Shown piece after piece: positions 1 to 64,000 of a stretch of DNA of 64,000 bases (its first letter is position 1; each line of letters begins with the position of its first letter). Source of the stretch: Chloroflexota bacterium (GTDB taxonomy: Bacteria; Chloroflexota; Anaerolineae; Aggregatilineales; Phototrophicaceae); NCBI GenBank assembly GCA_011523515.1, contig WTGO01000088.1, positions 1 to 64,000 of the forward strand. Reading direction: 5' to 3'. The position numbers and the translations under genes were made by a program. The notes beneath the pieces are model-generated. The model did not search any database and was not told where the DNA came from. It saw nothing but the letters and a program-made list of their open reading frames with translations.

Positions 1-131
1 TCGCCATAAACTTACTATGGCACGAATTCTCATTACTTACTTGGACTTACTTCTGCGGTGAATTAATGCACAAAAAGCACGGTATTCAGGACATGTCCAG
101 AAATTCTGACACGCCCTGCTGAGCTTGCGCA

Positions 132-161
132 TTGCTTGATAGTGCGCAACTGGACTACAAT
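132..161 (+). promoter_or_regulatory. Candidate sigma-70 promoter of the cysteine desulfurase gene
   Basis: A -35-like TTGCTT (132-137) lies 18 bases before a -10-like TACAAT (156-161). Transcription would begin near 168 and leave a leader of about 30 bases before the ATG at 198. It is the only promoter-like pair seen in the first 200 bases. The call rests on motif matching only. Confidence 0.4.
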
Positions 162-197
162 GACTGCAATCGGAACCTGTTGAATAATCCCATAACC

Positions 198-1376
198 ATG
201 CCTTCAAAACGCCAAGTTTACCTGGACTACTCCGCTTCCACGCCGGTTGACTCGCGCGTTATGGACGCGATGATGCCATATTTCAGCGAAGTCTACGGCA
301 ATCCGTCTTCGTCGCATCGCTATGGCCGGGCCGCCGAACGCGCTATAGAAGACTCGCGTGAGACAGTGGCCAGCGTATTGAATTGCCGGCCCTCGGAAAT
401 CATCTTCACCAGCGGCGGCTCGGAGAGTGACAATCTGGCGCTGCGCGGCGCAGCCTGGCGGGCGCGCAAGCTGGGTAAGGCGGCCAAGTTGATTACCTCG
501 CCGGTCGAGCACAGCGCGGTCATCAGCACGGTCGAGCAGTTGGGCCTGATGATGGATTTCCAAACGCAGATCGTGCCGGTCGACCGCTACGGTTTGATCG
601 ACCTGGCGGCCTTTGGCGCGGCCTGTGAGCATGGCGGCGCTGTCGCCAGTGTGATTTACGCCAACAACGAGCTGGGCAGCGTCAATGACTTGCCTGCGCT
701 CTCACGCATCGCGCGCTCGAACGACATCCTGCTTCACACCGATGCCGTGCAAGCGGGCGGACAGATGTCGCTGGATGTCGAGCGGCTGGGCGTCGACATG
801 CTCAGTCTGTCGGCGCACAAATTCTACGGGCCCAAAGGTGTCGGGATTCTGTATGTAAGAGAAGGCGTTGACCTAACGCCCGCCCAAACCGGCGGCGGCC
901 ACGAAGCGGGTCGCCGAGCGGGAACGCACAATACACCCTTCATCGTCGGTTTGGCGACAGCGCTGCAGCTGGCGCACATGGAGCGCGAAGCACGTAATGC
1001 TTGCTTCCGGCGCCTGCGCGACAGCATTATTGACGCGATCTTGGGACGCCTGCCGGACGCCGAACTCAGCGGCCATCCGCGACGCCGGCTGCCATCACAC
1101 GCGAGCTTCGTGCTGAATGGCATCGACGCCAACGCGCTGCTGATGCACATGGACATGAATGGAGTGGCTGTCAGCAGCGGCTCCGCTTGCATGACCGGCA
1201 ATCCCGAACCGGCGGAGACCTTGCTGGCCGCGGGCTACACAACGGAACAGGCCAAGAGCGGGCTGCGGTTCTCGGTCGGTCTTGGCACGACCGAAGCCGA
1301 AATCGACTATGCCCTGGACGTGTTGATCGAGGCGGTCCGAAAGTTAAGCCGCTTGCGCCGGGAGCCGGCCTCATGA
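198..1376 (+). CDS. Cysteine desulfurase (IscS/NifS family)
   Basis: PLP enzyme that removes sulfur from cysteine as an enzyme persulfide and passes it to Fe-S or tRNA thiolation partners. The ATG at 198 gives a 392-residue protein beginning with the family's YLDYSASTPVD segment; an in-frame upstream ATG-less extension to 132 has no family match. Visible landmarks are His105, which stacks on PLP, Asp182 and Gln185, the Schiff-base lysine Lys208 in SAHKFYGPKG, and the catalytic Cys331 in SSGSACMTG, a short group-I-like active-site loop. The stop codon overlaps the mnmA start (ATGA), so sulfur donor and tRNA thiolase are translationally coupled. The likely job is feeding MnmA, though a wider Fe-S role is possible. 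No IscU scaffold is nearby. Confidence 0.95.
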   Translation: MPSKRQVYLDYSASTPVDSRVMDAMMPYFSEVYGNPSSSHRYGRAAERAIEDSRETVASVLNCRPSEIIFTSGGSESDNLALRGAAWRARKLGKAAKLITSPVEHSAVISTVEQLGLMMDFQTQIVPVDRYGLIDLAAFGAACEHGGAVASVIYANNELGSVNDLPALSRIARSNDILLHTDAVQAGGQMSLDVERLGVDMLSLSAHKFYGPKGVGILYVREGVDLTPAQTGGGHEAGRRAGTHNTPFIVGLATALQLAHMEREARNACFRRLRDSIIDAILGRLPDAELSGHPRRRLPSHASFVLNGIDANALLMHMDMNGVAVSSGSACMTGNPEPAETLLAAGYTTEQAKSGLRFSVGLGTTEAEIDYALDVLIEAVRKLSRLRREPAS

Positions 1377-2509
1377 GCCGCGCCGATACCCGTGTCGTCG
1401 TGGCAATGAGCGGTGGCGTAGATAGTTCGGTTGCGGCGGCTCTGATGGTCAGGGCCGGCTACGAGGTCGTCGGCATGATGATGCGCCTTTGGACCGATGA
1501 GGCCTTGGGCGGCGCCGAACACAATCGCTGCTGCACGCCCGAGCAGATGAGAGACGCCCGCCGCATTGCCGACAAGCTGGGCATTCCCTTCTATGTGCTG
1601 GACAGCAAGGAGATTTTCCGCAGCACTGTGGTGCAGTATTTCATCGATCAGCATCGCGACGGCTTTACGCCCAACCCCTGTCTGGAGTGCAACCGGCATA
1701 TTCGTTTTGATTGGCTGCTCAATAATGCCCTCGCGCTGGATGCCGACTACCTGGCCACCGGTCATTATGCGCGTATTTCGGCTGATGCGGCCGGCGGCTG
1801 GAACTTGCGCCGCGGCCTGGATGAGGAGAAAGATCAGAGCTACGTCCTCAGCGTCATGGGCCAAACGCAGCTCTCGCGCACAATGTTTCCAGTCGGCGAA
1901 TATCACAAGCGCGAAGTGCGCGCGCTTGCGGAGGAGCTGGGCCTAAACGTCGCGGGCAAGAAGGATAGCCAGGATCTTTGTTTCCTGGGCAACAGTGATT
2001 ATCGCGACTTCTTGCGTTTGCATGCGCCCGATGTGATGAGGCCGGGGCAAATCGTGAATACGCACGGCGAATTACTGGGCGAGCATCGGGGCTTGGCCAA
2101 TTACACCATCGGTCAGCGCAAGGGTTTGGGCATCTCGGCCAGCGAGCCGCTTTATGTGCTGGCCATGAATCCGTATAAGAACGCGCTTGTGGTTGGTACC
2201 CGCGACCAACTGGGCCGCGATCGACTGACTGCCGACAACGCCAATTGGGTGAGCGGCGCGGCGCCCGCGCGAAACTTCCGCGCTGACGTCAAGATTCGCT
2301 ACCGCGCCAAAGCGCAGCCAGCCACGATAAATGTCGGCGATACGAATACCTTCAGCGTCAAATTCGATGAGCCGCAGCGCGATGTCACTCCTGGCCAGGC
2401 GGCGGTCATTTATCAGCGCGACAACTGTCTTGGCGGCGGCGTCATCGCCAAGTTTGCCGAAAACGAGTTCTCCCGTGATTACGAGGCGTTTGCGGCGAGC
2501 GCTGGCTGA
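1373..2509 (+). CDS. mnmA: tRNA-specific 2-thiouridylase MnmA
   Basis: ATP-dependent enzyme that makes 2-thiouridine at wobble position 34 of Glu, Gln and Lys tRNAs. The start is the ATG at 1373 inside the ATGA overlap; a longer reading from 1187 would sit out of frame inside the desulfurase gene. The 378-residue protein has the PP-loop SGGVDSS (residues 13-19), the nucleophilic Cys103 in NPCLECN and the persulfide-bearing Cys203 in QDLCFLG, plus the C-terminal beta-barrel. Length and both cysteines match the family. Coupling to the desulfurase upstream gives a minimal sulfur-relay operon without visible TusABCDE proteins. Confidence 0.97.
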   Translation: MSRADTRVVVAMSGGVDSSVAAALMVRAGYEVVGMMMRLWTDEALGGAEHNRCCTPEQMRDARRIADKLGIPFYVLDSKEIFRSTVVQYFIDQHRDGFTPNPCLECNRHIRFDWLLNNALALDADYLATGHYARISADAAGGWNLRRGLDEEKDQSYVLSVMGQTQLSRTMFPVGEYHKREVRALAEELGLNVAGKKDSQDLCFLGNSDYRDFLRLHAPDVMRPGQIVNTHGELLGEHRGLANYTIGQRKGLGISASEPLYVLAMNPYKNALVVGTRDQLGRDRLTADNANWVSGAAPARNFRADVKIRYRAKAQPATINVGDTNTFSVKFDEPQRDVTPGQAAVIYQRDNCLGGGVIAKFAENEFSRDYEAFAASAG

Positions 2510-2531
2510 ATAAGCTGGATGCGAACGCGCT

Positions 2532-3344
2532 CTAAGTGTGCAGGCCAATGGCGCTTGGGAATAGCATGACAAAATATGTCGCTGCCAGGATGTAGGGTCC
2601 GTAAGGCAGCGCCGCGAATCGCCTAATGCGCCCTCCGCGGCGCCGCGTACCTAGCAGGAAAGCCAAGGCGCCGGCGCCACCCAGGAAGACAGCCAGCACG
2701 ATTGCGGCGAGCACGTTGGGGAAGCCAACTATGAGACCGCCCATCGCCATCACGTAGATATCACCCTTGCCAAATGCCGTGGGCAATTCTCGCGTACGTC
2801 CGCGGATGCGCCCGTAGACTCGGCCGCCGATGTACACGAGTCCGAACACACTGCCGCCCACGACCCCGCCTGCCAAGCTGCTCGACAGTCCCGGCGTGTA
2901 CTGCGGGAACGTGGCGGCGGCGAACAGCGCCAGCAGGGACGCTGCGATTACCGGCAAGAGCAGGATCCGCTTGCGTTCAATGTCGACGACCGCAAGCAAC
3001 ACGAATACGCAACCATAAGCTTGCCACAGAACCTGCTGACCCGGCGCGACTTCCGCTCCCGTCAGAGCCGCTTGGTTGGCGGCCAGCAGCAGGCCCGCCA
3101 GCGCCAACTCAACCAGCGGATAACGCCAGCTCAGCTTATGCGCGCTGCCTTCGTTCCCGTTGTCAGGCGGCAGCCGCCGGTTGAAGAGAAACGCGCCCAG
3201 CCCCAGCCAGGCCAAGGGCGGTCGCGCCGTGCCATCGCTATAGCGTGGCCGCGCCAGAACGCGCCCCTGCGTCAGATTGTCCGCCAGCGAGTTGACCGAT
3301 CCGCCCAACAATATGCCGGCAAGCAAATGAAGCACTGTGTCCAC
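2532..3344 (-). CDS. Prepilin peptidase-like A24 membrane protease (degenerate N-terminal domain)
   Basis: Polytopic membrane aspartic protease of the PilD/A24 family, which cleaves type IV prepilin leaders. The start is GTG at 3344, preceded by AAGGA at about 8 bases. The two catalytic aspartates are present: Asp121 in VVDIERKR and Asp195 in FGKGD. The family's SWRYPLVEL segment (residues 72-80) is kept, but the two CxxC pairs that bind zinc in the N-terminal methylase domain are absent, since that region contains no cysteine. It is therefore probably peptidase-only. It is the last gene of a five-gene minus-strand run, 19 bases after the JAMM gene. No pilin or pilus assembly gene is in the window. 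Confidence 0.85.
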   Translation of the reverse strand: MDTVLHLLAGILLGGSVNSLADNLTQGRVLARPRYSDGTARPPLAWLGLGAFLFNRRLPPDNGNEGSAHKLSWRYPLVELALAGLLLAANQAALTGAEVAPGQQVLWQAYGCVFVLLAVVDIERKRILLLPVIAASLLALFAAATFPQYTPGLSSSLAGGVVGGSVFGLVYIGGRVYGRIRGRTRELPTAFGKGDIYVMAMGGLIVGFPNVLAAIVLAVFLGGAGALAFLLGTRRRGGRIRRFAALPYGPYILAATYFVMLFPSAIGLHT

Positions 3345-3363
3345 CGCAAAAATCCTTGCTGCG

Positions 3364-3909
3364 CTAGGGCGCCGGCGTGATTTCCGGCGCCGGCGGCAGT
3401 AGCGCCAACGCCACCGCCAGCATGAGCAACACGCTGGCGATAGCGGCGATGACGATAGCGACTCGCTTGAATTGGCTCAGGCGGTCGTCGATTCCGACAT
3501 CGCTGTCTGTATCAAACATCAACGCAATCGGTGTCACAGACGATCTATCCACCCGCCACAATTTCAGCTTGGGCTTAGCAGTCTCAAGCGAGACGATGAG
3601 CTGCAGCAGGCTGCTGTCCATCGCCGCCTCAATATCTTCTGGTGATGGAATCGGCGGCGACTGCGGATGAGAATGATATACGCCAATCCAGCGCAGCTCA
3701 GCCGCGTCAATGGCCTTCAGCGCCTGAAGCTGGGCGTTTGGATCAAAGCGAAACTGCCTGTCGGGCGCGTCAGACGCGTTGTCCAGCGGAATGGCGCGGC
3801 TGATACGCTCTCTAGTGCCGGCCAGGACTCCGCAGGCCTCGTTTGGCGCCGCGGACAGCGCGTGATCGGCAATTTGGCGCGCGACCGCGTAAGCAATCCT
3901 GACAGCCAT
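3364..3909 (-). CDS. Membrane-anchored JAMM/MPN+ metalloprotease
   Basis: JAMM domain protein of 181 residues with a complete zinc-protease signature: Glu24 in APNEACGVL, then His79, His81, Ser89 and Asp92, matching E...HxH(x7)Sx2D. This family removes ubiquitin-like modifiers or cleaves cysteine or sulfur-carrier adducts in bacteria. A hydrophobic segment at about residues 150-172, followed by a short proline-rich end, indicates a C-terminal membrane anchor with the protease facing the cytoplasm. The ATG at 3909 lies 2 bases after the previous gene's stop. No ThiS/ubiquitin-like or E1 gene is adjacent, so the substrate is unknown. Confidence 0.88.
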   Translation of the reverse strand: MAVRIAYAVARQIADHALSAAPNEACGVLAGTRERISRAIPLDNASDAPDRQFRFDPNAQLQALKAIDAAELRWIGVYHSHPQSPPIPSPEDIEAAMDSSLLQLIVSLETAKPKLKLWRVDRSSVTPIALMFDTDSDVGIDDRLSQFKRVAIVIAAIASVLLMLAVALALLPPAPEITPAP

Positions 3910-3911
3910 CG

Positions 3912-4274
3912 TTATGCTTCCAGCGGTGGAATAATGAAGTCGATTTCCGCTTTGTCTTGCGGCGGGTCGCGGTCTTCGTAATATAGCTCGGCGGTCAAAT
4001 TGTAGTCGCCGGTCGGGTCGTCCAGGCCACGAATATGCATCGTAAACTCGTTTTCAAAATGCATCGTCGCGATGACATCAAGATCGCTCACGGTCAGGCC
4101 ATCGGCGCGGCGGGCGACAATCAACAGATTAGGGCGCTCTTGAAAGGGTGTCAATTTCAGGTTGACCCGGACGCGAAAGCGGTCGCTATAGGGCGTGGCG
4201 ACAAAATCCTCGATTCTGACTTTATGCCTCGGCTGCGGTACCGAGTTGGCGTCGTTAAACAGGTTGATTTCCAC
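3912..4274 (-). CDS. Conserved-looking small beta-rich protein, function unknown
   Basis: A 120-residue protein starting with GTG at 4274, with AAGGGA upstream. It is acidic and soluble, with no signal peptide or membrane segment. Alternating hydrophobic residues suggest a beta-sandwich, and it ends with a proline-flanked segment (IIPPLEA). I do not recognise the family. It sits between the ACT gene (12-base gap) and the JAMM gene (2-base gap), so it is almost certainly co-transcribed with the protease. Being a partner or substrate adaptor of the JAMM protein is a guess from position only. Confidence 0.7.
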   Translation of the reverse strand: MEINLFNDANSVPQPRHKVRIEDFVATPYSDRFRVRVNLKLTPFQERPNLLIVARRADGLTVSDLDVIATMHFENEFTMHIRGLDDPTGDYNLTAELYYEDRDPPQDKAEIDFIIPPLEA

Positions 4275-4286
4275 CGGATCGTTCCC

Positions 4287-4724
4287 TTATGTATAGCCGG
4301 CCTGCAATTCGGACAGCACTTGCAACGCCTTGTCGAATTGTTCTGCTGGCACGAAAATATGATCGCGAGAGAAAGCGGCGTAGGCCAGAATCGGAACTCC
4401 GGCCTCAGCCAGCGCCTGGCTTATTGTCGCGACGAATCCCACCAGCGCGGGATCCAGCGCCGCCTCAAATGTGATCTGCCGATAGACCTGCTCGCTGATT
4501 TCCGCCGAGCGCAGCCGTCTGCCGAATTCCTGTTGCACATCATCGCGCAACAAAAGCGACATCTCGTCTTTGTCCGCGATCGCGGCGCAAAAGGGTATCC
4601 CGCTCTCCGCCAAAATGCCGGCGGCCAGGGTGATGGCGTTGGCCGGCAACCGCAACAGGCGATAGCTGTGCCCGTCGCTGTACACTCCTGTACTGGCCAG
4701 CACCTGCTCAAGTGTCTGTGTCAC
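4287..4724 (-). CDS. ACT-domain protein (CASTOR/ACT_7-like)
   Basis: A 145-residue protein with a GTG start at 4724. The C-terminal half (about residues 92-142) has the ACT_7 pattern: GFVATISQALAEAGV, then a strand with YAAFSRDHIFV and the helix EQFDKALQVLSEL. Such tandem ACT proteins bind amino acids; the eukaryotic relatives CASTOR1/2 sense arginine. It follows the SerK-like gene by 6 bases, which suggests an amino-acid-sensing subunit for that protein or for the unit. The ligand cannot be read from the sequence. Confidence 0.75.
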   Translation of the reverse strand: MTQTLEQVLASTGVYSDGHSYRLLRLPANAITLAAGILAESGIPFCAAIADKDEMSLLLRDDVQQEFGRRLRSAEISEQVYRQITFEAALDPALVGFVATISQALAEAGVPILAYAAFSRDHIFVPAEQFDKALQVLSELQAGYT

Positions 4725-4730
4725 GCTCGT

Positions 4731-5585
4731 TTACTCGGCAAACTGAAAGGTAGACTCGGCATAGAAGCGCACGCTCCGCTTGGCGTATTGCTCCCGCATC
4801 CAATCCTGAAATTGCTGATTCTTCTGCTCCAGCGGCAGGCTGGCGCGCAACCGATCCATGGGATAGTTGACGTTCAGCGCGCGACCGTGAATGATATGCC
4901 GGCTGACACCGGGCGGAAGGTACGCCCGCTGCAGCGCCGCGTCGATAATGTCTTGCGGCTCATAGGACGGGAACATCACCAAAGCGAATCCGCTCGGAAA
5001 AAGCGACCAAATCTGTCCCGGATCTGTCAGCGGCGTGCGATACAAGGTGGCATGGTTGTGATAATGCGCGACCACCTGGCGCAATGTCGAATTTCGCTCA
5101 TGCAGGCCGTCAGCGCCCGCATGAATTGATAACACCGGGCCGTCGCGCAGCAGAATTTGCGCCACGGCCGTGCTGTCCCAGCCATCGCGAAGCTCAACCT
5201 GCTCGACTTCTTGCAGTTTGGCCAGCAAAGCCTGCGAATTCCAATCCGCAACGATATGTTGCCAAACGCCCAACTCGACGAAATCACTCTCGTAGTCGAC
5301 CACTTGCGCCAATATATGCTCGAATCCCAGCATGATCATTGATACGTGCCGATTCGAGCCATCCATCAGTACAAATCGGCCATCCGGCAACTCTCCAACC
5401 AGTGGCGGATTCGTGAAATACTCGGCTCGACGGATTCGGGCCATTAGCGGTTGCGAACGCTGAACATCACTCTTTTCGTGCGGGAGGATGTCGTTTACAT
5501 GAACGATACGGAGCGTCGGCGGCGGCGCGCTAATCGGATTCGCAAACATCGACATTCCAAGTAGAATGCTCAACTGATCGCGCAT
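4731..5585 (-). CDS. ParB-fold protein resembling free serine kinase SerK/SbnI
   Basis: A 284-residue protein whose first 100 residues carry a ParB/Srx-type nucleotide-binding fold: LPHE (Glu37), then ARIRRAEYFTNPPLV, then the loop MDGSNRH (74-80). The same order appears in SbnI and the archaeal SerK, which make O-phosphoserine from free serine using ADP or ATP; in them the glutamate of HE acts as base. The remaining 180 residues resemble the C-terminal part of that group only loosely. It is the first gene of the five-gene minus-strand unit and divergent from the NUDIX gene. If it is a serine kinase, it would feed phosphoserine-dependent cysteine synthesis. A chromosome-partitioning ParB role is unlikely, as there is no HTH or ParA. 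Confidence 0.6.
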   Translation of the reverse strand: MRDQLSILLGMSMFANPISAPPPTLRIVHVNDILPHEKSDVQRSQPLMARIRRAEYFTNPPLVGELPDGRFVLMDGSNRHVSMIMLGFEHILAQVVDYESDFVELGVWQHIVADWNSQALLAKLQEVEQVELRDGWDSTAVAQILLRDGPVLSIHAGADGLHERNSTLRQVVAHYHNHATLYRTPLTDPGQIWSLFPSGFALVMFPSYEPQDIIDAALQRAYLPPGVSRHIIHGRALNVNYPMDRLRASLPLEQKNQQFQDWMREQYAKRSVRFYAESTFQFAE

Positions 5586-5652
5586 AGCGTATCACGAACC
5601 AGGGCGGGCGGCAATTGCGCCGCGCCGTATAGGCAAGCCAGGGAGCAGAGCG

Positions 5653-6171
5653 ATGGGCGCAAAGGAGCAGGGGGCGGACGCAACGCAGGATCGCTGGCTG
5701 GTGATGCCGCGCACCTTGTCATTTGTCCTTAATGACGACGCGGTACTCTTGATGAAACGCGCGCCGCATCGCCGGGTATTCCCGAACCAGTACAATGGCC
5801 TGGGCGGGCATATCGAAAGGGATGAAGATCCGGCGAGCGGGGCCCTGCGGGAGATTGAAGAGGAGAGCGGCTTGCGCGTGGGCTCGCTCCGCCTGCGCAG
5901 CGTTCATAATATCGACGCAGGCGGGCAGACCGGCATTCTTCTTTTTGTATATACTGCGATTAGCGAGAGTCGCGTCATACAGCGGCAGAGCCAGGAGGGC
6001 ACTTTGGAATGGGTCCCGCTGGGCCGGATTCTGGAACTTGATCTGGTGGAAGATCTGCCCCAACTCTTGCCGAAGATTCTAAATATGGATAATGAGCAGC
6101 CGCCGATGCATGGTCATGTGAGCTACGACGATTTGGACCGCGTCAGACTTCGTTTCCGGGGCGAGGCTTGA
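5653..6171 (+). CDS. NUDIX hydrolase (MutT-like)
   Basis: A 172-residue NUDIX protein with the full box GHIERDE...REIEEESGL, matching Gx5Ex7REUxEExGU. The substrate is probably an oxidised or modified nucleoside triphosphate, but NUDIX specificity cannot be inferred from the box. The ATG at 5653 has GGGAG upstream. A loosely structured N-terminus of about 16 residues precedes the fold. The stop codon is 1 base before the DUF547 start, so the two are coupled. Confidence 0.9.
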   Translation: MGAKEQGADATQDRWLVMPRTLSFVLNDDAVLLMKRAPHRRVFPNQYNGLGGHIERDEDPASGALREIEEESGLRVGSLRLRSVHNIDAGGQTGILLFVYTAISESRVIQRQSQEGTLEWVPLGRILELDLVEDLPQLLPKILNMDNEQPPMHGHVSYDDLDRVRLRFRGEA

Positions 6172-6172
6172 C

Positions 6173-7087
6173 ATGCCGCAACATTTCTCCTGCGCCGACG
6201 CCGAGCTGCGGCCGAGCCCAATTCGGTTGCGCATGCGTCTTTACATGCGTCTAGGCAAGGTCAAGCCGGATGAAGCGCTGAACTGCAATTGCAAGCCAGC
6301 GAGCGACGCCGGGGGCGATATCGCCGCGGCTTTGAAAGCGACAATGAATCGCTGGCGGTCAGACGGGTTGAATATCAACACCGGCCGGGTTGATTACGAA
6401 CGGCTGGCGCGCAGTCAGGTCATCGACGAGTACCGTCCGCTTGCGGCCGCGCTGCGTAAATTCGATCCGGGCGAGCTAGTCACTGACGAAGCGCGCAAGG
6501 CATTCTGGATCAACATTTACAACGTGCTGCTGATTCATGGCGTCCTGGCCTATCGCGAGGCGAGGTCGCTGCTGAAGATTCGCGGCGCCTTTGAGCGAAT
6601 CGCCTACGTAATCGGCGGTCATCGTTACAGTCTGGATGATATCGAGCACGGCATACTGCGCGGCAACCGGGCGCATTTCCTGATCCCGGGATCTCGATTT
6701 TCGCGCCAGGATCCGCGCCGCCGGCATACGCTTGCGCAGGTCGATCCCCGCATCCACTTCGCGCTCGTCTGCGGCGCCAGCTCCTGCCCGCCGATCGGCA
6801 TTTACCAGGCGGACGCTCTTGATCATCAGCTCAACCTGGCTGCCAGCAACTTCATCAACAATGGCGGCGTCAAAATAGACCGCAATGACGGCATTGTCGC
6901 CTTGTCGCGCATATTCCAGTGGTACAGCCCCGACTTTGGCGGGCGCTGGATGGGACTTGGCAAGCGCGAGCCGGTATTGCGCTACCTCGCCAAGTATCTC
7001 GCGGACGAGAAGCGCGACTATGTCCTGAGCTGCGCTGACACGCTGCGTATCGGCTATCAGCATTATGATTGGGCGTTGAATGTCTAA
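6173..7087 (+). CDS. DUF547 domain protein
   Basis: A 304-residue protein. The DUF547 core spans about residues 100-240, recognisable by KAFWINIYNVLLIHGV, YSLDDIEHGILRGNR, and HFALVCGASSCPPI with its paired cysteine and proline. The biochemical role of DUF547 is not established; members have been linked to thiol or glutaredoxin-like chemistry only by context. It has no signal peptide. The gene lies between the NUDIX gene and a small membrane protein whose start overlaps this 3' end by 8 bases. Confidence 0.85.
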   Translation: MPQHFSCADAELRPSPIRLRMRLYMRLGKVKPDEALNCNCKPASDAGGDIAAALKATMNRWRSDGLNINTGRVDYERLARSQVIDEYRPLAAALRKFDPGELVTDEARKAFWINIYNVLLIHGVLAYREARSLLKIRGAFERIAYVIGGHRYSLDDIEHGILRGNRAHFLIPGSRFSRQDPRRRHTLAQVDPRIHFALVCGASSCPPIGIYQADALDHQLNLAASNFINNGGVKIDRNDGIVALSRIFQWYSPDFGGRWMGLGKREPVLRYLAKYLADEKRDYVLSCADTLRIGYQHYDWALNV

Positions 7088-7538
7088 ACCCGTCCCGTCG
7101 ACTGTCGATTCCACCGCGGCGCAGGAAGGCCTGGCCCAGGCGCGTAAGAAGAGTCTGCCGCGCCGTCTCGGCTGCTGGCTGCTGATCGTTTTCTGGTTCG
7201 CGCTTCTGTTGACGCCATGCGGCCTGTTTTATCTGGCTGCCAATGGTGAAATTCGCCTGGAACATGGCCGGATTCCCGACCCGCACGCGCACCCGCGGCT
7301 GCTGGTCGCGCTGATCAGCGAAAGCGACGATCGCGGCCTGCGCATCGAGAGTTCGACGATTCTGTCGAGCCACAACGATACGGATCTCTGCGTCGAGACG
7401 GCGGTGACTTTCTTGCTGTGGGAGTCCAGCGGCGGCAACCAGAATGTTAAGTACTGCGATTGCTACCGGCGCTCGGACGCGGCATCGGCCTGGAATTTAA
7501 TTTCGACCCATGGCGCCGCCTGCGCGGACGCGAGCTAA
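7080..7538 (+). CDS. Small single-pass membrane protein, unknown
   Basis: A 152-residue protein with a basic N-terminus (residues 20-30, KKSLPRRL), one membrane helix at about 31-54, and an outside domain ending in a cluster of cysteines (CDC and a C-terminal AACADAS). No family is recognised. The start overlaps the end of the DUF547 gene. Paired cysteines in the predicted extracytoplasmic part could form disulfides. It probably belongs to the same transcript as the NUDIX and DUF547 genes. Confidence 0.65.
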   Translation: MSKPVPSTVDSTAAQEGLAQARKKSLPRRLGCWLLIVFWFALLLTPCGLFYLAANGEIRLEHGRIPDPHAHPRLLVALISESDDRGLRIESSTILSSHNDTDLCVETAVTFLLWESSGGNQNVKYCDCYRRSDAASAWNLISTHGAACADAS

Positions 7539-7567
7539 GGTAGCTGGAAGCCGTAGAGGGCGCGTAG

Positions 7568-7879
7568 ATGGATTTGCTGCAGAACATCGAGCCGACGCAT
7601 TTGCCATATGTCGCTGTGGGTTGCGCGCTGCTCTGCCTCGTCGCTTTGGTCATCGGCTTCCTGCTCCAGGCGGTGGCCGGCGTGTTTGATGTGATATTCG
7701 GGCTGTTTGAGGTTTTCATAGACTTGCTGCAAGGTGGGCCGATCGCTTGGTGTGGCTGCCTAGTCGTGGTCGTCGGCTTGGCGGCCGCGGCCGGGGGCAT
7801 CCTGCTCTTTTTCAATGCCCCGGATGCCTGCGCTGAATATCCGACGCGCTTCTGCCTCTGGTTTGGCTTTCTGCCCTAA
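7568..7879 (+). CDS. Small two-helix membrane protein, unknown
   Basis: A 103-residue, strongly hydrophobic protein with segments at about 13-45 and 58-82 and a short C-terminus with two cysteines. No family is recognised. It starts 29 bases after the previous gene and ends about 40 bases before the promoter of the next one. It may be paired with the upstream membrane protein, but nothing in the sequence gives a function. Confidence 0.6.
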   Translation: MDLLQNIEPTHLPYVAVGCALLCLVALVIGFLLQAVAGVFDVIFGLFEVFIDLLQGGPIAWCGCLVVVVGLAAAAGGILLFFNAPDACAEYPTRFCLWFGFLP

Positions 7880-7916
7880 GCGGGTCCCGCTCGACGATCC
7901 GCGCGCAATATTTACT

Positions 7917-7945
7917 TTGCGTCGCTAAACAATTTCCTGTAGAAT
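7917..7945 (+). promoter_or_regulatory. Sigma-70 type promoter for the histidine-rich membrane protein gene
   Basis: TTGCGT (7917-7922), a 17-base spacer and TAGAAT (7940-7945) form a near-canonical pair. Transcription would begin near 7952, about 24 bases before the ATG at 7976, which is preceded by CCGGAGA as ribosome-binding site. This makes the gene at 7976 an independent transcript. Confidence 0.6.
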
Positions 7946-7975
7946 AGTTACAGTAGGACAGCCCGGAGACACAGC

Positions 7976-9121
7976 ATGGCAACTACCGCTATCCCGCTTT
8001 CCCGCGCCGGCGCGTATGACAACATCGACAAAGGCAGTCTTTGGCTGCGCAACAAGCGCTGGGATCTCTTCTTTCTAACGCTGAGCGTCGTGGTCGTGCC
8101 ACTGCCCTACGTATTCTATTTGCTCGGGGTTCATCTCGGTTTCGATGACGACGCCAGCCGTAATATGGTCAATTTCTTCGTGGCGGTCGCCATTGGCGGA
8201 CCGCACATGATGTCGACGTTCCTCCGCACGGGTTTGGATGAGAAATTCAAAGAACGCTACCCAACGCTGATACGCTCGTCAATCATCATTCCTGTCATCG
8301 TAATCTCGTTGGCGTTTCTAAATCTGAGCCTGATGCTGACCTTCTTCTTTTTCTGGGCGTCGCTGCACGTCTTGCACCAGGTCACGTATATCGTTGAGCT
8401 CTACAACCACAAAGAAGCGAACTTCGTGCGCCGCAGCTCTACTAGCGCCTTCTCGCGACTGACTGACTACGCGATCGTCCTGACCAGCCTTTTCCCCATC
8501 GCCATGTGGAAGATCAGCCAAGGCAGTTTCGAAATCGGCCAGAATGACTTGGGCGAGGCCATCCCCGACCTGTTTCAGCAACCGGAGAACCCCTGGTTTT
8601 TCATCCTCGTATCGCTGATCTTCGGTTGCGCGCTGCTAGCTTACGTAACCAAGTCAATCTACGAATACCGTCACGGCATACTCAATATGCCCAAATTCGC
8701 CTTCGTCTCGCTGACGGTCATCGTCGCTTTTCTGACGCCGCTGCTGCCCAATCTCGACACGGCATTTCAAGGGCTGAATACCTGGCACTCGTTTCAGTAC
8801 TTGGCCATCACCTTTTACATCATCAAGATTCGGCAAATGGCGGGCGACCTGGATGAATCGGCCCCGCTGGTGGCGCGCTTCAGCCGCCGCACCACAGACG
8901 CGCGCGCCCTATACGGCTTCAGCGCGGCGCTGCTTGTCGGGTCGGCCGTGATATTTGTGCTGGTCTACGCGCTGGCGGGCATCGCCCGGCCCGGCATTGA
9001 TGGCAACAGTCACTTTGACATCGCCTATTACACGGCAATTTTGTCGTTTCTGTGGATTCATTACTACCATGACCACTTCTTGTTCACTGATTTTGAAGCC
9101 CTGGACGGCGCTCACAGTTAA
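7976..9121 (+). CDS. Polytopic membrane protein with conserved-looking histidine clusters
   Basis: A 381-residue protein with about ten hydrophobic segments. Histidines sit in or beside the helices in tight motifs: GGPH at His77, HVLHQ at 131-135, NHK at 145, WHSFQY at 271, and HYYHDHF at 362-367. This pattern resembles membrane non-heme iron enzymes and, loosely, the Brp/Blh carotene dioxygenases, where membrane histidines bind iron. I cannot align it to a named family. It is preceded by its own promoter and ends 18 bases from a convergent M23 gene. A metal-dependent lipid or carotenoid oxygenase is plausible but unproven. Confidence 0.75.
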   Translation: MATTAIPLSRAGAYDNIDKGSLWLRNKRWDLFFLTLSVVVVPLPYVFYLLGVHLGFDDDASRNMVNFFVAVAIGGPHMMSTFLRTGLDEKFKERYPTLIRSSIIIPVIVISLAFLNLSLMLTFFFFWASLHVLHQVTYIVELYNHKEANFVRRSSTSAFSRLTDYAIVLTSLFPIAMWKISQGSFEIGQNDLGEAIPDLFQQPENPWFFILVSLIFGCALLAYVTKSIYEYRHGILNMPKFAFVSLTVIVAFLTPLLPNLDTAFQGLNTWHSFQYLAITFYIIKIRQMAGDLDESAPLVARFSRRTTDARALYGFSAALLVGSAVIFVLVYALAGIARPGIDGNSHFDIAYYTAILSFLWIHYYHDHFLFTDFEALDGAHS

Positions 9122-9139
9122 GGGTCGTAATTTTCCGGT

Positions 9140-10657
9140 CTAGGGAAAAACTTCCTGCACCCATTGCAGCGGGTCAACATTCACGCCGTTCAGCCAAACT
9201 TCCCAGTGCAGATGAGGCCCGGTGCTGCGCCCGGTCGAGCCTACTGTGCCGATCACCTGTCCCGACGCCACGACATCGCCTAACTGGACCAGCGTCTCTC
9301 GCTGGTGGGCATACAGTGTATATACGCCCCAGCCGTGATCGATGATTGTGGTGTTTCCGCGAATGTGCAGTCTGTCGACCATGACCACCGTGCCATCGGA
9401 CGCGGCAAGCACCGATGTGCCGGGCGCGCCGGCAAAGTCGACCCCGCGGTGATAGCGGTTGTACTCGCCGCCATTATACGAGCGCATGGTTCCGAATACG
9501 GCGTTCATGGCCGCGGCGGCCGGCAAGCTAAGCGAGTTCACCCAGTAGCGATCGGGCGTAAAGCCGCTCATTTGCTCGGTGATTCGCTCGATTTCGGCCT
9601 CTTCAACAGCGGGCGCAAGCAGTTCATTGTTGTTGATGGTGATGGTCTGATAACCGTAGCCGCCGCCTACGACCTGCAAATTTGCGGCGATCTCCACCGC
9701 GGCGCCTGCCCCAATCTGCAGCTGCAGCGTCACAGGATAGATGGCCGTATCAGTGACCATTGGCACGCCGACAATGAAGTTGTGGCGTCGGGCGTCCTCG
9801 CGCTCGATGACGTGAAGCGCCTGCCCGAGGAATTCACCGCTGACGCTGGCTGGTTCGCTGGTTCTCAGCTCGATTCGAACACTGCGCCCGGTCTCCAGCA
9901 CTTGCGGATCGATCGCGAAAGATTCTACTATGTCGGGCAAGTCTTGCGCCAGCCGCGGCAACTGAATGCCCGGGATGATCAGCTGCTGTCCCACGCGCAG
10001 CAGGCCGGGATCCAGCAAATTGTTCTCTCGAGTGATGGCGTCAACTGTCTGGTTGTAACGCAGCGCGATCTCGAAGAGCGTATCGCCGCTCCTCACCGTG
10101 TACAGGAATGGTTCGACCGGGTCGCCATATCGTGACAGTGCGTTGCCGCCGTCACTGAGCGTCTCGGACGCCGACAAGGGTTGAATCTCAGCGCCAGTCT
10201 CGGCCTCGGTAGACGGAATCGTGTTCATAGACGGGTCTGGTTCTGTCTCGCCGGGTACGATCACAAGCTCCTGACCGACATAGATGGCTGCGGCGGATTC
10301 GAGGCTGTTCAGCGATAGCAGTTCCGCTTCGGTTCTGCTGTAGGCGGCAGCAATGCTGGCGAGCGTTTCTCCGGCGGAAACGGTATGCTCCAGCTGTCCA
10401 TCCCAGGCCGCGGTCGACAGCGGAATAATCAGGCGCTGGCCCACAACGATGCTGTTGCTGTCAGTAATGCCGTTGGCTGTCGCCACTTGCTCGGCGAAGA
10501 GGTTATATTGCAGGGCTATTCTGAACAGGTTCTCGCCGCGCTGCACAACGTGAACAGTGAATAGCGAGTCGCGCTGGCCTTGCGCGAGCGAGACGTATGA
10601 CGCAGACAGGAGGCCCGCAAGCAATACAGCCAGAAATCTGAATGCGGCGGATTTCAA
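9140..10657 (-). CDS. Secreted LysM-M23 murein endopeptidase
   Basis: A 505-residue protein with a signal peptide (1-27), three LysM repeats (about 33-80, 89-134 and 185-231), a beta-rich middle and a C-terminal M23 domain (about 400-495). The M23 zinc site is intact: HRGVDFAG supplies His and Asp, and GPHLHWEVW the HxH. It should bind peptidoglycan and cut its peptide cross-links, or activate an amidase in the manner of NlpD/EnvC. The start overlaps the DUF192 stop by 4 bases (ATGA), so it is translated as the last gene of a LysM-DUF192-LysM unit. Confidence 0.92.
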   Translation of the reverse strand: MKSAAFRFLAVLLAGLLSASYVSLAQGQRDSLFTVHVVQRGENLFRIALQYNLFAEQVATANGITDSNSIVVGQRLIIPLSTAAWDGQLEHTVSAGETLASIAAAYSRTEAELLSLNSLESAAAIYVGQELVIVPGETEPDPSMNTIPSTEAETGAEIQPLSASETLSDGGNALSRYGDPVEPFLYTVRSGDTLFEIALRYNQTVDAITRENNLLDPGLLRVGQQLIIPGIQLPRLAQDLPDIVESFAIDPQVLETGRSVRIELRTSEPASVSGEFLGQALHVIEREDARRHNFIVGVPMVTDTAIYPVTLQLQIGAGAAVEIAANLQVVGGGYGYQTITINNNELLAPAVEEAEIERITEQMSGFTPDRYWVNSLSLPAAAAMNAVFGTMRSYNGGEYNRYHRGVDFAGAPGTSVLAASDGTVVMVDRLHIRGNTTIIDHGWGVYTLYAHQRETLVQLGDVVASGQVIGTVGSTGRSTGPHLHWEVWLNGVNVDPLQWVQEVFP

Positions 10658-11031
10658 GAGACTGCCTCTGTTATTCGCAATTGGTCGCCGATTTCCACTC
10701 GCTCGAGGACGCTCGGCTCAGCTTCAAGATAATACATTGCTCGCGCAGCGGGCACATGGGCGAATGTCCACGATTCTGCCAGTTTCTTATCCACTACCCG
10801 GAGCTGCGCGTCGAGCCAAACTACGCCGATTGAAGAGCGAAGGGCCAACGTATGGATGGCCGTCCCGAGCCGACTGGGCGACCCGCGAACAAACAGGGCG
10901 CCTTCATTGATGGACCTTGATCCCTGAAAATTCAGCCCGATCAGCCGAGATACAAAGCTCGCGCAGACACGCGCGCGAGCCAGTACAACTTGTCCCGTTC
11001 GGTCGTTGACAATCAACCGCCGCGAGCTCAT
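10654..11031 (-). CDS. DUF192 family protein
   Basis: A 125-residue protein matching DUF192: RLIGLNF near the start, the IHTLALRSSIGVVWLD strand pair, and a C-terminal YYLEAEPSVLERVEIGD. DUF192 proteins are small beta-barrels of unknown function, often exported. No signal peptide is seen here. It overlaps both neighbours by 4 bases (stop of the LysM gene 11028, start of the M23 gene 10657), so the three genes are tightly coupled. Confidence 0.8.
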   Translation of the reverse strand: MSSRRLIVNDRTGQVVLARARVCASFVSRLIGLNFQGSRSINEGALFVRGSPSRLGTAIHTLALRSSIGVVWLDAQLRVVDKKLAESWTFAHVPAARAMYYLEAEPSVLERVEIGDQLRITEAVS

Positions 11032-12848
11032 CCAGGGATGGTCAAGACTTGTCCAACGCTCAGCTGGTCGTAATTTGTGATGCCGTTGAGTTGCGCCAAC
11101 TCGACGATGCTCACGCCGAAGCGCGCTGCGATACCGTAAAGGGTGTCGCCTGCTTGAACGGTGTAAGTGACCGGCACTGTGGTGGGAAGCGGAGTGGGCG
11201 TTGGCTGCGCCGTCGGCGTCGCTGTATCTACCGCCTGGCCACTCGGCGGGCTGATTGGCGTCCCGGTCGCGCTGGGAATTCTAAGGCGCTGACCAATGAA
11301 TATCGTTCTGGGATTGGTAATCCCGTTGAGCTGCGAGATTGCGGCAACCGTCGTATTGTGGTCGACAGCGATCTGGCTCAAGGTGTCACCCGCCTGTACG
11401 ACATAGATCGTATAAGCGTCGATGGTCGATATTGCGTCGGGCGCGGCTGTCAGCGCCAAAGTCGCTGTCGCTGTTGGTACCAGGGTAGCTGTCGCTGTTG
11501 GCGGTATAGCGGTCGGAATCACCAGAATGTGGCCAACGTCGATTTGGTGGACATTGTTAATATTGTTCTGCTGCGCCAGCAAATCAATAGTCGTACCAAA
11601 CTGTCGAGCGATTCGCTCCAAGGTATCCCCTGGCAGAATCTGGTATGTAATGGGTGTGGCCGTGGGTGTTGGGGTGGGCGTAAAGGTCGGCGTGACGGTC
11701 GCTGTCGCGGTAGCGGTCGCCGCCTGGACGCCCGCAGGTGTTGCCGGCAAGTTGATCGGAATGATTAGCCGCTGTCCAATGTAAATCAAATTAGCCTCGT
11801 TCAAACCGTTTGCCTGGTTGATTGCTTCGCGTGCGCTGCCGTAGTGCAGCGCCAGCTCGCTGACTGTGTCGCCTTCGACTACAACATGCGTGACTGTTTC
11901 GGGAAAATCATCGGTGAACGGTGTAAGTGTGCCATCAGCAGTTGCCGTCGCCGTGCTCGTTGCAGTGGGTTGCGCGGTAGGCGTGGCCGTCTCAGTTGGG
12001 GACGGAGTAGAAGTGTCGGTTGGCGCGACTGTGTTTGTGGCCGTCGGTTTGCCTTCCTGCCCGCCATCATCGGACCGGTCCAGGCTCTCTGTCGCGGTGG
12101 GTGTTTGAGTGGGAGTTGGCGTCTCGGTAGCGCTGCCATCGTTCAACTCGGTATTGGTCTCCGAAGTAGGCGATGCTTCCTCCACGACCGTCGTTTCGCT
12201 GGCCACTTCGAGGACGGCATCGTCAAGATAGATGTAATTGTTGGCCCGCGGCTCGCCCACGGTTGATTCCACAAACACGGTAACGGTCGAACTTGCGGCA
12301 GTCGCTATAACCGCATATTGGCGATAGGCGTCATAAAAGAAAGTAGCGGCCGAGGACCAGATGATATCATCGCTCTCGCCGTCCGTGCCGCCATTGGGGT
12401 CAATGCCCACGCGCACCACCACATCGCCCGGATCCTCGCTGGCATCCGCGTCTTCGAAGCTGGATGACCATACATAGGCATAGATGCTGAAGCGGTATGT
12501 CGTGCCGCTCGCGGCCGAGTCAACCTCTTGGTAGATGCCGCCGTGATGAGTCGCGAACAGCGTAAAGTATTTCTGCGCGCTGCCTTCTTCGTCCAGGCGA
12601 ATCCGGTCAGTTTCCTCATCATAATGAGGGTCATGATTGGCGAACGACGGGCTGGAATCGGACCGGCCCACGTGCCAGGGCGACCAACCCTCGGCCACGT
12701 TGCGGGGATCCGACCCGTCCAATTCGCTGAACTCGCCCTCGAAGTCACCATTTTCCAGCAGGTTCGTCGATTCGCTATCCTGGCCGAAACTGACCTGAAT
12801 TGACAAAAGCAATACCAGCATGAATAAGACAGCGCAACGTAAGTTCAT
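11028..12848 (-). CDS. Secreted four-LysM protein with N-terminal carbohydrate-binding-like module
   Basis: The ATG at 12848 has GGGAGA upstream and begins a clear signal peptide, so the reading from 12893 is too long. The 606-residue protein has a CBM4/9-like jelly-roll region (about 30-216, starting LLENGDFEGEF), a long Thr/Pro/Ala linker (225-318), and four LysM repeats at about 319-365, 401-445, 478-525 and 560-606. The repeats are separated by further Thr-Pro linkers. It should be a cell-wall or surface glycan-binding protein with no catalytic domain. It heads a three-gene unit with DUF192 and the M23 peptidase. Confidence 0.88.
   Translation of the reverse strand: MNLRCAVLFMLVLLLSIQVSFGQDSESTNLLENGDFEGEFSELDGSDPRNVAEGWSPWHVGRSDSSPSFANHDPHYDEETDRIRLDEEGSAQKYFTLFATHHGGIYQEVDSAASGTTYRFSIYAYVWSSSFEDADASEDPGDVVVRVGIDPNGGTDGESDDIIWSSAATFFYDAYRQYAVIATAASSTVTVFVESTVGEPRANNYIYLDDAVLEVASETTVVEEASPTSETNTELNDGSATETPTPTQTPTATESLDRSDDGGQEGKPTATNTVAPTDTSTPSPTETATPTAQPTATSTATATADGTLTPFTDDFPETVTHVVVEGDTVSELALHYGSAREAINQANGLNEANLIYIGQRLIIPINLPATPAGVQAATATATATVTPTFTPTPTPTATPITYQILPGDTLERIARQFGTTIDLLAQQNNINNVHQIDVGHILVIPTAIPPTATATLVPTATATLALTAAPDAISTIDAYTIYVVQAGDTLSQIAVDHNTTVAAISQLNGITNPRTIFIGQRLRIPSATGTPISPPSGQAVDTATPTAQPTPTPLPTTVPVTYTVQAGDTLYGIAARFGVSIVELAQLNGITNYDQLSVGQVLTIPG
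11919..12173 (-). repeat. Low-complexity Thr-Pro linker coding repeats
   Basis: This stretch encodes residues about 226-310 of the LysM protein, an irregular array of short Thr-Pro, Thr-Ala and Ser-Pro units. The DNA shows matching short repeats of the GTCGCTGT and GGCGTT type on the plus strand. Similar shorter arrays occur at 11649-11747 and 11439-11510. They are in-frame linker sequence, not a mobile or CRISPR repeat. Confidence 0.8.
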
Positions 12849-12967
12849 CAGCTTCTCCCGCCGAAGAATCGCATAGTTTATGTTCCCAATCACTACGGTC
12901 TAGTCTACTCAGATTCGAAAAAGCGCACACAGCTATATGCGGCGATTCCCAAATCAGCGATTGTCAC

Positions 12968-12996
12968 TTGAGAATGTCGCGAGCGTCGCGTAATCT
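12968..12996 (+). promoter_or_regulatory. Weak candidate promoter upstream of the sucC leader
   Basis: TTGAGA (12968-12973), 17 bases, then TAATCT (12991-12996). The -35 matches five of six consensus positions. The -10 keeps only the first T, the A and the last T. It is of interest mainly because a terminator-like hairpin lies 110-135 bases downstream in the same direction. Confidence 0.3.
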
Positions 12997-13106
12997 TGCC
13001 CAGTCTGTCTGCTGATTCCCCCTGCGTTAACTGTCGAGTAGCGCCGCTGGCCCCAAATTGGGTCGAGGCGGAAGGCATGAATACGGGGAGTATGGTTGAT
13101 AGAGCG

Positions 13107-13132
13107 GCTGATCGTTTGCGCATCAGCTTTTT
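13107..13132 (+). terminator. Intrinsic-terminator-like hairpin in the sucC upstream region
   Basis: A perfect 6-base stem GCTGAT/ATCAGC (13107-13112 with 13122-13127, loop of 9) is followed at once by five T residues (13128-13132). It points toward sucC, yet no plus-strand gene lies upstream to be terminated. It could therefore end a small RNA or act as an attenuator in the sucCD leader. Confidence 0.5.
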
Positions 13133-13258
13133 GTTAGCACAGAATCGTCAAATGCATGACGCATTGGATCGCGCCTCTGATGGATAGTTGCATGTCTTGG
13201 TTTCAGTCCGTTCTGGATTGATGCAGTCGCGATCATCAAACTTGCGGAGGTTCAGGAT

Positions 13259-14419
13259 TTGAAGTTGCACGAATATCAGTCCAAGTTTTTGTTCCGTGAT
13301 TTTGGCATTCCCATACCTTTAGGCAAGGTGGCCGCCACGCCGGACGAGGCCTTCGAGATCGCCAATAATTTGGCCGGTGTGGTCGTGATCAAGGCGCAGG
13401 TCCACGTTGGCGGACGGGGCAAGGCTGGCGGGGTCAAAGTCGCCAAGAATGCGGCAGAGGCGCGCCAGTACGCGGAAGACATCCTCGGCATGAATATCAA
13501 GGGCTTGCGCGTGGAGAAGGTACTGGTCGATCCCGGCGCCGACATAGAGCAAGAAATCTATCTGGCGATCACCAATGATCGCGGCGCGGGCAAGCCGCTC
13601 ATCATGACCTCGATGGAAGGCGGCATGGATATCGAGGAGCTGAATCGGCAGCGTCCCGAAGCCATCGTCCGCGAGCATATTGATCCCTTCGCCGGTCTGC
13701 AGGGTTACCAGATGACGTACATCGCCAGCGCCATGGGCCTGCCACGCGCGCAATGGCGCAGTTTCGGCAAGATTTTGCGTGGGCTTTACCAGTGCTATAC
13801 CGAAAGTGATGCCGAGCTGGCGGAGATTAATCCGCTGGTCATTACGGGGGAGGGCGACTTGCTGGCGCTCGACGGCAAGGTCATCATTGATGACAACGCC
13901 CTCTTCCGACAGCCAGCATTGGTCGAGCAGCGCGATACCGGCGATGAGCCGGAGTCCGAGCGCCTGGCGCGCGAAGCCGGCATCACCTACATCAAGCTGG
14001 AGGGTCAGATTGGCTGCATGGTCAATGGCGCCGGACTGGCCATGACCACCATGGACATGACCGAACTCTACGGTGATGCCGATGGCATCGGTCCGGCCAA
14101 CTTTCTCGACATCGGCGGCGGCGCCACACCCGAGCAAGTCGCCGCCGCGCTGCGCATCATACTATCGGATGAAAATGTAAAATGTGTGCTCTTCAATATC
14201 TTCGGCGGCATCACGCGTTGTGATGAAGTCGCCAACGGCATCCTGACCGCCTACAACGAAGTCGAGCCGAGCGTGCCGATGGTGATCCGGCTGCAGGGCA
14301 CCAATGCCGCGGCCGGCAACAGCATCATCAGCGAGGCGCAAATCCCCAATCTGATCAGCGCCGATACCTTGACCGAAGCCGCCCAGCGCGCCGTCGCCGC
14401 AGTGAAGGAGCAGGCCTAA
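13259..14419 (+). CDS. sucC: Succinyl-CoA ligase [ADP-forming] beta subunit
   Basis: TCA-cycle enzyme subunit that couples succinyl-CoA cleavage to nucleotide phosphorylation. The start is TTG at 13259, giving MKLHEYQ, the family's invariant N-terminus, with GGAGG 8 bases upstream. The 386-residue length is standard. The ATP-grasp domain (KAQVHVGGRGKAGGVK at about 42-60) and the CoA-ligase domain (DIGGGA and NIFGGITRCD) are intact. The alpha subunit gene begins on the base after the stop codon. Confidence 0.96.
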   Translation: MKLHEYQSKFLFRDFGIPIPLGKVAATPDEAFEIANNLAGVVVIKAQVHVGGRGKAGGVKVAKNAAEARQYAEDILGMNIKGLRVEKVLVDPGADIEQEIYLAITNDRGAGKPLIMTSMEGGMDIEELNRQRPEAIVREHIDPFAGLQGYQMTYIASAMGLPRAQWRSFGKILRGLYQCYTESDAELAEINPLVITGEGDLLALDGKVIIDDNALFRQPALVEQRDTGDEPESERLAREAGITYIKLEGQIGCMVNGAGLAMTTMDMTELYGDADGIGPANFLDIGGGATPEQVAAALRIILSDENVKCVLFNIFGGITRCDEVANGILTAYNEVEPSVPMVIRLQGTNAAAGNSIISEAQIPNLISADTLTEAAQRAVAAVKEQA

Positions 14420-15277
14420 ATGTCAATTCTCATCGACCGCAGCGCCAAGGTTCTGGTTCAAGGCATAACCGGACGCCAGGGCGGTTTCCACGCCAAGCTC
14501 ATGATGGAATACGGCACCGATGTCGTCGGCGGCGTCACACCCGGCAAAGGCGGCGAGTGGTTCGAAGGCAAACCGGTCTTTGATACCATGCGCAGCGCGG
14601 TGGAGACAACTAATGGCGATGTCAGCCTGGTCACCGTACCGGCGCGATTCGCCGCTGACGCCGTGATGGAGGCGGCCGACGCCGGCATCCGGCTGATTAT
14701 CTGTCTGACCGAGCATATTCCTGTGGCGGATATGATGCGGGTCCTTGCCTTTTGTCGGCGGCGCGGCACGCGGCTCATCGGCCCCAACTGCCCCGGCGTC
14801 ATGACCCCGGGCCAGGCCAAAGTCGGCATCATACCGGCGATGGTGGCGACGCCGGGGAATGTCGGCGTCGTCTCCAAGAGCGGGACGCTGACCTATGAAG
14901 TTGGTTTCGCGATGAAGAACGCCGGAATCGGCATTTCGACGATCGTCGGCATCGGCGGCGACCCGGTTATCGGGACAACTTTCGTGGAAGTTCTGGAGAT
15001 GTTTGAGGACGACCCGGAGACCGAGAAAGTGGCGCTGCTGGGAGAGATCGGCGGCAACGCCGAGATTGTCGCCGCTGACTATATCCGGAATGCCATGACC
15101 AAGCCAGTCGCAGCCTTTGTCGCCGGGCGGAGCGCGCCACCGGGCAAGCGCATGGGCCACGCCGGCGCCATCGTCGACGGTGGCGAAGGCTCGGCTGAAG
15201 AGAAGATTCAAGCCTTGGAGGCGGCCGGCGCGCGCGTCGCCGCAAACCCGGAAGAGATTCCCGGTTTGCTTAGCTGA
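14420..15277 (+). CDS. sucD: Succinyl-CoA ligase [ADP-forming] alpha subunit
   Basis: Partner of SucC. It binds CoA and carries the phosphohistidine. The 285-residue protein opens with a Rossmann fold ([14 protein letters not shown] at about 11-24). It has [11 protein letters not shown] in the middle and the phosphohistidine context [14 protein letters not shown] near 236-249. The ATG directly abuts the sucC stop (TAAATG), so the two subunits are made in fixed ratio. The gene ends 14 bases from the convergent tdk gene. Confidence 0.97.
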
Positions 15278-15291
15278 ATGCCCGCGTCAGG

Positions 15292-15873
15292 TCACGACTT
15301 GGCCGGCAGCACCTGATGATGCTGGCGACAGCGCGCCTCGTAGGACTCCTGCGCGCCAACCAGAATCGTCGGGTCGTCATAGGCGGCCGGCTTGCCGTCA
15401 ACCAGCCGTTGCGTCCGGCTGGCGTCTTCGCCGCAAATGACGCAGATCGCGTGCAACTTAATCACTTCCTCGGCGATGCTCAGTAGCTGCGGCATGGGCC
15501 CAAATGGCTCGCCGCGAAAGTCTGTATCCAGCCCGGCTACGATGACGCGCAGCGAATGATCATCGACCAGACGCTGCACCACATCAATCAGCCCCATATC
15601 AAAAAACTGCGCTTCGTCGATGGCGACAACCGTCGCGCCGCCGTCGGCAAGCGCGAGAATTTCGCTCGATGACTCGACTGCTATCGCCTCCACCGACTGA
15701 CCCGTATGGCTGGTGATGCGTTCAATCCCGTAGCGGTCGTCGATTTGCGGCTTGAACACTTTGATGGTCTGTCGCGCGATAATGGCGCGCCGGACACGCC
15801 GGATCAGCTCTTCGGTCTTGCCGCAGAACATGCTGCCGCAGATCACTTCAATGCGCCCGGCGTCGTGTTTCAC
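15292..15873 (-). CDS. tdk: Thymidine kinase
   Basis: Salvage enzyme phosphorylating thymidine or deoxyuridine with ATP (type II thymidine kinase). The 193-residue protein has the P-loop [14 protein letters not shown] (about 13-26), the Walker-B/catalytic segment AIDEAQFF (Glu base), and a C-terminal zinc lobe with [13 protein letters not shown] and a final C..H pair. The start is GTG at 15873, which is a weak site; no better upstream start is open. It follows rpmE, the same order as in many Firmicutes (rpmE-tdk). Confidence 0.94.
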
Positions 15874-15997
15874 AGTGATATGACCTTGTCACTACACGGC
15901 TTGCTGCAATGCAGGCGCGGTCGCGCGGTATAGCCTGGCATACAGAAGAGACCAGCCATTGCAAACGCATGACTGTCCGCTGGGGCGCCGCTTCCGT

Positions 15998-16456
15998 TTA
16001 GTTGCTGAGCTGATATCCCCGGCTGCGCAGCGACTTCTTCATATCGCTGACGACTTTGCGGCCGATGCCCTGTATCGCGAGAATGCTGTTTTCATCGTCT
16101 TCGTCGCCGAGGCGGTCCAAGACATCGGCGACGATGTTGACGCCATTGTCTACCAGGATATTGGTGTAGCGCGCGCTGATGCCCAATTCGATGATCGGCA
16201 GGTCGAGGGGAGTTCGCTCTTCTTCTTCTTTCTCGAGCGTAGTACGAATCTCGTCGCGCTGCTGCAGGCGTTTCATGAACTTGTCGACGCGTCCCTCTGT
16301 GTCGACGATGCGCTGTTCGCCGGTGTAAAAGGGATGACAGTTGGAGCAGATCTCAACCGTGAGCGACTCGACAGTCGAGCCCGTGGTCCAAGTCGTGCCG
16401 CAGGTCATGCAGCGAACCGGAGTTTCATGCCATGCGGGATGAATTGCTTCTTTCAT
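15998..16456 (-). CDS. rpmE: Ribosomal protein L31 fused to an RNA polymerase alpha-CTD-like domain
   Basis: Residues 1-66 are a normal zinc-type L31, with Cys16, Cys19, Cys37 and Cys40 and the [20 protein letters not shown] signature. An acidic helix (67-82) leads to a second domain at 86-152 that L31 normally lacks; the usual length is about 70 residues. That domain follows the RNA polymerase alpha C-terminal domain. [11 protein letters not shown] aligns with the segment holding Arg265 and Asn268 of E. coli alpha (here Arg96 and Asn99). [20 protein letters not shown] aligns with its helix-hairpin-helix (Gly296 and Lys298 become Gly132 and Lys134). The start ATG at 16456 has GGAGGGAA upstream. 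It lies 58 bases after rpmA and precedes tdk. Confidence 0.93.
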
Positions 16457-16469
16457 AATTCCCTCCGCG

Positions 16470-16500
16470 CATTTGCGGCCCCAAAAGGGTGGCGCAAATG
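16470..16500. promoter_or_regulatory. Inverted repeat between rpmA and rpmE
   Basis: CATTTGCG (16470-16477) and CGCAAATG (16493-16500) form an 8-base stem around a 15-base loop that can add a CCC/GGG pair. No U-run follows on either strand, so it is not a standard terminator. Its place just before the rpmE ribosome-binding site makes it a candidate RNA element controlling the L31 fusion gene. Confidence 0.4.
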
Positions 16501-16514
16501 ACTTATGAACAGTG

Positions 16515-16802
16515 CTAGTTTAGGGTCTGTCCCGTCTTTTCGTGGCTGTCGTAGACCGAAACGCGCTTCTGGCCATTGCGACCGCGCATCTTCTCGAAAG
16601 TCACAAAGCCTGGCCGCGTCGCGTAGAGCGTATAGTCCTTGCCCATGCCGACGCCTTCGCCGGGGTGGAAGCGGCTTCCGCGCTGCCGTACGATTATGTT
16701 GCCGGCGATGACATACTCGCCACCGAAATTCTTGACGCCGAGGCGCTTGGAATTGCTGTCGCGGCCATTGCTGGATGAACCGCCGCCTTTTTTATGAGCC
16801 AT
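16515..16802 (-). CDS. rpmA: Ribosomal protein L27 (bL27)
   Basis: A 95-residue L27 with the flexible N-terminal [20 protein letters not shown] reaching toward the peptidyl-transferase centre, followed by [13 protein letters not shown] and [17 protein letters not shown]. The protein starts with MAHKK, so no Prp-type N-terminal cleavage extension (as in Firmicutes L27) is present. It lies 27 bases downstream of rplU, the usual order. Confidence 0.97.
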
Positions 16803-16829
16803 GACAGTTTGCCTCCCCTTAACCTGCGC

Positions 16830-17141
16830 CTAGAGCGAAATATCGTCGATGAGGAGCCGAGTATAATACTGGCGATGCCCCTGCTTGCGTCGATAATTCG
16901 TGCGCTGACGATACTTGTAGACGATGATCTTCTTGCCGCGGAATTGCTCGACTACGGTTGCGCTAACACGCGCGCCTTCCACCAGCGGCTGACCAATTCT
17001 GGTGTCCGCTTCGTCCACGACCAAGAGCACATCCGACAAATCGATCGATTCGCCGACTTCCTGCGGCAGCCGGTCGACGTCGATGGTCGCGCCGACTTCC
17101 GCGCGATATTGCTTTCCGCCGCTGCGGACTATTGCGTACAT
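16830..17141 (-). CDS. rplU: Ribosomal protein L21 (bL21)
   Basis: L21 of 103 residues when started at the ATG at 17141 (MYAIVRSGGKQYR), which is the exact length of the E. coli protein. GGAG 9 bases upstream favours this start over the nearby ATG at 17147 or a TTG at 17156. The C-terminal KKIIVYKYRQRTNYRRKQGH rRNA-binding segment is present. It heads the rplU-rpmA-rpmE-tdk unit from a strong promoter at 17259-17288. Confidence 0.95.
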   Translation of the reverse strand: MYAIVRSGGKQYRAEVGATIDVDRLPQEVGESIDLSDVLLVVDEADTRIGQPLVEGARVSATVVEQFRGKKIIVYKYRQRTNYRRKQGHRQYYTRLLIDDISL

Positions 17142-17258
17142 TGGCATTTTCTCCAATCTTCACTTTGTTTCTCCGCGCTCGAGGCCACTACAGACTCGAT
17201 CCGCGGGGAAAATTGGCGCTACAACAAAAACCCCACTGATACCGGCAGGGCGACAGGA
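17142..17258 (-). promoter_or_regulatory. Structured leader of the rplU-rpmA unit
   Basis: About 110 transcribed bases precede rplU. Reading the minus strand, CCCTG (17250-17246) pairs with CAG-T-GGG (17238-17232) and is followed by five U residues (17230-17226). Further down, CCGCG pairs with CGCGG, enclosing an inner CGAG/CTCG pair. Ribosomal protein operons often carry autoregulatory leaders, and an L21 leader is known in Firmicutes. This one was not matched to it. Confidence 0.4.
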
Positions 17259-17288
17259 ATTATAGAGTATGAGGGAGAGCCGAGTCAA
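17259..17288 (-). promoter_or_regulatory. Strong sigma-70 promoter of the rplU unit
   Basis: On the minus strand, TTGACT (17288-17283), 18 bases, then TATAAT (17264-17259). It has a perfect -10 and five of six -35 bases, one of the best promoter matches in the window. This fits a ribosomal protein operon. Confidence 0.75.
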
Positions 17289-17320
17289 GCGGCAGTTTGA
17301 AGGCTGCTGCGCAGGCGGTT

Positions 17321-18358
17321 TCACACGACAAACATGGCATCGCCAAAAGAATAGAAGCGGTAATCCGCCGCTTTCGCTGTCTCGTACGCCTGTAGCATGG
17401 CTTCCCGGCCCGCAAAGGCGCTCAGCATCATCAGCAGCGTCGACTTGGGCAGGTGAAAATTCGTGACCATCGCGTCGACCGCTCGCCAGCGGTAACCCGG
17501 CGTGATGAAGAGCCTGGTATGGTCAGCGAGGGGAGCGACCGCGCGGTGCTGGTCGCCAGTAGCAGCAGCGCGCTTAGCCGCGGTCTCCAATGTCCGCGCC
17601 GAGGTTGTGCCGACCGCGATCACGCGGCCGCCCGCGCGAATACCGTCGTTTATGATGGTGGCGTTCTCAGTGTCTAGCCGTGCATATTCGCTGTGGATTT
17701 TGTGCTCCTCGACGCGCTCAGCTATCACGGGCTGAAACGTATCCAGGCCAATGTGCAAGGTGCAATACGCGAGCCGGACGCCGTGGTCCTGAATCTTGTC
17801 GAGCAGCTCTCGTGTGAAGTGCAGTCCCGCTGTTGGCGCCGCCGCCGACCCCTCAATAGAGCTGTAAACGGTTTGGTAGCGTTCGCCATCTGTTAGCGCC
17901 GCGCTGATATAGAGCGGCAGCGGCATTTCGCCCTGGTCGCGCAGCAGCGGCTCGACAGGCCGGCTGAATTCAACGACGCGCTGCGCTTTGTCCAGCTCCT
18001 GCACGACCGAGCAGGTGAGATCACTGCCGCTGAATGCAAGTTGCAGGCCCGTCCGGATGTTCCGCCCGCCGATCAGCGCTTCCCAGCGGCGCTCATCCAG
18101 TCGCTTGAGCAGCAGAATCTCGGCGCGACCGCCAGTCTCCGCCTTGCGGGCCTGCAGGCGTGCCGGGATGACCCTCGTATTGTTGAGTACGACGACATCG
18201 TTTGGCAGCAGCATTTCGGCGATGTCAGCGAAAATATGATGCGAAATGGCGCCGGTCGCGCGATCCAGCCGCATCAAGCGCGACGCATCGCGCCGCTCAA
18301 CCGGCGTCTGGGCGATGAAGCGCGGCGGCAGGTCGTAATCGAAGTCGGCGACATTCAT
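17321..18358 (-). CDS. queA: tRNA preQ1(34) S-adenosylmethionine ribosyltransferase-isomerase QueA
   Basis: Transfers and isomerises the ribosyl group of AdoMet onto preQ1 at tRNA position 34, giving epoxyqueuosine. The 345-residue protein has the family N-terminus [19 protein letters not shown], the [11 protein letters not shown] segment, [10 protein letters not shown], and the C-terminal [19 protein letters not shown]. The start overlaps the ruvB stop by 4 bases, a ruvB-queA coupling common in bacteria. No tgt or other queuosine gene is in the window. Confidence 0.97.
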
Positions 18359-19386
18359 AAAAGGCGCTGTTGGCCCTCGTCTTCGGCAGCGGGAAAGGCG
18401 ATATCCAGGTGCCGATAGGCGTGCTCGGTACAGGTGCGCCCGCGGGGCGTGCGGTCGATGAAACCCAGCTGTATGAGATAGGGCTCGTAGACATCCATGA
18501 TGGTGGCGCGGTCTTCGCTGATAGCGGCGGCCAGCGTATCCAGGCCCACCGGGCCGCCAGCGTACTTCTCGATAATGATGCGCAAGAGGCGGCGATCGAC
18601 ATCGTCCAGGCCCAGCGTATCGATTTCCATTAGTTCAAGCGCCTCGCGCGTGACGCCCAGCGTAATCACGCCATCCGCCCGCGCTTCGGCAAAGTCACGT
18701 ACGCGGCGCAGCAGACGCAGCCCCACCCGCGGCGTACCGCGTGAGCGCCTGGCGATTTCCGCGGCCGCCTCCTCGCTTGTTTCGACCTGCAGCAGTTTCG
18801 CCGCGCGCTTTACAATCCCTTCCATAGCCGGCAGATCGTAAAAGTCGAGGCGAAAGCGGGCGCCGAAGCGATCGCGCAATGGCCCGGCCAGCAGCGCCAG
18901 TCGGGTGGTCGCGCCGATCACCGTGAATCGCGGTAGATTCAAGCGCAGCGTCTTGGCGGCGGGCCCTTTGCCGATCACGATGTCGAGCACAAAATCTTCC
19001 ATGGCCGGGTAGAGAATCTCTTCCACAGCTTTCCCCAGCCGGTGCACCTCGTCAATAAAGAGGATGTCGCCGGCTTTGAGATGCGTCAGTATGGCGGCCA
19101 GATCGCCGGCGCGTTCAATGGCTGGGCCGGCGGTAATGCGAATATTGCCCTGCACTTCGTTCGCGATCACGTAAGCCAGCGAGGTCTTGCCCAGGCCTGG
19201 CGGCCCATAGAAGAGGACATGATCAATCGGTTCGCCGCGCGAGGCGGCCGCCTCAATAATGATGCTCAAGTTCTCGCGCACGCGATCCTGGCCCAGAATG
19301 TCAGCCAGGCGTTCCGGCCGCAAGGCGATGTTGTCCCGCTCGACTTTGCGCTGTTGTCCGCTGACGACGCGATCTTCTTGAGGCAT
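18355..19386 (-). CDS. ruvB: Holliday junction branch migration ATPase RuvB
   Basis: Hexameric AAA+ motor driving branch migration with RuvA. The 343-residue protein has Walker [12 protein letters not shown] (about 62-72), Walker [10 protein letters not shown], sensor GATTRLALL and the C-terminal winged helix ending near [12 protein letters not shown]. It opens with [12 protein letters not shown], the normal N-terminal motif. It is transcribed from a promoter at 19421-19448. ruvA and ruvC are not adjacent. Confidence 0.97.
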
Positions 19387-19420
19387 CTGTGGCTCGTCCG
19401 TGAGATGCGTGATTGGGTTG

Positions 19421-19448
19421 AGTATAGACTAGCAGATTGCGGTTTCAA
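19421..19448 (-). promoter_or_regulatory. Promoter of ruvB-queA
   Basis: Minus-strand TTGAAA (19448-19443), a 16-base spacer and TATACT (19426-19421). It lies 35 bases before the ruvB start and is divergent from the upp promoter. Confidence 0.6.
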
Positions 19449-19455
19449 TGCTTGC

Positions 19456-19484
19456 TTTACATACACCATGCCAAGCCGTAAACT
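19456..19484 (+). promoter_or_regulatory. Candidate promoter of upp
   Basis: TTTACA (19456-19461), 17 bases, then TAAACT (19479-19484). It is followed by AAAGGA (19504-19509) as ribosome-binding site for the ATG at 19519. The -35 elements of this and the ruvB promoter are only 8 bases apart, back to back. Confidence 0.45.
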
Positions 19485-19518
19485 AAGTGCGACCCTGACA
19501 GCGAAAGGACGCCGCCCG

Positions 19519-20145
19519 ATGACAGCCAATCTTCACGTCTCCTCGCATCCATTGGTTAAGCACAAACTGACGCTGCTGCGGGATACCGCTACCGACCATC
19601 GCAAGTTCCGTGAATTGGTGCGGGAATTGGCGCTGCTGCTCGGTTACGAAGCCACGCAAGACTTGAACCTGGAGCCGGCTGTGGTCAATACGCCAATGGG
19701 TGAGGCAACCGGCTCGCTTACCACTGAAATCATTGGCGTCGTGCCGATTCTGCGCGCCGGATTAGGGCTGGTGGATGGCATACAGGAATTGCTGCCGGCT
19801 GTGCAAGTTTGGCATATCGGGCTCTACCGCGATGAAGAGACGCTGCGCCCGGTCGAGTACTACAACAAGCTGCCGGACGCCCCAACCGTGCAATTGTGCC
19901 TGGTGCTGGATCCCATGCTGGCGACCGGCGGATCAGGCATCGCCACCATCAACATTCTGAAGCGCTGGGGCGCCAAGCGCATCAAGTTTCTGGGTATTCT
20001 GGCCGCGCCGGAAGGCGTTCAGGCGCTGTCCGATGCCCATCCGGATGTTCCCATCCATGTCGCCGAGCTAGATGAACGGCTCAACGAAATCGGCTTCATC
20101 GTTCCGGGTCTTGGCGATGCCGGCGACCGTATGTTTGGCACCTGA
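19519..20145 (+). CDS. upp: Uracil phosphoribosyltransferase
   Basis: Salvages uracil with PRPP to give UMP. The ATG at 19519 gives 208 residues, the same as E. coli Upp; reading further upstream would run through the ruvB region. Landmarks are [13 protein letters not shown] at the N-terminus, [13 protein letters not shown], the PRPP loop [11 protein letters not shown], and the uracil-binding C-terminus [15 protein letters not shown]. The stop shares a base with the next start (TGATG). Confidence 0.97.
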
Positions 20146-21209
20146 TGCTGCGTATATTCGCTTTCGTCATCGTATTCAATTCCGCGCTGGCGGCGACGCT
20201 GCTGGCGATTCCGATAGCGCGCTATCTCAGTTTTCGATTCGGCGTGACATCGGTCCCCGGGGGGCGCCGTCAGGAGCGAGTCGCGATGCCGAAATTGGGC
20301 GGGATGGTCATCTTTCTGGGCTTTATGGTCGGTATCATCGTCGCCCAATTCGTGGCCGTTGAGCGCCAAGACCCCAATGAAATCACGCGACTGATCGGTC
20401 TAGTTGCCGGCGGCGCGGTGGTTTTCCTGCTGGGGCTGATCGATGACATACTGGATCTGAATTATATTCAAATCTTCATCGGCCAGGCGGTCGCCTCGGG
20501 CATTGCCATCGGCTTTCAGATTTTCATCGAATTTTTCAACAATCCGCTCACTGGCTCGCAGACGGATCCCTGGTCGCCGGTCATTACGGTGGCGCTGACC
20601 CTGTTCTGGCTGATACTGATGATGAATACGGTGAATCTGCTGGATGGGTCCGATGGCCTGGCGGGCGGCATCGGCTTGATCGCGGGCGCGATGCTATTCC
20701 TCAATAGCGCCGTTCGCCTGGCGCCGCCGCAGACCAGTGTGAGTCTGCTGCCCTTGGCGTTGACCGGCGCTCTGCTTGGCTTTCTAATCTACAACTTCTA
20801 TCCAGCCCGCATTTACATGGGGGGCAGCGCCTGGTTCCTGGGCTATGCGCTGGGCACGTTAAGCATCATCGGCGGCGCCAAAATGGCGACTATTCTGCTG
20901 GTTATGGGCTTGCCGCTTATGGACCTCGGCTGGCAGATGTTCAATCGCTTGCGTAGCGGCAACAATCCCTTTCGCGGCGATCGTGGTCATCTGCACTTCC
21001 GGCTGCAAGACAGCGGTTTGATGACGCCGCGACAGATTGCCCTGTCATATTATGCCATCTGCGCGCTATTCGGTTTTCTTACGCTCGTGACGACCAGCCA
21101 AATGTTCAAGTTTATCGCTTTTGCTGTGATGTTGATTTGCATCGCCATCGGATTTGCCGTGGTTGGCCGGATTTCGGCTTTGGACGAAGACTATAGTTCG
21201 TCATTGTAG
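20145..21209 (+). CDS. WecA/MraY-family undecaprenyl-phosphate sugar-1-phosphate transferase
   Basis: Polytopic enzyme (354 residues, about 10-11 helices) that starts lipid-linked glycan synthesis by moving a sugar phosphate, usually GlcNAc-1-P, onto undecaprenyl phosphate. Motifs are GLIDDILDLN (Mg site), NLLDGSDGLAGG, and RGDRGHLHFRLQDSG, the cytoplasmic loop that distinguishes WecA/TagO from MraY. It is coupled to upp, which is metabolically unrelated. It is the likely initiating enzyme for the polysaccharide genes at 49-58 kb. The exact sugar is not readable. Confidence 0.88.
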   Translation: MLRIFAFVIVFNSALAATLLAIPIARYLSFRFGVTSVPGGRRQERVAMPKLGGMVIFLGFMVGIIVAQFVAVERQDPNEITRLIGLVAGGAVVFLLGLIDDILDLNYIQIFIGQAVASGIAIGFQIFIEFFNNPLTGSQTDPWSPVITVALTLFWLILMMNTVNLLDGSDGLAGGIGLIAGAMLFLNSAVRLAPPQTSVSLLPLALTGALLGFLIYNFYPARIYMGGSAWFLGYALGTLSIIGGAKMATILLVMGLPLMDLGWQMFNRLRSGNNPFRGDRGHLHFRLQDSGLMTPRQIALSYYAICALFGFLTLVTTSQMFKFIAFAVMLICIAIGFAVVGRISALDEDYSSSL

Positions 21210-22792
21210 CGGCCGTCGTCCGGGTCATAGGCGCCGTACTCGTCAAGGTCTTCGTATTCCAGCTCACTCGCGCCTGGCGGATTTTCGCGGCCTGGTTCGC
21301 TCGTGATCCGCTGTGACGGTTTGGGCGCCGGTCGCGTTCGACTGGTGCGGCGTTGCGGTAATTCGCCTACTAAATCCATGTCAGTGTCTCCAGCCTCACT
21401 GTCTGTTGTAGCGCCTTCCTTTGGGTTCGTATCCAAGCCGTACGAATCATCCGCCGAGACCGGCTGATCAGACCGCGTACTCATCACGAAGGGACGAGCG
21501 AAGGGCTCGCCCTTGCTTAAGCCTCCCGCATCATCCCGCGTATCGGGCGCGCTTCCTGGCGCATCGCGCTTGGCGAAAGGACGCGCAAAGGGAGCGGCCG
21601 GGTCACGCACCGCGGCGGCGAGTCCGGCATCGCGGCCGGATTCTTCGCTCATCAGGGGCGGCGTCTCGCGCGCGCTCTCTGCCTTGGCGTCCGGCAAAGC
21701 CTCTAGGGTACGAATTGACTTCGTCGCCGCGGACAGCTCATGATCCGGCCGGCTATCCGCGGCGGGACGGTCCAGGTCAACGACAGCCACCGCTTGACGG
21801 CTGACGGGCTCGCGGCCCGGCGGTCCGGGAATCGGCAGCTTGAGATCGTAGATGGAGGTGGCCGATGCTGCAGGACGCGCAGCAGCGCCAATGGCGGGCC
21901 GCGGTCGCGAACGCGCTGGGCTGGCATCTGACATCACAGTCTCAGCGCCGTCGAGCGTGATCATGCGCCCGTCGCGAAAGGTCGCGCTGCGGCTGGTCAT
22001 TCGCTCAATCAAGGCTTCTATCGCGCCCAACATGAGTACGCAGCCCAAATTTAGGACGGTAATCTGCGCGAAAATCAGCGTAAGCCCGCCCAGCAGTCCT
22101 TCAATGCCAAGCGCGATTGCCGGATTGGTTGCATCGGAGACCCGCCACAGGCCGAAACAGAGCGCGAGCAGTACGGGCAACAGTAAGAATTTTTGCCGCG
22201 TACTCATCTGCACAGGCAGAGTGGGGAAGCTCCGATTAGCGATTGTGAAGACGACGTAGAGCCACAGCCAGAAGTTTGCTGTTCGGGTCAAGGCGCTGAT
22301 CGCTGCGCCCAGCTCGGTCACGCCGCTCGGTAACGCCAAAGTCGAAGACGCATCAGTCGGAAATAGAATCGCTGAGATGGCCCAGAGGGCGGCCAGCCCC
22401 GAGGCCAGCGGACTGAGCGCCATTAGCATCAGCTTGAACCGGTCGGTATCCGGCGCGAGACGAATTACGCTCAGGCGCAGCGCGCTGATATCCTGTTCTT
22501 CGGGAAACTGCAGCGCGCCCTCGGCCCGCACGTTAAGCACGCCGGCCGCAAGCCACAAGGTCAGCTCGTGCAGCAAGATGCCGGGCAAGAAGATGATGTA
22601 ATAGAGTACAGCCGTTATTCGGAAATCATTCGTCAGCAGCCAGCCGACCTTGAAAATGTGCTGATGCAGCCAGCGTTCGATCTGGCGAAATAGCAGGACG
22701 AGCAGCCCCAGACCAGTGATCAGGGCGAGGAAATCCAGGTCTCTCAGTTCACAGTCCCTTGACTCGTGACGCGATTTCGACCAGTGCGGCAA
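21191..22792 (-). CDS. Multi-helix membrane protein with long disordered acidic tail
   Basis: A 533-residue protein. The first ~270 residues hold about seven helices with PGILLHELTLWLAA. This looks like a conserved membrane HE motif, but the second histidine of an HExxH metalloprotease is missing. The last ~260 residues are low complexity, rich in Asp, Glu, Pro, Ala and Arg, and contain the motif PFARPF twice (about residues 400-445). The ATG at 22792 lies 44 bases inside tpiA; a start nearer the tpiA stop is possible but no good codon was found. The 3' end overlaps the convergent transferase gene by 19 bases. Function unknown. Confidence 0.75.
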   Translation of the reverse strand: MPHWSKSRHESRDCELRDLDFLALITGLGLLVLLFRQIERWLHQHIFKVGWLLTNDFRITAVLYYIIFLPGILLHELTLWLAAGVLNVRAEGALQFPEEQDISALRLSVIRLAPDTDRFKLMLMALSPLASGLAALWAISAILFPTDASSTLALPSGVTELGAAISALTRTANFWLWLYVVFTIANRSFPTLPVQMSTRQKFLLLPVLLALCFGLWRVSDATNPAIALGIEGLLGGLTLIFAQITVLNLGCVLMLGAIEALIERMTSRSATFRDGRMITLDGAETVMSDASPARSRPRPAIGAAARPAASATSIYDLKLPIPGPPGREPVSRQAVAVVDLDRPAADSRPDHELSAATKSIRTLEALPDAKAESARETPPLMSEESGRDAGLAAAVRDPAAPFARPFAKRDAPGSAPDTRDDAGGLSKGEPFARPFVMSTRSDQPVSADDSYGLDTNPKEGATTDSEAGDTDMDLVGELPQRRTSRTRPAPKPSQRITSEPGRENPPGASELEYEDLDEYGAYDPDDGRYNDEL

Positions 22793-23522
22793 AGTCTGCC
22801 GATTGCAGGGAGGCGCCGCCTACCAGAGCCCCGTCTATATTGGGCTGCGACATGAATTCCTGCATGTTGCCGGGTTTGACGCTGCCGCCATATTGAATGC
22901 GCAGCGCGTCGGCGCTGGCATCGCCATAAAGCGCGCGCACGGTATCGCGAACGGCCGCGCTTATGATCCCGTCTGCTTGCTCGCCGCTAGCGCTGCGTCC
23001 GGTACCAATGGCCCATATCGGTTCGTAGGCGATGACAACTCGCTGCAGCTCATCCGCAGAGATACCGTCAAGCGCGGCGCTGACTTGAGAGCGGACGAAT
23101 TCGACTGTTTCGCCGGCTTCGTTCTGCGCCAGGCTTTCACCCACCGCAATAATTGGCCGCAATCCGCAGGCCAGTATGGCTTTCGCCTTCTTGTTTACAT
23201 TGTCGTCGCTTTCGTTGAGGTAGGCGCGGCACTCCGAGTGTCCGATGATGACGTAGTCGACAAAAGGCTGCGCCATAGCCGCCGATACTTGAGACGTATA
23301 AGCGCCGCTGGCTTCCCAGTGCGCATCCTGCGCCGCCACTTTCACGACTGAACCCTCCAGCGCGGCCGCGACCGCGCCAAGCGCCAGAAATGTCGGCGCT
23401 ACCACGCGATCAACGTTGCCGTACGGCTCGATCAAGGGCGCAAGTTCTTGAACAAACGCAACTGCCTGCTCCGGCGTCTTGTGCATTTTCCAGTTGCCGG
23501 CAATGATCGGGATTCTGGACAT
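22749..23522 (-). CDS. tpiA: Triosephosphate isomerase
   Basis: Interconverts DHAP and glyceraldehyde-3-phosphate. The ATG at 23522 (MSRIPIIAGNWKMH, with GAGGAG 7 bases upstream) gives 257 residues and is preferred to the longer reading from 23549. Catalytic residues are visible: Lys in NWKMH, His in IIGHSECR, and Glu in AYEPIWAIGTG. The phosphate loops IQYGGSVKPGN and GALVGGASL follow. It is third in the gap-pgk-tpiA glycolytic series. Confidence 0.97.
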   Translation of the reverse strand: MSRIPIIAGNWKMHKTPEQAVAFVQELAPLIEPYGNVDRVVAPTFLALGAVAAALEGSVVKVAAQDAHWEASGAYTSQVSAAMAQPFVDYVIIGHSECRAYLNESDDNVNKKAKAILACGLRPIIAVGESLAQNEAGETVEFVRSQVSAALDGISADELQRVVIAYEPIWAIGTGRSASGEQADGIISAAVRDTVRALYGDASADALRIQYGGSVKPGNMQEFMSQPNIDGALVGGASLQSADFAALVEIASRVKGL

Positions 23523-23608
23523 ACTCCACTCCTCAGCGCTCAGGCGCATTCAAGCGTATTCTACTGTCGCTGTTTGGTTTTGCGCTAGCTGGCAGCGAGA
23601 GTTTTGTG

Positions 23609-24796
23609 TCAGCGATCGGTCAAAGCCGCGAGTCCGGGAAGGATCTTGCCCTCCAGCAACTCCAGGCTGGCGCCGCCGCCGGTCGAAATGTGCGACAATT
23701 GCTCCGCCAGACCCGCTTGCTCTACCGCGGCGGCCGAGTCACCGCCGCCGACGATGGTAGTCGCGCCTTTGGCCGTCTGCTCGGCCAGCGCTTCGGCAAT
23801 GCCGAAGGTGCCCTTGGCGAAAGCCGGCATTTCAAAGACGCCCATGGGGCCGTTCCAGACGACCGTCCCGGCGCCCTGCAGCGCTTGTCGATAGCTGCGG
23901 ACTGTGTCGGGGCCGATATCGAGCGATTGCCAACAGCTCGGAACATCGGCGTCGGCCGCAATCACCTGGTGTTGGGCGTCGTTTCGAAAGCTATCGGCAA
24001 TGCGCTGGTCGGCGGGCAACTGAAGTTTGTCGCCGGCGTCTTTGAGCAGCTCGCGGGCGATTTCCAGCGCATCCGCCTCTACCAGTGAATCGGCCATGTC
24101 CCGCCCTTGAGCGGCGAAGAATGTATTGGCCATGCCGCCCCCGACCAGGAGCATGTCGACCTTGCCCAGCAGCGCTTCGATCACGTCAATCTTGCCGGAA
24201 ACCTTGGCGCCGCCCAGGATGGCGACGAAGGGCCGCCGCGGATTCTCTAGCGCCGTAGCCAGGTAATCAATCTCTCGCTCAAGCAGCAGGCCGGCTACCG
24301 CTTCCAGCTGTGACGCCACACCGACATTGGAGGCGTGCGCGCGATGGGCCGTACCAAAGGCGTCGTTGACAAAAATGTCGCCGTTCAGCGCCAGCTCCCG
24401 CGCGAATTCGCTGTCGTTCGTGGTTTCGCCCGTATGAAAACGCGTATTCTCAAGCAGAATGACACCGCCAACCGGCAGCGCCGCGATAGCTCCGGTCGCT
24501 GCGTTGCCAACGCAGTCATCTGCGAAAGCGACATCGAATTCCAGTATAGCGGATAAATTTGCCGCAACCGGCGCCAGGGACATCGCCGGCGCGCGCTTGC
24601 CTTTGGGACGGCCAAGATGCGACATTAGGATCAGCGCCTTGGGTTCGCGATCCAGGAGGTAGCGGATAGTGGGCAAGGCGGCTTGTATGCGGGTATCATC
24701 CGTTATCTCACCCTCATCCAGCGGGACGTTGAAGTCCACACGCATCAGTACTCGCTTGCCAGCCAGGTCGACATCACGAACAGTTTTCTTGTTCAT
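23609..24796 (-). CDS. pgk: Phosphoglycerate kinase
   Basis: Makes ATP from 1,3-bisphosphoglycerate. The ATG at 24796 ([25 protein letters not shown]) with GGAG upstream gives 395 residues, the normal size. The reading from 24958 adds about 54 unrelated residues overlapping the gap terminus region and is rejected. Substrate and nucleotide signatures [26 protein letters not shown], and GPMGVFE with GGGDSAAAV are present. It lies between gap (104 bases upstream) and tpiA (86 bases downstream). Confidence 0.97.
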
Positions 24797-24900
24797 GCCT
24801 TCTGCTCCATGGATTGCGAGTCGGTTGGGCCGGCCGCGCCCTCGCCAAGCTCCGGCGGCAATTGCCGATCGTCGCAAGGTCTCCCGTTTCGCGACCGAGC

Positions 24901-25908
24901 CTAAAGTCGGTCCCCGACAAACTTGGTCAAATCGGCTGTCCGGCAGGAATAACCCCATTCATTGTCATACCAGGTGATGACCTTCACCAGATTGCCCGCA
25001 ACATCGGTGGCCAAGGCGTCAATGATGCTGGAGTGGGGATTGCCGATGTAGTCGGTGGAGACCAGGGGCTCGTGCGATACATCAAGGTAGCCGTGCATTG
25101 GGCCGGCTGCGGCTTCTTCGAAGGCGTCGATTAATTCATCCTTGCTTGGCACGCGCTCGACGCTGGCGACAAAGTCGACCAGCGAGCCGGTCGGCGTTGG
25201 CACGCGCACGGCCATGCCGTCGAACTTGCCCTTCAGCTCCGGCACAACCAAGGCGACCGCTTGCGCCGCGCCGGTGCTAGTGGGGATCATATTCACGGCC
25301 GCGGCTCTGGCTCGGCGCAAATCAGAGTGGGGCAGGTCAAGGATGCTCTGGTCGTTGGTATAGCTGTGAATGGTCGTCATGAAGCCCTGCTGAATGCCGA
25401 AGGCGTCATTGACGACTTTGGCCGGCGGCGCCAGGCAGTTGGTGGTGCAAGAGGCGTTGGACAAAATGTGATGGGCATCGGCATCATACTTGTCTTGATT
25501 CACGCCCAGCACAATGGTGATGTCTTCGCCTTTGGCCGGCGCGGAAATGATCACTTTTTTGGCGCCGGCGCTGATATGCTTGGAGGCGCTGGCCTTGTCG
25601 CGGAAGATGCCCGTGCTTTCGATGACCACATCCACGCCCAGGTCGCCCCAGGGCAGCTGCGCCGGATCGCGCTCGGACAACGCCTTGATCTCCCGCCCAT
25701 CCACGATCAATGCGCCATCGGCAACTTCGACCGTCCCGGGATATACGCCATAATTGGAGTCGTAACGGAATAGATGCGCCATCGTGTCGAGATCGCCCAA
25801 ATCGTTGAAGGCAACCACTTCAATGTCATCCGGATAATTCTCGATCGTCGCCTTAAGGACTTGCCGCCCGATGCGTCCGAAGCCGTTGATGCCAACACGA
25901 ATCGCCAT
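24901..25908 (-). CDS. gap: Glyceraldehyde-3-phosphate dehydrogenase (type I)
   Basis: NAD-dependent oxidation and phosphorylation of glyceraldehyde-3-phosphate. The 335-residue protein has [16 protein letters not shown], an acidic residue at the NAD-ribose position (AFNDLGD) indicating NAD preference, the active site [12 protein letters not shown], and the [12 protein letters not shown]-terminus. A small oddity is proline in CLAPPAKV, where most homologues have leucine. It heads the gap-pgk-tpiA run. TATACT (25969-25964) and other AT-rich -10-like boxes lie upstream on the minus strand. Confidence 0.97.
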
Positions 25909-26104
25909 TGTCGCTTCTCCTCAATCTGTACGCGTTTATGCCGCTCATTTATAGCATTAGCTTAGTATAGCGTGAGCAATAATAACATGCTGAACTGCGC
26001 TGCGTTTGCACAAAGACAGTCATAAACCAAGAAGTTGTTTCGCAGTCCGATGGTCGTGGCCGAGGCGGCTGCTGATTGCGCTTCGCGGCCTGGGCCAAGC
26101 GTCG

Positions 26105-27022
26105 TCAAGCGCCGCCAGAGTCGTTGGAAAAGGTGAGTAACTCCGATAGCGGAATCGCCTTCATATTCCAATCGTCCAGCAGCTCCAGGATGGAGGGTAT
26201 CGCCAGCAAGGTAGCTTTCAGCGCATGATGGAGGATAATGGTGCCCGGACGCAAATAGCGTTCATAACTGTTCACAATTTCTTTGACGCATTCTCTGGCG
26301 CAGTGATCTTGGTCGCAAAATAGGTCCAGAGGCGCCTGACCGCGCAGGTGCGAGTACATGGCGTATTCGGATTCTTGCGGGCATTCGCAATTGTGGACAT
26401 CTCTCTGATGTGTGCAGATCGCGTCTTGTGAATCCAAGCCCCATAAGACCAGCGGCATATAATAGCGCGCTGACAATTCCTTGATCGCATCGGTGACATG
26501 ACCGTAAGGCGGGCGAACGCCAATCGGCTTAAAGTCAGCGCCCAGCGCGCGCCGCATTACGCGAAGCGCGGGCTCCATTTCCTCGTCTATCAATTGCTGC
26601 AGGCTGAAGTCCTTGATGACACGGTGCGTGTACAAGTGACAGCCAAATTCGTGGCCCATGTCGCGCAGGCGCGGGTACAAATTCTCGTGGCCTTCGGTGG
26701 GACGTTCCAGGTTGTTTTGCACGACATGGCCGACCGGGAACAGCGTCAGGCGGATATTGCGCTTGTAAAATGCACGACAGATCTGCAGCGTATAATACTC
26801 GCTCCAAAGGTCGTCGATGGTCAGACTGATTCTGCGCGCATTGGTGCGTACACCGCTGATGACGTAACCGGCGCCGCCGGTGAATTGGTCGCCCTCATCG
26901 CCGGAATGCGCGGACAGCGACAGACTGCTGCTCAGCAGCGCGCCCGATGCCGCTCCCAGCCCCATCCGCAAGAGGCGGCGGCGGGAGATCATGCTGGATC
27001 GGCTGTGGTTTGATTTGGCCAT
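26105..27022 (-). CDS. Tat-exported NodB-type polysaccharide deacetylase with cysteine-rich insert
   Basis: A 305-residue protein with a twin-arginine signal (SRRRLLRMG at 13-21, then a hydrophobic stretch to about 38). The NodB elements are present: LTIDD (Asp70, Asp71), the metal pair HLYTH (His129, His133), RPPYG (170-174) and ILHH (His265). Between motifs 4 and 5 is an unusual segment with six cysteines (203, 212, 214, 236, 241, 245) and several histidines. Tat export of a folded, perhaps metal-loaded enzyme fits this. The substrate is likely cell-wall or surface N-acetylated glycan. It stands alone between gap and the DUF1461 gene. Confidence 0.88.
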   Translation of the reverse strand: MAKSNHSRSSMISRRRLLRMGLGAASGALLSSSLSLSAHSGDEGDQFTGGAGYVISGVRTNARRISLTIDDLWSEYYTLQICRAFYKRNIRLTLFPVGHVVQNNLERPTEGHENLYPRLRDMGHEFGCHLYTHRVIKDFSLQQLIDEEMEPALRVMRRALGADFKPIGVRPPYGHVTDAIKELSARYYMPLVLWGLDSQDAICTHQRDVHNCECPQESEYAMYSHLRGQAPLDLFCDQDHCARECVKEIVNSYERYLRPGTIILHHALKATLLAIPSILELLDDWNMKAIPLSELLTFSNDSGGA

Positions 27023-27213
27023 TGCTTAACCCTGGATGTCGGCTGCTTTAGCGATCCTTGCGTACTATGTTCTTAAGCGCAGGGGACGGACATTGCTTGT
27101 TCATGAGGCCCGCTTATCGGCCACAATAATCCACTAGTCTATACAGTTTGCGGGGCAATTGCGAATCCGAGACTGAAATCGCTGCCACACTCGAGCGTTG
27201 GACTGTTCGGTCA

Positions 27214-27927
27214 TCATCTGCTCTGCCATTCCCAAAGCGACGTTAGCAGAAGAATCACGACCGCGCATAGTGCGCAAAACCCGCCAATTACCAAACTGGC
27301 ATCAACAAACAGCTGCTCCGGATAGAGTCGAATCAGGCTGTCGCTAAAGGGAAAACGCCAGGTGCCGGCCGCAAAGAACAGCTCGTGAAAGCGGTCGAAG
27401 GCGCTGTCCCAGGCGGCCGCCGCCAATACAGCCAGCGTCAGAATCGCAGCCAGCGTCAGATGGGCCCCGCCGCGCAAGCCGGCCCGCAGTTGTGACTGGA
27501 AACCAGGCCGCGACCTTGAAGCCAAAAGAGCGACCGCGATCGCGATCCCAAAGACGACAGCCAAGGTGAACATAACCGATACGATTTGCTTCACGTCCTG
27601 CAGATGGCGCAGTTCGTTCGTGTTGAATAATGGGCAATGCGTGGCGTCGTCAGCCGGCTGCCAGCACTTTTCGCTCGGGATTAGCAGCGTTGCCAAGGCG
27701 GAAGTGTCGCCCGCCTGAAAGAGAAAATCGATGGCGTGCATTCCAAATTCAAGTCGATCTTCAATGGTAAATCCGTAGGGCTCCGCAGGAAAGCCCGGGC
27801 GCTGATATTCAAACCGTAGAAATGCGTGACTCAGCAGCAGCCGAACACTCGCGGCCAACAGCAGGTAGGGAAGGGCTAAAGTGATCAGCCAGCGAAAGAG
27901 AAAACCGTAACTACGACTTCTATTCAT
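27214..27927 (-). CDS. DUF1461/TIGR01906 integral membrane protein
   Basis: The ATG at 27927 overlaps the upstream stop by 8 bases and gives 237 residues with a proper N-terminal membrane helix; the reading from 28014 adds an unlikely Trp- and Ser-rich stretch. Helices lie at the start and three near the C-terminus. A large outside loop carries FNTNELRHLQDV, the segment typical of the family. Function is unknown. Translational coupling to the MFS/spermidine-synthase fusion suggests a shared process. Confidence 0.8.
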   Translation of the reverse strand: MNRSRSYGFLFRWLITLALPYLLLAASVRLLLSHAFLRFEYQRPGFPAEPYGFTIEDRLEFGMHAIDFLFQAGDTSALATLLIPSEKCWQPADDATHCPLFNTNELRHLQDVKQIVSVMFTLAVVFGIAIAVALLASRSRPGFQSQLRAGLRGGAHLTLAAILTLAVLAAAAWDSAFDRFHELFFAAGTWRFPFSDSLIRLYPEQLFVDASLVIGGFCALCAVVILLLTSLWEWQSR

Positions 27928-29500
27928 CAGCCAGCTGGAACTCGGCGGCGCGGCCCGCCAGCAGAAAGTCAAGCACGATGGAATCAACCAGATTCTCCAC
28001 CGGCGCCAGGTCATCCGTGAATATGATCTCGCTGTACGCCAGCGGCGCCAGCGCGCCGGCCGCGTCAGCCAGAACGTCGTACAGGCGCGCGTCTACGCTG
28101 TCGACTCGAAACGCCAGGTTCGCTCTTATGTTGTCTGCTTCCGTGGGCTGCCTGCTAGCAACTAGAATGGTATTGAACGACTGCGGCACATCAAGCGCAT
28201 GTACGCTGGGATACACCTGCAAGAGCGTGCTGCTCAGCGCGTCCACCAGGCGCCGGTCGGTGTCAGTGCGCCCGACGTTCACGGCAACCACACCGTCTTC
28301 TGTAAGGCGCGCTTTCACTTCTTCAAAGAATTCCACGGTCGTCAGGTGCCAAGGGATATAAGGCGGCCGATAAGCGTCGATGCCGATCACACTGAATTGG
28401 CGATCGAGCTGATTCAGAAGAAAGCGCCCGTCACCGACCTGTGTCGACAGACTGGGCATTGATGTTTCGTTCATGTCAAAGAATTCCGCTCCCACCGCGA
28501 GGATCGCCGGGTCAAGCTCAATGCCGACCATGGGGATATCACCGTAAATCTCAATGTGCTGGCGCGGAATCGTGCCTGCCGCCAAGCCGATCAGCAGCAG
28601 CGAAGCGACTTCGTCGGCGCGAAAGGGCGGCTCGTTGAAGTAAGGCGCCGCCAGAAAATAATCCCAGGTGCCGCCATAGAAGATTTCAGTTTCATGCCAC
28701 TGGCTGTGAACGCCTTGGCCTTCGTTCAGGTAGAGGTAGCGATTGCCGGCTGCGTCCTCCTGCACCTGGATATAGTTGTAGGCGCTCTCGCCGTCGTAGC
28801 GCAGGCGCGCGTCCGCGGCCGGCTGTCGCAAGGGGCCCTTGAGCGCTGCATACGCCAGCACCGCGACAACAATTGGCATCGGCAGATAAAGCAGGGCGCG
28901 GCGCCGATTTACTTTCAGAAGCGCGATGAACGCAATCATGAAGAGTAGACCGGCAAAAAGCAGGAAAGTTCGCGCAGTACCAATCTGCGGGATAGTGATT
29001 AGCACCGGCAGGAAGGTCCCAAGCAAGCTGCCAAAGGTGCTGATGGCGTATACTTGCCCGGCGATGCGCCCGCTGGTCTCAACGTCGGTCACTGCCAGCC
29101 GAATGACAAATGGCGAGACCATACCAAGCAGGGTCACCGGTACAGAAAACAAAACCAGGATAACAAAAAAGGAACCCAGCGCCAGCGCGGCTTCGGCGCC
29201 GAAGACCGCGCTGGCGGCGCGTGTTATGATGGGGCGTCCAACAAGCGGGATCAATGCGCTTAGGAAGGTGGCCCACAGTATAATTTGCAGCATCACCGCG
29301 GCGCGCGGCATCTTGTCCGCCAGACGCCCGCCGGCGAAATAGCCGACCGTCAAGTAAAGCAGCATCAGGCCGATGACATTTGCCCAGACCAGATTGCTGT
29401 TGCCGAAAACATTGCCCAGCAAGCGCGACGCCGACAACTCAATAGCCAAGGTCGTCATGCCGCTGGTGAATGCTATCGTGTACAGGAATCGCTTACTCAT
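27920..29500 (-). CDS. Fused membrane (MFS-like)/spermidine synthase-like protein
   Basis: A 526-residue protein from the ATG at 29500. Residues 1-220 contain about seven helices of the type found in spermidine-synthase transporters. The rest is a Rossmann aminopropyltransferase/methyltransferase fold with LLIGLAAGTIPRQHIE, VGIELDPAIL, VGDGRFLL and IGIDAYRPPYIPWHL. The GGG motif of true spermidine synthases is degenerate here (GLAAG), and the Asp-rich amine-binding loop is not obvious. Polyamine synthesis is therefore not assured. Such fusions are common in Chloroflexota and Proteobacteria, with unknown substrate. Confidence 0.82.
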   Translation of the reverse strand: MSKRFLYTIAFTSGMTTLAIELSASRLLGNVFGNSNLVWANVIGLMLLYLTVGYFAGGRLADKMPRAAVMLQIILWATFLSALIPLVGRPIITRAASAVFGAEAALALGSFFVILVLFSVPVTLLGMVSPFVIRLAVTDVETSGRIAGQVYAISTFGSLLGTFLPVLITIPQIGTARTFLLFAGLLFMIAFIALLKVNRRRALLYLPMPIVVAVLAYAALKGPLRQPAADARLRYDGESAYNYIQVQEDAAGNRYLYLNEGQGVHSQWHETEIFYGGTWDYFLAAPYFNEPPFRADEVASLLLIGLAAGTIPRQHIEIYGDIPMVGIELDPAILAVGAEFFDMNETSMPSLSTQVGDGRFLLNQLDRQFSVIGIDAYRPPYIPWHLTTVEFFEEVKARLTEDGVVAVNVGRTDTDRRLVDALSSTLLQVYPSVHALDVPQSFNTILVASRQPTEADNIRANLAFRVDSVDARLYDVLADAAGALAPLAYSEIIFTDDLAPVENLVDSIVLDFLLAGRAAEFQLADE

Positions 29501-29602
29501 CAAGACATTGGCTCGCGCTGCGGTCAAAGGATGGCCATGACGCGGCAACAAGTGGCGGCTAACATGACCGACTCATTATGCGGCTGCGAAGGCGAAAAAT
29601 CA

Positions 29603-30301
29603 ATGAAGGTACGTATAAGGACTGCGACGGCCGACCATGCGCCCGAAGTCGCGACAATCGCTTTCAAAGCGCTCTCGATGCGAATCGACGCTGACAGCCC
29701 ACGCGTGCAGCGCATCCTGGAAGATGGCAACACCTTTGTAGCGATTGTGGAGGGACAGGTCGCGGGCTTGGTCAGCAACTTCATAACCTGTGATGCTCAG
29801 GGCGGCAGGCGTTTCGAGCTTGATCTGCTGGGTGTTGCGCCGGCGTGGCAGGGACGCGGAATCGGCGCTCTGCTTGTTGAGAGAAGTCTGCAAGCTGCGA
29901 GCGAAGCGGGCGCGATTACGCTTCGCGCGCTGGTCCGCCGCGACAATAAACCCATGCAGCGTACCTGTTCTCGGACGGGCCTGCAGCGATCAGCGCAAAT
30001 TTATCAACTTTGGGCGAGCCAAGCCGGACTGCCGCTTATCAAGCGCGGACGCAACGCGGCAGCGGGGATTATCCCGGTCGACACCTTATCCTACAGCGGC
30101 TATTGGCTCGAGGGCGCGCTCAGCCAGAGCATTATCGACGAAACCCGCGCGCTGTTGCGCGAAAACACGGAGCGCGCGCAGATGGGCGCCGTCGTCCCCG
30201 AATGTGACCGGGCGACCATCGAACTGTTGCGCGCAAATTCATTTGACCGAATCGGCGACTTCCACTGGTGGACGCTTAGGCCAGGAAGCGCTCAATCTTG
30301 A
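29603..30301 (+). CDS. GNAT family N-acetyltransferase
   Basis: A 232-residue protein from the ATG at 29603; the open frame extends further upstream but there runs antisense inside the preceding gene. The acetyl-CoA motif is clear: LDLLGVAPAWQGRGIGALLVERSLQAA (V-x-P-x-x-Q-x-x-G-x-G). A second half of about 90 residues (LARDTLSY-like to the end) may be a degenerate second GNAT fold. The acceptor is unknown. The 3' end overlaps the convergent oxidase gene by 26 bases. Confidence 0.85.
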   Translation: MKVRIRTATADHAPEVATIAFKALSMRIDADSPRVQRILEDGNTFVAIVEGQVAGLVSNFITCDAQGGRRFELDLLGVAPAWQGRGIGALLVERSLQAASEAGAITLRALVRRDNKPMQRTCSRTGLQRSAQIYQLWASQAGLPLIKRGRNAAAGIIPVDTLSYSGYWLEGALSQSIIDETRALLRENTERAQMGAVVPECDRATIELLRANSFDRIGDFHWWTLRPGSAQS

Positions 30302-31421
30302 AGAGATTGTCGTTGTGAGGCGTCGCGCCATCCAGCGAAATATCAGCCAACATCTTGCCGATGGTAGTACTGAACTTGAAGCCGTGGCCGCTAAACCCGG
30401 CGCCGATCACCACATGATTATGCGCCGGGTGCCTGTCCACGACGAAGTGCTCATCGGGAGTCTGAGTATACAGGCAGATGCGGCTCTCGCGGACCGGCGC
30501 GTCGGCGATGCCGGGAATGTGCGCGCGCATAAAGGGACGCAGGGCGGCGACATTTTCCGTATCCGGTTCGCGGCTGATTTCTGATGGATGCGAAAATGGC
30601 GGGCCGCCATGGAAGGCGATCTTGAACCCGGAGCCGCCGTGCGAGGGAATACCGTATATCGCTTCCGGATACAGGCTGCCGACGTGGGCGATCCAGACCG
30701 GACAGTTGCCGGCCTCGTAAGGCGGCAACTCCGTCGGCGCCATGAAATTCAGTTGGCAGCGCAAGGGGGAGAGCGGCAAGTCCAAGCCAGTCTGCTCCAG
30801 AAGACGCTTCGCCCAGGCGCCGGCGGTTACGACCAGCGTGCCCGCTGAATACGTTCCCGTCGGAGTCGAGACCTCGACGCTATCGGCGCGCAAGTTTATC
30901 GAGGTTACGGTGGTAGCATCCTTTATGGCGGCGCCATTGGACGCAGCCAATGTGATATGACCCAGCACTGCCTTCGAGGCTTTGACAAAGCCGCTGTCCG
31001 GCTGGTAGAGCGCTCTGAAATCGTCGGTGAGTTGGAATTGCGGGAAGCGGCGCATGGCTTCAGCTGGCGCGAGCAGCTCGTAAGGCAGTCCGCTCGCCTG
31101 CATCGCCGCGATGGTGGCTTCAAGCGAGGCTTCGCCGGCGGGCCCGAAGTCAATGCCACCGGTCCGAACCACGAGCTGATCGCCCAGTTTATCTTGAAGC
31201 GCATCCCATAAGGGAAATGTGTCTTTTGCCAGCTCCACGTATTCGAGATGGTCATAGGCATAACGAATAATGCGCGAGTAACCGTAGGAGCTGCCTAGGC
31301 GATGATCGAGCTCGAATTGCTCGAGCAGCAGAACACGCTGTCCGCGCTCGCTCAAGTAGTAGGCTGCGGCGCTGCCCATGGCGCCGGCGCCGATTACAAT
31401 GGCGTCAAATACTTCGGTCAT
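30276..31421 (-). CDS. Monomeric sarcosine oxidase/N-methyltryptophan oxidase-like flavoprotein
   Basis: FAD enzyme of the MSOX/MTOX (SolA) family oxidising N-methyl amino acids. The ATG at 31421 gives 381 residues with GAGAMG (11-16) and LLLEQF for FAD binding. It has the cysteine that carries covalent FAD in this family (ICLYTQTPDEHFVVD) and a C-terminal GAGFSGHGFKFS. Arg pair SRIIRY matches the active-site region. The exact substrate (sarcosine, pipecolate or other) is open. A TTG at 31451 overlapping the DUF58 stop is an alternative start. Confidence 0.87.
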   Translation of the reverse strand: MTEVFDAIVIGAGAMGSAAAYYLSERGQRVLLLEQFELDHRLGSSYGYSRIIRYAYDHLEYVELAKDTFPLWDALQDKLGDQLVVRTGGIDFGPAGEASLEATIAAMQASGLPYELLAPAEAMRRFPQFQLTDDFRALYQPDSGFVKASKAVLGHITLAASNGAAIKDATTVTSINLRADSVEVSTPTGTYSAGTLVVTAGAWAKRLLEQTGLDLPLSPLRCQLNFMAPTELPPYEAGNCPVWIAHVGSLYPEAIYGIPSHGGSGFKIAFHGGPPFSHPSEISREPDTENVAALRPFMRAHIPGIADAPVRESRICLYTQTPDEHFVVDRHPAHNHVVIGAGFSGHGFKFSTTIGKMLADISLDGATPHNDNLFKIERFLA

Positions 31422-31447
31422 CTCGCGAACTTGCTGTCGATTGCCGG

Positions 31448-32701
31448 TCAAATGGGTCGCTCTTCCAAAGCGGCGGCAATGTCATCATCCTTGCGCACCA
31501 TTAGCGTTGGAATCTTGGCCAATTGTAGCATGCCGCGCAGCTCGCTTGAGTCCAGCCGGACATTAAACGATTGCGGATCAACGAAGACGCAGATCGGCCG
31601 AATGCCGCGGCGTATCAGCACCTGCGCTTCATTGATCCAATCCATATCCAGCGAGGAAGTGATGATCATCACCGTGGTGCCGCGCGTAAATTGGTGCGTC
31701 TCCAGCGACAGCATTTCCCGCAGTGTATGGATGGATGTGCTGCGCGCTACCGCCAACGCCTGCAGGACACGGGTCAGCTGTCGATTGCCGCGGTCGGGCT
31801 GGAATACTTGACGATAGGGCGTGTAAGCAGCGTAGCCAACAACGCGTTCATCGTCGATGAAGTGCTTGGCCAGCGAAGCGGCTATGATGGCGCCGTACTC
31901 CTCCGTTGACGGCGGAATGCGATAGGTGGAGGGCGCCATCCCGCCGCTCTGCCGCATGCGCTGCGCGGCCGGATCCTCAACCAGCGAGCTGGCCGAAAAG
32001 TCGCTGAACAGCCAGATATCCACCAGCGGGTCAAGCTCAAACTCCTTGACCATGATATCGCCGGTGCGCGCGGTCGAGCGCCAATGGATGCGGTTGATGC
32101 TGTCGCCGGGCACATAATCGCGGATGCTGCTGGCATTCGTGGTGATCTGGTGGGTCAACTGCCGCTGAGCATCACCACCCGAAAGGAATCCGACTGGCAG
32201 CTCAACCCGATTCAATTCCACCGTCATCGGATAAACCATCAGGCGATCGGTCGCGCCGATGCGGCGGGGAGAGCGAAAAAGCCCAAAAGGGTCGCCTGAT
32301 ACCACCGTAATTGGTCCCAGCTGGAATTCTCCACGGACGGCGCAGACGGTATTCACCTCCCAGGCATGTTCTCTGCCGCTGACCAATGACGGTACGATGT
32401 GACTGGCTTTATGCCCGGGCAAATCGGAATGATCGCGGATTTCCAGCCACAGCTTGGGGAAAAGCCCCGTCTTGCGAACGCCGAAGGACTCCTGAAAGAC
32501 TCGGCCTACTTGCGATCGGCGCGTGCGGGTGGTGCGGCGCAGCGCGATGCCGCGCAGGGAGAGCCAGGTCCAAACAAACGACAGGCACATGACTGCGCCG
32601 ATAACATAGGCCACGTTGAACAGCTCAGCGCGGCCCGTAAACAGACCAGTGAGCAGGCAGATGATGGTCAGAAGATATAGCGCGTTGCGGCGGCCGGGCA
32701 T
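31448..32701 (-). CDS. DUF58 domain protein
   Basis: A 417-residue protein with two N-terminal helices (about 6-45) and the DUF58 signature region IRDYVPGDSINRIHWRSTARTG, followed by a vWA-like C-terminal part (IWLFSDF, TVMIITSSLD). DUF58 proteins are regular partners of MoxR ATPases and are thought to be membrane-assembly or complex-maturation factors. It lies 4 bases downstream of moxR, so they form an operon. The other members often found (transglutaminase, vWA) are absent. Confidence 0.88.
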   Translation of the reverse strand: MPGRRNALYLLTIICLLTGLFTGRAELFNVAYVIGAVMCLSFVWTWLSLRGIALRRTTRTRRSQVGRVFQESFGVRKTGLFPKLWLEIRDHSDLPGHKASHIVPSLVSGREHAWEVNTVCAVRGEFQLGPITVVSGDPFGLFRSPRRIGATDRLMVYPMTVELNRVELPVGFLSGGDAQRQLTHQITTNASSIRDYVPGDSINRIHWRSTARTGDIMVKEFELDPLVDIWLFSDFSASSLVEDPAAQRMRQSGGMAPSTYRIPPSTEEYGAIIAASLAKHFIDDERVVGYAAYTPYRQVFQPDRGNRQLTRVLQALAVARSTSIHTLREMLSLETHQFTRGTTVMIITSSLDMDWINEAQVLIRRGIRPICVFVDPQSFNVRLDSSELRGMLQLAKIPTLMVRKDDDIAAALEERPI

Positions 32702-32707
32702 GGGACC

Positions 32708-33706
32708 CTAACGAACGGATGAACCCGGCACGGGCGTGTTTTGCAGTATGTCCTGGACGATTGTGCGTGATGTGATGTTCTTGATGCGCGCCGCCGGTCC
32801 CACGATAATTCGATGCGCCAGCGTGACCTCGGCCAGCGCCTTGACATCGTCCGGAATCACAAAATCGCGACCCGTCATGGCCGCGCGGGCTTGCGCTGTG
32901 CGGAAGAGCGCCAGCGAGCCACGCGGGCTGCTGCCGAGATAAACATCGCCGTGGCGTCGCGAAGCCGTGATCAAACTGATGATGTATTGCTGCACTTCGT
33001 TTGCGACGTAGACATCCTTAATCTGCTGTTGAGCAGCCAGCAACTCCTTTAAAGAAACCACCTGCTGCAAATTCTGAATCGGATGCTGATACTGCTGTGA
33101 CGAGAGAATCTTGAGCTCGTCGGCCGGCTGCGGATAGCCCATCTGAATGCGAACCAGAAAGCGATCGAGCTGCGCCTCCGGCAAGGGAAAGGTGCCCTCA
33201 TATTCAATGGGGTTTTGCGTGGCCATGATCAGGAAGGGATTGCTTAGGCGGTAGGTGACGCCGTCAACGGTCATCTGCCCTTCTTCCATGGCTTCGAGCA
33301 GGGCGGACTGTGTCTTGGGCGTGGCGCGGTTGATCTCATCGGCTAGCACGATCTGCGCCATGATGGGACCGGGACGAAACTCAAACTCACGCGTTTTGGG
33401 ATTGTAAATCGAGACGCCGGTGATGTCGGACGGCAGCATATCGGGCGTAAATTGTATGCGGTTGAATGTGCAGCCCACGGCGCGCGCCAGGGACTTGGCC
33501 AACATGGTCTTGCCCACGCCCGGAATATCTTCCAGCAATATGTGCCCGCGGCACAGCAGGCCCAGCGTCGTCAGCCGAATCTCATTCGCCTTCCCCAGGA
33601 TCACCTGGCCGACGCTGTTGGTTACCCGTTCCGCGATCTCTTGCACGGTTGCGGTTGTTTGCCGAACTTGAGCCGTCCGCCTTGTCGTTGGGTATTGTTC
33701 GCCCAT
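32708..33706 (-). CDS. MoxR-type AAA+ ATPase
   Basis: A 332-residue protein from the ATG at 33706 (the TTG one codon before is less likely). Walker A is [13 protein letters not shown], Walker B is [23 protein letters not shown], and the sensor region [22 protein letters not shown] is classical MoxR. It is thought to work as a chaperone-like motor with the DUF58 protein encoded just downstream. A -10-like TATACT lies on the minus strand at 33757-33752, without a good -35. Confidence 0.93.
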
Positions 33707-33820
33707 CAATCAGAATCCACTTGTGTCCAATTGCACAATCGCACTGCGTTTAGTATAGCTGAATACGGAGTCATCGTAGCCCACGGGTCGCCTTCGTTTG
33801 GGATTCGACATGCCGACCGC

Positions 33821-33848
33821 TTGCCGATTAGCCTTCAACAAGTATAAT
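33821..33848 (+). promoter_or_regulatory. Distal promoter upstream of the Roadblock/pyrG genes
   Basis: TTGCCG (33821-33826), 16 bases, then a perfect TATAAT (33843-33848). It would produce a leader of roughly 240 bases before the TTG start at 34099, carrying two hairpins. Confidence 0.5.
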
Positions 33849-34010
33849 GAAACGCAGGCAGAACCAATATGGCAACTTTGTCCTGACAGAGGTTCTGTTG
33901 CGCATTACCGGCTCTCACAGCAAATAGCACGTAACGCGATAGATGCGGCGCACCCCCAAAGCGGATAGTTTTGCGCTTGCTGTAGAGCAATAGCAAGCTG
34001 GCAGGGACGA

Positions 34011-34038
34011 TTGACGTGAGTATGCGCTTGGAGACAAT
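34011..34038 (+). promoter_or_regulatory. Proximal promoter of the Roadblock gene
   Basis: TTGACG (34011-34016), 16 bases, then GACAAT (34033-34038). Five of six -35 and four of six -10 positions match. The transcript would start near 34045, about 50 bases before the start codon. Confidence 0.45.
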
Positions 34039-34098
34039 CCGTCGCTGTTACTTAGAGTTTCAGCTTTTTGCGCGCATCCAAAGCAAGAGGGCAAGGCG

Positions 34099-34470
34099 TT
34101 GATAGCATCGCGCACGGAAAGCATCGAAAAACGGCTGACCGGCTTGCGACTGTCGGGATCGGACATACAGGCGGCCGCGGTGATCAGCGTGGATGGTCTG
34201 ATGATCGCCAGTTCCCTGCCCGATGACCTGCCGCAGGATCTTGTCTCAGCGATGTCGGCGGCGATGCTGGCGCTCGGTGAGAGAATTGCGCAGGAATTGG
34301 GTCGCGGCGCTCTCGATCAAGTTTTCATAAAGGGCGATAATGGGTACGTACTCATGATGGCTGTGAACGAAAGTGCCGTGCTCACGGGCTTGGTCGGGGC
34401 GGAAGCCAAACTCGGCCTCGCCCTGCTGGATATGCAGCGGACGGCTGCGGGATTGCGCGAAAACTTGTGA
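34099..34470 (+). CDS. Roadblock/LC7 domain protein
   Basis: A 123-residue single-domain protein starting at TTG 34099, with GAGG about 8 bases upstream. The Roadblock pattern is visible: AAAVISVDGLMIASSLPDD, a central helix with MSAAMLALGERIAQELG, then VFIKGDNGYVLMMAVNESAVLTGLV. Such proteins usually regulate small Ras-like GTPases such as MglA, but no GTPase gene is in this window. It precedes pyrG by 73 bases in the same direction. Confidence 0.85.
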   Translation: MIASRTESIEKRLTGLRLSGSDIQAAAVISVDGLMIASSLPDDLPQDLVSAMSAAMLALGERIAQELGRGALDQVFIKGDNGYVLMMAVNESAVLTGLVGAEAKLGLALLDMQRTAAGLRENL

Positions 34471-34543
34471 ACGTTTGCATACTCGTTTAGACAGCGTGGC
34501 GGGGACGCCGCGGATGTCATCATGATAGGATGGAAGAGTTGAC

Positions 34544-36196
34544 GTGAAACCGAAATACATCTTCTGCACGGGTGGCGTTGTCAGCTCCGTTGGCAAGGGT
34601 TTGACAGTCGCGGCAATAGGTCGCATTCTGAAGGCGCGCGGAATGAAAGTGGCCATCCAGAAGCTGGACCCCTACCTAAACGTAGACCCGGGCACGATGA
34701 GCCCCTACCAGCACGGTGAAGTCTATGTCACCTCAGATGGCGCCGAAACTGACCTCGACCTGGGGCACTACGAACGTTTTGTTGATGAAAACGTCAGCCG
34801 ACTTTCCAACGTCACATCCGGCCAAGTGTACCTGACGGTTATCGAGAAAGAGCGCAAGGGCGATTATCTCGGCGGTACGATTCAAGTCGTGCCCCATATT
34901 ACTAACGAGATCAAGCGCTGCATCAAGCTGCTCGGCAATCGCACGAATGCTGACGTGGTCATTGTCGAGGTCGGCGGAACCGCAGGCGACATCGAGAGTC
35001 TGCCGTTCCTGGAGGCGCTGCGGCAGCTGCGCACTGAATTCAAGCGGCGCGATACGATGTACGTGCACGTAACCTTTTTGCCCCATATCGGCGCGACTGA
35101 CGAGCTAAAGACTAAGCCGACCCAGCATAGCGTGCGGGAGCTGCGCGGAATCGGCATCCAGCCGGATGTGATTATCGCCCGCACCGATTATCCGGTGAAT
35201 GACGAAATCGTCAATAAAATTGCGCTCTTTTGCGATGTAGACAAAGACGCGGTTATTCCGCTGCAAACAGCGGATAATATCTATGCCGTCCCGCTCATGA
35301 TCGAGAATACGGGCTTGGGAGATTATATTCTGGAACGCATGCAGCTTGAATCGGGACCGCCCGATTTGCGCGAATGGGAAGCTATAGTCGGCAAATGTCA
35401 CGCTGTCAAAGAAAAACTGCGAATCGGCATTGTCGGAAAATACGTCGAATTGCACGATGCCTACATGTCCGTGAAGGAATCCGTTTTCCACGCAGCTGTG
35501 CAGCGAGACCAGGATGTGGATATACGCTGGATTCATTCCGGGGAATTGGAAAAGGGCAAGCGCCTCGAAGAACTTGGCGAACTGGATGGCATCATTGTGC
35601 CGGGTGGGTTCGGCTATCGTGGCATCGAAGGCAAAATCGCAGCCGCGAAGTACGCTCGCGAGAACAATGTACCCTATTTGGGCTTGTGCCTGGGCATGCA
35701 GGTAATGTGTATTGAATATGCCCGAAACGTTTTGGAGCTGGACGACGCCAACAGCTACGAGTTTGACGTCAGCACGCCGCACCCCGTGATCGATCTGATG
35801 CTTGAGCAGCGAGCGATTACGGACATGGGCGGAACCATGCGGCTGGGCGAGTATCCCTGTCTGCTTCAGCCCAATTCGGCGGCGGCGCAAGCATACGGGA
35901 CGGAGCAGATACTCGAGCGCCATCGACATCGCTTTGAATTCAACAACGACTATCGCGAAGTTTTCTCCGCCAACGGCGTTTACTTCAGCGGTTTGAGCCC
36001 GGATGGCGTATTGGTGGAAATCTCCGAGCTGCAGGATCATCCCTTTATGCTTGGCTCCCAATTCCATCCGGAGTTTCTCAGTCGGCCAAATCGTCCTCAT
36101 CCGCTGTTTTCAGCTTTTATACAAGCATCTGCCGAGTACCGGGACGAAATGGGCCGCTTCCGAGAAGCGCCCGCTTGGGGCGTCGACTCGGCTTAA
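34544..36196 (+). CDS. pyrG: CTP synthase
   Basis: Aminates UTP to CTP using glutamine. The start is GTG at 34544 (MKPKYIFCTGGVVSSVGKG), with GGAAGAG upstream; the 550-residue length is normal. The synthetase domain has the P-loop-like GGVVSSVGKGL and DPYLNVDPGTM. The glutaminase domain has the oxyanion GGFGYRG, the nucleophilic Cys in LGLCLGMQV, and the His/Glu pair in GSQFHPEF. It lies 73 bases after the Roadblock gene and 79 before the adenosine-deaminase-like gene. Confidence 0.97.
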   Translation: MKPKYIFCTGGVVSSVGKGLTVAAIGRILKARGMKVAIQKLDPYLNVDPGTMSPYQHGEVYVTSDGAETDLDLGHYERFVDENVSRLSNVTSGQVYLTVIEKERKGDYLGGTIQVVPHITNEIKRCIKLLGNRTNADVVIVEVGGTAGDIESLPFLEALRQLRTEFKRRDTMYVHVTFLPHIGATDELKTKPTQHSVRELRGIGIQPDVIIARTDYPVNDEIVNKIALFCDVDKDAVIPLQTADNIYAVPLMIENTGLGDYILERMQLESGPPDLREWEAIVGKCHAVKEKLRIGIVGKYVELHDAYMSVKESVFHAAVQRDQDVDIRWIHSGELEKGKRLEELGELDGIIVPGGFGYRGIEGKIAAAKYARENNVPYLGLCLGMQVMCIEYARNVLELDDANSYEFDVSTPHPVIDLMLEQRAITDMGGTMRLGEYPCLLQPNSAAAQAYGTEQILERHRHRFEFNNDYREVFSANGVYFSGLSPDGVLVEISELQDHPFMLGSQFHPEFLSRPNRPHPLFSAFIQASAEYRDEMGRFREAPAWGVDSA

Positions 36197-36275
36197 ACGG
36201 TCTGTAGCAATGTGCCTGGCGGCATGGCGGGCGGCGGCTGCAGCGACGCATAGCCCTGAGGGCGAGGAAGGTCTG

Positions 36276-37319
36276 ATGTCACTGCGTGACTTTATCACGG
36301 CGATTCCAAAGGTTGAGCTGAATCTGCAGCTGACCGGCGCCTTGCGCAGAGAAAGTCTGCTCATGATCGCTCATCAGAACGGTGTCTCAGCGCAACAGGA
36401 AGACTTTGCGCAATGGCTTGAATTGATCGATCGCCCCGACTATGCGCGTCTCGATGAAATCGCGCGCGCAGCCGGCAGCTGGGTGATGTATCCGGAGGAC
36501 ATCGCCCTGGTTGTCTACGACATGGGCCTGGCGCTGTCCAAACAGAATGTCCACTATGCTGAGGTTGCGGTGGCGCCACCGGATTTCATCGGCGCCGCCC
36601 ACATGAATTTCGACACCTTCTTCGCGGCTCTCAACGACGGACGAGACCGCGTACTGCGGGCATGGAATGTCGACATTGCGTGGATTCTCTGCATTCCCTG
36701 GGACAATCCGCGCTCGGGGGATGATGTGGCTCGTTGGGCGACCGGCGGCGCCGCTCAACTAGGCCATGTTGTTGGCATGGGTCTCACGGGACCTGAAGGC
36801 GCGCAGCCAGTGGGGCAATTCCGCCGCGCCTTCGACACGGCGCGCAAGAAAGAAACCTACACGATTGTCAATGCCGGCAGCAGTTTAGGCGTAGACGGCA
36901 TCAATGCTGCGCTAACTGAATTGTCGCCGCATCGCTTGACCGACTCGTGGGGCATCGCTGGGCACAGCGCAACGCGCGACCTGCTGGCGGAAAACGGGAT
37001 ACCCATCGTTGTCTCCTTGCATCGGGCTCTGCGGCTGGGGCTGACCAAGACTGCGGCGGACTACCCCTTGCGACAGCTTCTGGATAGCGGCCTGCAGGTG
37101 CTGCTCTCGTCGGGCATGCCATCGCTGCTGGGCGCCAATTTGATCGACGAATACGAGCTGGCGCGCACGGCCTGCGGGCTGGAGACCGACGCGCTAATTC
37201 AGCTGATGCGCCAATCTATCGAATTTTCCTTCCTCGATGCCGAGCGCAAGGAAAAGCTGCTGCTGCGCTTCGACCGGGAAGTAAAGACGGCGCGTCGCAT
37301 GCTGCTCGCGGATGATTAA
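36276..37319 (+). CDS. Adenosine deaminase-fold protein lacking catalytic residues (pseudoenzyme)
   Basis: The ATG at 36276 with GAGGAAGG upstream gives 347 residues colinear with adenosine deaminase from end to end: PKVEL at the start, and FSFLDAERKEKLLLRF for the FLPEEEK helix. Every catalytic position is changed. HxH of strand 1 is Asn16 and Gln18. The HAGE motif is NAGS (Asn199, Ser202). The histidine of RVGHG is Asp223. The SLNTDDP motif ends SSGMP, so both aspartates are lost. Zinc binding and deamination should be impossible. The frame is intact and codon use normal, so it is not a decaying pseudogene. It may bind a nucleoside or act as a regulator. It lies behind pyrG. Confidence 0.88.
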   Translation: MSLRDFITAIPKVELNLQLTGALRRESLLMIAHQNGVSAQQEDFAQWLELIDRPDYARLDEIARAAGSWVMYPEDIALVVYDMGLALSKQNVHYAEVAVAPPDFIGAAHMNFDTFFAALNDGRDRVLRAWNVDIAWILCIPWDNPRSGDDVARWATGGAAQLGHVVGMGLTGPEGAQPVGQFRRAFDTARKKETYTIVNAGSSLGVDGINAALTELSPHRLTDSWGIAGHSATRDLLAENGIPIVVSLHRALRLGLTKTAADYPLRQLLDSGLQVLLSSGMPSLLGANLIDEYELARTACGLETDALIQLMRQSIEFSFLDAERKEKLLLRFDREVKTARRMLLADD

Positions 37320-37355
37320 ACCCGGCAATTGGCTTCGGTTCAGCTTGTCGTTAGC

Positions 37356-37793
37356 CTAATCAACCGGCGTGACGGTAATATTGCCGAAACCGCTGTCGTC
37401 GATGGGCAGCGTAATCAGCAGCCGACTGCCGCTGTCCACCTTTGCCCGCGCCTCGTGTCCCTTGACCGGCACGGACAGCTCAATATGACGCGTCACCGGA
37501 CCGAAGCGGCGCTCCTGCAGAAAATAGCGAGCGTCGGTCGGCGTCGCCTCGGGTTCAGTCTGCATCGACAGCGTCAGCACATTGGACTCCAGGCTGATCT
37601 CGATAGTGTCCTTGACCAGCCCGTCGATTGCCTGCGTGCAAATGTGGAGGATTCCATCCGCCTCGTACATATCGAGCGTGAGCTGTTCGGAATTGCTGGT
37701 GACCGTGCGGATGCCTTTTTCAACCGTCTTGGTGATCTGCTCGCCCAGATTCTGCAATTCCTTCATCGGGTCGAAACGTGATTCGTTTGTCAT
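37356..37793 (-). CDS. Hsp20/alpha-crystallin-like small heat shock protein
   Basis: The ATG at 37793 with GGGAG 5 bases upstream gives 145 residues. A helical N-terminus (about 1-45) precedes a beta-sandwich of alpha-crystallin type: LDMYEADGILHICTQAIDG, DTIEISLESNVLTL, and FGPVTRHIELSVPV followed by RLLITLP, where the family has GVLTIxxP. The conserved A-x-x-x-n-G-v-L element is weak, so the assignment is moderate. It has its own promoter and no CIRCE element. Role: probable holdase chaperone. Confidence 0.7.
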   Translation of the reverse strand: MTNESRFDPMKELQNLGEQITKTVEKGIRTVTSNSEQLTLDMYEADGILHICTQAIDGLVKDTIEISLESNVLTLSMQTEPEATPTDARYFLQERRFGPVTRHIELSVPVKGHEARAKVDSGSRLLITLPIDDSGFGNITVTPVD

Positions 37794-37825
37794 GGGGTCT
37801 CCCAATGCCTTGCCATTCTTGAAAC

Positions 37826-37856
37826 ATTATACGTATCACCCCGGATTTTGTCGCAA
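37826..37856 (-). promoter_or_regulatory. Promoter of the Hsp20-like gene
   Basis: Minus strand: TTGCGA (37856-37851), 19 bases, then a perfect TATAAT (37831-37826), about 33 bases before the ATG. The spacer is long for sigma-70; a different -35 cannot be excluded. No HrcA/CIRCE inverted repeat (TTAGCACTC type) is present. Confidence 0.45.
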
Positions 37857-37860
37857 GGGA

Positions 37861-38001
37861 ATGAACTCTGCGCGCGACAATGACGCCGAGGCCGTCGTAG
37901 TGCTCAGCCGCAGACTGGGCGCGGCAAACTATACGGTGGATCGAGTCTTTGACATCGGAAATCTTTTGGTTATGATTCGCCGGAATACAGCGGAAAGGTG
38001 A
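37861..38001 (+). CDS. Possible 46-residue leader or small protein upstream of pheA
   Basis: An open frame from ATG 37861 to a stop 7 bases before pheA. The product is mixed, with a plausible folded core (AVVVLSRRLGAANYTVDRVFDIGNLLVMI). AAGGGA abuts the ATG, which is too close for a good ribosome-binding site. It is not rich in Phe, so it is not a classical pheA attenuator peptide. It could equally be the untranslated leader of pheA. Confidence 0.35.
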   Translation: MNSARDNDAEAVVVLSRRLGAANYTVDRVFDIGNLLVMIRRNTAER

Positions 38002-38008
38002 GGCGGCA

Positions 38009-38842
38009 ATGCCCAGAGTCGCATACCAGGGGATACCTGGCGCCAACTCGGAAATCGCGGTGCGGCAGCACTTTGGCGACGATGCGGACGCCATTCCCTG
38101 TCAAGACTTCAGCCACCTCTTTTCAGCCCTGCAGGCCGATGAAGTCGATTTCAGCTTGCTGCCGGTCGAAAACGCCTTGGCCGGTTCCGTCAGCGGCGCC
38201 TACGAATTGCTGCTGGATCATGACGTTCGCATCCAGGCGGAGGTGATCTTGCACGTCCATCATGCGCTGCTGGCCAACCCGGAGACGACGCTTGAAAATG
38301 TGACCACTGTGCGCTCGCATCCGCAGGCCTTGCTGCAATGCGAGCGCTTTTTGCAGCGACACGATATGGAATCGGTAGCCTGGTATGATACCGCCGGCGC
38401 CGCGAAAGACTTGTCGGAATCGCCCCAGCCCGGCGTGGCGGTGATCGCCCCCAAACTGGCTGGCGAACTCTACGGTTTGGAATTGGTCGCGGCCGATATC
38501 GAAGACGAACGCTTCAACTATACGCGTTTTCTCGTGATGGGGCACGGCGATCCGGAGCCGTCCGATTACAACAAGACTTCGATCGTCTTTGCGACGCGTC
38601 ACCGGCCGGCGGCGCTCTATGAATGCCTAGGAGAATTCGCCAAACGCGACTTGAATTTGACCAAGCTCGAATCCCGTCCGCGGCGAAATCGCCCCTGGGA
38701 GCCGCTGTTTTATCTCGATTTCGAGGGTCACTGGCAAGAACCGCGCTGCCAGGAACTGCTGACGCAATTGCTGCAGCTGACCTCTTTTGTGAAAATGTTG
38801 GGATCGTACCCGGCCGTCCGCTCCGGTACTGTCGGCATGTAA
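38009..38842 (+). CDS. pheA: Prephenate dehydratase
   Basis: Converts prephenate to phenylpyruvate for phenylalanine synthesis. The 277-residue protein has the PDT domain (MPRVAYQGIPGANSEIAV start, LLPVENALAGSVSGAYELL, and the catalytic NYTRFLVMG Thr-Arg-Phe segment near 175-183). A C-terminal ACT domain (TSIVFATRHRPAALYECLGEFA and LTKLESRP) marks feedback inhibition by phenylalanine. It is monofunctional, with no chorismate mutase domain. It precedes asd by 133 bases. Confidence 0.95.
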   Translation: MPRVAYQGIPGANSEIAVRQHFGDDADAIPCQDFSHLFSALQADEVDFSLLPVENALAGSVSGAYELLLDHDVRIQAEVILHVHHALLANPETTLENVTTVRSHPQALLQCERFLQRHDMESVAWYDTAGAAKDLSESPQPGVAVIAPKLAGELYGLELVAADIEDERFNYTRFLVMGHGDPEPSDYNKTSIVFATRHRPAALYECLGEFAKRDLNLTKLESRPRRNRPWEPLFYLDFEGHWQEPRCQELLTQLLQLTSFVKMLGSYPAVRSGTVGM

Positions 38843-38906
38843 AGGTAGACTTGCGCGCGTCAAAGCCACCACCCACGTAAAATACCTTGGATCACGCGGT
38901 TTTTTG

Positions 38907-38945
38907 CTCCCCTCCCTGATTCGTCGGGGAGGGGGCGGGGGGTAA
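38907..38945 (+). repeat. GC-rich hairpin repeat element between pheA and asd
   Basis: CCCCTCCC (38909-38916) pairs perfectly with GGGAGGGG (38927-38934) across a 10-base loop, followed by GCGGGGGGTAAG. The CTCCCCTCCCTGA...GGGGAGGGG pattern resembles short dispersed intergenic repeats seen in cyanobacteria and Chloroflexota. I see only this one copy in the window, so repeat status needs the whole genome. It may also act as an RNA hairpin in the pheA-asd transcript. Confidence 0.45.
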
Positions 38946-38975
38946 GCTGCCCGCAACGTAAAGCAGGAGACAGAC

Positions 38976-40061
38976 ATGCAGAAGCTCAATGTCGCGATCT
39001 TGGGCGCAACGGGCGCGGTGGGCCAGCGCTTCATTCAGCTGCTTGAGGACCATCCCTGGTTCCAGGTGGCCGAAGTCATCGGCTCGAGCCGCAGCGCGGG
39101 CAGGCGCTATGGCGATGCTGCTCATTGGGTGCTGGACGACAACCCTCCGGCGCAAATCACCGATATGGTCGTAGGCGCCCTCGACGACGAAATTGAATCG
39201 CCGCTGGTCTTCTCGGCGCTGCCCAAAGAAGCGGCGCGCCTGCGCGAGCTGGAGCTGGCCGCTGATGGACACGTTGTTTGCACCAATGCCTCCGCAAATC
39301 GCATGTTGGACGATGTGCCCCTGCTGTTGCCGGAAGTGAACGCGGAACATGTCGATCTAATCGCTTTACAGCGCGCCCGGCGCGGCTGGAGCAGCGGCGC
39401 CCTGGTCGCCAACTCCAATTGCACCGTTATGCCGGTAGTGATGTCGCTGAAACCGCTGTTGAAATACGGCATCAGCAGGCTGCATCTGGTCAGCGAGCAA
39501 GCCGTGAGCGGCGCCGGCTATCCCGGTGTCTCGTCGATGGATATGATTGACAACATCATTCCCTACGTACCGGGCGATGAGGACAAGATGGAATCGGAAT
39601 CGCGCAAAATGTTGGGCAGCTTTGATGGCGACGGCATCATCCGCTGGGCCAGCACGGTGAGCGCGACTTGCACGCGGGTGCCGGTACTGGACGGGCACCT
39701 GGTGAATGTCTCGCTCGAACTCGCCGCACGGCCCTCGCTGTCTGAAATCATCGAAGATTGGGAGACTTATCAGGCGGCGGCGCCCGTGCCGGAATTGCCC
39801 AGCGCGCCTGATTACCCCCTGCAATACCTGCAACAGATTGATCGGCCGCAGCCGCGTCGGGATCGCCAGGCCGGCGCCGGCATGATGACGAGCATCGGCC
39901 GCTTGCGCGAGTGCCCGGTGCTCGGCTACAAGTTTGCCGCTCTGTCACACAATACCGTGCGCGGCGCCGCCGGCTGCAGCATCCTGAACGCCGAACTGAT
40001 GGCCGTAAAAGGGTATATTGACGACTTCGCTGTGAGGGAAGCGGCTGCGATCGCGCAGTAA
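38976..40061 (+). CDS. asd: Aspartate-semialdehyde dehydrogenase (archaeal/fungal-type)
   Basis: Reduces aspartyl phosphate to aspartate semialdehyde for Lys, Met, Thr and Ile synthesis. The 361-residue protein starts with VAILGATGAVGQRF (NADP fold), has the active-site cysteine in NSNCTVMPV, and the substrate-binding EQAVSGAGYPG. The SNCT context and length place it with the archaeal/fungal branch rather than E. coli Asd. AGGAG precedes the ATG. It ends 9 bases before a convergent gene. Confidence 0.95.
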   Translation: MQKLNVAILGATGAVGQRFIQLLEDHPWFQVAEVIGSSRSAGRRYGDAAHWVLDDNPPAQITDMVVGALDDEIESPLVFSALPKEAARLRELELAADGHVVCTNASANRMLDDVPLLLPEVNAEHVDLIALQRARRGWSSGALVANSNCTVMPVVMSLKPLLKYGISRLHLVSEQAVSGAGYPGVSSMDMIDNIIPYVPGDEDKMESESRKMLGSFDGDGIIRWASTVSATCTRVPVLDGHLVNVSLELAARPSLSEIIEDWETYQAAAPVPELPSAPDYPLQYLQQIDRPQPRRDRQAGAGMMTSIGRLRECPVLGYKFAALSHNTVRGAAGCSILNAELMAVKGYIDDFAVREAAAIAQ

Positions 40062-40070
40062 ATCAACGCT

Positions 40071-41108
40071 CTAGTCGTACTGGCCGCTCGAGTAGACGTA
40101 CACCGCCGGACCCACGTAATCGCCGTTGCTCCAGTCATATTCGCTGCGCGCCCACTCAAAGAGCCAGTGGGCGTCGGTGATGGTCATATTGACGCAGCCG
40201 TGACTGCGGCGGAAACCGAAACCATCATGCCAATACGCGCCGTGCAGCGCGATCTGGTCGTCAAAAAACATCGTCCAGGGCACTTCTTGCAGGTAATAGA
40301 AGTCCGGTTGATTATGCGCGCCGCTCATGAGCTTGCGGGTAAAGCGCACATAGACATGGAACACGCCCTCGTTCGTGGGCCACTCTTCCAGGCCTGATGA
40401 GATCAGCGTGGCGAATACCGGCACATCGTCTTCGTAGGCGATGGCAACCTGTTCATATAGATCGATGCTGACCCACTTGTGCGTGTCCACATCTTCCGGC
40501 CGCTCGACCGGCAGGATTTTCGCGACCTTGAACTGATGCACCCATTGGTCAACACCAATCTGATACCAATCATAGCCGTTGACAGTCACGGTATCGTATA
40601 TGTAGACCCGGGTGTAACGATAGCGGAAGGGGTTGTCCGGCGATTCAGGCCCGCCGGGAGTCTTGGCGCCGCGCAAATGGCGCAGCGTCCAGGCCACGGT
40701 ATAGGGCAGGGCGTCTTCACCGGTCGGCAGCAGCGCGCCGGCAAACCGCGACGGCGACACGCTTTCACTTAGCAACTCGGTCCGTAGCCACTGATTATCG
40801 CCTATGCGCGTCCAGTCGCCTTGCTGCTCAACTACGGTGACGAAGGTGTAACCCGTAGCGTAGCTTTCGCTTTCTTCGCTGTTTGGCGACGTATGGATGG
40901 AGAAGGCGCCCGAGATTTGGCGATAATCGCGGTCGCCAATCAGACTCTCGTCAATCTCAAGTTGACGTACGTTGGGCCAGCGATTCGCCTCAATCGTGCT
41001 CGCGTCAATGCCGCAGCCATCCGGCAGGCAGGTGGTCTGAGCCATTGCGCTGGATGACAAATACCAAAGAAGAATGGCACAAATCAGGAATTCGGCTCGC
41101 TTGCGCAT
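40071..41108 (-). CDS. Secreted L,D-transpeptidase (YkuD domain)
   Basis: The ATG at 41108 starts a signal peptide (MRKRAEFLICAILLWYL...AMA) and gives 345 residues. The middle contains SH3-like repeats (about 50-200). The C-terminal YkuD domain has HGAYWHDGFGFRRSHGCVNM, with the catalytic His and Cys of the SHGC motif. It should form or exchange 3-3 peptidoglycan cross-links or anchor proteins to the wall. A reading from 41141 is less likely, as the signal peptide would be pushed inward. Confidence 0.93.
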   Translation of the reverse strand: MRKRAEFLICAILLWYLSSSAMAQTTCLPDGCGIDASTIEANRWPNVRQLEIDESLIGDRDYRQISGAFSIHTSPNSEESESYATGYTFVTVVEQQGDWTRIGDNQWLRTELLSESVSPSRFAGALLPTGEDALPYTVAWTLRHLRGAKTPGGPESPDNPFRYRYTRVYIYDTVTVNGYDWYQIGVDQWVHQFKVAKILPVERPEDVDTHKWVSIDLYEQVAIAYEDDVPVFATLISSGLEEWPTNEGVFHVYVRFTRKLMSGAHNQPDFYYLQEVPWTMFFDDQIALHGAYWHDGFGFRRSHGCVNMTITDAHWLFEWARSEYDWSNGDYVGPAVYVYSSGQYD

Positions 41109-41332
41109 ATACGACTCTCGCCCATACCGGTCTACAATCAATTTAACTCGAGATTAGCGCGGTGTTCAAGCGGGTTTTCCTTAGCGCGCCCTGATCATAT
41201 GTGAATCGTAGGCTGACTCCAGGGGCGAATGATTCATCTCCCCGTATTCCGCAATGCTGATCATTATGCCACAGGATCAGCAATCGTTATGGTAAAATCG
41301 CCGCCACTACGGATGACGACAAAGGACTGGTT

Positions 41333-42070
41333 ATGGAAATGCTGGGCATTGATATCGGCGGCTCGGGCATCAAGGGCGCCATTGTCGACACTGACGCCGG
41401 CGAATTCGCCAGCGAGCGACTGCGCCTGGATACGCCGCAGCCCGCCAAGCCAGCGCCCGTTGCGGAAATCGTGGCCGAGATCGCTGCTCGATTCGATTGG
41501 CGCGCCGCCATCGGCTGCACGTTCCCGGCCAGAGTCCAGCACGGCGTGACCAAGACCGCCGCGAATGTCGACGATAGCTGGATCGGAACGAACGCCAGGC
41601 AGCTTTTCGAAAGCCAAACCGGCAATTCGGTCATCGTCTTGAATGATGCCGACGCCGCTGGTATCGCCGAGATGAAGTTCGGCGCCGGTCGCGGTCACAA
41701 GGGACTGGTCGTAATCTTGACGCTGGGCACTGGCGTTGGCAGTTCGCTGTTTATCAATGGCCGTCTCGTGCCGAATACGGAATTTGGCCATTTGGTGATT
41801 CGGGGCAAGGCGGCCGAATTGCGCACTGCCGATCGCGCCCGGCAAGCCAAGGGCTACAGCTGGAAACGATGGTCAAAGCATCTTTCGGAACACCTGTGTT
41901 ATCTTGAGTTTCTGATCTCGCCGGACCTCTTCATCATCGGCGGAGGCGTCAGCAAGAAGTCGGAGAGATTCCTGCACCTGATCGACTGCAAGACGACGAT
42001 CGTCCCGGCCCAACTTCGCAACCGGGCCGGAATCGTCGGCGCCGCCTTGGCCGCGGCGGATATGAAGTAA
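41333..42070 (+). CDS. ppgK: Polyphosphate glucokinase
   Basis: Phosphorylates glucose with inorganic polyphosphate (or ATP). The 245-residue ROK-type protein has [16 protein letters not shown] (phosphate loop), [12 protein letters not shown] (catalytic Asp), [12 protein letters not shown] and TEFGHL. A compact C-terminus has [14 protein letters not shown] sequence and no ROK zinc cysteines, all typical of PPGK. AAAGGA lies 6 bases upstream of the ATG. The -10-like TAAAAT at 41293-41298 may be its promoter. Use of polyphosphate would save ATP. Confidence 0.93.
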
Positions 42071-42090
42071 GTATTGGTATCCGCGGCGGT

Positions 42091-42597
42091 CTATTTGTCT
42101 TCGGTTGGCTGAAAAACACCCCATTGCCGGTTGTGGTAGAGTAGGGGAAGTTTATCGTCGGTCCAGCCGCCTTGCACGACTTTGCCGATGAACATCGTAT
42201 TTTCGCCAACGTCGATCGAGTGTTCGACCGTGCACGACAGCCAGGCCATCGCATCGGGCAGGATTGGGTCTCCCAGGTCGCTTAGCGCACAGTCCAGGCC
42301 ATCGAAGCGGTTCTCGAATTGGTCGTCAAAATAGCCGGCGAATCGCTTGCCCAGCTCAAGCTGTCGGTCTGACAGAATGCTGACGGCGAAATGCCCTTCG
42401 TCAGCCATGTAGTGGCGCGTATCCAGGCGGTTGGCGATATTGAGGCAGACCAACGGCGGAACCATGCTGACGCTCGCGAAGGAGTTAACCGTAATCGCTT
42501 GCCAGTCGCCCTGCGATGCCACGCTTACCACCGTTATTCCTGCCGTCCAGCAAGCGAGAATGCTCTTGAAACTTTGACCATCGATATCGCTCATCAC
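42091..42597 (-). CDS. Flavin reductase-like FMN-binding protein
   Basis: A 168-residue protein of the flavin reductase-like split-barrel family. Landmarks are ACWTAGITVVSVASQGDWQAITVNSFASVSMVPPLVCLNI, the FMN-binding strand pair of the family, and HFAVSILSDRQ. It would reduce FMN with NAD(P)H, perhaps for a partner oxygenase, but no such gene is adjacent. ATGATG gives two possible starts one codon apart. Confidence 0.87.
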   Translation of the reverse strand: MMSDIDGQSFKSILACWTAGITVVSVASQGDWQAITVNSFASVSMVPPLVCLNIANRLDTRHYMADEGHFAVSILSDRQLELGKRFAGYFDDQFENRFDGLDCALSDLGDPILPDAMAWLSCTVEHSIDVGENTMFIGKVVQGGWTDDKLPLLYHNRQWGVFQPTEDK

Positions 42598-42728
42598 ACC
42601 GTCCTTTCCGACAAAGCCATTCTAATGGGAAGAGGCGAGATTCGCACGAGTTAAACGCTCGAGACGCGCGCAATGTATCGCATCCTGCAATTGCGCAATC
42701 CTGTGATTGAATGAAAGAAGGCCCTAAT

Positions 42729-43058
42729 ATGCAATCGGAAGTCCCAGCATTCCGCCGCGTGAAACGAGCATACGCGGCTCGGCTGATTCATAGCGCCCTC
42801 GCCAATGAGCGCGGCTCCGCTTTGCTTGAGCTGATCGAATATGACGACAATCACTATCGTGCTGTGTTTGCGGAGAGCTATTTTCTGCTGCGCGCCGACA
42901 ATGAAACGCCGAGCAAGTCGCAGTGGAATACACTCAAGAAGAAACTAAAACGCCGCGACCGCTCAATTTTCATCTTTCGCGCTCATGGTAAACTCGAAGC
43001 GGCGGACGCTCAGGCAAAGGTCAAGTATTATCTTGAGTTTGGCTTCATGCGGATGTGA
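42729..43058 (+). CDS. Small protein of unknown function
   Basis: A 109-residue basic, soluble protein. The ATG at 42729 is preferred over 42711 because AAGAAGG lies 7 bases before it. Predicted as alpha/beta with a strand pair YRAVFAESYFLLRAD, a Lys-rich helix and RSIFIFRAHG. The end is YYLEFGFM. No family is recognised. It lies between a divergent flavin reductase gene and a convergent response regulator gene, so it is probably a single-gene transcript. Confidence 0.6.
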   Translation: MQSEVPAFRRVKRAYAARLIHSALANERGSALLELIEYDDNHYRAVFAESYFLLRADNETPSKSQWNTLKKKLKRRDRSIFIFRAHGKLEAADAQAKVKYYLEFGFMRM

Positions 43059-43064
43059 GGCAGA

Positions 43065-43790
43065 TCATTTCCTGAAATCGATGAAACGATAGCCTACGCC
43101 GCGTTCGGTAATGATGTAATGCGGATCTGCCGGATCCGCTTCGATCTTCTCTCGCAAGTAATTGACGTAGAGGCGCACGTAATGGGCCTCGTCACGGTAT
43201 TCGTAGCCCCAGACTTTCTGCAGCAGCTGATCGTGCGGTACGGTCCAGCCGGCGTTGCGAATCAAATGGTAAAGCAGACGATACTCTGTCGGGCGCAACT
43301 TCACGCTCTCGCCGGCGACAATCACTTCTCGCTGATTAAAGTCGACGCTTAGGCGATCGTCGATGCGGAGAATGGCATCCTCGGTAGTCGGCTTTTCCAG
43401 TCGACGGAAAATCGCCTTGATACGGCTGGAGAGTTCGCGCGGGCCGAATGGTTTGGTGATGTAGTCATCGGCGCCCAGCTCCAGGCCGTAGACCTTGTCA
43501 CTCTCCTCGCCCTTGGCCGTCAGCATTATGACGGGAATATCCGAGAACTCGCGCAGCATTCGCAATGTCTCGAAGCCGTCCAGTTCCGGCATCATGACAT
43601 CCAGCAGCACCAGATCGGGCAGCTGCGTGCGGACGGCATCCAGCGCGTCCAAGCCGTTGTGCGCTTCGACGACCCGATGATCCTCCAATTCCAGGTTCAT
43701 GCGAATAAAGCCAATCATGCGCGGCTCGTCATCCACGACCAGGATGACTTTGCCTTTGCTCTTTGGATTTACGCGAGCATTCGGAATCAT
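43065..43790 (-). CDS. OmpR/PhoB-family response regulator
   Basis: A 241-residue two-domain regulator. The receiver has the DDE acidic pair (VVDDEP), the phosphoacceptor Asp in [13 protein letters not shown], Thr in IMLTAKG and Lys in TKPFG. The winged-helix DNA-binding domain (about 140-238) has [24 protein letters not shown] and RGVGYRF. No histidine kinase gene is adjacent, so it is an orphan. It lies 69 bases downstream of the PP2C phosphatase gene on the same strand. Confidence 0.94.
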
Positions 43791-43859
43791 AGCGCGCTCC
43801 GGGTTCTAGTGGCTACTGACGGCGCTCAAACCAGGCAAGCGCCGCGGGGTACACGCCGG

Positions 43860-45035
43860 CTAGACGGATGAGCCGCCGCCGGGCGCCTGAAATACGATGG
43901 CCGATATATTGTCCATACCGCCACGATTGTTGGCCGCCTTAACGAGATTGTCGCAGGCCTCCTGTGGCGAAGACGCCTGCAGCGCAATCTGCTTGATGAT
44001 GTCGTCTTCTATCATATCCCACAGGCCGTCAGTGCAGATTAGCACCAGCCCAGAGGGCGGCAGCGTTCGCACCAGGCGCTCCATTTTCAGCTCTTCATTC
44101 TGGCCGATGGCCCGGTAAAGCACATTCTTCTGCGGATAGTTTTCCGCTTCCTCGGGCGTCAGTTCGTTCATCTCGATCAAGCGTTGCACCAGCGTATGAT
44201 CCGTGGTGAGCTGTTCGATCTTGTTATCGTGGATGAGGTAGGCCCGGCTGTCGCCGACGTGCGCCAGATAGGCGAGATTCCCGATGACGGCGATGGCTGA
44301 AAGTGTAGTGCCGCCGCCCGGCACGCCTTTGATCACGGCGCGGTTGGCCTTTTCTGAGGAGGAAACCAACGCCTCGAGCACGGTGGGGCTGTCCCCGGCA
44401 TTGAAGTTGCGCAGCAGCGGCACATATATCTTGTCCAGCATTTCCGATGCCAAAGTTTGGATGGCGATCCCCGCTGCCCGTTCTCCGTCCAAATGCCCGC
44501 CCATACCATCGGCGACCGCAAAAAAGCCGAAATCGGGGCGGTTGTCGACGGTGATCGAATGCCACTGCATACCGAAGCAAGCGTCTTCATTATTGTTGCG
44601 CATCAGCCCGACATCGCTGGCGATACCATAGGTCAAGGCTTGACGCTGTCGGGTGAGAATCGGTTTGGGAGCGGGCGGAATCGCACGTTTCGGCGTCGGC
44701 GGCGGCCCGGGCGTCTCTTCGAGCGCTGGCTCGGGCGCAGGCGTCGCCTTCGCTGCCGGCCGTGGTCGGTCCTTTACAGCTGCGTCAGGCGCCAACTCCT
44801 CGTCCGTTTCCGCTCCAACCAGATCTGTTGGCGCCACAGCGACGGTTTCGGCCACCGGCGCCGCGGATAATTCGTCAAGCTGTTCCTCCACTTCAGGTTC
44901 TAGCGGTGGAGCTTCTCGGATAGGCGCGGCCGACCCTTGCGATCGCGTGGGTGTGACGTGCGATGAGCGGCGCGAAGCCGCGGTTCGGCCTGGGTCTTGG
45001 CTTGGCCTGCCAAGTATCCTGCGAAGTAGATTCAT
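43860..45035 (-). CDS. PP2C-type serine/threonine protein phosphatase with Pro/Ala-rich N-terminus
   Basis: The ATG at 45035 gives 391 residues; the longer reading from 45203 runs over the promoter and the hemW start. About 130 residues are a low-complexity Ala/Pro/Glu linker, followed by the PP2C domain (about 155-388). Metal ligands are visible in NNNEDACF, VADGMGGHLDGERAAG, CTDGLWDMI and GGMDNISAI. It is probably cytosolic and opposes a Ser/Thr kinase not encoded here. A clean promoter lies upstream. Confidence 0.92.
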   Translation of the reverse strand: MNLLRRILGRPSQDPGRTAASRRSSHVTPTRSQGSAAPIREAPPLEPEVEEQLDELSAAPVAETVAVAPTDLVGAETDEELAPDAAVKDRPRPAAKATPAPEPALEETPGPPPTPKRAIPPAPKPILTRQRQALTYGIASDVGLMRNNNEDACFGMQWHSITVDNRPDFGFFAVADGMGGHLDGERAAGIAIQTLASEMLDKIYVPLLRNFNAGDSPTVLEALVSSSEKANRAVIKGVPGGGTTLSAIAVIGNLAYLAHVGDSRAYLIHDNKIEQLTTDHTLVQRLIEMNELTPEEAENYPQKNVLYRAIGQNEELKMERLVRTLPPSGLVLICTDGLWDMIEDDIIKQIALQASSPQEACDNLVKAANNRGGMDNISAIVFQAPGGGSSV

Positions 45036-45101
45036 TAAACTTGCCTGCCGGGAGTCGGTGCAAGCACAAGCGCGCTTACCCTGCCGATAGCAACTTGCAC
45101 A

Positions 45102-45130
45102 ATTATATTTTACCAAGTAGATTGGCGCAA
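45102..45130 (-). promoter_or_regulatory. Promoter of the PP2C gene
   Basis: Minus strand: TTGCGC (45130-45125), exactly 17 bases, then TATAAT (45107-45102). It lies 66 bases before the ATG at 45035. This supports the shorter PP2C start, since the longer open frame would begin upstream of the promoter. Confidence 0.65.
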
Positions 45131-45157
45131 TCATTGCCCTGAGCGACTGGCCCCTGA

Positions 45158-46348
45158 ATGCAACTCCCAAGCTCGCCGTTGTCGATATACCTTCACATTC
45201 CATTCTGCAGTACGCGCTGTAGTTACTGCGCCTTTAATACCTTCACCGATCTCGCCCACCTTGTGCCGGATTATGTGGATGCCCTTTGCCGCGAGATCAG
45301 AGCGGCCGCGGACGATGGTCGCAAGCGCGAAGCGCATACGATCTATTTCGGCGGCGGGACGCCGTCGCTGCTGACGCCGCGACACTTCGAGCGCTTGCTG
45401 GAGTGTCTGCGCGATGCGTTCGACATGGGCCCGACTTGCGAAATATCGCTGGAAGCGAATCCGGACGACCTCGCCGCCGGCTACTTGCAGTCGCTGCGAG
45501 CGTTGGGATTCAACCGCCTGAGCATTGGCATGCAGTCCGCCAATCCGGACATTTTGCGCCTCTTCCAACGGCAGCATGATGTATCCGCAGTTGCGGATGC
45601 AATGGACGCCGCGCGCCAGGCAAAGTTTGACAATGTCAATTTGGATGTCATATTCGGCGCGCCCGGCGAGTCTCCCCGGGATTGGGCGCGGACTGTCGCC
45701 GCAGTGCTCGACTTCGCGCCCGATCATATCTCGATGTATGGACTGGAATTAAAGGGCGGCACCGAACTCCGCGAGCAGGTGGATGCTGGCACATTGCCCC
45801 AACCGCAAGATGATGACTTTGCTGATATGTACGAATTCGCGTCAGAAGCGTTGGAGCGCGCCGGTTATTTGCAGTATGAAATCAGCAACTGGACTCGCCC
45901 AGCAAAGGCATGTCAGCATAATATGCAGTATTGGCGGAACTTGCCCTACCTGGGGCTGGGCGCCGGAGCGCATGGATTCGCCGGCGGTTATCGCTATTCG
46001 ACCATCACATCACCACAGCGCTACGCGGAATCGTTGCGAGCGCGGCCGGCGACAGCGCTCGACTTTCCGCTGACGCCAGCCGTAGCCAAGCACACCCTCG
46101 TTGACGAACCCAGCGATCTCTACGATTCGATCATGATGGGCTTGCGCCTGACCTGTGAAGGGATTGATCGTTCACGCTTCGCACGTCGCTACGGCCAGGA
46201 CTTTGTGTGCATGTTCCCCAATGAGGTCGACAGGTTGGTGTCGCTGGGTATGCTGGAAGCGCATGCCGACCGCGTGCGCGTAAGCCGGGCCGGACGTTTA
46301 CTCAGCAACGGTGTCATTCGCGAGTTTGTGTCTGCGATTACTGGTTAA
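45158..46348 (+). CDS. hemW: HemW-like radical SAM heme chaperone
   Basis: A 396-residue radical SAM protein with the cluster motif [10 protein letters not shown] (CxxxCxYC), GGGTPSLL, the SLEANPD strand and RLSIGMQS, and a C-terminal HemN/HemW region ([17 protein letters not shown]). It lacks the extra N-terminal residues of true coproporphyrinogen dehydrogenase HemN, and its YC-x-F pattern fits HemW, the heme-trafficking protein. The 3' end overlaps the convergent fni gene by 11 bases. Confidence 0.9.
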
Positions 46349-47381
46349 GCTGCAGTTTAGCCTGGCGCAAAGCGGCTATATCTGCCGAGGCAGTGCAGAG
46401 CATCGCCACCCGAAGCTGGGCGTTCAACTCGCGGATCAGTTCATCGACGGCTGCTGCCGACTGGCTCGCAGATCTTAGAAAGGGGCTGGCCAAGCCGGCC
46501 AGGTCCGCGCCCAAAGCGATGCATTTGGCGATGTCGATGCCGTCCCGCAAGCCGCCGCTGGCGAATACCGGCAGTTCGGGCGCGGCCGCGCAGGCGTACT
46601 GAATCGCATCGGCCGTGGGAATGCCCCAATCGGCGAAGCTGCGCGCGACGCGGGCGTGAAAAGCGCTGGGCGCGCGATGATATTCGACCTCGCTCCAGGA
46701 TGTGCCGCCGGCGCCGGCTACGTCTATCGCCGCAACCCCCGCTTGCGAAAGCGCGCGCGCGGCTTGTTCAGAAAAGCCCCAGCCAACCTCCTTGGCAATG
46801 ACCGGCACATCCAGCCGCGCGCAGACGTCTTCCACTTTGCGCAGCAGCCCGGCGAAGTTGATATCGCCTTCCGCTTGCACCGCCTCCTGCAGCACATTGA
46901 AGTGCAAGATCAGGGCGTCGGCGCCGACCATTTCCACCGCCTCTCGGCACTGATCGAGGCCGTATCCGTAGTTCAACTGCACCGCGCCCATGTTGGCGAA
47001 GAGCAGAATGTCAGGGGCGATGTCGCGAATGGCGTAGCTGTCGGCGAGGGCGTCGTCTTCAATGGCGGCGCGCTGCGAGCCCAAGCCCATCGCGATGCCG
47101 TGCTCCTGCGCCGCTTGCGCGAGATTGCGATTGATCGCCCGCGCCATATCCGTGCCGCCGGTCATGGACGAAATCAGAAGTGGAGAAAGCAATCGCTTGC
47201 CAAAGACGCTCGCCGTGGTGTCGATTTCGTTCAGGTTCAATTCCGGCAGCGCCTGATGCGTAAATCGATAGCGCTCCAACCCGGTCGTCAAGCGTGGAAA
47301 CTGCACATCTTGCTCAAGGTTGATGAGGATATGATCCAGTTTGCGGCTCTCGGTCGCGCTTGCTTTCGTCACTTTTGTCAT
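46338..47381 (-). CDS. fni: Type 2 isopentenyl-diphosphate delta-isomerase
   Basis: FMN-dependent isomerase of IPP and DMAPP for isoprenoid synthesis. The 347-residue TIM barrel has RKLDHI near the N-terminus, [18 protein letters not shown], the [15 protein letters not shown] segment with the active-site Gln, KEVGWG, and GAGGTSW for FMN phosphate. [20 protein letters not shown] completes it. Type 2 enzymes are typical of Chloroflexota, Firmicutes and archaea. It is divergent from acpP. Confidence 0.96.
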
Positions 47382-47504
47382 CGACCGGTGTTCCTTTTGT
47401 CAGAGTGACTCGCGCCAGGCAGGGATGCCATCGTACCGACAAGCGTTCGCGGTGTCAATCATGGCACTCCGTCCAAACAGGCTAGCACGGTCACCGAATA
47501 TCGG

Positions 47505-47510
47505 TATAAT
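47505..47510 (+). promoter_or_regulatory. -10 element upstream of acpP
   Basis: A perfect TATAAT lies 50 bases before the acpP ATG. The best -35 partner, TAGCAC 16 bases upstream, is poor. The element is placed as the acpP promoter because it is the only AT-rich box in the divergent spacer. Confidence 0.4.
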
Positions 47511-47560
47511 TGGTGGGCGTAAAGTGAGAAGCAAGATTCCCGCGGGAAGGGTGGTTGGAC

Positions 47561-47797
47561 ATGGCATCAATTGAAGAACGCGTGACAGGAATTGTGGTCG
47601 AGCTGCTTGGCGTTGAAGAAGAGCGCGTTGTCTCTGGAGCAAACTTCCGTGAGGACTTGGAAGCGGACTCGCTTGACCTCGTTGAATTGATTATGGCCTT
47701 TGAAGAAGAATTCGGCGGCGAAATCAGCGATGAGGACGCGCAGCGAATTGAAACGGTCGGGCAAGCGGTGGAGTATATCCAGTCCAATATGGAATGA
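47561..47797 (+). CDS. acpP: Acyl carrier protein
   Basis: Carries growing acyl chains in type II fatty acid synthesis. The ATG at 47561 gives 78 residues, the usual length, with GGAAGG upstream; a TTG two codons earlier is an alternative. The phosphopantetheine serine lies in [10 protein letters not shown]. The protein is acidic with four helices, as expected. It is a single gene, followed by an intrinsic terminator, and is far from the fabF at the window end. Confidence 0.95.
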
Positions 47798-47831
47798 TTA
47801 GTCTCGCCTTACATTAATTGCACGTTGCCAG

Positions 47832-47858
47832 AGGTAGCGCCGGCTACCTTTTTCTTTT
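47832..47858 (+). terminator. Intrinsic terminator of acpP
   Basis: AGGTAGC (47832-47838) pairs with GCTACCT (47843-47849) over a GCCG loop, followed by a T-rich tract (TTTTTCTTTT). It lies 35 bases past the acpP stop and is the clearest gene-end terminator in the window. Confidence 0.8.
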
Positions 47859-47866
47859 CCCGCGCC

Positions 47867-47882
47867 AGGCCTTGAAAGGCCT
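47867..47882. repeat. Short perfect inverted repeat
   Basis: AGGCCTT-GA-AAGGCCT, a near-perfect palindrome just after the acpP terminator and about 90 bases before the DinB start. It could be a hairpin or a protein-binding operator for the DinB gene. It has no U-run. Confidence 0.35.
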
Positions 47883-47970
47883 CTCATGGTTAAACTCGTC
47901 GAGAGCTTTCTCGGTCGTGCGTGTATCCCAGTGAAACCATTTGCCAACACAATATTTGAAGCTGCCGCGT

Positions 47971-48453
47971 ATGTATGGCTTATACCTGGCCCGGAGTTTT
48001 GCATATACGGCCGACATAATCAGCCAGCAACTCAGCGAGATCAGCCGCGAAGACAGCTTGCGTCAGCCGATCGCCGGTGAACACAGCATCAACTGGCTGA
48101 CTGGCCATATCATCTCGTCGCGCTCGACGCCGCTGAAGTATGTGGGCGCCGATCCAGTTTGGCCGGATGCGGCGCGCGATCGCTATCGAGACGGCAGCCC
48201 GCCCATCACAGCGCCGGACGCGCGTGTGCTGGAGCTAGCAGCGCTGATTCGACTCTTCGAGCGCTCACAAGATCGTCTCATTGCCGGGCTTGAATCCCTG
48301 AGCGATGCGGAACTGACGCAGCCTTCCGGTTATGGACGGCATACGCTGGCGGAGAGTCTGCTCTACTTCCACTTTCACGAAAGCTGCCATGTCGGCCAAT
48401 TGACGATGGTGGCCGAGTCGCTGGGCAGCAAGGCAAAATACCTCAGTTCATAG
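47971..48453 (+). CDS. DinB superfamily protein
   Basis: A four-helix-bundle protein of 160 residues from the ATG at 47971; the frame opens at a TTG at 47941. Metal-binding histidines of the DinB/YfiT fold are seen in the NWLTGHI helix and in the FHFHESCHVGQL helix. The latter follows the family's late H-x-x-x-H type arrangement. Members include thiol-dependent transferases and detoxification enzymes, so the exact role is open. The 3' end overlaps the convergent gene by 11 bases. Confidence 0.82.
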   Translation: MYGLYLARSFAYTADIISQQLSEISREDSLRQPIAGEHSINWLTGHIISSRSTPLKYVGADPVWPDAARDRYRDGSPPITAPDARVLELAALIRLFERSQDRLIAGLESLSDAELTQPSGYGRHTLAESLLYFHFHESCHVGQLTMVAESLGSKAKYLSS

Positions 48454-49075
48454 CGTTTGATGCACGCGGCCCAAGCGCCCGCAGGCAAACGGCAGATATA
48501 CCGACATAACTGGCCGTCAGCAGCCAGGGACCCAAACCTGTGCTCGCTATCGGCAGAAGTTGCCGATACACGTCGATTGCCTGGGTAAACCCGGTGAACG
48601 CTGTCACAATGCCGACAATTGGCAGCAAGAACAAGAGAATCCAGGTGACGCGTCGATGTCGCGCGCGCAGCGCGACCAGTCCGCCGATCAAGCTGACGAG
48701 CGCCAGCAGGAATTGCTGCCGGTAGTTGACGTTCGCGATGTCGTAAACGTATTCAAATGGGGGCAGTTGCGCCAGCGCCAGCAGAATCACTGCCACGGCT
48801 GAGATCACCTTCCAGGGGCGTCCTGATGCGGCCAGCGCCAGGACCAAGGTCAGGAACACCAGCTGCGCGCGCAGCAGAAGCGGCGCCAGAAGTGGTGGCG
48901 AAGTATGGCGTTGGGCCGGGTGCAAAGACGTCCATTCGGCGAGGTCAAAAGCGTTGAGCGTCATTGGCGCCGAAGAGGCTAGGGTCCAGGGCGACAGGAA
49001 TCCCAGCAGCCCTAGAAGCGCCAGAAGCAAAAGCGGAAGCGTATGGTCCTGGATGGGTTCAACGCGGACTCGCAC
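48443..49075 (-). CDS. Multi-helix membrane protein of unknown function
   Basis: A 210-residue protein starting at GTG 49075, with about six hydrophobic segments. A short outside loop after the first helix (residues about 35-62, TLNAFDLAEWTSLHPAQRH) is the only hydrophilic stretch of note. No family is recognised. It precedes no obvious partner and follows the glycosyltransferase gene cluster on the same strand, 56 bases downstream, so it might be the tail of that transcript. Confidence 0.65.
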   Translation of the reverse strand: MRVRVEPIQDHTLPLLLLALLGLLGFLSPWTLASSAPMTLNAFDLAEWTSLHPAQRHTSPPLLAPLLLRAQLVFLTLVLALAASGRPWKVISAVAVILLALAQLPPFEYVYDIANVNYRQQFLLALVSLIGGLVALRARHRRVTWILLFLLPIVGIVTAFTGFTQAIDVYRQLLPIASTGLGPWLLTASYVGISAVCLRALGPRASNAMN

Positions 49076-49131
49076 TTCTTTGGCCTCCCATCGTTTCCAT
49101 TATTTGCGCCTGCATCCACCTGGCAAGCAAC

Positions 49132-50271
49132 CTAGGCTTCCAGCAAGCGCTTGTATACGGACAACAGCTGAGCAGCAGACCGCTGCCAAGTGAACTTACG
49201 GGCTTGCCGGTAACCTTGCTCAATCAGCCGTTTGCGCAGCGCCCGGTCGGAGTCAACTGCGAGCATGGCCTGGCGCAGCGCGCCAATATCTGTCGGGTCT
49301 ATAAGGATCGCGGCATCGCCCGCCACTTCCGGCAGCGATGAGACATTGCTGGTGATCACCGGTACGCCGCAGGCCATCGCTTCGAGGATCGGCAGGCCAA
49401 ACCCCTCGTAAAGCGAGGGCATGAGTAACATTCGCGATTCGCTGTAGAGCGCCGGCAGATCTTCATCAGCCACATGTCCCAGGCGATGCGCGTAGTCCTG
49501 CATTCCGGTGCTAACGATCGTGTGCTGCATTTCTTCCTCGAGCCAGCCTTCGCCGCCGGCTATCGCATAGTGCAGATCGAGCCCGGTCGCGCGAAGCTCC
49601 GCCAGCGCCCTTATGACCCGGCTGTAATTCTTGCGCGGCTGTACCGTGCCGACCGACAACATATAACTAAAGCCAGCAAGCCCGTATTTCTGACGCATCG
49701 ACTCGAGAATTGGTCGATCGCTGACTCTCTGAAAGCGGCTGTCGACGCCGCTATAGAGCACCGTAATCTTATCGGCGGGCGTCTGATACAAGTCCACCAG
49801 GTCGTGTTTTGTAGCCGTGGAATCGGCCAGCACATGGTCAGCCCGCTTTACCGAGCGCGGCACGACCGTGTCGAGGTACGCCTTGAGTGGCGGGCTGGCG
49901 GCTTCCGGCACCCGTACAAAGGAAAGGTCGTGCACGGTCAGAAGCGTACGCGTTGCCGGCCGGGTGAACGGCAGCGTAAAGTCGGTCGCGTGAAAGAGAT
50001 CAACCGCCCCGGTGAATAGCTCGGCGGGCAGCGGCAGCCCGGCGCGGTGCCAAATTCGCGCCAGCCAGCGCGGTGAAATCACCGTTGGCCGCCACCCAAA
50101 ATTATACGCCGGGGCGGGCGGCAATGCGTCAGCCCTGGCGCCGGATACAAACAGACGGTAGCTGTTCTCATCATCAAGCGCTGCCAGGGCCGCGGTCAGC
50201 TCGCGCGCATAGCGCCCGATACCTCCGCTCTGCTCAAAGGCAGGTGTATAGTCGATGGCAATTCGAGGCAC
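49132..50271 (-). CDS. Family 1-type glycosyltransferase (GT4 fold)
   Basis: Retaining glycosyltransferase of 379 residues, starting with GTG at 50271, 1 base after the gtrA stop; the longer reading from 50382 would overlap gtrA by 110 bases. The N-terminal SGGIGRYARELTAAL loop and the C-terminal YEGFGLPILEAMACGVPVI with the Glu-x7-Glu pattern mark a GT4-like enzyme. It probably adds a sugar to the polysaccharide assembled by neighbouring genes. Donor and acceptor are unknown. Confidence 0.92.
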   Translation of the reverse strand: MPRIAIDYTPAFEQSGGIGRYARELTAALAALDDENSYRLFVSGARADALPPAPAYNFGWRPTVISPRWLARIWHRAGLPLPAELFTGAVDLFHATDFTLPFTRPATRTLLTVHDLSFVRVPEAASPPLKAYLDTVVPRSVKRADHVLADSTATKHDLVDLYQTPADKITVLYSGVDSRFQRVSDRPILESMRQKYGLAGFSYMLSVGTVQPRKNYSRVIRALAELRATGLDLHYAIAGGEGWLEEEMQHTIVSTGMQDYAHRLGHVADEDLPALYSESRMLLMPSLYEGFGLPILEAMACGVPVITSNVSSLPEVAGDAAILIDPTDIGALRQAMLAVDSDRALRKRLIEQGYRQARKFTWQRSAAQLLSVYKRLLEA

Positions 50272-50272
50272 G

Positions 50273-50878
50273 TTAGTCGACGTCGTTATAGGTCCAGTAG
50301 CGATTGGCGAGGAAGTTCCAGAACATGACCGCGATGACTCCAAAAAACAGCGCGACCATGGTGCCGATCTTATGCTGATCAAGCAGGGCAGGCGCGTAAT
50401 CCGTACTCAGCTGGGAGAGTACGCTGGTTGAGAAACGGCCGAAGGGTTCGTAGCTCAAGGCAATCCAAATAGTGCGAATCACCCAGCCGATGGCGCTGAC
50501 GATGACGAATTGAGTGAGCTGGCGCTGGGCCGATTGTGAACGCGAATCCGGGTAAGTCCATAGTCGATTCCACACAAAATTGCTGCATACAGCCAAGAAG
50601 AATGCGATGCTTTGCGTAAGCGCGACATTGGTGGCCAGCGCTTCGCCCAGTTCATTGACCGGCGGCAGTACTGTATTCTGCAGTACCAGAACGGCGCCTG
50701 CATCAATAAGAAAGCCCAAGGCGCCAACGACGGCGAATTTGATGAAGCGTTCGTATTCCTTGGCTTTTTCACCGCCGATCCGCAAGGACAGCATCACAAT
50801 GAAGCGATCAAAGGGCGTGGTCACTTTGTGGTATTGGCGGCCCGACTCCTTGGAAGCGGTAGAAATTGTGTGTGACAT
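50273..50878 (-). CDS. GtrA family membrane protein
   Basis: The ATG at 50878, 2 bases after the wzy-like stop, gives 201 residues; the open frame from 51013 is too long. Four helices with FIKFAVVGALGFLIDAGAV, SNFVWNRLWTYPDS and a repeat-like second half ending FWNFLANRYWTYND define GtrA. It is thought to help flip or transfer lipid-linked sugars. It sits in the polysaccharide cluster between a Wzy-like protein and a glycosyltransferase. Confidence 0.9.
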   Translation of the reverse strand: MSHTISTASKESGRQYHKVTTPFDRFIVMLSLRIGGEKAKEYERFIKFAVVGALGFLIDAGAVLVLQNTVLPPVNELGEALATNVALTQSIAFFLAVCSNFVWNRLWTYPDSRSQSAQRQLTQFVIVSAIGWVIRTIWIALSYEPFGRFSTSVLSQLSTDYAPALLDQHKIGTMVALFFGVIAVMFWNFLANRYWTYNDVD

Positions 50879-50880
50879 GC

Positions 50881-52341
50881 CTAGTCTAGCTCCAGCGCCT
50901 GGGTCAGACGCCGGTAAAGGATTGCCAATAACCCCAATAATACACCGATATGCAAAAAGAGGTTGTTCACATAAAGATTGTCGAAGATGCTGTGGACCGC
51001 CACATAAACCCACGAGCCCAGCAGACCGATGGCGATACAGCGCGAAAAGCTATCTGGCTGCCGCCGCAGCGACCAGGTCATGCGAAAGACGACAACCCAA
51101 AATGACAGATAGGCGATCAGCCCGATCAAACCAGTCTCCGCTAACTTATTCAGATACAGGTTATGGGCATGGCCCAAGGGCTCGTCCCAGTTGATCAAGC
51201 GAAAGTCATCGTAAACGACCTCGTAGTTGCCGAGCCCGACGCCAATGAAGGGCGCATGCTCCGCCATATACAAAGCCGCCTGCCAATGGGCAAGGCGCTC
51301 GATAACTGCGTAGTTTACCGGTGTGATTTCCACGCCGCGTACATCTGACGCCGTGATGAGATCGGTGGCGGCTGTCGTCAGCCTAAGCACGATTGATCGC
51401 GGCAACAGGCCGATGCTCCAGGTCCCTGCGAGCAGCACGGCGATAGCCGCGGCCAGAGCCAGCCCGTGACTGAGCCGCCTTGGCAGCGCGATCAACATAC
51501 ACATGACTGCTACTGCGGTGCCGAGCCAGGCGCCGCGGCTCCATGACGCGACCAGCGCTGCGGCGAGAATGAGCGACGCCATTCCGCTGGATGAGAACAC
51601 GAGAGCCGGTAGCAGCGGCAAGCGTCGCTCGCTGCGCACGCCTTGCCAGATGCCCGCCAGTTGAGCCCAGGCAGTCATCAGAGCCAGCGGCAGCGCGATG
51701 CCCATGAATCCACCGAACGGATTCGGTTGGCCGAAGGTTCCAAACGCGCGAAAGTACTTCCCCAGGATAACAAGATGGTCGGCGCCGCTGCCGCCCGCAA
51801 AAATGTAGAGCCCGACCAGGGCGTTGGCGAAGGCGCTGACCAAAATGGCGAATACCAGCCAGCGCCAGGAACCGTCGACACTGGCGGTCAGCGTCCAGAT
51901 GATGAGCGCAATTGCCACCCACTTCAGCCATTCCGCGAGCCAGCCAGCCAGCGACTGGCTATTCCAGGCGCCAATTGAAAAGATCGCGCTCACGCCCAGC
52001 GCGGCGAGCAAGACCGGGCCGGCTCGCGCCTGGAGCAAGGTTTCGCGCCGCCACATTCGCTGCGCCAGCCATACGCCCAAGTACACCAGCAGTAGAATCT
52101 GACCAATATCGAGCGGCAGCGACAGACTGGACTCCGTGCTAACCAGCGTGCGCAGCGGCGCCAAGGTCAGCGTGATGACCAAGGCAATCAGCGGCGAAAC
52201 CGGCAGCAGAACGAAGCAAGTGATAGCGAGCGTCGCTATCACGAGCAAGGGCATGGGCGCGGTCAGCGTTGCCGCGGACAGCACGAGCCCGGCGATAAGA
52301 ATTGTGGTCGCCAAGGGGTTGCTGGTCTGCAAACCGAACAT
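50881..52341 (-). CDS. O-antigen ligase/polymerase (Wzy_C) membrane protein
   Basis: The ATG at 52341, 1 base after the epimerase stop, gives 486 residues with about 12 helices. The Wzy_C region has GVGLGNYEVVYDDFR and GHAHNLYLNKLAETGLIG, the conserved outside-loop His motif of O-antigen ligases and polymerases. It should polymerise or ligate lipid-linked oligosaccharides at the outer face of the membrane. It shares the H-x-H-N motif with the neighbouring fusion protein at 53384. Confidence 0.9.
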   Translation of the reverse strand: MFGLQTSNPLATTILIAGLVLSAATLTAPMPLLVIATLAITCFVLLPVSPLIALVITLTLAPLRTLVSTESSLSLPLDIGQILLLVYLGVWLAQRMWRRETLLQARAGPVLLAALGVSAIFSIGAWNSQSLAGWLAEWLKWVAIALIIWTLTASVDGSWRWLVFAILVSAFANALVGLYIFAGGSGADHLVILGKYFRAFGTFGQPNPFGGFMGIALPLALMTAWAQLAGIWQGVRSERRLPLLPALVFSSSGMASLILAAALVASWSRGAWLGTAVAVMCMLIALPRRLSHGLALAAAIAVLLAGTWSIGLLPRSIVLRLTTAATDLITASDVRGVEITPVNYAVIERLAHWQAALYMAEHAPFIGVGLGNYEVVYDDFRLINWDEPLGHAHNLYLNKLAETGLIGLIAYLSFWVVVFRMTWSLRRQPDSFSRCIAIGLLGSWVYVAVHSIFDNLYVNNLFLHIGVLLGLLAILYRRLTQALELD

Positions 52342-52342
52342 G

Positions 52343-53290
52343 CTAGACCGGTTCTGACAATACAGTACGGAAGTAGCGAATGGTTCGCTCAAGCCCCTCT
52401 TCGAGCTCGATCTGCGGCCGCCAATTCAACACGGATTGCGCGCGCGCTGTATCTGGCTTGCGCGTCTGCGGGTCGCCCTCTATGCGTGATCCATCGGAGT
52501 ACTCGATGCCGGCTTTGCTTCCAGCTGCCTGATTCACAATCAGCGCGAACTCTTTTACGCTGATTTCACGCGTGGTGCCGATGTTCACGGGCGCCACATA
52601 ATCGCTTGCCAGCAGGCGAATTATGCCCTCGACCAAATCATCGATGTACTGAAAACAGCGCGTCTGCGAGCCGTCGCCATAGACGGTCAGGGGTTCGCCG
52701 CGAATGGCTTGACCGATGAAGTTGGGCACGACCCGTCCGTCATCAAGGCGCATGCGCGGTCCGTATGTGTTAAAGATGCGCACAATGCGAGTCTGCATGC
52801 CATGCTGCCGGTGATAAGCCATCACCAGCGCTTCCGCATAGCGTTTGGCTTCGTCATAGACGCCGCGCGGACCCACCGGATCCACATTGCCGGCGTATGT
52901 CTCGTTTTGCGGGCGAACCAGCGGGTCGCCGTATACCTCAGACGTGGAAGCGAGCAAGAAGCGCGCCTGTTTCGCGCGTGACAAGCCGAGCGCGTTGTGC
53001 GTGCCGAGCGCGCCGACTTTCAAGGTCTGAATAGGGTACTTCAGGTAGTCTATGGGACTCGCGGGCGAAGCAAAGTGCAGTACCGCGTCAACCGGGCCGG
53101 GTACATGAATAAAGTTGCTGACGTCATGATAAATGAACTCGAAGTCGCGATTGCCGGCCAAATGCGCGATATTGTCCTGCGAGCCGGTGATGAAGTTGTC
53201 CATGGCGACCACGCGATGTCCTTCGCGCAGGAATCGGTCGTTCAAATGTGAGCCGATGAAGCCGGCGCCACCGGTGATTAGAACTCGCAA
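52343..53290 (-). CDS. UDP-glucuronate decarboxylase (UDP-xylose synthase)
   Basis: NAD-dependent SDR enzyme making UDP-xylose from UDP-glucuronate. The 315-residue protein has [10 protein letters not shown] at the N-terminus, the [19 protein letters not shown] segment typical of [14 protein letters not shown], and the catalytic YDEAKR. The SPASP and [12 protein letters not shown] features separate it from GalE. It is the best clue that the local polysaccharide contains xylose or a xylose-derived sugar. It is followed immediately by the Wzy gene. Confidence 0.92.
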
Positions 53291-53383
53291 AGTTACTCGC
53301 TTTCACCTTGTGCTACTGTCAAGAGTCTACCACAGCCCCGGCCGCCTTGAATGCAGCGCCCGCGCAGAGACGCGGCGCCGGCA

Positions 53384-56300
53384 TCATGCGTCCTGTTCGC
53401 TGAGTTCCACCAGCCGCATGAGCGCCGCCAGCTGGAACATAAAGATAAAGGCGAGGTCTATCACGAACACGCTGTTGTCGATCAAGCCATGAGCCAGCAA
53501 GCCGGCCATACTGCCCATCAAGCCCAGCAGCATGGCGAAAAGCAGCGCGTCCCCGCTGCGCAATCGCCTGCGAATCGCTATCGCCCGGCGCCAGAATAGC
53601 AGCTGGATCAAGAGAAAGGCGAGCAGGCCAAACACGCTTAGCCGCGTCCAGAAGTCAAGCAAGAAATTATGCGGATGCGACTGATCGCGATCCCAAACGG
53701 CGTCTGGCTTGAGATACTGCCCGCCGACAACGTACAAGAACTGATCCATTCCGATGCCCGTTATCGGGTGCTCGCGGATGATCGCCATCGTACTCTCCCA
53801 GAGGCGCAGCCGAAAGAAATTGGTGCCGCTTGAGAAGTCGATGGCGTTGGCAAAGCGGGCGGACGCGCGCGTCAGAATTGCGAAAGCGACGCCACCCAGC
53901 ACACCAGCGCCTAATAACGGAACGAACGATCGTCGCTCGAAGCGCGCCACGGCAATGACGATTATGCCCGCTGGCACACCGAGCAGAATCGCGCCGACGC
54001 TCTGCGTAAACAGCATCGCCGGAAACATGATAGCCAGGCTCAAGCCGGCAAAGGCGCGCATCCTGCCGTCGGTAAGAACCAGCAGAAAACCGATGGCGAT
54101 CGGGATCGTGCGCCCCAGCAGCAAGGCGACATTGTTGGGCGAGCCGTAAACGCTGTACAGGCGCTTGGCGCCCGCTTCGGCAGTGATGACGATATCTCTG
54201 AAGAAATACATATAGTACCCGATCAGCGAAACGACGACGCCGGCGACAAGCAGCGCCGCGAATAGCCGACATAGTGTGCTTCGGCTGGGCCGCAAAGCGC
54301 GCAGCAGCGCGTAGAAGGCCAGGGGCTCGAATATCAGCGCGCGCAATTCGGTTTGCGCCGTGTCTAGGCGCCCCGTCCAGAGCAATGATATCAGGGCTAG
54401 CACGGCCAGGCTGGCGACAGCGATGTCCATCGGCTGAAGCGACTCCAGCGATCGGCGCGAAACGATTGGAAAGGCGCGGTTCCTCATCTGCAGTTCTCTG
54501 CCGAGCGCAACCATAAGCTTGACGAACCCAGCCGCCGCCGTGACCAGAATCATGACCTCGACCATAGGAAAGGCGAAGCGATGCAGCTCGACCGGGAAGA
54601 GGAAGAAGGGCGCCCAAAATAGCGTCAAGATCAGTCCGGTCTCCAGCCTATGAAAGAATAAGACGAAGAGCGCGCCCAGAAAAACTAGCGACAGTAAGAG
54701 GCTGGGAGACAGGTAGAGCGCGCCGCCGGTCAGCAATGCCAGCGCGATGTTGACCTCGTCGCGCATGAGCAGGGCCGGGCGCGGCGAATTCCAGGTCCAA
54801 AGCATGGCCAGCATCATGAGGACGGATGTGACGCCGCTCAAAATCAGATGGACTGACGCGCTCATGCCGCTAGCCAGCCGGGCCAGCGGCGGCAACCAGT
54901 CTGACCAAGGCGCGGTAACAAGCGAGTGAACAAACAGCAGGCTGGACAAGACCGTGGCGACAATACCGAGACTGATCTGTCGATCGTAGGCTTCGGCCAA
55001 ATTGCCCGAGCTGACGGCGTAGCCCGCTATCGCCCAGCGATCCCAGCCTTTATCCGCTACAGCGCGCAACGTGTGTCGCTCAAGTGAGAGATCAGTTGAG
55101 ACGGGTACCAGGTTTAATTCCGGCTCGCGCGAATTGCTGCGAAGAAAGATGTAGGCATTGCCGCTTGAATCTCTCTGGGTGGCATTGGCCGGGGAGTCAT
55201 CCACCGTTGGATAGAGGAAGGCGACATAGTCATCTTCGCGCAGCAGCATTGCGACATCCGCGCCCTGGAAGTCGAACTCCAGGCGGCTGTCGGTGGGCGT
55301 CAGCCAGCCAATGTCAGCGCCCAACTCGCTGAATTGCCACGCGCCGCTGTAACGCGCGTAGGGGTTGAGGGCGTGATACAAACCGTTCTGTGCCGCTACG
55401 GGGTATCTGTATTCCTCCAGCGCCCGCAGTAAAGGCGATGACGCGCCATCCTGACGCAGCAGGGCAAAGCCCCACTGCGGGTCGTCGGTCTCGGCCGCCG
55501 GCTGCCAGTGATGCAAGAACATGGCGCCCATCCAGGGCCATTCGCGATGCGCGCGATCCAGCGCCTGCAGTGAGTATTCTACCTGCTCTGATTCACTCAC
55601 TTCGCCCCAAATCGATGCCGCGCCCGGCCAGTCAGACGGCAGCGAATTCCAGCCGAAATTGCTGGCCCACAGCGGCTTCCTGGCATCGCCGTGGCGCGTC
55701 ATCACTTCGCGCAGGGCAATGACTCGGGAGAAATTCAGAAGGGTCTCATCGACTCGGCGGTCGAGCGGCGAAGTCGAGAATCCGTAGGGTTTGCCGACAA
55801 CGACGTCCATAAGCGTTTGCGCGCCCTGGGCGTAAAGGGCATCAAGATAGCGAATGTCGCTGATATTGCGCCCGGCGGTCTCGCTCGTTGGCGCCAGGCC
55901 GGCCGCCACGATAGTCGCCGAGGCGTCAACTTGCAGGATTGCTTCGCGCGCGGTTTCCAGCAGCGCGGCGTACTCGGCCGGGCGCGGATCCATTCCGCCC
56001 CAGGCGTCAGCCAGATTGGGTTCGTCCCAAATCTGATAGTAGTCCACCAAGCCGCCATAGCGCTCGGCGAAGGCGCCGGCGAAGGCAGCGAAATCTGACA
56101 AGTCTTGTGGCGGTCCCGTTTTGCTCGGGACGCCTGCGCCGCGCTCTTGACGTGACCAGGCCGGTGAATTCATAAAAACCATCACGGGTTCAAGCTGCGG
56201 GAATGATTCCAGCGCCAGCGCCAGCTGATCCCACGCGTTCCAATCGACCAGGCCGCGCTCGCGCTCAAGCTCGTCCCAATAGACGAATTGTCGTATCCAG

Positions 56301-56533
56301 CGGAATCCGGCCGACTGTATGCGGGACAAATGACCCGGCAAATCGGCGCTATCGTATTGGAGCAGCTCGACATTTACGCCAGGCTTTGCCAAAGCAAACG
56401 GGAGGTTTGGATCGGTGGTCGGATTCACATAGCCGCGCAGCTCGTAATCGCGTACTTGCGCTGTGCCCAAGGTCGCGACCAGGCTGCCGCTCAGCAGCAG
56501 TACGCTCGCCAGCAGCACAATTAACTTGCGCAT
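53384..56533 (-). CDS. Glycosidase-like TIM barrel fused to O-antigen ligase membrane domain
   Basis: A large protein of 1049 residues from ATG 56533 (TGATG overlap with the upstream gene; an ATG 4 codons earlier is also possible). A signal or anchor helix (1-25) precedes a clan-A glycosidase-like barrel (about 45-370), with the acid/base Glu171 in IWDEPN. At the nucleophile position, where relatives have TEFGW, this has SNFGW (Asn292). The HPY motif is KPYGF. The rest is multi-helical with a Wzy_C region, [11 protein letters not shown] and [13 protein letters not shown]. The fusion would place an inactive sugar-binding barrel outside the cell beside a polymerase. Confidence 0.88.
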
Positions 56534-58119
56534 CAGCGGGTCCATACCGGGTTCGATGAGCCGCCGTCAAAGGTCAGCTGATGAGCCTCCGCAGTCTGCA
56601 CATCGATCAGCCACAGCTCGCCCCGATTCACGGCCGCAATGTGGCGCGCATCCGGGCTCCAGGCAAAATCCTTTGGCGCCAGCCCGTGATCGTGCTTTCG
56701 CATGCCGTCCGCGCCCGGTGGCGGAAACAGGCGCCGTTCATTGCTGCCGTCGCGATCGGCTACCATGAGATCGTATTCGCTATTCATGCTATTCTGCGGC
56801 TCGCGCGCCCGCAGCCAGGCCAGGAATCCGCCGCCATTGTCGCCATTACTGGGCGAAAAGGCCGGCGCCGCCCACATGCCCGCCGCCGATTCGAACTGCG
56901 CGGCGAAGCGGCCATCGGCGCTGGTAATCGTCACATCAAATATGGGGCTGGTTTCCGCCGGCTCGTCAGCTTGTGGGGAGCCGTGCACGACTGATGCCAG
57001 CAGCTGGCCATCGTGCGACCAGGACAGAGACGAGAGCCAGACCCAGCCGGTCGTACGGTTGAAGACAGCGTAATCCGCCAGGGCCGTCAAGCGCCGCCGC
57101 TCAAAGTCAACCAGGCCAAAGCCGTCAGGGCGCGTCCACGCCAGCTGATTGCCCAGGGGCGACCAGGCATAATGCATTCCCCACCAGCCGAATAGCCCAC
57201 CGCTCGACTCCGGCACCGCCTCCTGGATTGTCAGGGTTCTGCCGCTTTCGAGGTCTACCGTCATCAGCCAAAGATTGTTCAGCGCTTTCCAGCCAGGTGA
57301 AGAGGCGCTGCGCTCGCCGGTGGAGTAAGCAATCGCGTTGCTGGCGCGCGGTCTCCACGCTGCAAACAACACGTCAGTAGGGGTGAGGCGCTGCGGTTCT
57401 GATTCGCCCTCGGTCGCGACCAGCCACAGTTCGTTGAAGAAGTCGTCAGTGGCGTCGGTTTCGCTGCTGAAGATGAGCCAGGCGCCAGCCTCATGTTGAT
57501 GAAAGACGAGTGAGTCAAGATTGTGGCCGGTCGTAAGCTGCCGTTTATTGACCGTATTGCCTTCAATTGTCCAGGCGCTGCTGTTGTTGATATAGCTCAA
57601 GCGTCCGGCAATCGCGACTGGCGTAACCGAAGCGGTGACTCCGATATAGATGATCTCGTCAATTGGCGCCTGCACGATCACGGGATCCTCAATCAAAACG
57701 CGTTCAACTTCTTCATCGTCTTCCAGCCTGACTCGGTAACAGGCTTCCTCCAGGCCGGGCCTGCCGGTCTGTCCCACTCGCTGCCCGCCAGCGGGCACAC
57801 CCTCTTTCGGCCGCGCTAATCGCTGAAAGGCAATTTCTCGCTGCTCACAGACTTCTTCTTCGCGCACCCGTCTGATGGTGATCATCATGTTCGCTTCAAT
57901 CTGAGCCACCAGCGGATGACTGACCCGGTCCAGCGGGTCCAATTCGATCTGGGCGCTGGCGAGGAGTTGGTCAACCGACACAATTCGCGTCAGGCTGAGG
58001 TTTAGCGTATTGCCATCGACGACAACAGTCACATCGATCGAGGGCGTCTCATCGCCGGGCCGACAAGCGGCTAGCGCTATTGCTGCGACGCCGATAAGTA
58101 GAAGCCGTCTGATCATCAA
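56533..58119 (-). CDS. Lipoprotein with DUF348/G5-like domain and TolB-like beta-propeller
   Basis: A 528-residue lipoprotein with lipobox LAAC (Cys19). The next segment (about 28-160) has VTVVVDGNTLNLSLTRIVSVDQLLASAQIEL, DPLDRVSHPL and a G5-like part, the order of Rpf/YabE-type wall proteins. Residues about 170-528 form PD40/TolB-like propeller repeats with SWSHDGQLLASVV and FAWSPDARHIAAV. It is coupled by TGATG to the glycosidase-Wzy fusion and so is part of the surface-polysaccharide cluster. It probably binds glycan or reports on the envelope. Confidence 0.8.
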   Translation of the reverse strand: MMIRRLLLIGVAAIALAACRPGDETPSIDVTVVVDGNTLNLSLTRIVSVDQLLASAQIELDPLDRVSHPLVAQIEANMMITIRRVREEEVCEQREIAFQRLARPKEGVPAGGQRVGQTGRPGLEEACYRVRLEDDEEVERVLIEDPVIVQAPIDEIIYIGVTASVTPVAIAGRLSYINNSSAWTIEGNTVNKRQLTTGHNLDSLVFHQHEAGAWLIFSSETDATDDFFNELWLVATEGESEPQRLTPTDVLFAAWRPRASNAIAYSTGERSASSPGWKALNNLWLMTVDLESGRTLTIQEAVPESSGGLFGWWGMHYAWSPLGNQLAWTRPDGFGLVDFERRRLTALADYAVFNRTTGWVWLSSLSWSHDGQLLASVVHGSPQADEPAETSPIFDVTITSADGRFAAQFESAAGMWAAPAFSPSNGDNGGGFLAWLRAREPQNSMNSEYDLMVADRDGSNERRLFPPPGADGMRKHDHGLAPKDFAWSPDARHIAAVNRGELWLIDVQTAEAHQLTFDGGSSNPVWTR

Positions 58120-58159
58120 TCAGCTTTAATCAGCTTTGGTCAAGTGCGCTCAAGTCAAT

Positions 58160-59209
58160 CTATATCCTAGCTGAGTTTTTCCGCAGCACAAACAGCCGCG
58201 GATGCAGACCGCTCAGGTTGATAGTCGTTTCGCTGCATACGCGCCAGCTGGATGCGCTGATGGCGCGCGCCATCAGCCGTATTTCGTGAGACAGCAGCAC
58301 AAAGATAGCGTCCGCTTTCGCCAGCCGTCCGGCTTCTCGCAGCAGCGCAGGGTAGAGCGCCACGTTGTCCGCGTGCGAGCCCAGGTGATGCCCAAAGGGC
58401 AAGTCCGCATAAATAATATCCGCTGAGCCCGCGGCCAAGGGCGCACTCACCGCATCGGCCAGCAGCTGATTAATCCGATGACTCCGCTGCGCGCGCCTGG
58501 CGTTCTGCCTGCCAATGCGGATCATGTCCCGGCAATTGTCGACCGCTATCAGCGTATCATTCGGCTTGGTCCCGGCATGCTCGATAAGTATTGTAGACGT
58601 GCCGCTGCAGAGATTGAGTACGATTTGGCGTTCCGCCCGTCGGGCAATCTGTGTCATAGCATAGGCGACGGTGGCGTTTAGCGCGCCCGGCACATCAAAG
58701 GCGCGATAATCTCGCTTGGATATGGGACTTGCGCTCGTGCGAACGAGCACTTCCCAGCCGGCGCCAGCGGCCGGCCTGGCCAAGCGCAGAAACAGTTCGC
58801 CCTTGCCGTCTGCGGCCAGTTGCAAGCCAAGGGCCCGGCTGGTCGCTTGCCGCAAGCGATGCATGACCGCTGTTTGCGATCCGGCCGCCGCGATGCCCAT
58901 CGTTTGCGGTGACGAAGTAAAGGACCGAGCGGCGGCGCGCAGAATGCCGAGCAGACGCATGAAATGCTCATGGCCGAGCAGCGACTTCGGTCGCGGCACA
59001 GCAAAGTTGTGAATCCGGTAGACGGCGATTACAGAGCGCAGTGATTGGTCGACGGATTCATCGGCAGCCAGCCGAAAACGTACGAATCCCGCTCTCGTTT
59101 GACGAATCTCGCTGGGCGCGTCCGGCTGAAGTTGGCGCAATTCCCCAATCGCGAACGATTCCAGTCCAGGAATTATCTCAGCTTCGTATTCAAAGCTCAT
59201 AGCCGCCAT
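58160..59209 (-). CDS. Trm14/RlmKL-like THUMP-type RNA methyltransferase
   Basis: A 349-residue protein. A ferredoxin-like/THUMP-type N-terminus (EIIPGLESFAIGELRQL and so on) precedes a Rossmann methyltransferase with LNLCSGTSTILIE (AdoMet loop) and ADLPFG. That motif IV is typical of guanine N2-methyltransferases such as Trm14/TrmN. The likely reaction is m2G formation in tRNA (position 6) or 23S rRNA. It is divergent from the propeller protein at 59410 and ends 41 bases from the lipoprotein gene. Confidence 0.8.
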   Translation of the reverse strand: MAAMSFEYEAEIIPGLESFAIGELRQLQPDAPSEIRQTRAGFVRFRLAADESVDQSLRSVIAVYRIHNFAVPRPKSLLGHEHFMRLLGILRAAARSFTSSPQTMGIAAAGSQTAVMHRLRQATSRALGLQLAADGKGELFLRLARPAAGAGWEVLVRTSASPISKRDYRAFDVPGALNATVAYAMTQIARRAERQIVLNLCSGTSTILIEHAGTKPNDTLIAVDNCRDMIRIGRQNARRAQRSHRINQLLADAVSAPLAAGSADIIYADLPFGHHLGSHADNVALYPALLREAGRLAKADAIFVLLSHEIRLMARAISASSWRVCSETTINLSGLHPRLFVLRKNSARI

Positions 59210-59409
59210 ATTGCCGCAGAATCTGGCTATTTCATTGTGCGCAGCGCGCCGTCATTATCGGCCAGACGGGTGGAGATTGCGAGCGGCGATGTACCTCGCG
59301 CTTGCCGGCTGTTTCATGCGTCGCGCGCCTTCCGTGTTCTGGCGCTAGAGCTGGATGGCCACGTCGTGTAAAATACCTGGCTGTTGCCGCAAGAAAGGCC
59401 GAGCCATTA

Positions 59410-60357
59410 ATGCGAATATTTTTGTTGATTCTTGTCATCCAGTGCTGCATGACCAGCTGGGCGCAGGAGACCGGGTCGGCATCCGAGTCGGATACCCTCG
59501 AAGCGCCGACCGCCTCGGCTGTTGCCAGCCTGGACTTGCCGAGCCCGTTCCTGCAAGGCGACCTGGAGCTGCTGGTTGGCAATGTGCAGCGACCCAATGG
59601 TTTTGTGTGGCACAACGGCAGCCTGTTCACAATCTGCAACGGCGACTGGACTATCTACAAAATCGACGATCAGACCGGCGACACAATCACGTTTGTATTT
59701 GGTACGCGGGATGGCAATACGCTGATCCTCGAAGACACCGACGCCGGCTTTGACATCTGGGTGCCTGACCCCGAAGCGGGCATGCTTTGGAAAGTCGATC
59801 AGAAGCGCGCCGCGCCGGCCCCGATCACGGCTGATCTGGAATCGCCCTGGGGCATCGCGCGGCTGGACAGCAGCCGGTTCCTGATCACCGATACCCGAGT
59901 CAACGCCATTGTAGCCGTGGCGGAAGACGGAGCGCGCAGCGACGTCCACAGCCAGTTGCGCGCGCCGACCGGCATCGTGAAACGGGGGAACTTCGTATAT
60001 TTTGCCAACGGCGGCAGCGCCAGACGTGGCATCGAATATTTTTCGGTGGACGCAAATGGCGAGTATTCCGACGTCAAGCCGCTGGTATCGGGATTGCAGA
60101 ATACGACCAACCTGTTGATGGGCGGCGACGGTAAGCTGTACTTTGCCTATGCGCTGGGTACGCGCGGCGTCATCGGCCGGATTGATCCGGCGATTTGCCA
60201 TGATTCCGGCTGCAGCGGCGATGACGTTGAGCTGGTCGTTTTTTCCGATATTCCGGCGCCGCTGGCCATCACGCTCTCAGACGACTTGCGCCTGTTCCTG
60301 CACAGCCGCTTCCGCCCCGAGATTTACTGGCTGCAGCTGCCAATAGCATCGACTTAA
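59410..60357 (+). CDS. Secreted beta-propeller protein
   Basis: The ATG at 59410 starts a signal peptide (MRIFLLILVIQCCMTSWAQ) and gives 315 residues; upstream reading to 59302 is spurious. The mature protein has six or so repeats like SMP-30/NHL or Virginiamycin-lyase propellers: NGFVWHNGSLFTIC, SPWGIARLD, PTGIVKRGNFVYFAN, NLLMGGDGKLYFAYALG. No catalytic residues stand out. Role unknown, perhaps binding of a surface glycan or cofactor. It ends 13 bases before the convergent hflX gene. Confidence 0.75.
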   Translation: MRIFLLILVIQCCMTSWAQETGSASESDTLEAPTASAVASLDLPSPFLQGDLELLVGNVQRPNGFVWHNGSLFTICNGDWTIYKIDDQTGDTITFVFGTRDGNTLILEDTDAGFDIWVPDPEAGMLWKVDQKRAAPAPITADLESPWGIARLDSSRFLITDTRVNAIVAVAEDGARSDVHSQLRAPTGIVKRGNFVYFANGGSARRGIEYFSVDANGEYSDVKPLVSGLQNTTNLLMGGDGKLYFAYALGTRGVIGRIDPAICHDSGCSGDDVELVVFSDIPAPLAITLSDDLRLFLHSRFRPEIYWLQLPIAST

Positions 60358-60370
60358 GCAGTACGCCGCC

Positions 60371-61696
60371 TCACTTCGATTCTGCGCCAACAGCGAATGG
60401 CTGGTAGATGTCAGCATCCGCCAGGGGCAGTCGCAGGCTCAACTCCCAGCCCGCTTCGCTCGTCCGCTCGGACTCAATATATTGTTTGTCGTTCAGCTCG
60501 GAATAGACCTGGCCCGCCTGATACGGAATGACCACGTCGAGCCGGGTCCGCTGGCACGCAATCGCAGAGCCTATCGCGCTGAGCAACCGATCCAGCCCCT
60601 GACGGCGGCGCGCGGAAATCGCGATCATTTCGACATAGTTGTCGATATGCCCGACTTCGGGGATGGCGCCGGTCAGGCTGTCAATCTTGTTGAGCACCAG
60701 CAGTCGCGGTATGTGCGCCGCATCGATTTCCGCCAGCGTGTCCTCGACGGCTTCAATCTGTTGCGCGACGTTTTCGTGGCTGATGTCGGCAACGTGAAGA
60801 ATCAAGTCGGTTTCAATCACTTCTTCCAGCGTGGCTCGGAAAGCGGCGATCAGAGTAGTCGGCAATTTCTGGATGAAGCCGACGGTATCGCTGAGCAAAA
60901 TCTCGCTCCCATCGGGCAGCTCGACCCGGCGCGTCGTTGGGTCGAGCGTGGCGAATAGCTTGTCAGCGGCGTACACATCGGAGTCCGCCAGGGCATTGAT
61001 CAGTGTCGATTTCCCGGCGTTGGTATAACCAACCAATGCGACTAGCGGCAAGCCCGATCGCCGCCGCCTGGCGCGGTGCAGGCTGCGGTGGGCGCGCACC
61101 TGTTCCAGGTCCCCCTTTAGCTTCGTGATCTTGCGCGCGATTTCGCGCCGATCTACTTCCAACTGCGTTTCGCCGGGCCCGCGCAGCCCCACGCCGCCGG
61201 AACCGCCGCGCGCGCCCCCGCCGCCGGCTTGCCGAGCCAGGTGCGTCCATTGCCGCGTTAATCTTGGCAGGCGATACTCATATTGCGCCAACTCGACTTG
61301 CAGCGCGCCTTCGCTCGTGCGGGCGTGCTGGGCGAAGATGTCCAGGATCAGCGCCGAGCGGTCCAGCAGCCGTATGTCTTCAGCGAGCTGCTTCTCGATT
61401 TCGCGCTGATGACGGGGCGACAGCTCATCGTCAAATATCAGGACATTGGCATCCAGCAGCGCGAGCTGTTCGATAATCTCCGACAGTTTGCCCGAGCCTA
61501 TCATAGACTTCGGGTTGACTTGCCGAACGAGTTGGCCGCTGCGACCGACAACGTCAATGCCAGCCGTTTCCGCCAAGAGCTCCAGCTCGTTCAGCGAGTT
61601 GTCAACCGAGAACAATCCGCGCTCCTGGCGCAGCGCGACGCCAACCAGGAAGGCTCGTTCCGAATTGTCATCGTGAGCGAAGCGGAATTGAGACAT
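60371..61696 (-). CDS. hflX: GTPase HflX
   Basis: Ribosome-associated GTPase that splits stalled or hibernating 70S ribosomes. The 441-residue protein has the HflX N-terminal domain with IFDDELSPRHQREIEK, a Gly-rich loop (GGGGARGGSGGVGLRGPGE), and G1 GYTNAGKSTLINAL. The G3 DTVGFIQKLPTTLIAAF segment and G4 LNKID follow. The start shares one base with the trmFO stop (TAATG). Confidence 0.95.
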   Translation of the reverse strand: MSQFRFAHDDNSERAFLVGVALRQERGLFSVDNSLNELELLAETAGIDVVGRSGQLVRQVNPKSMIGSGKLSEIIEQLALLDANVLIFDDELSPRHQREIEKQLAEDIRLLDRSALILDIFAQHARTSEGALQVELAQYEYRLPRLTRQWTHLARQAGGGGARGGSGGVGLRGPGETQLEVDRREIARKITKLKGDLEQVRAHRSLHRARRRRSGLPLVALVGYTNAGKSTLINALADSDVYAADKLFATLDPTTRRVELPDGSEILLSDTVGFIQKLPTTLIAAFRATLEEVIETDLILHVADISHENVAQQIEAVEDTLAEIDAAHIPRLLVLNKIDSLTGAIPEVGHIDNYVEMIAISARRRQGLDRLLSAIGSAIACQRTRLDVVIPYQAGQVYSELNDKQYIESERTSEAGWELSLRLPLADADIYQPFAVGAESK

Positions 61697-63066
61697 TAGT
61701 TTTCGGCGTGCGTTGCCAAGAATTGATCATTGATAAGTCGATCGTCGAGCTCACGAAGCGACTCCAGCATGGCGCTTGCGGCGCGCTCGGCATAGGCGCG
61801 CTTCCGTTCCGCCTTGTTCTTGATTTTCATCGGCAGCGGCGGCAGGATGCCCAGATTCGCCTTCATCGGCTGAAATCGCTTGGGTTCCGTATGGGTGACA
61901 TAATTTGCGAGCGCGCCAAGCATGGTATCGGCTGGCGGAATCCAGGCGCCTGTGCCGCAGAGCTGGCGCGAGAGGTTCAGCGCCGCCAGCAAGCCGGTGG
62001 CAATATTCCCCACGTAACCCTCGACTCCCGTGATCTGCCCGGCGAAATAGAGCAGATCCTGGCCGCGGAAGCGCATGGTTGGGTGCAGCAGGGCGGACGC
62101 ATTTAGAAATGTGTTGCGATGCATTTGGCCCATACGAACGAATTCAGCCCGCTCCAAACCTGGTATCAGTCGCAGTACCTCTCGCTGCTGTTTCCAGCGG
62201 ATATTCGTTTGGAAGCCAACCACATTGTACAACTCGCCCGCAACATCATCCTGCCGCAGCTGAACGACAGCATGCGGACGCCGGCCCGTGTGCGGATCCG
62301 TCAGACCGACCGGCCGCATGGGACCGAAGGCTAGCGTGTCCTGGCCGCGCCGCGCCAGCTGCTCGATCGGCACACAGCCCTCGAAAAAATTGGGGTCCTC
62401 GCGCTCAAAGTCCCGCAGCTCAATTGTCTCGGCGCTTGCCAGCGCTTGGACAAAGCGATCGTATGCGGGTTTGTCCAAGGGGCAATTGATGTAGTCGCCC
62501 GCCGTGTCCTCGCCACGGCCGTAGCGATTGGCTTGAAACGCCCGGCTCATGTCAATGCTGGCCGCCTGCACGATGGGCGAAATCGCATCGTAGAAATACA
62601 AATAGTCTTCGCCGGTTAATTGGCTTATCGCGTCAGATAGAGCAGGGGAAGTTAGCGGTCCGCTGGCCACGATCGTCGGCTGGTCCAATGCCAGCGCTGT
62701 GACTTCCTCACGTCGGAGTTCTATGTAAGGATGGGCGCCAAGCGTCTGGGTCACGCTTTCAGCGAATCGGTCGCGGTCGACAGCCAAGGCGCCGCCCGCT
62801 GGCACCGCCGCGTCGCGGGCGCAGCGCATCAACAGCGAACCCAGCATGCGCATCTCATTCTGTAGGATACCGGTCGCGCGGTCCGGCAATTTTGAGCCGA
62901 GCGAGTTGCTGCACACCAATTCCGCCAGGCGATCGCTGACGTGCGCGCCAGTCGTCTTCGCGGGGCGCATTTCATACAAGCGAACTTGATGACCGCGCTG
63001 CGCTAGCTGCCAGGCCGCCTCGCTGCCGGCCAAGCCTCCGCCAATAATCGTCACCGCTTGTGCCAT
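61696..63066 (-). CDS. trmFO: Methylenetetrahydrofolate-tRNA-(uracil-5-)-methyltransferase TrmFO
   Basis: FAD- and folate-dependent enzyme making m5U54 (T-loop ribothymidine) in tRNA. The 456-residue protein begins [18 protein letters not shown] (FAD), has YEMRP and LVCSNSLGS, and the cysteine region YINCPLD. The C-terminal [13 protein letters not shown] follows. It is present instead of TrmA, as in most Gram-positive-like and Chloroflexota genomes. It is coupled to hflX by a 1-base overlap. Confidence 0.97.
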
Positions 63067-63081
63067 CGTGCCTCCAAGCGC

Positions 63082-64000
63082 CTATAGTTTGCGCAGAACC
63101 ATAGACGCGTTCTGCCCGCCCAGGCCAAAACTGTTGGACATGACCGTGCTAATCCCAGGGACGTCGCGCGCTGTATTGGGCACGTAATCCAGATCGCAAG
63201 CGGGGTCCGGCGTACTATAATTGACGGTCGGATGCAGCACTTCCAGCTGCAAGGTCATCAGACAAGCCGCCAATTCCAGCGAGCCGCAGCCGGCCATGGC
63301 GTGGCCGATCATACTCTTTGTGGAGGTCACGGGTATGCCATAGGCCGCCTCGCCGAACACCGCTTTGATGGCCGCGGTCTCTATGGCGTCGTTGGCCTGC
63401 GTCGACGAACCATGCGCGTTGATGTACTCGATGTCTTCCGGATTAACCTGGGCATCATCCAGGGTCCACTGCATGGCTCGTTTCGCGCCGCCGCCTTCGG
63501 GATCCGGCGCGGCCACATGATAGGCGTCGGACGATGCCGCGTATCCTAAAATCTCGGCATAAATCGGCGCGTTCCTTTCCAGAGCATGCTCGAGGTCTTC
63601 GACGACGAAGATGCCGCCGCCTTCGCCCAGCACAAAACCGGAGCGGTCAGCGTCAAAGGGCCGGCTGGCCTCTTGCGGCGCGTCATTGAATTCACGCGTG
63701 AGCGCGCGCGTGGCGCTGAATCCAGCCAGGATATAGTCGAACATGACTGCGTCCAGCGCGCCGGCGATCGCCAGGTCGCACTTGCCCAGTTGAATCAAGT
63801 CAGCGGCTTCGCCCAGCGCCTGGATGCCGGTCGCGCAGGCTACGGACGGCGTGATCAGGGGACCAAGAGCCGCCAACATTTTGCTTACATAATGAGCTGG
63901 CATGTTGGGCAGGGCGTTCACGATGCTCATGGGATTGGCGCGCTTGTACCCCGACTCGCGCCAGCTATGAATGCCTGACTCGCCGATTTCGTAGCTTCCC
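63082..64000 (-). CDS. fabF: Beta-ketoacyl-ACP synthase II (5' end beyond window)
   Basis: Condensing enzyme of fatty acid elongation. The frame stays open to the window edge, so the N-terminus (about 100 residues) is missing. What is present includes PNMPAHYVSKMLAALG, the nucleophile Cys in SVACATGIQAL, and His in INAHGSSTQANDAIE and His in STKSMIGHAMAGCGSLE. The C-terminus NSFGLGGQNASMVLRK completes it. The ATG at 63930 is internal, not the start. Only 15 bases separate it from trmFO. Confidence 0.95.
   Translation of the reverse strand, partial: GSYEIGESGIHSWRESGYKRANPMSIVNALPNMPAHYVSKMLAALGPLITPSVACATGIQALGEAADLIQLGKCDLAIAGALDAVMFDYILAGFSATRALTREFNDAPQEASRPFDADRSGFVLGEGGGIFVVEDLEHALERNAPIYAEILGYAASSDAYHVAAPDPEGGGAKRAMQWTLDDAQVNPEDIEYINAHGSSTQANDAIETAAIKAVFGEAAYGIPVTSTKSMIGHAMAGCGSLELAACLMTLQLEVLHPTVNYSTPDPACDLDYVPNTARDVPGISTVMSNSFGLGGQNASMVLRKL

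Follow-up and report, generated by a model that had tools for sequence, protein, structure and literature searches.

In bacteria, the link between the ribosome and RNA polymerase (RNAP) is credited to few factors, chiefly NusG and NusA, in excerpts of one published account (PMC8116511). The same excerpts describe a C-terminal extension of NusA in Mycoplasma pneumoniae that makes contact with ribosomal proteins and couples the ribosome to RNAP. In Escherichia coli, AR2 of NusA binds the C-terminal domain of the RNAP alpha subunit (alpha-CTD), according to an excerpt of PMC12297416. On the ribosome itself, excerpts of PMC9966373 describe how protein bL31 binds the central protuberance of the 50S subunit through its N-domain, while its C-terminal part reaches the head of the 30S subunit, with S13, S19, S14, and helix 41.

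We analyzed a 64,000-nucleotide stretch of DNA from a Chloroflexota bacterium of the class Anaerolineae (the window), in which an L31 gene continues into a domain of the alpha-CTD family. Searches of the open-licence PMC literature found no account of an L31/alpha-CTD fusion. This fusion is a lineage-specific extension of a ribosomal protein with an unusual donor domain, which has been repeatedly grafted.

Architecture of the extended L31 and identity of its domain

The rpmE-like gene occupies 15998..16456 on the minus strand and encodes, from an ATG, a protein of 152 aa, which agrees with a preliminary description of the locus that had called it a doubled L31. Translation of the plus-strand frame over the same positions gives unrelated sequence. 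Gene order on the minus strand is rplU, rpmA, rpmE (extended), and tdk, with neighbor names assigned by eye. Upstream lie rplU (bL21; 16830..17156), an ORF that matches the L21 model and has no extension in the window, and the rpmA ORF (bL27; 16515..16802). Downstream lies a tdk-like ORF (15292..15873), which by eye encodes a thymidine kinase. This order is kept in related loci: L21 and L27 were both present in 78 of 80, and a tdk match was found in 69. Loci with fewer than 410 bases left on the relevant side account for both upstream misses and for 4 of the 11 without tdk; the other 7 have more. Elsewhere, the window contains two ORFs that by eye carry LysM-like repeats (9140-10657 and 11028-12893), one with an M23-peptidase-like end.

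Residues 1-66 of the protein (16259..16456, minus strand) form a zinc-type L31. Pfam family PF01197 (Ribosomal_L31) covers residues 1-64 with 99 bits (cut-off, 27), and NCBIfam L31 equivalogs exceed their cut-offs, NF000612 with 97.4 bits (cut-off, 70). Cys16, Cys19, Cys37, and Cys40 are predicted zinc cysteines of the bL31A type. A charged linker (residues 67-84; 16205..16258, minus strand) follows, and the AlphaFold2 model has a single helix over residues 53-81 that includes part of the linker. The linker had been called acidic, which is true of the window (7 acidic and 4 basic residues) but not of the family: across an alignment of 28 relatives (the window and 27 of 29 other fetched loci, leaving out L006 and L026), the net charge of residues 64-84 spans -3 to +4.

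The remaining residues (85-152; 16001..16204, minus strand) form a helix-hairpin-helix (HhH) domain. The profile check proposed in the preliminary description supports its assignment to the alpha-CTD family. Specifically, PF03118 (RNA_pol_A_CTD) matches residues 76-144 with 28.4 bits against a cut-off of 23.8, so that both Pfam domains of the proposed fusion exceed their thresholds, and a profile search of PDB sequences returned RNAP alpha in 51 of 55 rows. NCBIfam RpoA models also match residues ~61-151 (best E, 1.2e-7), far under their full-length cut-offs. Fold comparison was less discriminating: the predicted structure is compatible with alpha-CTD, but RAD51/Dmc1-type HhH domains tied with alpha-CTD, so that fold does not separate the two. 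We did not use the name of a generic HhH family (HHH_5, PF14520), because it scored 16.6 bits, below its cut-off of 27, and the PDB profile matches were RNAP alpha. The protein has no alpha-NTD, its N-terminal part being L31, and hence is not RpoA. The genome of the window encodes RpoA as a separate, intact gene of 339 aa. In that genome, the PF03118 genes over cut-off are the canonical RpoA and the L31 fusion; a third match, at 12.4 bits, looks like chance, and a search for PF03118 in NusA at E up to 1 gave no match.

The preliminary description had also aligned DNA-contacting residues of E. coli alpha-CTD with R96, N99, G132, K134, and D138, all of which are at the places it gave in the window protein. 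R96 and N99, the Arg265 and Asn268 equivalents, bound residues 96-99 (16160..16171, minus strand). Residues 130-146 (16019..16069, minus strand) contain the hairpin, with G130, G132, and K134, and a new basic helix, with K140, K141, and R144. Two more contact positions are altered in the window, Asn294 being replaced by G130 and Ser299 by V135. The E. coli numbering and list of contacts are those that we take to be established.

A full set of DNA contacts, however, is not what these domains retain. We compared 40 L31 domains of group A, the group of fusions that includes the window (near-duplicates included), with 28 RpoA domains of the class. In RpoA, Arg265, Asn268, Asn294, Gly296, Lys298, Ser299, and Glu302 were kept in 28 of 28. 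In the L31 domains, the Arg265 position was Arg in 37 and Lys in 3, and Gly296 (39/40), Lys298 (32/40), and Ser299 (32/40) were mostly conserved. Asn268 was kept in only 7 of 40, and Cys269, Asn294, and Glu302 in none, with Gly at 294 in 39 and Asp at 302 in 32. Meanwhile, the last helix gained Lys304 (39/40), Lys305 (38/40), and Arg308 (40/40), and the net charge of positions 299-310 was +3.0, compared to -0.25 in RpoA. Judged by these residues, the L31 domain is an altered alpha-CTD whose UP-element contact set is mostly or wholly lost at Asn268, Asn294, and Glu302. This pattern suggests that selection has favored a basic surface for contacts instead of maintaining the UP-element site.

Conservation, distribution, and origins of the fusion

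The extended protein recurs well beyond the window. With an E threshold of 1e-3, phmmer found 4654 proteins, of which many are unextended L31; the best 120 were all 152 aa long and 73-100% identical. Counted by hand, a precomputed Pfam column gave PF03118 for ~83 of these 120 and PF01197 alone for 37, which suggests that the domain often falls near or below the PF03118 cut-off in single sequences. In a scan with each GTDB species represented by one genome, 401 of 444 pattern matches were relatives with both linker and domain. Among the best 80 of these 401, all titles were Chloroflexota (including Candidatus Aquidulcis, which we take to belong to this phylum), and the L31 part and the domain shared a single open frame of 153-164 codons in 80 of 80. 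Cultured carriers among these 80 include Bellilinea caldifistulae, Anaerolinea thermolimosa, and Leptolinea tardivitalis; further ones are Longilinea arvoryzae, Levilinea saccharolytica, and Thermanaerothrix daxensis. A complete Leptolinea genome (AP024710.1) carries the fusion as well. This protein is genuine and lineage-wide, a bL31 with its C-terminal helix prolonged into an arm that bears an HhH domain of the alpha-CTD family.

The codons of the extension look to be under purifying selection. We calculated dN/dS for 8 genes of the window's family (28 pairs, of which 24, 19, and 20 were usable for the extension, L31 body, and linker, respectively; 2 of 9 fetched loci were left out). Median values were 0.30 for the extension, 0.105 for the L31 body, and 0.48 for the linker, which are rough because dS was high (median, 1.3-1.4).

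A search of Chloroflexota L31 sequences, as the preliminary description had proposed, located the extension in the class Anaerolineae. In a phylum sample of 400 genomes, matches reached residue 145 or beyond in at least 40 of the 55 genomes of the class; among the matches listed (E to ~3e-21), none went beyond residue 108 in the 345 genomes outside it. In a class sample of 298 genomes, at least 95 had matches reaching position 135 or beyond of 149 (both samples counted by hand), and two thirds had no L31 fusion among the matches listed. The window's genome gave two matches in this search, the second of unspecified place. Within the window's order, all 21 sampled genomes carried the fusion. Other families have different ends on L31: an Ala/Lys-rich tail in the three inspected genomes of family f109, and a short acidic tail in the one inspected genome of f11. 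An assembled L31 may be absent altogether from two genomes (G498 and G515). Three fused L31 proteins (L033, L213, and L214) lack the zinc cysteines and retain the extra domain.

By family, the fused genomes fall into group A (75, including the window), group B (19, from families f106, f125, and f129), and group C (1, G469). In the 12 of 19 group B proteins that were read, the linker is different, and the basic Lys-Lys-Arg (K-K-R) helix is absent, as it is from the G469 domain; no single face is therefore common to all L31 fusions.

The G469 fusion carries most of the case for more than one origin. Its domain is 82% identical to an alpha-CTD repeat of NusA that lies ~2.4 kb away on the same contig (C87), with agreement at 52 of 64 residues and 162 of 192 bases, the same base agreement as between the two alpha-CTD repeats of NusA itself. 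At this locus (L246:1119-4490), nusA is divergent from rplU, rpmE, and tdk. In G445, a relative from the same family, L31 is 84% identical and ends as a 100-codon frame without the domain; in a third family member, L31 was sought and not found. By this sequence comparison, the G469 fusion is a recent and independent event, its most likely donor was NusA, and the module evidently passed from NusA to L31. Together, the near-copy of NusA and the unfused relative indicate that L31 fusions arose more than once.

Group B's position in an RpoB tree (29 genomes, quick method, G128 left out) adds to this case more weakly. Group B formed its own clade (support, 100), and a branch with support of 96 that includes unfused genomes parted it from group A. 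Three unfused genomes were nested within the clade of group A and would imply losses; both several gains and one gain followed by losses fit the tree. For the domains themselves, we dropped identical sequences and those with fewer than 45 aligned columns, leaving 127, and built a tree from 72 (24 of 52 group A L31, 18 of 39 RpoA, 6 of 12 sigma, and all others). Groups A, B, and C stood apart, although with 60 columns an AU test did not reject a single clade of all L31 domains (P = 0.233). In group A, 10 of 52 L31 domains were closer to the best NusA domain than to the best RpoA domain.

Alpha-CTD-type domains on other proteins

Two further ribosomal proteins carry the domain in other Anaerolineae lineages. 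We checked seven bS16 proteins with a C-terminal PF03118 domain (L263, L265, L266, L270, L272, L274, and L275), six over the Pfam cut-off and one at 18.3 bits, and three bL21 fusions (L262, L271, and L273; Pfam). Full-length matches gave bS16 fusions in 6 of 150 class genomes, to which G128 and G495 add domains beyond a longer linker, and bL21 fusions in 3 of 150. None of these eight genomes was among the at least 95 with a listed L31 fusion. The counts leave out several matches that extend past the ribosomal part, for example in G475, G372, G493, and G434 (bS16) and G064 (bL21). On inspection, bS16 of G144 had an Ala-rich tail and no domain. A second bS16 gene in the window's genome (L281, contig C50) continues through a Pro-rich linker to an end rich in cysteine, for which Pfam gave no name at E 0.01.

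The transcription machinery of the class carries such domains as well. They are found at the C terminus of NusA (L149 and L246 by Pfam; L145, L146, and L147 by eye or motif) and as an insertion in the beta' subunit (L150 by Pfam; L155 by eye or motif). In long proteins with sigma region 4, there are two to approximately seven repeats (L143 and L144 by Pfam, where HARE-HTH is also present; L247 and L248 by eye). Other occurrences include a domain joined to a helix-turn-helix protein (L264; Pfam) and one inside a deoxynucleoside kinase (L267; Pfam); by eye, a membrane protein that resembles glycosyltransferases (L279) has three copies. Each of three frames of 84-86 codons (L276, L277, and L278) holds a single HhH/alpha-CTD-like domain that scores weakly, below the Pfam cut-off.

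Possible roles and comparison with known systems

The preliminary description had suggested that the fusion could link ribosomes to DNA or RNAP or autoregulate its own operon, an interpretation that our analysis supports in part. We tentatively propose that the L31 domain acts from the ribosome as a tethered arm to which nucleic acid or partners in transcription would dock, a reading that falls just short of what we would call probable. Because bL31 elsewhere extends from the central protuberance of the 50S subunit to the head of the 30S subunit, ending near S14 and 16S helix 41, the extended arm would emerge from the ribosome at this head. At that site, the kept hairpin, the Arg265 equivalent, and the new K-K-R helix could grip nucleic acid, either the DNA or the RNA of a transcription complex nearby. 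Alternatively, the partner might be an RNAP-bound protein, such as NusA or alpha-CTD. In either case, docking would keep ribosomes near transcription. In support of this role, the domain belongs to the alpha-CTD family by Pfam and PDB profile search, has a compatible fold, appears to be under purifying selection, and has a near-invariant basic helix. Its listing in one class, with all 21 sampled genomes of the window's order, the near-copy of a NusA repeat in G469 beside the unfused L31 of G445, the module's presence on other ribosomal and transcription proteins, and the published accounts of bL31 and NusA cited above also speak for it. Counting against it are the contact residues mostly or wholly lost (Asn268, Asn294, and Glu302), the missing K-K-R helix in group B and G469, the two thirds of the sampled class without a listed fusion, and the three unfused genomes within group A. 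The kinase (L267) and glycosyltransferase-like (L279) carriers have no evident link to coupling, and the NusA of the window's genome has no PF03118 match.

The same basic helix could serve the ribosome alone. The domain may pack against the 16S rRNA in the head of the 30S subunit, or else against the central protuberance, and reinforce the B1b bridge, in which case alpha-CTD ancestry merely supplied a handy fold for binding nucleic acid. We regard this as possible but rather unlikely. In its favor, Lys304, Lys305, and Arg308 are near-invariant in group A (39, 38, and 40 of 40) while UP-element residues are lost, and the domain is also fused to bS16 and bL21, whose sole common trait is rRNA binding. 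Excerpts of PMC9966373 also report that the C terminus of E. coli bL31 contacts 16S helix 41 and that the final eight residues are important for the association of the subunits. However, the long and variable linker (dN/dS, 0.48) better suits a tether, and NusA, the donor in G469 and itself a carrier, is no rRNA clamp, nor is beta'. The positions of bS16 and bL21 on the ribosome differ from that of bL31, which makes a single fixed geometry toward RNAP unlikely and speaks for either a flexible tether or generic gripping of rRNA.

Neutral accretion, in which alpha-CTD-like modules are easily copied and are tolerated at the ends of ribosomal proteins with little function, is improbable. The module does occur on a deoxynucleoside kinase and a helix-turn-helix protein with no evident link, the unfused genomes nested in group A point to losses, and two fused groups lack the basic helix. 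Nevertheless, the domain is conserved over at least 80 named loci and in 21 of 21 sampled genomes of the window's order, its codons look to be under purifying selection, and the Arg308 equivalent is present in 40 of 40. Still less probable is autoregulation, by which free L31 would use the domain to bind its own rplU-rpmA-rpmE operon, as DNA or as mRNA. The order of that operon is conserved, and in excerpts of PMC10931766 E. coli bL31 represses its own mRNA. Yet the repressing part described there is the N-terminal segment, window positions 15700-17500 contain no Rfam leader, and the fusions of bS16 and bL21 would each require a different target. Finally, the chance of a frameshift or chimera joining two genes, which the preliminary description had raised against itself, is negligible because at least 80 named Chloroflexota loci, several from cultured strains, carry the fusion, as does the complete genome AP024710.1, the 152-aa length is common to the best 120 of 4654 homologues, and the window's genome has a separate, intact RpoA.

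With docking as the preferred role, the repeated grafting suggests that selection has favored tethering the machines of gene expression through a common docking module, and that L31 is no isolated oddity. The Anaerolineae might even have a coupling system of their own, in which alpha-CTD modules on bL31 (or bS16 and bL21 elsewhere), NusA, and beta' would serve as complementary docking elements that keep translating ribosomes attached to the transcription complex or its DNA; we consider this larger scheme somewhat unlikely. In any event, one bacterial class moved a polymerase-type domain onto the ribosome more than once, and its grafting onto ribosomal and transcription proteins alike hints at an unrecognized tie between the making of RNA and the making of protein. 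Should the domain have retained binding to DNA, RNA, or RNAP, coupling would have a new mode that can be tested; binding to rRNA would instead make it a case of ribosomes recruiting a transcription domain. Cultured carrier strains make an experimental test practical.

Among described systems, zinc-type bL31 shares with the fused protein its Pfam and NCBIfam L31 matches, its four cysteines, and its position after rplU and rpmA, but the fused protein is about twice as long, with a long helix and a second domain. That domain resembles RNAP alpha-CTD (PF03118) in its profile match, its best PDB profile rows, and its compatible fold, and L31 domains mostly keep the Arg265, Gly296, Lys298, and Ser299 equivalents. 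In contrast to alpha-CTD, it is not on the alpha subunit, it has a new K-K-R helix, and Asn268, Cys269, Asn294, and Glu302 are mostly or wholly changed, with Val for Ser299 also in the window. Alphaproteobacterial bL21 probably carries an HhH extension. It would be a parallel on a ribosomal protein, although the protein and phylum are different; searches of the open-licence PMC literature found no account of it. Proteins of the same class that combine HARE-HTH or sigma region 4 with alpha-CTD repeats likewise use PF03118 as a module outside RpoA, but they are not ribosomal, and the L31 domains group elsewhere in the tree. NusA offers a further parallel: in this class it also ends in alpha-CTD-type domains, one of which has a near-copy on L31. 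In the excerpted accounts of E. coli AR2 (PMC12297416) and of the M. pneumoniae NusA extension (PMC8116511), by comparison, the extension is carried by the transcription factor and not by the ribosome.
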